Of a stretch of 22,645 nt of DNA, positions 1 through 22,645 are shown one piece after another (position 1 is the first letter of the stretch; every line of letters begins with the position of its first letter). The position numbers were made by a program, and so were the translations under genes. Source of the stretch: a virus; IMG/VR virus record IMGVR_UViG_3300006868_003369, positions 1 through 22,645 of that record, one strand, 5' to 3'. Under the pieces are notes generated by a model. It searched no databases, was not told where the DNA came from, and was given only the letters and a program-made list of their open reading frames with translations.

Positions 1-196
1 ATCCGCGAGGGGGCGAAGGAACAGTTCCATCTTTACTATTCATACTAGGTATCATTTGATAAGAGAGTTTATCTCTCAACCTATTTACACGCTCTTCATC
101 AAACTTAGAGAAATGTCCGCGTTTCTCAACATGTTTATAATAATGCAAAGCATTTTGGATGATTGTAAAATCCTCTATTGATAGTTCAAAATTCAT
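1..196 (-). CDS. Hypothetical protein, N-terminal 65 residues (runs off left edge)
   Basis: An open frame of 65 codons with no stop starts at ATG 196 and runs off the window at base 1. The start overlaps the stop of the upstream gene by the ATGA junction (193-196) used throughout this window, which is the main support for it being real. The visible product begins MNFELSIEDFTIIQNALHYY and is rich in charged residues and aromatics, probably helical and soluble. I do not recognise the family. The short helical opening is like many small unknown proteins of T4-like cyanophages, but no function can be inferred from it. Confidence 0.6.
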   Translation of the reverse strand, partial: MNFELSIEDFTIIQNALHYYKHVEKRGHFSKFDEERVNRLRDKLSYQMIPSMNSKDGTVPSPPRG

Positions 197-339
197 GGAT
201 TTCCTCGTTCAATTCCCAAATCATCTAGATAATCAATCCACCATTGAGGATCTTTTTTCAATTTCCAATTAGGTACTGGTTTACCTTGTTCAGAATAATA
301 TGTTTCAATTGCTTCATCGATAGTCTGTGCGATCTCCAT
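193..339 (-). CDS. Small hypothetical protein (48 aa)
   Basis: I place the start at ATG 339, giving a 48-residue acidic, tryptophan-containing protein (residues 22-39 include KKDPQWWIDYLDDLG). A longer in-frame start exists at 435, but the extra 32 residues lie entirely over the upstream 69-aa gene and look like an out-of-frame reading of it. A purine-rich GGAAGAGGAG stretch sits just before ATG 339. It overlaps the upstream gene by 26 bases and the downstream gene by ATGA. No family recognised and no membrane segment. Confidence 0.6.
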   Translation of the reverse strand: MEIAQTIDEAIETYYSEQGKPVPNWKLKKDPQWWIDYLDDLGIERGNP

Positions 340-523
340 ACTCCTCTTCCTCTTCATCAACGTCTGCATATGCATCTGCCACATAAGGTCCGTGTGGTTT
401 TTTGGATTCTGCTCTGACATACTTTCGTTCATCATTTGCTGTGAATAACAGTAAACTTAATTTCATCACAATCCATATGATTACAATTGGTGATAGACAA
501 GCAATTAGTACTACTGGGTTCAT
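314..523 (-). CDS. Small single-span membrane protein with acidic tail (69 aa)
   Basis: The product starts with a hydrophobic N-terminal segment (about residues 2-27, VVLIACLSPIVIIWIVMKLS) followed by a charged tail that ends in an EEEEE run and DRTDYR. This is the architecture of a one-helix membrane protein with a soluble acidic domain. The start at 523 overlaps the stop of the preceding 39-aa gene in a TAATG junction, and GAGGA lies a few bases upstream as ribosome binding site. It belongs to the chain of small genes after zwf. Function unknown. Confidence 0.65.
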   Translation of the reverse strand: MNPVVLIACLSPIVIIWIVMKLSLLLFTANDERKYVRAESKKPHGPYVADAYADVDEEEEEYGDRTDYR

Positions 524-642
524 TAGTCATCATCCTCATCTTCGTATAAAGGACATGGTTCTTCAAAAAGATGTTCCATTCTAAGTTGTTTAATTCTTTC
601 TTTAAGTCCTTTGTAGAACTCCCTTTTTTCTTCTTCGTTCAT
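523..642 (-). CDS. Small acidic hypothetical protein (39 aa)
   Basis: A short gene read by eye: ATG 642 to TAA 523-525, 39 codons. The product is helical and charged (MNEEEKREFYKGLKERIKQL at the N-terminus) and ends in a run of acidic residues (YEDEDDD). It is joined at both ends by overlaps: ATGA with the 53-aa gene upstream and TAATG with the 69-aa gene downstream. These junctions match every other gene boundary nearby and are stronger support than length alone. No function can be assigned. Confidence 0.6.
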   Translation of the reverse strand: MNEEEKREFYKGLKERIKQLRMEHLFEEPCPLYEDEDDD

Positions 643-800
643 TTATGTTTTTTAGTGAACGGTTCCCAATGTTCCCAACCATACTTGTGAACTGCCCACA
701 TTCCTAGAACGGGAACAAATACCAACGCCAAACACATCGGTCCAAGGGTCCATGGATTATTTAGTGTCCAAGCAGCAAAATGACCAATTTTATGAATCAT
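639..800 (-). CDS. Small single-span membrane protein (53 aa)
   Basis: ATG 800 to TGA 639-641 gives 53 residues. The middle (about residues 20-39, GPMCLALVFVPVLGMWAV) is a clear hydrophobic segment. It is flanked by an N-terminal MIHKIGHFAAWTL stretch and a C-terminal aromatic and basic tail (HKYGWEHWEPFTKKHK). The start overlaps the zwf stop by ATGA (797-800) and the stop overlaps the next gene by ATGA, so translational coupling to zwf is likely. Probably an inner or thylakoid membrane peptide. Function unknown. Confidence 0.65.
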   Translation of the reverse strand: MIHKIGHFAAWTLNNPWTLGPMCLALVFVPVLGMWAVHKYGWEHWEPFTKKHK

Positions 801-2170
801 GCTGGATAATCCCAATCAGTTATTCTTCGCGTTTTGTAATCTGGTCCCCACGTACCAGGCATATAGATGTAAGGAGCAGTACGTATGGGGCAAGAATCCC
901 CAGTACAAAGTAAATCATTTACAATTCTCCAAGATTCTAACACTTCTTCAGAATGAACAAAGTGTGATTGATCACCATTAATTGCTTCATATAATAGTCT
1001 TTCATATCCATCAACACCCAACCAATCTGGATATCTGTGTGTCAAAGTAGCAGTTTCTACATCATTATTAAATCCAGGAGCTTTCATATCAATACGAATA
1101 TCAAAATGAGCATGTGGTTGTAATCGCATCACAATTCGATCGTTATATTCATGCCCCTCAAACAGTTGTTGCGGTGGTGATTTTAGTTTAATTACAACTT
1201 CAACACATCCATAAGGCATACATTTACCAGTCAAGATGCGAAAAGGAACTCCCTCCCAACGCCAGTTATCAACATATAAAGTACCAGCAGCAAAAGTAGG
1301 GGTATTACTGTTAGGATCAACACCCTCTTCAGATTTATAAGTTTCATATTGCCCAAGAATCATGTCCTTGCCCAAACGAGTAGCAGCAAGAACCTTCGTT
1401 TTTTCGCGACGAATTTCTTTTGCATCCATTCTGCAAGGTGCTTCCATAGCAATGAGTGCTAGAACTTGAAGGATATGATTTTGAAGCATATCTCTTACAG
1501 CGCCAGCAGTCTCATAATATTGCGATCGACCTTCACAACCGAATGTTTCAGTAGCAAAAATCTGAACTTCTTCTACATAGTTGCGGTTCCAAAGTGGTTC
1601 AAGGAGAATATTACTAAACCTTGTAGCAAGAATATTATTGACAGTATCTTTACCAAGATAATGATCAATGCGATAGACCTGCTTCTCCCGTAAATGTCTA
1701 CTAACCACAGACTGTAGATGATCAGCAGATTTATAATCACGTCCAAAGGGTTTTTCGATAACCACTCTGGACCTTTCTGGATCTTCAAGGAGTCCAGATT
1801 CTTTAAGATTGATGATAGAATTTTCATATCGTTCTGGTGGTACGGATAGAAAATAAGTATTATCTTGAAGATAATCTGGAAGGTGACGGAGAGTATCAAC
1901 ATTGTCCAGATCTACACATTGATAATCTAAATGATGTAAAAACTCTTCAGGATATTCACCTAAGGTTTCTTTCCACTGCTCGGATGTTGGTTCCCTTCTG
2001 GCAGATCCAGTAATTACAAAATTATTTGGAAGAAGATCTTTCTTCCATAATTCAAACAGTGCAGGAATTAATTTTCTCCTACAAAGATCTCCAGTTGCAC
2101 CGAAGATAACTATTCCTGAAGTCTCTGGGTTAGTGAGCGGTTCCATTTCCGTCATACTTGTCTGTTTCAT
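797..2170 (-). CDS. zwf: Glucose-6-phosphate 1-dehydrogenase
   Basis: Oxidises glucose-6-phosphate to 6-phosphogluconolactone with NADP+, the first step of the oxidative pentose phosphate pathway, in the cytosol. The N-terminal nucleotide-binding motif GATGDLCRRK is near residues 24-33 and the active-site motif RIDHYLGK near 167-174. The family C-terminal domain follows. The frame is open to ATG 2248, but that 26-residue extension overlaps a separate 42-aa gene with a far better ribosome binding site, so I start at ATG 2170 (457 aa). ATGs at 2155 and 2146 are also possible. It lies directly after gnd and ends in an ATGA overlap with a small membrane gene. zwf is a known cyanophage auxiliary metabolic gene, thought to supply NADPH and pentoses for nucleotide synthesis. 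Identity is secure; the exact start is not. Confidence 0.93.
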   Translation of the reverse strand: MKQTSMTEMEPLTNPETSGIVIFGATGDLCRRKLIPALFELWKKDLLPNNFVITGSARREPTSEQWKETLGEYPEEFLHHLDYQCVDLDNVDTLRHLPDYLQDNTYFLSVPPERYENSIINLKESGLLEDPERSRVVIEKPFGRDYKSADHLQSVVSRHLREKQVYRIDHYLGKDTVNNILATRFSNILLEPLWNRNYVEEVQIFATETFGCEGRSQYYETAGAVRDMLQNHILQVLALIAMEAPCRMDAKEIRREKTKVLAATRLGKDMILGQYETYKSEEGVDPNSNTPTFAAGTLYVDNWRWEGVPFRILTGKCMPYGCVEVVIKLKSPPQQLFEGHEYNDRIVMRLQPHAHFDIRIDMKAPGFNNDVETATLTHRYPDWLGVDGYERLLYEAINGDQSHFVHSEEVLESWRIVNDLLCTGDSCPIRTAPYIYMPGTWGPDYKTRRITDWDYPA

Positions 2171-2258
2171 AGTAGTTATTTTCACCTTTTCGTATCCCGA
2201 AATATATCGTGGATAGTACAAAGGGTATTGCGATCCATTTAAGAACATCAGCGAACAT
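2130..2258 (-). CDS. Small membrane peptide gene nested across the gnd-zwf junction (42 aa)
   Basis: A 42-codon frame, distinct from gnd and zwf, starts at ATG 2258 inside the last codons of gnd and stops at TAA 2130-2132 inside the zwf N-terminal region. GGAGG (2264-2268) lies five bases before the ATG, one of the best ribosome binding sites in the window. The product has an N-terminal hydrophobic helix (MFADVLKWIAIPFVLSTIYF) and a polar, Asn/Tyr/Asp-rich tail. It resembles the other single-span peptides between the metabolic genes here. If real, zwf is translationally coupled to it and starts further in. No known family recognised. Confidence 0.65.
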   Translation of the reverse strand: MFADVLKWIAIPFVLSTIYFGIRKGENNYYETDKYDGNGTAH

Positions 2259-3294
2259 CGTGACCTCCAAACATTGCCCGCATTCCATTCAGAACCTTGG
2301 CTGCGAAAGCACCAAGACGGCGCGACTCAAAACGTGCCCACAACGCACTGCTGATGACAGGAGCGGGTACGCCAAGATCCACAGCAGCGTGAACCGTCCA
2401 ACGACCCTCACCACTGTCTGATACTCCCCCATCGAACTTGCTAAGCTCTCGATCGCCGCGTAGTACAGTAGCGGTAAGATCGAGTAACCAAGAACCAACC
2501 ACACTACCACGACGCCATAACTCAGCCACTTCAGCAACGTCAATATCGTATTGATAATCTGCTGGATTTTCCATTGGAGCAACCTCAGCATCACCCTCCT
2601 TAACGTATGCCGACCCAGCATTAGCTTCATGCAGGATATTAAATCCTTCTGCATATGCTTGCATGATTCCATACTCAACTCCATTGTGAACCATCTTTAC
2701 AAAGTGACCTGCTCCAGCTGGTCCACAATGTAACCAACCATGTTCGGCACTTGTTTCATGAGAGAGGGGGTCTGTACGAGAGGCAGATCCGATACCTGGG
2801 GCGAGTGCCCTAAAGATGGGAGAGCAGACGGATACTGCAGTATTTGTACCACCAACCATAAGACAGTATCCACGCTCCAGACCGTAAACACCACCACTAG
2901 TACCACAGTCAAGATATTGGATGCCAAGTTTAGCAAGCCTTTCTGCCCTGCGTCTAGAGTCTTTAAAATTGGAATTGCCATGATCAATAATAATATCGCC
3001 TTCCACACAAAATTGTAGTAGCTCATTCAGTGTATCCTCTACAGTTTCTGCTGGTACAACCATCATAAAAATACCAGGATTTTTAGCAGGATCACCAAAA
3101 ACTCCTCTTCCGCTATGAACTACTTGAACAAGGCTTTCCAAAGAAGTGGTACATCCACTAATATAACCCTTCTCATATTGCTCTTCAGCTTTTTTATAGT
3201 TGTTACGATATCCATGAACTTCGATACCTGCTTTGATCATACGACGAGACATACCCTCGCCCATTCTTCCTAGACCGATTAAACCTACCTTCAT
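2248..3294 (-). CDS. gnd: 6-phosphogluconate dehydrogenase, decarboxylating
   Basis: Converts 6-phosphogluconate to ribulose-5-phosphate and CO2 with reduction of NAD(P)+. The N-terminal Rossmann fold has GLGRMG at residues 7-12. A substrate-binding GTSGG follows near residue 130, and the catalytic region HFVKMVHNGVEYG near 197-209 carries the expected Lys and Glu. At 348 aa it is the short form of the family rather than the roughly 470-aa form. After the second beta strand it reads GYRNN, so cofactor preference cannot be read confidently. It follows PTOX and a 27-aa peptide and precedes zwf, so two of the three oxidative pentose phosphate enzymes sit together; no phosphogluconolactonase is seen. 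The 3' third is markedly GC-rich against its surroundings, suggesting mosaic or recent origin. The start has AGAGG upstream. Confidence 0.95.
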   Translation of the reverse strand: MKVGLIGLGRMGEGMSRRMIKAGIEVHGYRNNYKKAEEQYEKGYISGCTTSLESLVQVVHSGRGVFGDPAKNPGIFMMVVPAETVEDTLNELLQFCVEGDIIIDHGNSNFKDSRRRAERLAKLGIQYLDCGTSGGVYGLERGYCLMVGGTNTAVSVCSPIFRALAPGIGSASRTDPLSHETSAEHGWLHCGPAGAGHFVKMVHNGVEYGIMQAYAEGFNILHEANAGSAYVKEGDAEVAPMENPADYQYDIDVAEVAELWRRGSVVGSWLLDLTATVLRGDRELSKFDGGVSDSGEGRWTVHAAVDLGVPAPVISSALWARFESRRLGAFAAKVLNGMRAMFGGHDVR

Positions 3295-3314
3295 CCTTTA
3301 ACCTCTTTTAAAAA

Positions 3315-3398
3315 TTAACTTCGGTATCTACCTGGCCATGTTAATTGCATTCCAGCAATTAACAATGAAATGAATGCAAATACAAACAATAGACTCAT
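3315..3398 (-). CDS. Very small membrane peptide between PTOX and gnd (27 aa)
   Basis: ATG 3398 to TAA 3315-3317 encodes 27 residues, nearly all one hydrophobic helix (MSLLFVFAFISLLIAGMQL) with a short TWPGRYRS tail. The ribosome binding site is very strong: GAGGAGG ends seven bases before the ATG. The start overlaps the PTOX stop by ATGA (3395-3398), suggesting coupled translation. Size and topology are like the one-helix subunits of photosynthetic membrane complexes (Psb and Pet peptides), but I cannot match it to a named one. A subunit or partner acting with PTOX in the membrane is an inference from position only. Confidence 0.65.
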   Translation of the reverse strand: MSLLFVFAFISLLIAGMQLTWPGRYRS

Positions 3399-3988
3399 AA
3401 TTTTACCTCCTCTTTTACTACCAAATCGCTTACATCTGGTGGGAATGGTTCACAATCCTTCTCTCTCACAGTTAAATGATCAGGATCAAGGATTCTCATT
3501 GCTTCCGCAAGTTCTTGGAAATGTTGGATCTCATCATTCATAATCTCCCAGATTTTTTTATCATTATAATCTTCATATGCAAGATAGTGTGCATATGTCT
3601 CAGCAGCGTGCATCTCTATTTCGTAGGAGAGATGGTAAGCAGCGCGAGGAGATATCCAATAATAAACCACATTGATCCAATAATAGATAAGAACGAGGTG
3701 TCTGGCAAAGAAACGATCAATCCAATAAGAATTACCGCCCCTAGATTCCATGTACTCCAAATGCTCTGTTTCATTGACGCTCTGCTCGAAGTGTTCTTTC
3801 ATTAAGTATATGTGCCACTGACCACGCAAACCTAAAGATTCACGTAAATGTAACACACTCAAAAATGCAAAATAGGGTGCCCGAGCAATCTCCTCAAGCA
3901 CCCAGAAACGTTGAAAATGTCTACCACGATAAAGATAATCAATGATTGCTACAGTAATGTTAAGTGTAACTTCATTGAATTTTTTCAT
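3395..3988 (-). CDS. Plastoquinol terminal oxidase (PTOX, alternative-oxidase family)
   Basis: A di-iron quinol oxidase of the AOX/PTOX family, passing electrons from plastoquinol to oxygen to form water at the thylakoid membrane. The iron ligands are all visible: LEEIARAPYF at residues 31-40, NETEHLEYM at 72-80, YEIEMHAAETYAHY at 122-135 and NDEIQHF at 151-157. The hydrophobic stretch at about 97-112 (LVLIYYWINVVYYWIS) fits the interfacial helix of the family. At 197 aa it is a compact, single-domain form. It is the first large gene of the PTOX-gnd-zwf group. In cyanophages, PTOX is thought to act as an electron valve during infection, when carbon fixation falls. Identity is firm from the ligand pattern. 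Confidence 0.95.
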   Translation of the reverse strand: MKKFNEVTLNITVAIIDYLYRGRHFQRFWVLEEIARAPYFAFLSVLHLRESLGLRGQWHIYLMKEHFEQSVNETEHLEYMESRGGNSYWIDRFFARHLVLIYYWINVVYYWISPRAAYHLSYEIEMHAAETYAHYLAYEDYNDKKIWEIMNDEIQHFQELAEAMRILDPDHLTVREKDCEPFPPDVSDLVVKEEVKL

Positions 3989-4066
3989 AAAGTATTACGT
4001 CTAAACACTACAGTATCTATCAGTCTAATAAGTTAATGTACTGATATTCTGTTACCATTTCCTAAC

Positions 4067-4381
4067 TTACTTTTTAGGTTCAATTGCAGATTGAAAAGGT
4101 GGTTGTTCTTCTCTTTTTGCTATTTTACCATTTCCATTACCACCTGCTTTGGCAGGACTCAATCCGAATGCAGCTAAAGACCCACTGAACACAGAGGCTA
4201 TGAATGTTGGGTCAAAATCTAAAATCTTTTGACCATTTGGAAGTCTAACGTAACTGAATGTGAGGAGAGATGCGGACCAAATAAGTACAACAACTTTCAC
4301 TAAATTACCCAAAACTTCACTCTTATCTTCATCATGGTCCTTTTCTTCTACCTTTGCTTCTTTGGATTTGTTTCCGAGCAT
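4067..4381 (-). CDS. Two-helix membrane protein, holin-like topology (104 aa)
   Basis: The first 25 residues are strongly charged (Lys, Glu, Asp). Two hydrophobic segments follow, at about 27-45 (LVKVVVLIWSASLLTFSYV) and 58-74 (PTFIASVFSGSLAAFGL), joined by a short loop, with a Gly/Asn/Lys-rich C-terminus. Two close helices with charged ends in a protein of about 100 residues is the architecture of small holins, and T4-like cyanophages lack a recognisable T4 t gene, so a holin role is worth considering. It remains inference because small size and two helices are not specific. An AATAAATA late-type motif lies 19-30 bases upstream, which would fit late expression. Confidence 0.75.
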   Translation of the reverse strand: MLGNKSKEAKVEEKDHDEDKSEVLGNLVKVVVLIWSASLLTFSYVRLPNGQKILDFDPTFIASVFSGSLAAFGLSPAKAGGNGNGKIAKREEQPPFQSAIEPKK

Positions 4382-4399
4382 TTAGTATAGAACAAGGCA

Positions 4400-4411
4400 T
4401 ATTTATTTATT
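4400..4411 (-). promoter_or_regulatory. Possible T4-like late promoter
   Basis: On the minus strand this reads AATAAATAAATA, two overlapping copies of a sequence one base from the T4 late consensus TATAAATA. It lies about 19 bases before the 104-aa membrane protein. AT-rich background makes chance matches likely, so this is tentative. Confidence 0.35.
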
Positions 4412-4427
4412 TCATAAGTATTTTAAT

Positions 4428-4586
4428 CTAGAATCGGTATTCGTCAAGAATGTCCAAAACCATACTTAAATATCTATGTGCCATTTTCTTTTCTTCATCA
4501 TACGGAGTTGGTTCCCAATCCACATTGTTCTTTAACTTCAATACCCTAACTCTCAATTCTTCTACACTAACTTGATTTCTAGGCAT
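4428..4586 (-). CDS. Small hypothetical protein (52 aa)
   Basis: ATG 4586 to TAG 4428-4430 encodes 52 residues, helical and charged (MPRNQVSVEELRVRVLKLKN at the start, LDILDEYRF at the end). The composition and amphipathic spacing look like a real small protein rather than noise. The start is odd: the ATG immediately follows the T-run of a hairpin terminator and no Shine-Dalgarno sequence is visible. Transcripts reaching it must read through the terminator or begin as leaderless RNA. No function known. Confidence 0.5.
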   Translation of the reverse strand: MPRNQVSVEELRVRVLKLKNNVDWEPTPYDEEKKMAHRYLSMVLDILDEYRF

Positions 4587-4623
4587 AAAAAAAGACCCAC
4601 TATATTATGTAGAAGGTCTTTTT
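4587..4623 (-). terminator. Hairpin terminator after the redox/hli gene group
   Basis: The arms AAAAAGACC (4589-4597) and GGTCTTTTT (4615-4623) pair perfectly over nine base pairs with a 17-base loop. On the minus strand the hairpin ends in a run of seven T, the form of an intrinsic terminator. The GC part is only four pairs, so it may leak. It lies just after the 45-aa membrane protein gene, closing the group that starts at the 6617-6645 promoter. Confidence 0.6.
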
Positions 4624-4626
4624 ATA

Positions 4627-4764
4627 TTAAATTGAATTTTGTGCGGGAATCATCATCCCACCACTCATATCGTCATCATCATCAACATTTCCATCGGTCA
4701 ATAGGGCAGCAAATATAAACCCTCCTATCATGGAAGCTGCTATGAGTAACATGTCGTTCACCAT
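4627..4764 (-). CDS. Small single-span membrane protein with acidic patch (45 aa)
   Basis: I start at ATG 4764, which overlaps the last bases of the hli gene upstream (stop at 4758-4760). A longer in-frame start at 4836 would give a cysteine-rich extension that is only an out-of-frame reading of hli. The product has one hydrophobic helix (MLLIAASMIGGFIFAALL, about residues 5-22) followed by DGNVDDDDD and a Met/Gly-rich end. It is the last gene before the terminator at 4587-4623. Function unknown; position suggests a partner of the Hli or another thylakoid role. Confidence 0.6.
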   Translation of the reverse strand: MVNDMLLIAASMIGGFIFAALLTDGNVDDDDDMSGGMMIPAQNSI

Positions 4765-4865
4765 ACACCTGGGATGATTTGTCCTGTGGCAGCATAAGAT
4801 CCCATTGCGGCAACAACACCGATCATTGCTGCCCAACCATTAATGCGTTCTGCTTTTTCGTTCAT
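4758..4865 (-). CDS. hli: High-light-inducible protein, minimal form (35 aa)
   Basis: ATG 4865 to TGA 4758-4760 encodes 35 residues that are almost only the Hli/CAB helix: KAERINGWAAMIGVVAAMGS followed by YAATGQIIPGVW. The ERINGWAAMIG core matches the chlorophyll-binding ExxNGRxAMxG signature, with Trp where Arg is usual. Cyanobacterial Hli proteins protect photosystems by binding chlorophyll and carotenoid and dissipating energy in the thylakoid membrane; phage copies are thought to keep photosynthesis running during infection. GGAG precedes the start. The ATGA overlap with the 49-aa gene upstream indicates coupling. Confidence 0.85.
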   Translation of the reverse strand: MNEKAERINGWAAMIGVVAAMGSYAATGQIIPGVW

Positions 4866-5011
4866 TGTTTTTTCTCCAAAGTTTTGTTGTAAATTACGAC
4901 TCTACCGTTTTCATGAGTGAATATAAGTTCATCATGTTGCCCCCAGCAGAGTTCTTCGTATAGGGCATTTAGTTTGGAAACATCTTCAAATAATTGATTA
5001 TTCTCTTGCAT
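4862..5011 (-). CDS. Small hypothetical protein (49 aa)
   Basis: ATG 5011 to TGA 4862-4864 encodes 49 residues, soluble, starting [20 protein letters not shown] and ending in a beta-rich LIFTHENGRVVIYNK segment. It overlaps the thioredoxin gene upstream by 14 bases and the small hli downstream by ATGA. It has one cysteine (LCWGQ). No clear Shine-Dalgarno site precedes the start, so translation may depend on the upstream gene. Family not recognised. Confidence 0.6.
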   Translation of the reverse strand: MQENNQLFEDVSKLNALYEELCWGQHDELIFTHENGRVVIYNKTLEKKQ

Positions 5012-5294
5012 AAAAGTCAAATGTTTTACGGATATTCTGTGTGATATCTAGTCCACCAACAAACTTTTCTTTTAATACGCCTTCAGCATCCGTAACAATA
5101 AGAACTGGAGTTGCAGTAACTTCATACTTTTTTGCAAATGCTTTTGCTTCTTCTGTAGGTTCTGAACCAACATCTTCAAGATCAATATATTCAATAAGAT
5201 CAGTACGTTGATCTTTCATAGCATTGAAATACTTATCAACAAGCATACAAGGACCGCATGATTTTTTAGAAAAGAGATAGAACTGATTCATCAA
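4998..5294 (-). CDS. Thioredoxin/glutaredoxin-like protein
   Basis: A small thiol-disulfide oxidoreductase. The active site CGPC is at residues 13-16 after a first beta strand (FYLFSKKS), and a conserved cis-Pro motif (TATPVLIV) lies near residue 60; both are diagnostic for the thioredoxin fold. At 98 aa it is slightly shorter than a typical thioredoxin. It directly follows the ferredoxin gene: ATG 5294 or ATG 5291 overlaps the ferredoxin stop at 5291-5293. The pairing suggests ferredoxin-linked thiol reduction, for example a substitute for host ferredoxin-thioredoxin control of Calvin cycle enzymes or a donor for ribonucleotide reductase. The partner is inferred, not shown. Start may be the second Met. 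Confidence 0.85.
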
Positions 5295-5584
5295 AACAAT
5301 TCCTCTTCTTTTTCAGTCTCAATAACACAGTCGCTAGTGGGATATGCTACACAAGTAAGAACAAATCCTGCATCAATCTGATCATCATCCAAGAACGATT
5401 GATCAGATTGATCAACTCTACCACTGACAATCTTACCAGCACAAGAAGAACACGCACCTGCGCGACAGGAATAATTCATATCAATACCTGCTTCTTCAGC
5501 AGCATCAAGAATGTACTGATCGTCCTCACACTGAACAACTTGCTCAGTGCCATCAGGAGTACGAAGAGTAATAGAAAAAGTCAT
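5291..5584 (-). CDS. petF: Plant-type [2Fe-2S] ferredoxin
   Basis: Photosynthetic ferredoxin carrying electrons from photosystem I. The iron-sulfur ligands are in the standard spacing: Cys40, Cys45 and Cys48 in [10 protein letters not shown], and Cys78 in [11 protein letters not shown]. Its 97 residues match the family length, and the acidic C-terminus (ETEKEEELF) is also typical. It sits between a divergent ferredoxin-like gene and the thioredoxin-like gene, overlapping the latter. Phage ferredoxins are reported in cyanophages and linked to electron supply for bilin reductases or other reductive reactions; no bilin reductase is visible in this window, so the acceptor is open. Confidence 0.95.
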
Positions 5585-5589
5585 AATAA

Positions 5590-5919
5590 TTAACTATTTG
5601 AAAATTTTTTTAATTGTTTAAATTGTTCTGTTACGATTTTACAATCGCTTGTTGGTGTGGCAATACAAGGTGAACAATAACCTTCTGAAATATGATCTGG
5701 ATCTAATGGTGTGCTTAGATTATCAGGATGATTTACAGTTCCTTCAAGAACTTTAGCAACACAAGTTAGACATTCTCCATTTTTAGTACAGTTTTCATTG
5801 AGAGTTATGTGAATGTTATTTTCTTCACAAAGTTGGCGAATGGTTTTATTTTCATCACATTCAAATGTGAGTTCTTCACCAATGTTCGCCAAATCTCTAA
5901 CAGTTACGTTATAAGGCAT
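5590..5919 (-). CDS. Divergent ferredoxin-like protein
   Basis: This 109-aa protein aligns along its length with the ferredoxin encoded just downstream. The final motif is [12 protein letters not shown] against [12 protein letters not shown], and the cluster loop is [11 protein letters not shown] against [10 protein letters not shown]. The first cysteine spacing is therefore C-x5-C-x2-C (Cys44, Cys50, Cys53) instead of C-x4-C-x2-C, with the fourth ligand at Cys85. An extra Cys82 and N-terminal cysteines 21 and 31 are present. It could be a variant [2Fe-2S] protein with altered potential or partner, or a related fold that has lost normal cluster binding. The tandem arrangement suggests duplication. 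A late-type AATAAATA motif lies 23 bases upstream of the start. Confidence 0.8.
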
Positions 5920-5941
5920 TTTTAATCTAACAGTAATGCTA

Positions 5942-5949
5942 TATTTATT
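5942..5949 (-). promoter_or_regulatory. Possible T4-like late promoter
   Basis: AATAAATA on the minus strand, one base from the T4 late consensus TATAAATA. It lies in a short intergenic gap 23 bases before the ferredoxin-like gene. The gap position supports a function more than the sequence does, because the region is AT-rich. Confidence 0.4.
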
Positions 5950-5955
5950 TTGAAG

Positions 5956-6273
5956 TTACTGCAGTCCAACACCAGACATCCAACCACCAGATCCTTCATG
6001 AAAGTTTTCTGAACCACCACCAAAAGATGGAGTAGGATTTAAATGAAGAGTAGTGTTATTATTTTTAGTTGCAATCTCATACATGATTTGATGAATGTTT
6101 TCCGATTCTTTTACATGAATTGAATCAGAATCAATATCTTCTTTAGAAGCGTTTACCTGTGCAACTAATTCTTGCTCTTCCACAAACTTTTCATATTCGA
6201 TTTTAGATTCTGTAATTGGTGCAGGACCAAACCAAGGATCATCATCGAGGAACAGTGGAGCTGGATATGTCAT
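5956..6273 (-). CDS. Hypothetical protein (105 aa)
   Basis: A soluble, acidic protein of 105 residues. The N-terminal part is Pro and aromatic-rich (PAPLFLDDDPWFGPAP), the middle is a charged helix-prone stretch, and the end is Gly/Ser-rich (SFGGGSENFHEGSGGWMSG), suggesting a flexible tail. It has no signal peptide or membrane helix and I do not recognise the family. The start at 6273 overlaps the stop of the 28-aa membrane peptide in a TAATG junction. It lies in the hli operon, between light-stress and ferredoxin genes, so a photosynthesis-related role is possible but unsupported. Confidence 0.7.
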   Translation of the reverse strand: MTYPAPLFLDDDPWFGPAPITESKIEYEKFVEEQELVAQVNASKEDIDSDSIHVKESENIHQIMYEIATKNNNTTLHLNPTPSFGGGSENFHEGSGGWMSGVGLQ

Positions 6274-6359
6274 TAGTAGGTTTCGGAAAGTTGTTCAACA
6301 GAGTATGCCAACAAAACAAAGAAGGCAATGCTTGTTATTGTAAACAATGTTGTAGTCAT
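6273..6359 (-). CDS. Very small membrane peptide after hli (28 aa)
   Basis: ATG 6359 to TAA 6273-6275 encodes 28 residues, MTTTLFTITSIAFFVLLAYS followed by VEQLSETY: one hydrophobic helix and a short polar tail. GGGGG lies six bases before the ATG. It starts 13 bases after the hli stop and overlaps the next gene by TAATG. In size and shape it resembles photosystem single-helix peptides, but it matches no named one that I can recall. Confidence 0.6.
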   Translation of the reverse strand: MTTTLFTITSIAFFVLLAYSVEQLSETY

Positions 6360-6371
6360 TGTCAACCCCCG

Positions 6372-6590
6372 TCAGAATCCGAATGCTCCAAAGAAAAATA
6401 CACTACCAGTAGTAGCATAAGAAATAATAGCAGCAACAAATCCAAGCATAGCAGTGCGTCCATTCAATTTCTCAGCACGTTCGGCATGAGACTCGATACC
6501 ATAACGGGCACGATCTTCATCAGTCATATACATTGTAGGTTCAATAGCGAACATATTTTGTTGTCCACGCTCATTCGTTGTTACGGTCAT
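6372..6590 (-). CDS. hli: High-light-inducible protein (72 aa)
   Basis: The C-terminal half carries the Hli chlorophyll-binding helix: ERAEKLNGRTAMLGFVAA at about residues 37-54, with the ExxNGRxAMxGF signature complete, then ISYATTGSVFFFGAFGF. The first 35 residues are a polar extension including EPTMYMTDEDRARYG. Hli proteins protect the photosystems in the thylakoid membrane by binding pigments and quenching excess energy; phage copies are common in cyanophages. It is the first gene after the strong promoter at 6617-6645, whose -10 element ends 26 bases before the start codon, so high early expression by host polymerase is likely. The 28-aa membrane peptide follows. Confidence 0.93.
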   Translation of the reverse strand: MTVTTNERGQQNMFAIEPTMYMTDEDRARYGIESHAERAEKLNGRTAMLGFVAAIISYATTGSVFFFGAFGF

Positions 6591-6608
6591 GGTCTTATGT
6601 AAAGAACT

Positions 6609-6636
6609 GTTACATAATTATATAGTAATGTAACAA
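6609..6636. repeat. Perfect inverted repeat around the hli -10 element
   Basis: The arms TGTTACAT (6609-6616) and ATGTAACA (6629-6636) are exact reverse complements separated by 12 bases. The arms flank the TATAAT of the hli promoter, one over the spacer and one over the expected transcription start. This is the position of a repressor operator. It does not fit the NtcA pattern GTA-N8-TAC. Confidence 0.6.
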
Positions 6637-6645
6637 CTTTGTCAA
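6617..6645 (-). promoter_or_regulatory. Consensus sigma-70 promoter of the hli operon
   Basis: On the minus strand TTGACA (6640-6645) and TATAAT (6617-6622) are both perfect consensus hexamers with the optimal 17-base spacer. It lies directly upstream of hli, in the 95-base gap after the glycan operon. Host RNA polymerase with its main sigma factor should recognise it, implying early transcription of the hli and redox group. The -10 hexamer is enclosed by a perfect inverted repeat, listed separately. Confidence 0.85.
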
Positions 6646-6685
6646 CACTATGCTTGTTTTGATATCATAACATAATTGAGTATAT

Positions 6686-7477
6686 TTACTTAGAGTACAT
6701 TCCTGGAGGTAGAGTTCCAAAGTAAGGATCAAATTCAAGCAATTTACTCCAATCATCTATATCTGGAGATGATTCTCTCCAAAAATTCCATAAACCTTCG
6801 TAACTAGATTTGTGGAACGTATCAATGTGATTATCATGAATGCTAGATCCCAATTCAATCTTATACATAAAAACTGGAATTGCATAGGTATTACCAGAAT
6901 TATAAATTAGATCATCGGCAACAGCTCTTGGTTTAACTCCATTATCGATTTTATACTTATCACCACGAACATGATGGTTTATAAGTTTTGTTGCATGATG
7001 ACGAGTAATTAAATAACATGCTGTAGAAAAATCATTTACAAATCTTTTATGAAGTTTTACATGAATTTCAGATGGATTAATTATAGCCATCTGAACTACA
7101 TCAAAATCATAGGGAATATGACTAAAAAGTTCTTTCCATGTAAATCCCCAATGCCTAATAGGTGAAAGATCACAATCATCTTCCATGATCAAAGCATATG
7201 GTTCATCTGTTTTTAAAAATTCAACCAATGCTTTTAAGTGAGATGTTGTACATCCCACCTCGCCAGATGACATATTATCGGGATAACGACCCTTTAAAAT
7301 TCCACCAAGATCTCTACCATCTCTACCATCATATGCAGAGATACGTGTATAATTTTTAATACCCCAATATTCAAACTGTTCTTCCATATACTTTCTTCTT
7401 TCTGGTTGCTCATCCAGATTTAGATAATATACTGGGGGTAATCCCTTTGCTTTATGTAATGACTTGTTTTTATCCAT
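6686..7477 (-). CDS. Glycosyltransferase family 25 protein
   Basis: A GT25-type (LPS biosynthesis) transferase of 263 aa. The opening VYYLNLDEQPERR (about 16-28), the GEVGCTTSHLKAL block (about 72-84) and the MEDDCD acidic motif (about 97-102) are the family's conserved elements; the acidic motif probably binds the nucleotide-sugar metal. It would add a sugar, often galactose, to a growing oligosaccharide at the cytoplasmic face of the membrane. It is the last gene of the glycan operon and overlaps the glf stop by eight bases. Its substrate cannot be read from sequence; UDP-galactofuranose from the adjacent Glf is one possibility. No terminator is obvious after it. Confidence 0.85.
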   Translation of the reverse strand: MDKNKSLHKAKGLPPVYYLNLDEQPERRKYMEEQFEYWGIKNYTRISAYDGRDGRDLGGILKGRYPDNMSSGEVGCTTSHLKALVEFLKTDEPYALIMEDDCDLSPIRHWGFTWKELFSHIPYDFDVVQMAIINPSEIHVKLHKRFVNDFSTACYLITRHHATKLINHHVRGDKYKIDNGVKPRAVADDLIYNSGNTYAIPVFMYKIELGSSIHDNHIDTFHKSSYEGLWNFWRESSPDIDDWSKLLEFDPYFGTLPPGMYSK

Positions 7478-8561
7478 TTTCTCCTTTAAATTTATTCATT
7501 GCAGACTCAATTACAACATGCATGTCCATATACTTATACTCTGCTAATCTACCACCGAATATTATATTTGTCAATGATTTTGACTTTTTAAAATATTGTG
7601 AATAGATATTGGAATTTTTTTTATCATTTATTGGATAATATGGTATTCTCCCCCTCTCATATTTTAAAGGATATTCTCTACTGATAACAGTTTTTTCTGT
7701 GACAATTTTTTCAAAATGTTTATGTTCATATACCCTGGTGTAAGGAACATCCTTATCACAGTAATTAAAAACTGCATTTCCTTGATAGTTTACTGTATCT
7801 AAAATCTCTTCATCAAAGCGTAGTGATCTATACTCAAGTTCCCCATACTCATATCCAAAGAATTCATCTATACATCCAGTATAAACAACTTTATGTGCTA
7901 ATGAATTGAAGTAATCTCTATCTTTAAAATAATCTGCGTTTGTACGAACTTCAATATTATCTAACATATTTTTAAATATATTGGTATAACCGCCTATAGG
8001 TATACCCTGATAACGATCATTAAAATAATTATTATCAAAAGTAAATCTTAACGGCAACCTTTTAATTATGAATGAAGGAAGATCTTTAGCCTGTTTTCCC
8101 CATTGTTTTTCTGTATAATCTTTTATAAAAGTGTAGTAAATGTCTTCACCAACCAAAGATAAAGCTTGTTCTTCAAGATTTTTTGGTAAACCATGAAACC
8201 TTTGATTCTCTATAATTTCTTTAACTTTTTCTGGACTAGAAACACCCCATAACTCATAAAAAGTATTCATATTAAAGGGTAGTGAATATATTCTACTTTT
8301 AGATACTGCTTTTGGTGAATTTATATAGTTGTTAAATTCAGCAAATCTGTTAATAAAATTCCATACTATTTTATTGCTTGTATGAAAAATATGTGCTCCA
8401 TACTTATGAACATTTATTCCTTCAATATTTTCAGTATAACAGTTACCACCAATATGATTTCTTTTATCAATAATAAGACAGGACTTGCCCGCATCAGTGG
8501 CAAGTCTTGCAAAAGTAGCGCCAAAGAGACCACATCCAACAATCAGATAATCATACTTCAT
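7470..8561 (-). CDS. glf: UDP-galactopyranose mutase
   Basis: A flavoenzyme that interconverts UDP-galactopyranose and UDP-galactofuranose, the donor for galactofuranose residues. The N-terminal FAD motif is VGCGLFGATFA (about residues 8-18), followed by KRNHIGGNCY, YGAHIFHT, DYTEKQWG and GIPIGGYTN, all characteristic of Glf. The C-terminal GRLAEYKYMDMHVVI is the second FAD contact. The length, 363 aa from ATG 8561, matches bacterial Glf. I use 8561 rather than 8573 because MKYDYLIVG is the usual start. It overlaps the DUF3431-type gene upstream by 11 bases. It implies that galactofuranose is part of the phage-directed glycan. The gene is AT-rich relative to the middle of the operon. Confidence 0.95.
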   Translation of the reverse strand: MKYDYLIVGCGLFGATFARLATDAGKSCLIIDKRNHIGGNCYTENIEGINVHKYGAHIFHTSNKIVWNFINRFAEFNNYINSPKAVSKSRIYSLPFNMNTFYELWGVSSPEKVKEIIENQRFHGLPKNLEEQALSLVGEDIYYTFIKDYTEKQWGKQAKDLPSFIIKRLPLRFTFDNNYFNDRYQGIPIGGYTNIFKNMLDNIEVRTNADYFKDRDYFNSLAHKVVYTGCIDEFFGYEYGELEYRSLRFDEEILDTVNYQGNAVFNYCDKDVPYTRVYEHKHFEKIVTEKTVISREYPLKYERGRIPYYPINDKKNSNIYSQYFKKSKSLTNIIFGGRLAEYKYMDMHVVIESAMNKFKGENG

Positions 8562-9993
8562 AGGTAAAAACAAGTCCCCAAAATCTTTCCATCTGATATC
8601 CCATCTCAGGATCTATAGGACAGAATTCAGACTTTGGTGAGTCAATTGGATCTCGGAGATGCCATGGTATTGGTCCTGTGTTACCCAGAAGTTTTAATGT
8701 AAGTTCATCAGGTTCTTCTGGACTATACTCAAAGATATCAAAAATGTTTTGATAAAACTCTTTAGATCGTTTCCTGATTTGATCTCTAGAAACACAGAAC
8801 TGTGCTCCAGAACCAAATTTAAATGTCTTTAAGTTTTCTGGTGGTTGATCACCAAAGACTTTCTCAAACGCATACCGTATATTTGGAAAAACTTTATGAT
8901 ATGGTTCACGCTCATAGTCAAAGTCTCCCTCAACAATTCTAGTAGAAATCCAGAAGAAGTCGGGAATATTTTCATTAGAGTGTAGAATGTAATTTAAATA
9001 CTCATACAAATTAGGACTATGTGGATTTAATGGACCTCCTTGTAAAAATATTGTGTAGTCTGCAAGATTATCATAGTTGTTGATAATGTGATACAGATAA
9101 GTATGTGATTCTCTACCAATATTCTCTAGGCGAATAGACCCCTCAATCTCATCATCACCCTTATTGTAAACAGTGAGATAATCTTTATATTTGTTTGACC
9201 AACGCAAATCTTCGTTGTATCTTGCAACAACGATTTCTAAATAAGACTTTTCCTTATCATCAATCAAATCAGATAACATCTTGAAAAGGATTTCAGTCTT
9301 CTTCTGACTGTCAACTTCATATCCATTGTGCCACGAACAAGCATTTCTAAAGTGTAAAAACTTTCCACCACAATGCAGTTCAAATCCATATCCACCAGTC
9401 AGTTCAGGATCTTGAAGATCAATACCCTTATACTCTTCTGGATACTCAACACCAGTATCTTCATACTTCAGACCAGCACGAAGTAGTTTATATGTACCAC
9501 CGCCAGTATCCAACATTTGACCATCTATAGTTTGTGGGAAAAAGTCAAACTCAATATCTTCGACAGAAGATTTCTTACAAAAGAAAAGACCTGGCCAAAT
9601 ATAATTAACATCTCCTCTAGATTGAAGACATCCCATGACATCATTATTAAACATCTCTTCAGTGGGATTAAAATCATCAATCAAGAACATATCATGATCC
9701 AAGAACAAACCAATACAATCATCTTCTTCAGAAAGAATTAAATTTTCATATGCCCACTTTGCAGCCTGTCCATGATAAAAACTCGGAGATCCTCCTGGTT
9801 TAGATACATGTAAATGCAGACTTGCACCATGTTTTTCACAAACTTTTTTAAAATCATCATAGTATTGTTCATCTCTAGTATCATAAGCAACGCTTATAAC
9901 TAAGTCTCCTACTATGAATTTTTTTAATGATCGAATCTGATAGTCCAGAAGATCTGGACGATTAAATACACAACAAATTACTTTCGTTTTCAT
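8551..9993 (-). CDS. Two-domain protein: glycosyltransferase-like N-half, DUF3431-type C-half
   Basis: 480 aa. Residues 1 to about 235 look like a GT-A glycosyltransferase-like domain (opening KVICCVFNRPDLLDYQIRSL, with an acidic LFLDHDMFLIDDF motif near 113-125). From about residue 250 the sequence matches the DUF3431 pattern: IVVARYNEDLRW, VYNKGDD, ENIGRESHTYLYHIINNYDN and TIFLQGGPLNPH. DUF3431 proteins occur in bacteria and fungi next to glycan genes and have no established reaction that I know of. A fusion of the two suggests linked sugar-transfer steps. The start overlaps the stop of the upstream gene by ATGA (9990-9993). Domain calls are from motif memory only. Confidence 0.75.
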   Translation of the reverse strand: MKTKVICCVFNRPDLLDYQIRSLKKFIVGDLVISVAYDTRDEQYYDDFKKVCEKHGASLHLHVSKPGGSPSFYHGQAAKWAYENLILSEEDDCIGLFLDHDMFLIDDFNPTEEMFNNDVMGCLQSRGDVNYIWPGLFFCKKSSVEDIEFDFFPQTIDGQMLDTGGGTYKLLRAGLKYEDTGVEYPEEYKGIDLQDPELTGGYGFELHCGGKFLHFRNACSWHNGYEVDSQKKTEILFKMLSDLIDDKEKSYLEIVVARYNEDLRWSNKYKDYLTVYNKGDDEIEGSIRLENIGRESHTYLYHIINNYDNLADYTIFLQGGPLNPHSPNLYEYLNYILHSNENIPDFFWISTRIVEGDFDYEREPYHKVFPNIRYAFEKVFGDQPPENLKTFKFGSGAQFCVSRDQIRKRSKEFYQNIFDIFEYSPEEPDELTLKLLGNTGPIPWHLRDPIDSPKSEFCPIDPEMGYQMERFWGLVFTYEV

Positions 9994-10673
9994 CTTACAA
10001 CTCTATAATGAAAATTAAATGTTTTTAGATTCAAGTTTAATGATCTAAGATAATTGCCTGTTATAAACTCACCATATTTCTCTTTTAGTTTGGAAAGTCT
10101 ATCTTGATCGCTATATGCTCGATTGATGATTTCAAAATTTTTTTCAGTAGATACTAAAATCATTTCATTACAATTTATACCATCATAAGGTTGGCAATAC
10201 CAATAGTCCCTGTTTATTGCAACTTCATCATCCCTAAAAAAAGTCACTGGAGGAGAATCATGTATGAGTATATCAGATCTTATTCTAAAATACAAATCAT
10301 ACCCACTCTTAAAATACTGATCAACAACTCTTTGCATTTTATAATATTGTGAAGACAGACCCTTCTGATCAAAAGGACTTAATTCCATAATTTTATTCAT
10401 CTTTTCAGATGTTTCTACTTCACCAATACTCTTTACATTAAATGAATTAAAGTAACTATCAATAGTTTTTTTAGTTACTTCAGGAACTTCATAATTTTTT
10501 GGGCGGAAGTGCCACCCATCATTAATTCTTTCAACCCTATCCCGAGCATCCCAGAAAGAATAAAATACATCAATCTCACATTCAGGATATCTATCCCTAA
10601 GCATTTCAATATTTTTATGAAATCCATAAAAAAGAGTTCTTACCTTTCCAGAAATATAAAGTGCAATTTTCAT
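9990..10673 (-). CDS. Putative glycosyltransferase-like protein (227 aa)
   Basis: Opens MKIALYISGKVRTLFYGFHK and has a central QYYKMQRVVDQYFKSGYDL block followed by YFRIRSDILIH. This pattern, a short KIAxxxSGxxR start and an RxRSDI acidic motif, is seen in small proteins of bacterial and viral polysaccharide clusters annotated as glycosyltransferase-like. The RSDI acid could be a metal-binding DxD equivalent. No signal peptide or membrane helix. Its ends overlap the neighbours by ATGA on both sides (10670-10673 and 9990-9993). The donor and acceptor are unknown. Confidence 0.7.
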   Translation of the reverse strand: MKIALYISGKVRTLFYGFHKNIEMLRDRYPECEIDVFYSFWDARDRVERINDGWHFRPKNYEVPEVTKKTIDSYFNSFNVKSIGEVETSEKMNKIMELSPFDQKGLSSQYYKMQRVVDQYFKSGYDLYFRIRSDILIHDSPPVTFFRDDEVAINRDYWYCQPYDGINCNEMILVSTEKNFEIINRAYSDQDRLSKLKEKYGEFITGNYLRSLNLNLKTFNFHYRVVR

Positions 10674-11356
10674 AGACTTTCAAGAATACTTTTTACCATA
10701 TACCCAAGACCTTGCTCTCTTTCCATACTAGTCATCTGTTCACCAGAGGTTAAATGGTCCGATACTGTATTAACTGACAGTGCCTTCTTACCAAAACGGT
10801 TAGCAATACTATAAAGTACATGAGTTTCCATATCAACTGCAAGAACACCCATCTCAGATAGAGGTTTATACCAATTTTCATCTGGTTGATAAAAGTAATC
10901 ATTGGACACCATCTGCCCAACATACGCTTTGGTATTTATTTTCATGTATTGCTGGAGCATCTGATAATCACAACAAGGTGATAACTTAAATCCAGGAGCA
11001 AGTCTTTCAGTCATTGCATTATCAGTTGCAGCAGTCATTGCAACTACAACATCCCCAACTTTCAATTGTGGTGCAATACCACCACAACTACCAACTCTTA
11101 CAATACTTTGAACACCATAGATATTAAAAAGTTCATGTGCATAGATTCCAAGACTAGCTTGTCCCATTCCACTTGCTTGGACAGATATTTTTTTATCCTT
11201 ATAAATTCCAGTGTATCCAAGACAATTACGAACTGAATTAACTTGAATTACCTGATCTAAAAATGTTTCTACAATCCATTTTGCTCTCAATGGATCACCT
11301 GGCATCAATACTGTGCTGGCATAAGCATCTTTTTGTGCTTCAAGATGTGGAGTCAT
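10670..11356 (-). CDS. deoD: Purine nucleoside phosphorylase, DeoD type
   Basis: Splits purine (deoxy)ribonucleosides with phosphate, giving the base and (deoxy)ribose-1-phosphate. The 228 residues align with E. coli DeoD from end to end: H near the start (MTPHLEA), MPGDPLRAK with Gly20 and Arg24, VNSVRNCLGYTG, SGMGQASLGIYAHEL, RVGSCGG, VDMET and VSDHLTSGE. The E. coli VEMEA motif reads VDMET here, a conservative Glu-to-Asp change in the nucleoside-binding element; the catalytic Asp of SDH is kept. It is unexpected inside a glycan operon. It could feed pentose phosphate metabolism and nucleotide salvage during host DNA and RNA breakdown. It overlaps the HAD gene upstream by 17 bases and the next gene by ATGA. 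Confidence 0.9.
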   Translation of the reverse strand: MTPHLEAQKDAYASTVLMPGDPLRAKWIVETFLDQVIQVNSVRNCLGYTGIYKDKKISVQASGMGQASLGIYAHELFNIYGVQSIVRVGSCGGIAPQLKVGDVVVAMTAATDNAMTERLAPGFKLSPCCDYQMLQQYMKINTKAYVGQMVSNDYFYQPDENWYKPLSEMGVLAVDMETHVLYSIANRFGKKALSVNTVSDHLTSGEQMTSMEREQGLGYMVKSILESL

Positions 11357-11924
11357 TATTAATTATTTGATAAACTTCTTTCCAATTTTTTACACGAAGT
11401 CCAGTCCATTCTTTATTGTATGGATGATCCATGATGATGCTATTTAGACCCACTCTTAGACCAGATTCCGCATTACTAACAGAATCTTCAATCCAATAAT
11501 ACTTCTTATCTTTATATCTATCAAAAAGATATTGCTCTTTCCCAACAGTAAAATCTAGGGCACAATCAATAAAGTCAAAAACATCACCAAACAAATGAAT
11601 CAAATTGTCCTTTCTTAATTTCTGAGCATACTTATCTTTATCAAGACAACTTATAACCTCAAACTTCCAACCAAGTTCATTTAATTTCTTTACATACTCA
11701 ACAGAGTCCCGAAATGCAGGAATAAATCCTACACAACCAGACTCGTTGAATCTCTTTATTTGTAAATATGCTTCCTGTTCAGTGATACCAAAACGCAAAG
11801 TTTGAGTGTAATGATTAGATGTATTCTCTACTCTCTTGTATCCATGTTCACCCATCCACACATCAAAAGCATATGCCCAATCAAGAAGAACGCCATCACA
11901 ATCAACTATTATCCGTTTATCCAT
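11340..11924 (-). CDS. HAD-superfamily hydrolase-like protein
   Basis: The start is taken at ATG 11924 (194 aa); an upstream in-frame TTG at 11942 is less likely. HAD motif I is DCDGVLLD at residues 8-15, with both catalytic aspartates. A later VISCLDK fits the motif II region, and YYWIEDSVSNAESG fits motif IV (E/D-D followed by Asn), so the fold appears complete. HAD enzymes of this kind are phosphatases. In a sugar cluster a hexose-phosphate or sugar-phosphate phosphatase is plausible, but a 5'-nucleotidase is also possible given the PNP gene next to it. It overlaps the nucleotidyltransferase gene by 16 bases. Confidence 0.8.
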   Translation of the reverse strand: MDKRIIVDCDGVLLDWAYAFDVWMGEHGYKRVENTSNHYTQTLRFGITEQEAYLQIKRFNESGCVGFIPAFRDSVEYVKKLNELGWKFEVISCLDKDKYAQKLRKDNLIHLFGDVFDFIDCALDFTVGKEQYLFDRYKDKKYYWIEDSVSNAESGLRVGLNSIIMDHPYNKEWTGLRVKNWKEVYQIINNDSTS

Positions 11925-12628
11925 TTGTATATTTGATCCCAAGTTCCGAGGTCAACATAATCTTCAACTTCAATTGCTCTAGAGTTATATAGAGGTGTGT
12001 TTTTAATCTCACCAACCAACTGTCGATGATTGAGAGTTGATTTCTCCATAAACTCAATACACTGAGTAAACACTCTTTTTCTAAAAGCAAATGCTGTCCA
12101 GAAAGCATTAAATCTAGAATGATTCTCCTGAGGTTTATCTTCATACTCTTGAACCAGATCGTTATTAATACACAAAGCTCCTTTGGTTCTTAACATATCA
12201 GGACTACTCTCGCGCTTATAGAAGAAGGTAAATCCAGTTTCATTAAGACTATCGCTGACAAGATCCAGAATATCCTGAGAAGACTTCATCTTCATAAAAG
12301 TATCTGGAAGAAGAACCAGATTCTTTTCACCAAATAAGTGACTGGCACTCTTGATTGATCCTGTATATTCTATCTCTGCTGGATTGAAGTAAGTAAAAGA
12401 GATATTGTATCTGGACTTATATCTGCTCAAATACTTAATAAGTTCAGTTTTGTTTTCGTTGAGTGTAACGACAAACTCAACATCTCTTCGCCCGTAGTTA
12501 GAGAATAAATCAAAACTATAATCAATTAAAGATTTATTCTTTTCAATAGAATGAATCTCTTTTGGATATGGTAAAGATAATCTTGTTCCTTCACCAGCAC
12601 AAGGAAGAATAACAGTGAGATTAGACAT
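11909..12628 (-). CDS. Sugar-1-phosphate nucleotidyltransferase
   Basis: The N-terminus, VILPCAGEGTRLSLPYPKEI (residues 6-25), carries the GxGTR-L-x(n)-PK signature that binds the incoming NTP, followed by SLIDYSFDLF. A TGSIKSA and LLPDTFMKMK segment supplies the usual sugar-binding and metal Asp. This is the RmlA/GalU-like fold that makes an NDP-sugar from NTP and sugar-1-phosphate. The sugar and the nucleotide cannot be read. At 239 aa from ATG 12628 it is short, a catalytic core without a C-terminal extension. Starting at 12652 would extend it across the epimerase end. It lies between the epimerase and the HAD gene; both neighbours fit nucleotide-sugar supply. Confidence 0.8.
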   Translation of the reverse strand: MSNLTVILPCAGEGTRLSLPYPKEIHSIEKNKSLIDYSFDLFSNYGRRDVEFVVTLNENKTELIKYLSRYKSRYNISFTYFNPAEIEYTGSIKSASHLFGEKNLVLLPDTFMKMKSSQDILDLVSDSLNETGFTFFYKRESSPDMLRTKGALCINNDLVQEYEDKPQENHSRFNAFWTAFAFRKRVFTQCIEFMEKSTLNHRQLVGEIKNTPLYNSRAIEVEDYVDLGTWDQIYKWING

Positions 12629-13529
12629 TTTGTGTTGCAACCCACTCTTCAAGTTTTACAGATGGTTGCCATCCAAAAGTTTTACAAAGTTTTTGATTAT
12701 TAGCAAGACTTAAACGCGCTTCTGCTGGGCGTGGTGGAATATTTACAGTATTATCTGAAATCATTGCAGCAAGATCATTTACAGAATAATTTACACCACA
12801 ACCGACATTATAAACTTGTCCAAATGCATCCTCTTCAGGATTACTAATTGCTGCCATGATATTAGCATTTACAACATCACCAACGTATGTAAAGTCCCTA
12901 CGTTGCTCCCCATCACCCACAATTGTTAAAGGTTCACCAGCAGCACGTTGTCTCAAAAAGATCCCTACAACAGGCGCATACTGCCCTCTGAGAGGTTGAC
13001 GTTCTCCATATACATTAAAGTATCGGAAGATAACAGTAGGAAGTCCATATAAATCTGTATACATTGAACAAAGTTTTTCTCCATTTGTTTTGGATATTGA
13101 ATATGGATTCAAACAATCATCGGGTTGAGTCTCCACATTAGGAAGTTCATTTTTCAATCCATAAGCAGAAGAAGTGGAAGAATACATAACACGTTTTACA
13201 CCAGCCTCTCTTGCACACTGAAGAACTGTACATGTTCCAACAGAATTAATACTTACCGCTTCAATGGGATTTTTAATAGCAGGTTGAATACGTGCTTCTG
13301 CAGCAATATGAAACACATAGTCTACTCCATCATAGAGAGGACGTGTGTTTTCATAATCACGAATATCATACTGATAGTTTGATACTTTTTCACTCTCATT
13401 CCAATAAAATTGATCATGAGCATCAGAGTACTCATTATCAATTACAACAACTTCATGACCGAGTAAAAGAAGACGGTCTACAAGATTAGATCCAATAAAA
13501 CCTGCGCCGCCAGTTACTAAAGATTTCAT
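12621..13529 (-). CDS. NAD-dependent sugar epimerase (UDP-hexose/HexNAc 4-epimerase type)
   Basis: An extended short-chain dehydrogenase of 302 aa. It has the NAD-binding GGAGFIGSN at residues 7-15, HIAAEARIQPAI, SSTSSAYG with the catalytic Ser/Thr, and the YSISK catalytic Tyr/Lys. The late PPRPAEARLSLANNQK block resembles UDP-N-acetylglucosamine 4-epimerases of the WbpP/Gne kind, so production of UDP-GalNAc or UDP-Gal is the best guess. That would supply both the GT6 donor and the Glf substrate in this operon. The start at 13529 overlaps the upstream gene by ATGA. Its GC content is higher than that of the fcl-GT11 stretch upstream, suggesting a separate origin. Substrate not certain. Confidence 0.88.
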   Translation of the reverse strand: MKSLVTGGAGFIGSNLVDRLLLLGHEVVVIDNEYSDAHDQFYWNESEKVSNYQYDIRDYENTRPLYDGVDYVFHIAAEARIQPAIKNPIEAVSINSVGTCTVLQCAREAGVKRVMYSSTSSAYGLKNELPNVETQPDDCLNPYSISKTNGEKLCSMYTDLYGLPTVIFRYFNVYGERQPLRGQYAPVVGIFLRQRAAGEPLTIVGDGEQRRDFTYVGDVVNANIMAAISNPEEDAFGQVYNVGCGVNYSVNDLAAMISDNTVNIPPRPAEARLSLANNQKLCKTFGWQPSVKLEEWVATQNV

Positions 13530-14167
13530 ACAATTCGTTCTGGTAAAAAATAATTTGAATAATATTTAAAACATTCACTAGTTGGATATGACGTTAATTT
13601 TCCCCGCGTTCCATTTGAACTAGATTGACAAAATAGGGGAGAATCAAAACTATAGACATTGTAATGTTTTTGAACATCAGTAAATCCAACGTCTATATAT
13701 CCTTCAGTCTTAAATTGGTGATATGCTATTTTTGTACATACTGACACATACTCATCAGATAAGTATAGAATAGCATGAGTACCCAGCATATTATACACCC
13801 TTAACATATCATCGTCAATAATATCATATTGAACAAAAGGACCAGAGTGTCCATTCATTCTACCCCAAGATGATATTCCAAGATATACCGCATCTGCATC
13901 ATCTGGAAAACATATTTGTGGATCGAAATCATAAACTTCAGCATCATCCTCGATAATGATGAAAGGTGGATCGATCTCCTTTAATGCATTGTGATGAGCC
14001 ATAGAACATCCACCTCTATTCCCAGATGAATGTAAAAATCCAGGAGACCTGATAATATTTTTAAATCCTAACTCACCTAAAGATTTTTCTATCTTTTCTT
14101 TTTTATCAACATCTTTATCCAAATTGATGTAGATTATTGGTATCTCTCTAAGATCTAAGCTCTGCAT
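13526..14167 (-). CDS. GT25-like glycosyltransferase
   Basis: A 213-residue protein from ATG 14167; an in-frame TTG start at 14185 is less likely. IPIIYINLDKDVDKKEKIEK opens the protein, then GGCSMAHHNALKEI and FIIIEDDAEVYDF. This is the same order of elements as the GT25 protein at 6686-7477 (YLNLD, GCTTSHLKAL, EDDCD), so I place it in or near GT25, as a diverged copy. It would be a cytoplasmic sugar transferase. The ends overlap the neighbours by 20 bases (start) and ATGA (stop). It directly follows the GT6 gene. Donor and acceptor are unknown. Confidence 0.75.
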   Translation of the reverse strand: MQSLDLREIPIIYINLDKDVDKKEKIEKSLGELGFKNIIRSPGFLHSSGNRGGCSMAHHNALKEIDPPFIIIEDDAEVYDFDPQICFPDDADAVYLGISSWGRMNGHSGPFVQYDIIDDDMLRVYNMLGTHAILYLSDEYVSVCTKIAYHQFKTEGYIDVGFTDVQKHYNVYSFDSPLFCQSSSNGTRGKLTSYPTSECFKYYSNYFLPERIV

Positions 14168-14846
14168 GATTTTTCTTAAGTGCAATAATTGTAGGATTTT
14201 TATAAGGATACTGTTGTGATCCTATAAACTCCTCAGCAAAACAATAGTTTGGATTCAATGAAAGGGTGGGTGGATTATCAATCAAATATCGATTCATTTG
14301 AGATTCATCGTGCCATAAGGCAATCACATCATTTCTCAAATCTTCATTAACTCTATCAGCAATAACTTCCGCCATGGCAATAAAATTTTTAGTTTTTCCA
14401 CCATTAAATCCGCCAGCATAGTAATATTCACCCTCTTCACCTTCAGGAACATACGCTAAGCATTTAGGATTTCTATCATAAGATCTTTTTTCCTTTGGAT
14501 AAAAAGATTGATAAGGATGCATTGTTGCAACTAAATCATCAAGAATTTCTTCTCCAACAGGTGCATCAATTCTCATATCAGCATCAAGGTAAAAACAATA
14601 GTCATGTTCAAGGATAAAATCTTTCTCTTTGACAAAATAATTATATCTTTTCAAAGTTGGTATTGGCCAAGGCTCGTGTTCTATTTGATGAACACGAACA
14701 TTGTCAGAAGTTTCTACTTCATGATCAGTAAATAAAAGACAATTTACTTCTGCTTCTGGAATAAATTTTTCTGCAATATCACTATAAAGCTTCTCAACAA
14801 AACGGAGATACTTATTCGTAGCAATTGTTAAAATACAAATTTTCAT
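14148..14846 (-). CDS. Glycosyltransferase family 6 (blood-group A/B type alpha-1,3-transferase)
   Basis: The signature elements of GT6 are present in order: PWPIPTLKRYNYF at residues 59-71, FYLDADM at 85-91, YYAGGFNGG at 142-150 and ALWHDESQMNRY at 176-187. GT6 includes mammalian ABO and alpha-1,3-galactosyltransferases, which add Gal or GalNAc alpha-1,3 to a galactose that often bears an alpha-1,2-linked fucose. The metal site is DAD, like the DVD of animal enzymes; bacterial members that I recall mostly have NxN. It has no membrane anchor and is only a catalytic domain (232 aa). It follows a GT11 gene, whose product would make the acceptor branch. A GT6 homologue has been reported in cyanophage P-SSM2 (from memory). 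Confidence 0.88.
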   Translation of the reverse strand: MKICILTIATNKYLRFVEKLYSDIAEKFIPEAEVNCLLFTDHEVETSDNVRVHQIEHEPWPIPTLKRYNYFVKEKDFILEHDYCFYLDADMRIDAPVGEEILDDLVATMHPYQSFYPKEKRSYDRNPKCLAYVPEGEEGEYYYAGGFNGGKTKNFIAMAEVIADRVNEDLRNDVIALWHDESQMNRYLIDNPPTLSLNPNYCFAEEFIGSQQYPYKNPTIIALKKNHAELRS

Positions 14847-14852
14847 TTTTTC

Positions 14853-15641
14853 TCATATAATTTTCCAATGTTCACAGTATATATCATCAGTGATATAACC
14901 CTTTAATGAACCACCAAACCAATTTGAAGGTGCTATAGTTTTTTTACTGTTAGATAACCATGATCCCCACCAAGAAAAAGTAGAATTGCATATAATGTGA
15001 TAACTACACATTGTCATTAAACACATATCAACAAAACAATTATTGGATTCAGAAATTAAAAATCTATCTCCAGAAAATATCTGTTGTTTTTTTGCCCACT
15101 GAACATCGTCAGTAAAAACTAAAACTATATTATCTTTAGGAAGAAGATCTAATGCATTTATATAATATTCAATGTCTTGTACTGGATGATTTGGATTTGT
15201 AACATAATCATCTCTTCTAATATGGAGAGAAATAACATCAGATGACTCTAAAGAATCAAACAAATCTTTAGATGGATTAAAAATTTCTGGAATAAAAGTA
15301 AAATCTTTTTTTATTTCATTCCCAATATGTTTAAAATATTTTTCACTTTGAAAATATCCATAAAAATCAATATTATCTTTTGGTGGATTTTCAAAAAGAT
15401 CTTTATCAAAATGAAAATGTTTTTCCTGAAATATCTTATATGAACTTATTTTTCTATCACAAGTTAGATTAAAACATTCGTCAAATCTACTGCGAAGATT
15501 ATATCTAGATCCAAATGTTTCTGGTGGAGCTATTTTAAATGGTCTGGAATGTTTGTTGGATATACCCTTTAAAAAAGAATACTGGAACATCTGATTACCA
15601 AGATGTCCCAGATTACCAATATGATTAAATGAAAAGCTCAT
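14853..15641 (-). CDS. Glycosyltransferase family 11 (alpha-1,2-fucosyl/colitosyltransferase)
   Basis: 262 aa with the GT11 landmarks: LGNQMFQYSF at residues 14-23, SLHIRRDDYV at 138-147 (donor-binding HxRRxDY) and CNSTFSWWGSWL in the C-terminal third. GT11 enzymes transfer L-fucose from GDP-fucose in alpha-1,2 linkage to galactose. A related E. coli O55 enzyme (WbgN) uses GDP-colitose instead. Because a ColD-like gene lies immediately upstream, the true donor may be GDP-colitose. The start overlaps the ColD-like stop by ATGA (15638-15641), so the two are coupled. The gene is very AT-rich (about 20% GC over 15301-15420). Family assignment is firm; donor is inference. Confidence 0.9.
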   Translation of the reverse strand: MSFSFNHIGNLGHLGNQMFQYSFLKGISNKHSRPFKIAPPETFGSRYNLRSRFDECFNLTCDRKISSYKIFQEKHFHFDKDLFENPPKDNIDFYGYFQSEKYFKHIGNEIKKDFTFIPEIFNPSKDLFDSLESSDVISLHIRRDDYVTNPNHPVQDIEYYINALDLLPKDNIVLVFTDDVQWAKKQQIFSGDRFLISESNNCFVDMCLMTMCSYHIICNSTFSWWGSWLSNSKKTIAPSNWFGGSLKGYITDDIYCEHWKII

Positions 15642-16801
15642 AATAGAGAAAAAATATCGCTAAGTAAATTTATTTCTTGTTCTCCAATAAAATGATTATT
15701 CCCCAAGTAAATTCCATTATAATGAACCTTATCAACATTAAGTTCTTTTTTCTGTGTGGTTATAGAATAATCTTTTAGGAATGGTTGCTTGAGTAAATTT
15801 CCACCAATAATAGGACGGTGTTCAATACCATTTTGATCAAAAACTTTTCTCAACCTATGAGCATACCTAACGTCCTTACAAATAATTGGAAAGCAAAAAT
15901 TACTCACTCCCTCATGATACTTAGGTACATAGAATAAGTTTGGATACTTTTCCAACAAAGAAATAAACATTAAATAATTTTCATTTCTTTTTTCAATATA
16001 TGAATCAAGTCTCTTCAATTGAGATAGTCCAAGAACTGCACTAAGTTCATCATTTCTAAAATTATATCCATCAGTGACAAATAAAAATTGTTTAGAAATA
16101 TCTGGATACATCTCTTTATATCGATCAAACATTTCAGATTCCCTTGCAAGACCATGAGAACGTTTGATTCTCATCAAATCATATAGTTCATAATTGTTAG
16201 TGGAAACTATTCCACCTTCAATTGTAGACATATGATGTCCAAAATAAAAACTAAAAGTTGCTCCAATACTATCAGATCCTACTTTAGTTCCATCAGGATT
16301 TTTACATCCATGAGACTCGCATACATCATCAATAATTAAAGCATTTGGAAATAATTCAGAATACTTACTACTATTTGCAGGAAATCCTATCAAATGTGTT
16401 GTAAAAATTAATTTAATATCTGGATGTTCTTTTGCAATGTACTGCAAATCTTCTTCACAAAAACTAAAATTATTCAAATTAATATCACAAAAAATTGGTG
16501 TAAATCCCAACTGAATAACTGGAGCAATATTTGTTACCCAAGTATCTGCGGGTACCAATACTTTATCACCATCTTTTAATCCATAATATTCTTTTACTGA
16601 TGCCAGTAAAAGATAATTTGCGGTACTTCCAGAAGAAACAAACAATGAATGTTTACAACCCAACCAATTTGACCATTCCTTCTCAAAACTCCTAACTTTC
16701 CCACCATTAGTAAAACGATCAGAAGTTAATACAAACTTTGCTAGATTATACCTATCACCTAAGGTGATATTATTTTTCATCAAAGGCCACTTAAATTGCA
16801 T
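15638..16801 (-). CDS. colD: GDP-4-keto-6-deoxymannose 3-dehydratase-like (ColD), aminotransferase fold
   Basis: A PLP-dependent DegT/DnrJ/EryC1-fold enzyme. VSSGSTANYLLLAS near residues 57-70 binds the cofactor phosphate and LIIDDVCESHG carries the PLP Asp. The position of the Schiff-base Lys is His: FYFGHHMSTIEGG, with His189 in place of Lys. This substitution and the surrounding motif match ColD, which removes the 3-hydroxyl of GDP-4-keto-6-deoxymannose on the way to colitose, rather than perosamine synthase. The CDP-hexose E1 enzymes also have His here but use CDP sugars, and no CDP-sugar genes are present. ATG 16801 gives 387 aa, the length of ColD; a start at 16867 would read antisense-like sequence over fcl. 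It lies between the fcl/colC-like gene and GT11. Confidence 0.85.
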   Translation of the reverse strand: MQFKWPLMKNNITLGDRYNLAKFVLTSDRFTNGGKVRSFEKEWSNWLGCKHSLFVSSGSTANYLLLASVKEYYGLKDGDKVLVPADTWVTNIAPVIQLGFTPIFCDINLNNFSFCEEDLQYIAKEHPDIKLIFTTHLIGFPANSSKYSELFPNALIIDDVCESHGCKNPDGTKVGSDSIGATFSFYFGHHMSTIEGGIVSTNNYELYDLMRIKRSHGLARESEMFDRYKEMYPDISKQFLFVTDGYNFRNDELSAVLGLSQLKRLDSYIEKRNENYLMFISLLEKYPNLFYVPKYHEGVSNFCFPIICKDVRYAHRLRKVFDQNGIEHRPIIGGNLLKQPFLKDYSITTQKKELNVDKVHYNGIYLGNNHFIGEQEINLLSDIFSLL

Positions 16802-17723
16802 TTTTCTTATACCAATCGTATGTTTGTGAAATTCCATCAGATAAACTAATTTTTGGAGTCCAACCAAGATTCTTTATAATATCAACATTTAAAACTTTTC
16901 TTGGGGTTCCATTTGGTTTTGTTATATCCCAATCAATATCACGATTATATCCAACAATACTTGAAGTCATTTCAGCAAGTTCTCTAATCGTTATATCTTC
17001 ACCTGTACCAACATTTATATGATCAGGTTTATCATATTTTTTCATAGCAACATAACATGCCTCTGCAAGATCATCTACATGTAAAAACTCTCTTTTAGCA
17101 GATCCATCTCCCCACATCTTTACTTCATAATATTCGCTATGAGAAATTGCTTTATGAAACTTAGCAATCATTGCAGGTAAAACATGAGAAGTTTTTAAAT
17201 CAAAATTGTCATTAGGACCATAAAGATTTGTGGGCATCAAAGAAATTGCATTAAACCCATATTGTTGAGCATACGCTTGACACATTTTCACACCAGTGAT
17301 CTTAGCAATAGCATACCCATCATTTGTAGGTTCAAGAGGACCAGATAACAATTGATCTTCTGTAATTGGTTGGTGTGCATACTTAGGATAAATGCAAGAA
17401 GATCCTAAGAAAAGAAATTTCTTAACGCCAAATTTGTGAGAGTATTTAATTAAATTAGTTTGTATCTCTAAATTATCTGTAATAAAATCTGCTTTATATT
17501 TTTTATTTGCCATGATGCCACCAACTTTAGCAGCAGCATCAAAGACATATTCTGGTTTATGAGTTTTAAAAAAATGAGAGGTTTGAATTTGACTAGTCAA
17601 ATCAACTTCATTTCTAGTTATAGGAATAATATTTGTATATCCCTTTTCTTTTAAATTTCTAATGATAGCAGATCCAACCATTCCGTTGGCACCTGCAACT
17701 ACAATTTTAGAATTACTGTCCAT
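16791..17723 (-). CDS. fcl: GDP-L-fucose synthase or GDP-L-colitose synthase (Fcl/ColC family)
   Basis: An epimerase/reductase of the short-chain dehydrogenase family, 310 aa from ATG 17723 (17741 also possible). Motifs follow E. coli Fcl closely: [11 protein letters not shown] for [13 protein letters not shown] with the catalytic Cys, [11 protein letters not shown] with Tyr and Lys, [12 protein letters not shown], and SHVLPA with the catalytic His. It performs C3/C5 (or C5 only) epimerisation and 4-keto reduction of the Gmd product. ColC has the same fold and residues and acts on the ColD product; motifs alone cannot separate them. Given the adjacent ColD-like gene, ColC is a serious alternative, and a dual role is possible. 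It overlaps gmd by 11 bases and the next gene by 11. Confidence 0.92.
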
Positions 17724-18714
17724 AGATACACATGTCCTCAATCAGTTCATCAAAAGAAATTTTAGGTTCCCATCCTAATTGTTTTTTAGCTTTTGAAGCA
17801 TCACCAAGTAGTGTTTCTACTTCAGCAGGGCGAAAATATTTATCACTAACTCTAATTACAGTTCTCTTAGTATTTTTATCAATACCAACTTCATCAAGTC
17901 CTTCACCTTCCCATACAATATTCATACCAAAATAAGGAGCAGCCTTTTCAACAAATTCCCTAACTGAATATTGCTGCCCAGTTGCAATAACATAATCATC
18001 AGCAGTTTCTTGTTGAAGCATTAACCACATTGCTTCAACAAAATCTTTAGCGTGACCCCAGTCACGCATGGCATTCAAGTTTCCGAGATTAAGTACGTCC
18101 TGTTGCCCAACTGAAATTCGTGAAAGTCCTCTAGTGATTTTTCTCGTGACAAAAGTTTCTCCTCTTCTAGAGGATTCATGATTGAAAAGAATTCCAGAAC
18201 TTGCATGTAGTCCATACGATTCTCGGTAGTTTCGGACAATCCAGTATCCGTATACTTTTGCAACTCCATAAGGCGATCTTGGATAGAAGGGTGTTTTTTC
18301 ACTTTGTGGTATTTCTTGAACTTTACCAAACATTTCAGATGTTGATGCTTGATATATTCTAGTTTTAGATTCCATTCCCAATAGGCGAACCGCTTCCAAA
18401 ATACGAAGAGTTCCTAGCCCATCAACCATTCCTGTATATTCAGGAATCTCAAAAGACACTTTTACATGACTTTGAGCACCTAAATTATATATTTCATCTG
18501 GTTGTACTAATTGAATAACACGAACAAGATTAGTAGAGTCTGTTAGATCACCGTAATGTAATTTAATACTATCATAAATGTGATCGATTCTATGGGTATT
18601 AATGAGAGATGCTCTCCTAACAATTCCATGAACTTCGTATCCTTTAGACAAAAGAAGTTCTGCTAGGTAAGATCCATCTTGCCCAGTAATACCAGTAATT
18701 AAAGCAACTTTCAT
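17713..18714 (-). CDS. gmd: GDP-mannose 4,6-dehydratase
   Basis: Converts GDP-D-mannose to GDP-4-keto-6-deoxy-D-mannose, the common precursor of GDP-fucose, GDP-colitose and GDP-perosamine. The 333 residues start [20 protein letters not shown], then [38 protein letters not shown] and [10 protein letters not shown] with the catalytic Tyr and Lys; [16 protein letters not shown] follows, all diagnostic of Gmd. It lies two bases after the 91-aa gene and is the first sugar gene after the promoter at 19234-19262. The GDP-mannose itself must come from the host, as no manB or manC is seen. Confidence 0.96.
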
Positions 18715-18716
18715 AA

Positions 18717-18992
18717 CTAAAATTTAATTATATCTTTTACATAGCAGGGGACCCTATCTGGGTCCAACCATTTGGCATATTCAATATCTTCAATAGCAAG
18801 CAACATTTGATCTCCATTATCAAACAAATAAACATCAGAGTATTTTTTAGTATACTCGTTTGCTTTTTGCATACGAAAATCAGGATTTCCATTTAACTGA
18901 ATGTATCCTTTTTGAACAAATCGATAAGGAAATCTTTCATGAATAATGGTAGTTTTTACCGAAGCAACAGATTTACAATCAAGATCGTTCAA
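18717..18992 (-). CDS. Hypothetical protein (91 aa)
   Basis: A soluble 91-residue protein with no recognised domain. It is mixed in composition, with a charged middle ([20 protein letters not shown]) and a [19 protein letters not shown] region near the end; alternating hydrophobic positions suggest an alpha/beta fold. The start overlaps the stop of the 73-aa gene by ATGA (18989-18992), so the two are probably coupled. They form the head of the transcription unit that continues into gmd. Its position suggests an early-expressed accessory protein, perhaps unrelated to sugar synthesis. Function unknown. Confidence 0.75.
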
Positions 18993-19210
18993 GATGCAAC
19001 CTCCGCAGATTCAAGATCTTGAAAGATATATTCCATCAACATTTCATAATCATCGAGAGGATCCCCAGAGAAAACTACTCCTTCGGTCTCATAATACCGT
19101 CGAACTTTTTTATAAAGTTTGGGATTCTTCACATCAAGGAAAAAAACACCATTGGATGCATCACGAAGGATAGCAATATCTTTGGATTTGAATTTTTCAG
19201 TCAGTGCCAT
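18989..19210 (-). CDS. Small hypothetical protein (73 aa)
   Basis: Seventy-three residues, charged and soluble, with basic KVRRYYETEG in the middle and an acidic C-terminal half (DPLDDYEMLMEYIFQDLESA). It is the first gene after the promoter at 19234-19262, with the start codon about 24 bases from the -10 element. No Shine-Dalgarno match of note is present (the leader reads ACCCAAAACA). It overlaps the 91-aa gene by ATGA. Small acidic proteins at the head of early transcription units in T4-like phages often modify host functions, but nothing here identifies a target. Confidence 0.75.
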   Translation of the reverse strand: MALTEKFKSKDIAILRDASNGVFFLDVKNPKLYKKVRRYYETEGVVFSGDPLDDYEMLMEYIFQDLESAEVAS

Positions 19211-19233
19211 TGTTTTGGGTTGTTTACTAGGAC

Positions 19234-19262
19234 AGTATAGGGTAGATATGAAATCCAGTCAA
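19234..19262 (-). promoter_or_regulatory. Sigma-70 promoter of the glycan operon
   Basis: On the minus strand TTGACT (19257-19262) and TATACT (19234-19239), each one mismatch from consensus, are separated by exactly 17 bases. It lies in the 75-base gap between tRNA-Pro and the 73-aa gene. No terminator is visible in the gene-dense stretch down to 6686, so this may drive the whole 12.5 kb unit from host polymerase. Confidence 0.75.
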
Positions 19263-19285
19263 GTGTGACAAACAAAAAACTGGAA

Positions 19286-19359
19286 TCGGGATGATAGGAT
19301 TTGAACCTACGGCCACTCGCTCCCAAAGCGAGTGCTCTACCAAACTGAGCTACATCCCG
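19286..19359 (-). tRNA. tRNA-Pro, anticodon UGG
   Basis: A full cloverleaf of 74 bases. The acceptor stem is CGGGATG paired with CATCCCG, the D arm GCTC/GAGC, and the anticodon stem CTCGC/GCGAG with loop TTTGGGA giving UGG. The T arm is GTAGG TTCAAAT CCTAT, with one G-T pair, and the discriminator is A. No CCA is encoded. It would read proline codons CCA and, by wobble, others. Phage tRNAs are usual in T4-like cyanophages and may compensate for codon use differing from the host. Confidence 0.93.
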
Positions 19360-19363
19360 AAGA

Positions 19364-19380
19364 AGGTCATATCATGACCT
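19364..19380. repeat. Short perfect hairpin before tRNA-Pro
   Basis: AGGTCAT and ATGACCT (minus strand) pair over seven bases with a three-base loop, between the 208-aa gene and the tRNA. No T-run follows on the minus strand, so a tRNA processing signal or weak terminator for the 208-aa gene are both possible. Confidence 0.4.
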
Positions 19381-19400
19381 ATTTTAGTTATTAAAAAACT

Positions 19401-20027
19401 TTAAGGATGATAGGAGGAATCTCCAGCTGATGTATCAACTTCCCTAAATCCTATTTTTCCACCCTTAGACCAATGGAGTGCAGTTGGTCCATCATAATAA
19501 TAATGAAGTGTGTACTTATCGATATTTAAATTATATGGTCCATCATCCTCAAGTTCCGTCCATGTTTTTTGTCCACCACTTACTCCACCTTCAGTCAATC
19601 CACCCTCAAGAATATCAACATAAAGACCTGTTGACCATATATCAAGACTATGACCAGAAGTTAGATATTGTGTTCCAGTATCATCAGTTCTCCAACTCAC
19701 GTATTGATTAGTATTATTATCTGTATCACCATAACGTTGGAGACCATTTGTTGACCCAGGAACCCATGTGCGTGTTGTTGCATTTGATGTGGAACTTTCT
19801 ACTACTGTGATCTTAGTAGGAAGCACATTATATATGTTACCAGTTAAATTAGGTACTTCAATAGATCCATAATATAACACTTCTGCTGTAGTTTCACTTT
19901 CAGCAGGAATATACATCGATCCACCAGAAGCAAAAGTGGTTGTTGGATTTGTACTTATCCCTGTTGCAAATTTTTCAGTAAACGCTTGATTAGGAGTACC
20001 ATAAACGTAGAAATTAATATCTGCCAT
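19401..20027 (-). CDS. Ser/Thr/Gly-rich hypothetical protein (208 aa), possibly virion-associated
   Basis: 208 residues rich in Thr, Ser, Gly, Asn and Tyr with few Lys, no cysteine and no membrane helix. The composition and repeated short polar strands (for example GSTNGLQRYGDTDNNTNQYV) look like a beta-structured phage surface, fibre or adhesin-type protein. It begins MADINFYVYGTPNQAF and ends WSKGGKIGFREVDTSAGDSS. A TCTAAATA sequence 41 bases upstream would fit late transcription, when virion proteins are made. No homologous family recognised. It stands alone between talC and tRNA-Pro. The virion idea is inference from composition and promoter type only. Confidence 0.75.
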   Translation of the reverse strand: MADINFYVYGTPNQAFTEKFATGISTNPTTTFASGGSMYIPAESETTAEVLYYGSIEVPNLTGNIYNVLPTKITVVESSTSNATTRTWVPGSTNGLQRYGDTDNNTNQYVSWRTDDTGTQYLTSGHSLDIWSTGLYVDILEGGLTEGGVSGGQKTWTELEDDGPYNLNIDKYTLHYYYDGPTALHWSKGGKIGFREVDTSAGDSSYHP

Positions 20028-20066
20028 TGTTTTTTAGAAAAAAATAATTATCAATGTATGTGTACT

Positions 20067-20714
20067 TTATTTAGATGCTTCTTCCCAATCTTTTTGAAAA
20101 ATTTCAAGTCCTTTTTCAGTTAAGATGTGATCATACATTTTCCAAAAAACTTTTGGTGGTAGTGTACAAATATTTGCACCAGCATCAAAACATCTACCAA
20201 CATGGTGAACATCTCTCAGAGAAGCAGCAAGAACTTCAGTGTGAACGTTTTGTACAGAATATGTGTGACTTATAGCCTGTACTAGAGCAACTCCAGAAAA
20301 CGAATTATCATTCAATCTACCAACAAAAGGAGAAACATATCTTGCACCTGCTTTTGCCGCAAGAATTGCCTGTGAAACAGAGAAAACAAGAGTTACATTT
20401 ACAGGAATTAAATCTTTAGAAAGGTGATAACATGCTTTTAATCCTTCAACTGTACATGGTACTTTGACAGTAACGTTACTTAAATTCTTAAAATCTTGTG
20501 CCTGTTCAACCATCTCCTCCCAAGTATCTGCAACTACTTCTGCAGAAATTGATTTAAGTTTTGGAAAGAGATGTGACATCTCTTTAATTACCTCTACAGG
20601 ATTTCTACCACTCTTTTTAACCAATGTTGGATTTGTTGTGACACCATCAATTAATCCAGTGTCATATCCTTTCGCAATTTCAGATAAATCTGCAGTATCT
20701 AAAAAAATCTTCAT
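20067..20714 (-). CDS. talC: Transaldolase, TalC/FSA type
   Basis: A small single-domain transaldolase of 215 aa from ATG 20714, where MKIFLDTADL is the normal family start; an in-frame ATG at 20738 would add eight residues. The Schiff-base Lys is Lys84 in VTVKVPCT, and DGVTTNPTLV, YVSPFVGR and DAGANICTLPP are the other conserved blocks. It exchanges a three-carbon unit between sedoheptulose-7-phosphate and glyceraldehyde-3-phosphate, linking pentose phosphates to glycolysis. talC is the classic cyanophage carbon gene, often discussed with zwf and gnd. Here it is some 17 kb away from that pair, in a different transcription unit. The short form differs from the host's longer TalB type. Confidence 0.95.
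   Translation of the reverse strand: MKIFLDTADLSEIAKGYDTGLIDGVTTNPTLVKKSGRNPVEVIKEMSHLFPKLKSISAEVVADTWEEMVEQAQDFKNLSNVTVKVPCTVEGLKACYHLSKDLIPVNVTLVFSVSQAILAAKAGARYVSPFVGRLNDNSFSGVALVQAISHTYSVQNVHTEVLAASLRDVHHVGRCFDAGANICTLPPKVFWKMYDHILTEKGLEIFQKDWEEASK
20068..20075 (-). promoter_or_regulatory. Possible T4-like late promoter within the end of talC
   Basis: TCTAAATA on the minus strand, seven of eight matches to TATAAATA, covers the last talC codons and lies 41 bases before the 208-aa gene. It could serve that gene, but the bases are also needed for the Ser-Lys-stop codons, so chance is not excluded. Confidence 0.4.
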
Positions 20715-20727
20715 TGTATCTTCTAAA

Positions 20728-20811
20728 TTAGTATGCATTACTAAGACCCCAATATATCAAAGTGGTTATAGAACCAAAAATAAGTAAAAAATTAATGAAC
20801 GTCTTTTCCAT
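20728..20811 (-). CDS. Very small membrane peptide upstream of talC (27 aa)
   Basis: ATG 20811 to TAA 20728-20730 encodes 27 residues, MEKTFINFLLIFGSITTLIY followed by WGLSNAY: one hydrophobic helix with a short tail, just like the peptides next to PTOX and hli. No good Shine-Dalgarno site is visible, which lowers confidence. TATAAAT directly precedes the ATG and resembles a late promoter; if that is used, transcripts would start inside this frame and skip it. Confidence 0.45.
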   Translation of the reverse strand: MEKTFINFLLIFGSITTLIYWGLSNAY

Positions 20812-20826
20812 TTATATATGCTCTTA

Positions 20827-21012
20827 TTATTTGTCTTTTAACAGGTTTTCAATTTTTCTTCTCATGTCTTCAGATCTTTTCTTTTCTCTTTCAGTATGAC
20901 GGTATCCATGCTTCTCATGAAAAATAGCGTGTCCTTGGCAAAACATAGTTACACCAAAGACTAACGCTAAAACTATACCAATCCATTCAATTACAAGTGT
21001 ATATTGATCCAT
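20827..21012 (-). CDS. Small membrane protein with charged coil tail (61 aa)
   Basis: The N-terminal third is a hydrophobic helix (YTLVIEWIGIVLALVFGVTM, residues 4-23) and the rest is strongly charged and helix-prone (HTEREKKRSEDMRRKIENLL). A one-span anchor with a cytoplasmic coiled tail is likely. The start lies inside the end of the 71-aa gene (overlap of 22 bases), so translation is probably coupled. The pair could form a two-component membrane complex, as small overlapping membrane genes of phages sometimes do, for instance in lysis. No family recognised. Confidence 0.7.
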   Translation of the reverse strand: MDQYTLVIEWIGIVLALVFGVTMFCQGHAIFHEKHGYRHTEREKKRSEDMRRKIENLLKDK

Positions 21013-21194
21013 GGCAGTACTGGTGGTATTACTCCAATAAGTCGAAGGAGACCTTCAGCAAAAAGTGCAAGAACAACCCAACCAACACACATACTGATAA
21101 TTGCAGCATTACGATTATGTTTTCGTATGGCATCATCAATCATCTCCTGGCACTCTTCTTTAGTGATATAATGTTCTGGTCTAATTTCAGTCAT
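20991..21194 (-). CDS. Small membrane protein (67 aa)
   Basis: From ATG 21194 the product has a polar N-terminal region (MTEIRPEHYITKEECQEMID) followed by a hydrophobic segment at about 30-57 (AAIISMCVGWVVLALFAEGLL and beyond), ending in PPVLPWINIHL. The start overlaps the stop of the 56-aa gene by eight bases; ATG 21206, four codons upstream, is a possible alternative. Together with the 61-aa membrane protein downstream it forms an overlapping pair. Function unknown. Confidence 0.7.
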   Translation of the reverse strand: MTEIRPEHYITKEECQEMIDDAIRKHNRNAAIISMCVGWVVLALFAEGLLRLIGVIPPVLPWINIHL

Positions 21195-21357
21195 TCGGTG
21201 CGCCATGAGAAGGAGTTTGACCCATTAGTTTATCTATAGGGTCTGGACCTCCAGATAGTATAGCACAGGCTCTTTTGTAAAAGAAGTTATCAGTATTTCC
21301 TGATGCTTCAAACGTTGCCTTTATCTTCACCCAATTGTTGTAGGTGTGTTCGTCCAT
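21187..21357 (-). CDS. Small hypothetical protein (56 aa)
   Basis: ATG 21357 to TGA 21187-21189 encodes 56 residues, soluble, beginning MDEHTYNNWVKIKATFEASG and continuing FFYKRACAILSGGPDPIDKL. Aromatic-rich helical sequence and its place directly after a promoter (21385-21412) support it. It overlaps the 67-aa membrane gene. I have the impression that similar short proteins occur in other T4-like cyanophages, but no function is known to me. Confidence 0.65.
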   Translation of the reverse strand: MDEHTYNNWVKIKATFEASGNTDNFFYKRACAILSGGPDPIDKLMGQTPSHGAPND

Positions 21358-21384
21358 GCAATTTTCCTAAACTACATACTAGCT

Positions 21385-21412
21385 ATATTAGTCAATAGTT
21401 CAAATGTGTCAA
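21385..21412 (-). promoter_or_regulatory. Likely sigma-70 type promoter before the 56-aa gene
   Basis: Minus-strand TTGACA (21407-21412) is perfect; TAATAT (21385-21390) follows after 16 bases, and TATAGC three bases further on is an alternative -10. It occupies the 96-base gap after the oxygenase gene and would start the talC group. The weak -10 lowers confidence. Confidence 0.5.
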
Positions 21413-21453
21413 CTTTGTGTTGAAAATAACAAAGTGTTTAAGAAAATATTAAA

Positions 21454-22035
21454 TTACCAACTACTACCCCACGATTTTTTAGGCATCTCTTTTGCAAGAT
21501 AATCATACACAGAAGAATCACAATATCTAAATGCAACCGATGTTCTCAATCTTGTAGTTTTAGTATTCGGAGATTGTCCCATATGTTTCCAATCAGAAGA
21601 AAATAAAATTCCACAATTTGAACTATATTCAAAATATTTCAATTCTTTAGTTTCTGGATTTTGAATAATAAACTCACCACCATGTAAAGAATTCCATTCT
21701 TTTGATGTAAAAAGAACAAATGTTATTGCATAATTTTTATCTCTAATATCAGAATGAGGTTCTCCATGTTGATTTGCAGTCTGTCCATTGACATGAAAAT
21801 TAAATAACATTAAATTATTGTCATATATTCTCATCAAATTTAATCTAATAATTGATCCAATTTTATAATAAAACAAATCGTTTTTTATTTCTTGTGGATC
21901 TTTACCCCAGAAAACAGATTCTTTATCTTTTTTAGTAGATAAATTACTTAAGAACCAACCATCACTATCAACATATTTTGAAAAATCGGAAAATAATTTA
22001 TCACTTAAAACATTTCTTATATAAAGAGGTTCCAT
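21454..22035 (-). CDS. 2-oxoglutarate/Fe(II)-dependent oxygenase
   Basis: A prolyl-hydroxylase-like dioxygenase of 193 aa from ATG 22035, which has GGAG just upstream; the in-frame TTG at 22047 is less likely. The facial triad is visible: His94 and Asp96 in GEPHSDIRD, and His151 in WKHMGQSP. Arg162 or Arg164 in TTRLRTSVAF would bind 2-oxoglutarate. GGEF near 119-122 is the usual strand between them. Such enzymes are abundant in marine T4-like phages and may hydroxylate proteins, nucleic acid bases or other substrates; the substrate is not inferable here. It follows tRNA-Ser by 17 bases and stands before a promoter. Confidence 0.88.
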   Translation of the reverse strand: MEPLYIRNVLSDKLFSDFSKYVDSDGWFLSNLSTKKDKESVFWGKDPQEIKNDLFYYKIGSIIRLNLMRIYDNNLMLFNFHVNGQTANQHGEPHSDIRDKNYAITFVLFTSKEWNSLHGGEFIIQNPETKELKYFEYSSNCGILFSSDWKHMGQSPNTKTTRLRTSVAFRYCDSSVYDYLAKEMPKKSWGSSW

Positions 22036-22052
22036 TATTCTCCACAATAAAA

Positions 22053-22139
22053 CGGAAGGTGGGAGAGTCGAACTCCCAAGGGCTTTAACACCTCAACGCT
22101 TTTCAAGAGCGGTTCCGTCACCAATCGGATTGACCTTCC
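22053..22139 (-). tRNA. tRNA-Ser, anticodon UGA
   Basis: An 87-base gene with a long variable arm, the mark of serine tRNAs. The acceptor stem is GGAAGGT/ACCTTCC with G discriminator, and the anticodon loop CTTGAAA gives UGA. The T arm has loop TTCGACT. It reads UCA codons. Its 5' end directly adjoins the stop codon of the zinc-ribbon gene (22140-22142). Confidence 0.92.
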
Positions 22140-22397
22140 TTATCTAGTTTCAAAGTTCATTTTACGAACTTTACGCTTTCTTCTTTGTTCTTGCCACTGA
22201 ATATCTTGTTGTGACAAAACTGTTTTTTTATTTTGTGATTGATATGAGTTTAACATAACAACCTCACTTAAGTCAACTGCAGAAACTCTATCACCACGAA
22301 TCGTTGCCATATTAGGGCAACCACAAGTCACCGTTTTATTCTGATGCCCCTCTAACTCCTTACCACAGGAGCGGCACCTAATCTTTATGTTTTCCAT
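22140..22397 (-). CDS. Zinc-ribbon hypothetical protein (85 aa)
   Basis: The first 30 residues form a small zinc ribbon: CRSCGKE (Cys8 and Cys11) and VTCGCPNM (Cys25 and Cys27), a CxxC...CxC arrangement that would hold one zinc. The rest is a polar region ending in a basic stretch (EQRRKRKVRKMNFETR) that could contact nucleic acid. It lies 45 bases after a perfect late promoter motif and ends at the first base after tRNA-Ser. I do not recognise a named family; a late regulatory or nucleic acid-binding role is a guess. Confidence 0.8.
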   Translation of the reverse strand: MENIKIRCRSCGKELEGHQNKTVTCGCPNMATIRGDRVSAVDLSEVVMLNSYQSQNKKTVLSQQDIQWQEQRRKRKVRKMNFETR

Positions 22398-22442
22398 TGG
22401 ACAATATAATGTGTTCCCTACTTCAATTAGGAATGTTTGACT

Positions 22443-22450
22443 TATTTATA
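22443..22450 (-). promoter_or_regulatory. T4-type late promoter
   Basis: Minus-strand TATAAATA, a perfect match to the T4 late promoter, which is used with the phage sigma factor gp55. It sits in the gap between tRNA-Val (3' end at 22452) and the zinc-ribbon gene (start at 22397), the right distance for a late transcript. Confidence 0.65.
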
Positions 22451-22451
22451 A

Positions 22452-22523
22452 TGGGCGATACTGGAATCGAACCAGTGACTTACCACTTGTAAGGAGGCCA
22501 CTCTACCGCTGAGTTAATCGCCC
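22452..22523 (-). tRNA. tRNA-Val, anticodon UAC
   Basis: 72 bases. The acceptor stem is GGGCGAT/ATCGCCC with A discriminator, the D arm ACTC/GAGT, and the anticodon loop CTTACAA gives UAC (valine GUA). The T arm is ACTGG TTCGATT CCAGT. The anticodon stem GCCTC/GTGGT has one T-T mismatch and one G-T pair, so it may be a slightly weakened or diverging tRNA. The 5' end overlaps the stop codon of the upstream partial gene. Confidence 0.88.
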
Positions 22524-22645
22524 TTATGTTCACATTGTAGCATATACTCTACGGTTTTGGCAACATCTTCCATTGCATCACGTAGATCTGGGCGTTGTCC
22601 TGCTTCCATTCTGCGTTCATCCCTTTCATCAGAAAGCGTCCAACG
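22514..22645 (-). CDS. Hypothetical protein, C-terminal 43 residues (runs off right edge)
   Basis: An open frame enters from the right edge and ends at TAA 22514-22516, inside the first ten bases of tRNA-Val. The visible end is charged and helical (RWTLSDERDERRMEAGQRPD, then LRDAMEDVAKTVEYMLQCEH). Arg/Glu-rich amphipathic sequence and sensible codon use suggest a real gene, but the family cannot be told from 43 residues. Confidence 0.55.
   Translation of the reverse strand, partial: RWTLSDERDERRMEAGQRPDLRDAMEDVAKTVEYMLQCEHKGD

Follow-up and report, generated by a model that had tools for sequence, protein, structure and literature searches.

A 42-codon cyanophage gene overlapping gnd and zwf encodes an NdhP homologue

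The window (the whole stretch analysed, 22,645 nucleotides of the IMG/VR virus record IMGVR_UViG_3300006868_003369) carries an alternative-oxidase-family gene, genes for two 2Fe-2S ferredoxins and for transaldolase, gnd and zwf. The first of these is probably PTOX, as judged from the cyanophage context. At the gnd-zwf junction, a 42-codon frame on the minus strand runs from ATG 2258 to the TAA at 2132-2130 and is translated as MFADVLKWIAIPFVLSTIYFGIRKGENNYYETDKYDGNGTAH. Its 5′ end shares 11 bases with the 3′ end of gnd, whose TGA stop codon occupies positions 2250-2248, and it lies one frame apart from the zwf ORF (Table 1). An earlier note on this DNA had placed a GGAGG (2268-2264) five bases before ATG 2258 and had described a peptide overlapping both the gnd end and the supposed Zwf N-terminus; both descriptions are correct. 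A mechanical ORF list gave a 52-aa version starting at ATG 2288. The start at 2258 is preferred because the homologues begin mostly at codon 1 of the 42-aa frame, or one to three codons earlier, and because the GGAGG fits 2258. A hydrophobic stretch is seen in the product sequence, and the structure model, which is uninformative on binding, predicts one helix only (residues 2 to 28), followed by a tail of low confidence.

Table 1. Features of the gnd-zwf junction and its surroundings in the window.
Feature	Position	Strand	Evidence
gnd (6-phosphogluconate dehydrogenase), end overlapping ndhP by 11 bases	2248..3294	-	ORF list, PHROG, Pfam
GGAGG, putative ribosome-binding site of ndhP within the gnd coding end	2264..2268	-	sequence; duplex energy -10.5 kcal/mol
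ndhP, 42-aa protein, predicted single helix	2130..2258 (stop codon included)	-	conservation, PDB profile matches, pN/pS
False zwf N-terminal extension, an out-of-frame reading of ndhP	2171..2248	-	pN/pS, stops; matches phrog_593
AAAGGTGAAAAT in ndhP codons 24-27, probable ribosome-binding site for the following gene	2178..2189	-	third positions of codons 25-27 near fixed
zwf (glucose-6-phosphate dehydrogenase), start ATG 2170, or 2155 or 2146	797..2170	-	Pfam G6PD_N, G6PD_C
phrog_1184 gene after zwf, downstream edge of the swapped gene	639..815	-	PHROG match

A tblastn search with the 42 aa gave matches in 396 phage records, nearly all from cyanophages, and 389 of these covered at least 80% of the peptide length. 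A Zwf match was obtained in only 92 phage records, and about 300 records contain the peptide without a Zwf match. The difference between 92 and 396 records shows that the peptide is independent of zwf. Part of the cyanophage terminase, found with at least 60% identity in 473 records, served as the denominator; among records named Synechococcus phage, 331 had the peptide and 377 the terminase, and among those named cyanophage the numbers were 46 and 61. These counts, which include many near-identical isolates and were compared as totals and not record by record, suggest that roughly five-sixths of T4-like cyanophage records carry the gene. Comparison of the junction in relatives, which the earlier note had proposed as a check, showed that the 42-aa frame is kept in 62 non-redundant junctions as well as in the 396 records. 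A chance ORF is ruled out by this conservation. In PHROGs, the peptide aligns over its full length (E 2e-26) with phrog_2173, a family listed as of unknown function, from which it does not differ.

The nature of the product was revealed by searching PDB with a profile built from 17 family members. Two strong matches were obtained, 6khi_P (E 9e-10) and 6hum_P (E 3e-8), and both are NdhP of the T. elongatus NDH-1L complex; no other convincing family was found in this search. A profile made from metagenomic gnd/zwf-type homologues alone recovered the same two chains (E 9e-8 and 2e-6, respectively). Since the peptide had no match in Pfam or NCBIfam, the identification is taken from the PDB profile search. 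Furthermore, of 151 picocyanobacterial genomes reached through NdhI, 131 have an NdhP-like gene by the family profile, one in each except for two genomes with two, and the window peptide is 51% identical over 41 residues to NdhP of Prochlorococcus MIT 0701. Like cyanobacterial NdhP (chain P of 6khi, 6hum and 6nby; Prochlorococcus and Synechococcus), which is about 40 to 45 aa long with a single N-terminal helix, the phage protein has 42 aa, one predicted N-terminal helix and an FG turn. Its tail conforms to YY/FY-x-S/T-x-x-Y-x-G-N/D-G-x-A-H, and host and phage copies share the YY-x-S/T-D/E-x-Y-x-G-N/D-G tail and the final AH. They differ in that phage copies mostly carry an insertion of three residues, usually ENN, ahead of the YY and mostly lack the HDVQR-type end that is found in Prochlorococcus copies. 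By homology, the product of the 42-codon frame is NdhP and not a nameless membrane peptide.

Selection on the two overlapping frames was compared in the 62 junctions, 55 of which have zwf as the next gene. Diversity at codon positions 1, 2 and 3 of the peptide frame was 0.24, 0.12 and 0.43 (codons 5-42, 62 junctions), and the pN/pS ratio of this frame was 0.31 (codons 5-42, 55 zwf-linked junctions). Over the region of the supposed Zwf extension (peptide codons 5-28), pN/pS was 0.41 in the peptide frame versus 1.00 in the zwf frame, while in the tail (codons 29-42) it fell to 0.17, indicating strong constraint; these are uncorrected pairwise ratios from related sequences and are meant for contrasting the frames, not as absolute values. 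Y29, Y30, Y35, G37, N38, G39 and H42 are invariant across the 62 junctions. Together with the occurrence in 396 phage records, this purifying selection establishes the 42-aa peptide as a real gene, as had been proposed. The suppression of synonymous sites that the earlier note had expected was found at five codons, while third-position diversity at the other conserved ndhP residues does not fall outside what conserved zwf sites show for the same residue. The exceptions are codons 25-27 (GGTGAAAAT) and glycines 37 and 39 (GGA), all below every same-residue zwf site (6 to 19 sites each). The low diversity at the two glycine codons fits overprinted glutamates that would lie near the N-terminus of the next protein.

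The longest zwf reading begins at ATG 2248 and adds 26 codons to the one from ATG 2170. Among the 55 zwf-linked junctions, the equivalent ATG is present in 34 and absent in 21, and in 11 the extension frame is interrupted by a stop ahead of the later starts. When zwf is not preceded by the peptide gene, its product starts with MSRLVIFGATGDL or MELTKGIVIFGATGDL, a few residues before IVIFGATGDL. The start at 2248 is rejected because the extension is unconstrained, because stops occur or the ATG is missing in relatives, and because Zwf N-termini elsewhere are short. The extension is thus a shadow of the peptide frame, as the earlier note had supposed. Its further claim that the peptide resets the zwf start holds for the rejection of 2248, but the exact start stays between two candidates. 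ATG 2170 is preceded by a Shine-Dalgarno-like site (-6.9 kcal/mol); it is kept in 19 of the 55 junctions, and in all 19 the duplex energy is below -4. The most widely kept start (51/55) is an ATG 26 or 23 bases before the peptide end, at the 2155/2152 position, and no Shine-Dalgarno-like site was found by duplex energy for ATG 2155.

In most of the zwf-less phages examined, GGTGAAAAT or GGTGAGAAT precedes an overlapping gene of the phrog_593 family. The conserved, Shine-Dalgarno-like GGTGAAAAT is located at the phage-specific insertion, 5′ of the overlapping next gene, and codons 25-27 of ndhP are likely the ribosome-binding site of that gene. Downstream of ndhP lies zwf in the window versus the phrog_593 gene in Syn1, followed in both by a phrog_1184 gene; zwf and the phrog_593 gene appear to replace each other because the phrog_1184 gene is shared beyond both. 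Whichever gene follows, be it zwf as here or the phrog_593 gene as in many relatives, it would thus start in the +1 frame within the 3′ part of ndhP, where its probable ribosome-binding site also lies.

The same shadow bears on an earlier description. In Sullivan et al. 2010 (PMC3037559), T4-GC1021 is listed with Zwf and degraded zwf remnants are described; the sizes of 276 and 303 bp in its table match the ORFs of Syn33 and Syn1, respectively. The sole significant match of the Syn1 T4-GC1021 ORF to the extended Zwf covers residues 8-36, which correspond to the ndhP shadow, and the remainder has no detectable match to Zwf (E 0.17, Syn1 only). The 100-aa ORF annotated at 2008-2310 of L003 (T4-GC1021, phrog_593) therefore consists of the ndhP shadow and a separate gene of about 60 residues: the first ~35 residues of phrog_593/T4-GC1021 are the same out-of-frame reading of ndhP as the zwf extension, and beyond these lies a small gene of its own, for which no Zwf match was detected in Syn1. 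The Zwf similarity of T4-GC1021 in Syn1 is due to the shared shadow, and as it is confined to the shadow, we reject T4-GC1021 as a degraded zwf on the Syn1 comparison. By this reading of the sequences, phrog_593 is a family shaped by mis-called starts. A gene caller that favours the longest ORF will miss ndhP and give the next gene a spurious N-terminus. The peptide is indeed often missed, as the earlier note had anticipated, but the loss is not general, for it is annotated as a hypothetical protein in the S-TIM5, ACG-2014f, ACG-2014a, S-RIM50 and S-MbCM6 records. The shadow also offers a simpler explanation of "degraded zwf" in zwf-less phages; deposited zwf start sites could be corrected, and phrog_2173 gains a likely function.

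In a tree of 175 short sequences, 138 phage copies group together beside the hosts, with no host inside (support 0.89); the alignment has too few sites to place the origin of the phage clade, and the sample for the tree and the insertion is biased by collection to zwf-linked contigs. The three-residue insertion is present in most phage copies, a smaller group has one residue, and none of the host copies examined has it. The insertion is not always paired with the overlap, as relatives with the shorter loop overlap too and L085 has the insertion without an overlap, its Zwf starting past the peptide stop as MEDLINESKRIVIFGATGDL. The copy of AG-345-E02 nests among host NdhP, which suggests a separate acquisition. 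There, psaJ (Pfam E 5e-16) comes after ndhP, and so does an ndhI gene whose product shares about 80-84% identity with the host protein. In relatives, petE is often close to ndhP, and upstream there often lies gnd, PTOX or a ferredoxin gene.

Cyanophages are known to carry psbA, petE, PTOX and pentose phosphate genes, and cyanobacterial NdhP is a single-helix subunit at the distal end of NDH-1L formed by NdhD1/NdhF1. Host NdhP is needed for NDH-1L assembly (PMC4131877). We estimate at about 80% the probability that the frame at 2258-2130 (minus strand) is a phage ndhP whose product enters or stabilises host NDH-1L and sustains electron flow. The protein, presumably expressed during infection and predicted to span the membrane once, would enter NDH-1L, or keep it stable, once host synthesis stops. 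An intact complex would maintain electron flow from ferredoxin to plastoquinone and the ATP supply during infection, and the adjoining gnd and zwf would provide NADPH alongside. Because the three-residue insertion is absent from the hosts examined, assembly of the phage protein into host NDH-1L is not assured. NdhP with the insertion could instead join NDH-1L as a decoy or modulator that weakens or retunes the complex and diverts electrons from cyclic flow. The phage clade is distinct from the hosts and the insertion is phage-specific, as this would predict, and the strong constraint on the tail is expected of a binding surface in either role; we nevertheless consider it unlikely, because the host-conserved residues (FG, YY, the G-N/D-G tail and the final AH) are kept and because the neighbouring genes support electron flow, with no pointer specific to inhibition. 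It is more improbable still that the homologue has been repurposed to act elsewhere, for example in another membrane complex: a short helix with a tail can take new roles, and the metaG-MbCM1, ACG-2014f and ACG-2014d copies lie away from the petE-gnd region, but the NdhP-defining tail motif is intact throughout and photosynthetic electron-transport genes are recurrent neighbours. The standard annotation, with a true zwf start at 2248 and an accidental 42-codon frame, is scarcely credible, for although the extension frame is open in the window and is covered by many of the deposited zwf annotations, such a start contradicts the neutral pN/pS ratio, the stops and missing ATGs, the ~300 records without a Zwf match and the short Zwf N-termini elsewhere.

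Incorporation of the phage NdhP into NDH-1L thus stays our preferred reading. A wider and tentative proposal, to which we give somewhat poorer than even odds, is that most T4-like cyanophages have their own NdhP lineage, in which the insertion embeds the next ribosome-binding site and the tail serves as a translational landing pad for swapping cargo such as zwf, coupling the manipulation of NDH-1 electron flow to the expression of that cargo. Our literature search for cyanophage ribosome profiling found none.

Phage ndhP is of a kind already known: marine metagenomic data had suggested viral ndhP before (PMC3877843, citing Philosof et al. 2011; review PMC10452541). The metagenomic viral ndhP is phage-borne too, and the AG-345-E02 copy beside psaJ and ndhI looks to be of that type, in contrast to the gnd-zwf type, which forms a separate clade and, in the regions read, has no PSI genes nearby. 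In the literature apart from Philosof et al. 2011, we found no account of ndhP across isolates, of its own clade, of the insertion or of a gene hidden under zwf. With about five-sixths of T4-like cyanophage records carrying it, NDH-1 would be an ordinary target of phages and not a curiosity seen in a few metagenomic cassettes; annotations may greatly understate how often phages sustain cyclic electron flow in their hosts, and phage control of this flow could be tested with one 42-aa protein.

Several minor observations were made in the neighbourhoods. The AG-345-E02 region (L008, 2983-4136), from a single-cell virus record without annotation, is an NDH-1/PSI cassette of ndhP, psaJ, an 82-aa phrog_961 protein, ndhI and a 32-aa hydrophobic-looking frame. 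In metaG-MbCM1 (L014, 1798-2207), ndhP lies between the gp24 region and a 2OG-Fe(II) oxygenase gene, away from petE and gnd, and has a long C-terminal extension (68 aa). Several zwf-less phages (L002 1528-1998, L005 1354-1830, L012 1353-1829) have near ndhP a short 6-phosphogluconate dehydrogenase ORF of about 157-159 aa, not a full-length gnd. In contigs L033, L035-L038, L040-L042 and L044, ndhP is replaced by a 58-aa protein (MSQFCFTDLSDQQRRLL...), zwf follows at an ATGA overlap, and Zwf begins with MSRLVIFGATGDL. Finally, the window contains at 3314-3397 (minus strand), between the PTOX-like gene and gnd, a 27-codon frame, MSLLFVFAFISLLIAGMQLTWPGRYRS, for which searches of PDB and Pfam gave no match; tblastn finds it in 219 records, many of them weak, and close relatives, often unannotated, are present in other cyanophages, for example in S-SSM5, S-SCSM1 and L033 (MTTFFIILFISLLVSGMQLTWPGRYRG).

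Follow-up and report, generated by a model that had tools for sequence, protein, structure and literature searches.

ColD (WbdK), the GDP-4-keto-6-deoxy-D-mannose 3-dehydratase of E. coli, is represented by several structures in the PDB (2gms, 2r0t, 3b8x, and 3gr9), and the titles of ColD structures include the H188N and H188K variants. The RfbH/E1 and SpnQ enzymes share with it a histidine at the lysine position. As described in one report, the absence of Fe–S cysteines separates ColD from E1 and SpnQ, which have these cysteines and need a reductase; SpnQ showed transferase activity, whereas ColD and E1 showed none under similar conditions (PMC8987622). In colitose operons, ColD adjoins ColC (GDP-L-colitose synthase), an Fcl-family short-chain dehydrogenase/reductase (SDR). 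The E. coli transferase WbgN uses GDP-colitose as its natural donor and tolerates GDP-fucose (PMC12723683).

The locus described here lies within a viral DNA stretch of 22,645 nucleotides (hereafter, the window), in which genes of this type form an overlapping run on the minus strand in the order gmd, fcl, dehydratase, GT11. The first encodes Gmd, GDP-mannose 4,6-dehydratase (17713–18714; TIGR01472, 550.1 bits against a cut-off of 415), and the second an Fcl-family epimerase/reductase of the GDP-L-fucose synthase type (16791–17723, with the frame open to TTG 17741). The third encodes a predicted ColD-like PLP/PMP-dependent NDP-sugar 3-dehydratase of 387 residues (15638–16801, counted from ATG 16801, with the frame open to TTG 16867). 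Read from this ATG, the dehydratase gene shares 11 nt with the end of fcl, and its stop codon is overlapped by 4 nt by a GT11-family glycosyltransferase gene (14853–15641; PF01531, 91.8 bits against a gathering score of 23.9). The original prediction had placed gmd, an fcl-family gene, and a DegT-family gene in a row ahead of a GT11 gene; all three open reading frames are found on the minus strand at that span, and the linkage is supported. The wider glycan gene run, all on the same strand, also encodes a GT6-family glycosyltransferase (14148–14846; PF03414), an SDR nucleotide-sugar epimerase/dehydratase (12621–13529; PF01370) that reaches no NCBIfam cut-off among the 25 families shown, a nucleotidyltransferase-like protein (11909–12652; PF00483, 30.1 bits), the UDP-galactopyranose mutase Glf (7470–8573; PF03275), and a GT25-family glycosyltransferase (6686–7477; PF01755).

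The DegT-family protein contains the motif FSFYFGHHMSTIEGG, the first histidine of which aligns with His188 of ColD; three lysine-type outgroup proteins have lysine at this position. Its codon, located by computation from the reading frame, is 16235–16237 on the minus strand. The predicted numbering of His189 in place of the Schiff-base lysine is correct if translation begins at ATG 16801; counted from TTG 16867, the residue is number 211. In a predicted model of the longer reading, the first 20 residues have low pLDDT (block means of 57 and 50), which fits the shorter start. A second conserved histidine directly follows the catalytic-position histidine, and the pair is kept in all 37 viral alignment rows, one of which is the window itself. 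None of these 37 rows has the Schiff-base lysine, and none has a cysteine at any of the four E1 Fe–S positions. Among cellular relatives, occurrence of the pair is partly by construction, since one of the two search patterns in the genome scan, which listed 80 of 555 relatives, contains it. Conservation in all viral rows, together with linkage to gmd and fcl across viral clusters at 95% identity, indicates that the motif is more than chance.

By sequence, the dehydratase matches ColD best among PDB entries (E 2.7e-50), and 9wvy and E1 rank lower. A Foldseek search with the predicted model (mean pLDDT 91.6) returned ColD chains at ranks 1 to 12, followed by perosamine synthase at rank 13 and E1 at rank 18; perosamine synthase uses the same substrate, GDP-4-keto-6-deoxymannose. 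Alignment of the model with VIA-align gave a Z-score of 49.0 for ColD (rmsd 1.9, 375 aligned), 44.9 for E1, and 43.0 for GDP-perosamine synthase. The His-for-Lys 3-dehydratase assignment of the original prediction is supported, and ColD is the closest characterized relative by both sequence and predicted fold. The two enzymes have in common the histidine at the lysine position, the absence of Fe–S cysteines, the fold, and an R-P loop, whereas the window enzyme differs in its 31% identity, its separate clade, a glycine in place of Ser187, and its location in a phage. Assignment as a ColD-type GDP-4-keto-6-deoxymannose 3-dehydratase is well supported: the 3-dehydratase chemistry is highly probable, and GDP-4-keto-6-deoxymannose is its probable substrate.

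Overall, the most likely reading, to which we assign a probability of roughly 0.6, is that the phage converts host GDP-mannose into a 3,6-dideoxy-L-sugar (colitose or one closely related to it), with GDP-L-colitose as the main product by way of a general Fcl-type enzyme. Gmd, assigned by a curated family model, would turn GDP-mannose into GDP-4-keto-6-deoxy-D-mannose. From the residues, the fold, and the known chemistry of ColD, the His-for-Lys protein would then bind PMP, form a ketimine with the C4 ketone, and use its histidine to take a proton, whereupon the C3 hydroxyl would leave. Because it has no Fe–S cluster, the enzyme would finish by hydrolysis as ColD does, with glutamate restoring PMP. 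The Fcl-type epimerase/reductase would invert C5 and reduce C4 to give GDP-L-colitose, and any substrate not taken by the dehydratase may be turned into GDP-L-fucose by the same protein. Finally, the adjoining GT11 protein and other transferases of the run would attach the sugar to a glycan at the surface of the infected cyanobacterium.

The gene set recurs well beyond the window. Of 34 viral loci other than the window, 32 have gmd near the dehydratase and 31 have fcl there; when the viral loci are grouped at 95% identity, gmd is close by in 18 of 19 clusters and fcl in 17. Two of the misses, L032 for gmd and L020 for fcl, are contig ends. One locus (L033) has gmd and the dehydratase but no Fcl match at E 1e-20 in 71,766 bases, and another viral member (L035) has neither gmd nor fcl close by. 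Rearranged orders also occur, namely gmd-colD-fcl and gmd-GT11-fcl-colD. In phages S-CAM7 and ACG-2014f the set recurs with a GT11 relative following the dehydratase, which is deposited as a putative CDP-4-keto-6-deoxy-D-glucose-3-dehydrase in S-CAM7 (KU686212) and as an aminotransferase or hypothetical protein in ACG-2014f. Another S-CAM7 record (MT586120) gives Synechococcus WH7803 as the host. The suggestion that such a route is undescribed in a cyanophage therefore holds only in part: sequence records already contain the same genes with different names, and gmd and fcl of a cyanophage are in print (PMC9602691). A search of the open-access literature, judged by titles and the starts of abstracts, found no report of colitose in cyanophages or of a phage colitose route.

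Whether the Fcl-family protein acts in the colitose route is the point at which the strongest alternative enters. The window protein scores 444.3 bits with NF047922, short of the cut-off of 500, as do its counterparts in S-CAM7 (421.8 bits) and ACG-2014f (420.3 bits). It keeps all five positions S107, C109, Y136, K140, and H179, which we take to be the catalytic residues of E. coli Fcl. Three proteins from ColD-proper operons, regarded as ColC by position and not by assay, likewise belong to the Fcl family and keep these catalytic residues, so the residues do not separate ColC from fucose synthase in this comparison; their scores with the Fcl model are 310 bits each, against 444 for the window protein. 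In a tree, the phage proteins fall outside the ColC-position group and nearer GDP-fucose synthases, which rejects a ColC-type Fcl. The proposal that the window protein is ColC-like fares no better, given that it mixes with the Fcl proteins of cyanophages that have no dehydratase. Cyanophages P-SSM2, S-SKS1, S-SCSM1, S-SRM01, DSL-LC02, and DSL-LC03 each carry a run with glycosyltransferases that opens with gmd and fcl, as in the window, but a dehydratase match is absent from all six whole records. Fcl proteins of dehydratase-bearing and dehydratase-free phages are intermixed (seven changes, a number as low in 87 of 500 shuffles), and in DSL-LC03, which has no dehydratase, an annotated alpha-1,2-fucosyltransferase follows gmd and fcl.

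This intermixing favors an alternative in which Gmd and Fcl make GDP-L-fucose, and the GDP-4-keto-3,6-dideoxymannose from the dehydratase is converted to a non-colitose sugar, such as a D-configured 3,6-dideoxyhexose, by another phage or host reductase. The gmd-bearing locus in which no Fcl match accompanies the dehydratase (L033) and the additional SDR gene of the window at 12621–13529 point in the same direction. The closeness of fcl to the dehydratase in nearly all viral loci, rearranged orders included, and the Fcl-family nature of the ColC-position proteins argue against it, and we consider this alternative improbable.

A second alternative arises from the phylogeny. The first dehydratase tree held 54 of 135 rows (L005 being the window itself and L038 apparently the same contig as L019); apart from fixed references, its cellular sequences were reduced at 62% identity and its viral sequences at 90%, and a fused open reading frame (L040) was left out. 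In the second tree, 15 host-family rows were included, and L126 and L128 were excluded. The phage dehydratases form a clade of their own; near it lies a large cellular clade whose members are frequently encoded in heptose/thiamine-enzyme operons. Joining 13 phage rows and five ColD-proper rows in one clade is rejected by the AU test (p 6.4e-6, for groups named after the tree was seen), and with it the assignment of the window enzyme as a ColD orthologue. The operons of this clade, whose gene clusters were each identified from a single representative, frequently encode HddA-, HddC-, and GmhA-like proteins together with split thiamine enzymes, without Gmd. The substrate of the phage enzyme could thus have shifted, and might be a GDP-activated heptose or another 4-keto-6-deoxy sugar, with the gmd linkage being secondary. 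However, no scanned neighbor in the window reaches a heptose-family cut-off, and L039 and L061, two proteins branching next to the phage and the heptose-type clade, have gmd and an Fcl-like gene. The substrate loop differs as well. After Arg351, the window enzyme has R-P-x-x-x-G-N, as in ColD, instead of RRGxxGGGN. Among the 135 rows, the R-P-x-x-x-G-N loop occurs in 44, of which 40 have gmd in the fetched stretch (the window was entered manually as having gmd, and E. coli ColD, represented by its protein alone, as lacking it); the RRGxxGGGN loop occurs in 71, two of them with gmd, and neither pattern in 20, three of them with gmd. Since the R-P loop is also found in an rfbF-rfbG setting (L132) and gmd accompanies the long loop in three rows (L060, L065, and L090), the loop appears to be a correlate, not a diagnostic of substrate. 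A heptose-type substrate is quite unlikely.

The name in the S-CAM7 record (KU686212) corresponds to a CDP-4-keto-6-deoxyglucose 3-dehydratase (RfbH/E1), and this enzyme has the same His-for-Lys change and fold. We reject this very improbable assignment on the absence of all four Fe–S cysteines and an RfbH model score of 164.8 bits against a cut-off of 423; moreover, no scanned neighbor reaches the cut-off for CDP-glucose 4,6-dehydratase or is among the listed matches to the glucose-1-phosphate cytidylyltransferase model, and the tree and Z-score are nearer ColD than E1. Least probable, and hardly credible, is a GDP-perosamine-type aminotransferase, which shares fold and substrate and is the next Foldseek family after ColD, but the catalytic lysine is missing from every viral row, the enzyme does not group with lysine-type DegT aminotransferases by alignment, tree, or fold, and ColD and E1 gave no transferase activity under SpnQ-like conditions (PMC8987622).

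For the colitose route, we count the proximity of gmd to the dehydratase in viral loci, the R-P loop, the match to ColD, the histidine at the lysine position with no Fe–S cysteines, the gene order of three ColD-proper plasmids, and the donor range of WbgN. Counted against it are the separate clade, its heptose-type neighbors, the unsorted Fcl proteins, the two exceptional loci (L033 and L035), the DSL-LC03 fucosyltransferase, the Foldseek placement of perosamine synthase above E1, and the nondiagnostic loop.

The same gene order, gmd-fcl-colD, is found in three ColD-proper plasmids. Within the host family, defined as that of the Prochlorococcus single-cell genome G002, a true gmd-fcl-colD operon occurs in two of 201 genomes (G109 and G082). 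These operons have the same three functions in the same order as the window, but their dehydratases are ColD proper, with 59 and 62% identity to E. coli ColD and about 32% to the window enzyme. The window enzyme resembles the bacterial colitose enzyme yet belongs to a separate lineage. This separation makes it useful for telling apart His-type 3-dehydratases specific for GDP-hexoses and for GDP-heptoses; in the examined records, enzymes of this type are named aminotransferase, RfbH-type dehydrase, or hypothetical protein.

The additional enzymes of cyanophage gmd-fcl runs differ from phage to phage: a 3-dehydratase in the window, a C-methyltransferase in DSL-LC02, where its gene separates gmd from fcl (unlike the window), an annotated GDP-mannose 3,5-epimerase in S-SCSM1, and a SIS-domain isomerase with a sugar nucleotidyltransferase in S-SRM01. 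Tentatively, and with rather less confidence than in the route itself, these runs may be viewed as a plug-in system, in which a core from GDP-mannose to deoxysugar is combined with interchangeable sugar-editing enzymes so that every phage would repaint the cell it infects with a rare sugar of its own; the window enzyme would then represent a phage-owned, Fe–S-free 3-dehydratase lineage that reaches colitose without a dedicated ColC. With a predicted and checkable sugar, one cyanophage glycan gene run gains an output that can be tested. In enteric bacteria, 3,6-dideoxy sugars act as determinants of serotype, and a phage that makes one during infection could therefore change recognition of the cell by phages, grazers, and lectins. 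If this is true, such repainting could, for example, keep other phages from attaching.

The window, a virus record of 22,645 bases, carries on its minus strand a glycan gene run in which gmd (17713-18714), fcl (16791-17723), a DegT-family dehydratase gene (15638-16801, with the start taken as ATG 16801) and a GT11 gene (14853-15641) overlap successively by 11, 11 and 4 nt, which suggests co-translation. An upstream TTG start would add 22 residues of low predicted confidence in the AlphaFold2 model; with the ATG start, the numbering of the motif histidine as His189 in the original prediction holds. For the cassette, the nearest named relatives are cyanomyoviruses (Kyanoviridae). The window also encodes zwf, gnd and a plant-type ferredoxin, all reaching NCBIfam cut-offs, together with a second, weaker ferredoxin, an alternative oxidase and a talC-like gene (221 bits versus a cut-off of 246).

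Among solved structures, the top phmmer matches to the dehydratase are four ColD sequences (E 2.7e-50 to 5e-49), followed by 9wvy, a putative NDP-4-keto-6-deoxyglucose-3-dehydratase, and E1. When its AlphaFold2 model (mean pLDDT 91.6) is searched with Foldseek, ColD chains take ranks 1-12, a perosamine synthase rank 13 and E1 rank 18; the VIA-align Z scores are 49.0 for ColD, 44.9 for E1 and 43.0 for GDP-perosamine synthase. Of 135 rows in the alignment, 132 have histidine in the Schiff-base lysine column; the three outgroup rows have lysine. As described in a review, histidine at this position is common to E1, ColD and SpnQ; four cysteines bind a [2Fe-2S] cluster in E1 and SpnQ, whereas ColD is without the cluster, ends by hydrolysis and has its PMP regenerated by glutamate (PMC8987622). 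Four RfbH/E1 rows have three to four cysteines at the four E1 Fe-S columns; none of the 37 viral rows, the window included, has any there, and neither does ColD, so the window enzyme, judged by these residues, fits the ColD mode and not the E1 mode. A different dideoxy-sugar enzyme, an E1-type dehydratase with cysteines at three of the four Fe-S columns, is encoded by Synechococcus phage S-B05 (L003:7845-9140) and Marine virus AG-345-D19 (L123:9001-10122); S-H68, S-B43, RB11-B and RN05-S all match over one and the same span of the window protein, each at 27.9%.

The loop after Arg351 divides the 135 rows into three groups: 44 read R-P-x-x-x-G-N, and 40 of these have gmd in the stretch fetched; 71 read RRGxxGGGN, two of them with gmd; and 20 fit neither pattern, three of them with gmd. 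Exceptions occur in both directions: L132 carries the short form in an rfbF-rfbG setting, and L060, L065 and L090 have gmd together with a long-form loop. The overall correspondence between loop and gene context supports, but does not prove, a predicted GDP-hexose substrate.

The order gmd-fcl-dehydratase-GT11 also occurs in S-CAM7 and ACG-2014f, which account for 49 of the 79 phage records with a match. The viral loci compared number 34, from two isolates and 32 IMG/VR contigs; 32 of them have gmd on the strand of the dehydratase and no more than 4.5 kb from it, and for fcl the count is 31. Contig ends account for the missing gmd of L032 and fcl of L020; over whole records, L033 has gmd and no fcl, and L035 has neither. 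Clustered with the window at 95% identity, these loci form 19 clusters, 18 with gmd and 17 with fcl. The association persists though gene order varies (gmd-colD-fcl in L017-L019, gmd-GT11-fcl-colD in L030), a pattern better explained by a common pathway than by inheritance of gene position. L008-L011 are 92-94% identical to the window in the dehydratase, 82-85% in gmd, 64-65% in fcl and 51-52% in GT11, a sign of gene-by-gene exchange. Positions 8919-15974 of L033, a 71,766-base viral contig, hold gmd, the dehydratase, an RfbH-like protein (457 bits versus a cut-off of 423) and, side by side, two acetolactate-synthase-like pieces; these genes may give a phage a yersiniose-type route to a branched sugar.

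A tree of 54 proteins unites all 13 phage rows in one clade (100/100), separate from ColD proper, the clade of the characterized E. coli enzyme. Placing 13 phage and five ColD-proper rows in a single clade was rejected (AU p 6.4e-6, the groups having been chosen post hoc from the tree itself). Three plasmid-borne ColD relatives, 61-66% identical to E. coli ColD, lie in gmd-fcl-colD operons with the same order as the window. Branches close to the phage clade comprise L039 and L061, with gmd (57 and 54%) and a distant Fcl-like gene; a Streptomyces locus with gmd-dehydratase-fcl (L131); and a huge-phage protein with fcl (L004), where gmd was not found at E 1e-20 across 642 kb. On an Azospirillum lipoferum plasmid (L120), a ColD-clade protein (49% to ColD) adjoins thiamine E1 alpha and beta genes, with no gmd within 6 kb and no R-P loop.

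A large neighboring cellular clade differs from the phage clade in operon contents. Among 80 fetched loci (of 555 relatives), including the phage contig L038, an HddA-like kinase occurs in 52, a B12 radical SAM protein in 33, an HddC-like nucleotidyltransferase in 25, a GmhA-like protein in 15, a nucleotidyltransferase fused to a GmhB-type phosphatase in seven, transketolase halves in 20 and 15, and PDH-E1-like subunits in 13 and 12; Gmd at ≥45% identity occurs in only six, L038 among these. One representative per neighbor cluster was scanned against NCBIfam. The GmhB part of the fusion reached TIGR00213 (154 versus 150 bits) and, general phosphatase domains aside, no other representative reached a cut-off, so the remaining names denote likeness only. 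In many operons of this set (loci L038-L117), for example L093:6455-14861, L047 and L092, a Fe-S-free 3-dehydratase of the His type is accompanied by HddC- and GmhA-like genes, SDRs resembling Gmd or Fcl, a B12 radical SAM protein and a thiamine enzyme split into transketolase halves or PDH-E1-like subunits; such operons look like pathways leading to a branched GDP-3,6-dideoxyheptose. L038 (PACT01000001.1, Crocinitomicaceae MAG) agrees in extent and match coordinates with viral locus L019; it therefore probably comes from a phage and was misbinned into a Bacteroidota MAG.

The family that includes a Prochlorococcus single-cell genome was represented by 201 genomes of unstated completeness. Gmd is common among them, occurring in 128 at E 1e-80, and a relative of the window enzyme occurs in two at E 1e-60 and in 14 (15 matches) at 1e-33. 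Because none of the 15 falls in the phage clade, the phage dehydratase gene is, by tree placement, not a copy of the sampled host-family genes. Three matches (L141-L143), 59-62% identical to E. coli ColD, belong to ColD proper; two lie in a clear gmd-fcl-colD operon, and next to the third is fcl, with gmd ~12 kb off. Another (L151), beside a gmd, joins this group at its base. The host family thus includes predicted operons of the colitose type, in genomes where misbinned contigs are possible.

The weak link of the pathway is its last step, at which Fcl, by reducing the 3-deoxy intermediate, would yield GDP-L-colitose in addition to GDP-L-fucose. Both the window Fcl and the Fcl-family proteins at the ColC position of three ColD-proper operons retain the E. 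coli Fcl catalytic residues, and in a 45-row tree the latter form a separate group. The Fcls of phages with and without the dehydratase interleave in this tree (seven changes, a count as low in 87 of 500 label shuffles), and the whole records of S-SRM01, P-SSM2, S-SKS1, S-SCSM1, DSL-LC02 and DSL-LC03 gave no dehydratase match (0/6) with a query that does match in other searches, including the host-family genomes. The dehydratase is therefore an add-on to a gmd-fcl core common to these phages, whose Fcl is probably a GDP-fucose-synthase-type enzyme of a general kind. In DSL-LC02, a C-methyltransferase (PF08421/PF08484; L137:7772-9010) lies between gmd and fcl, the place of the dehydratase in L017-L019. 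In the Fcl of L022 and L029, serine replaces the catalytic Cys109 (motif SASVYP), so epimerization may be altered in these phages. The known colitosyltransferase WbgN belongs to GT11. It is reported to accept both GDP-colitose and GDP-fucose (PMC12723683), so the adjoining GT11 does not decide between the two sugars.

Both gmd and fcl are in print as cyanophage cell-wall genes (PMC9602691). Cyanophage 3-dehydratase-like genes are already in GenBank under other names, and searches of the open-access literature did not find a colitose route in a phage. The evidence places the novelty in ColD-like chemistry, carried by a separate phage lineage and joined to a general phage Fcl.
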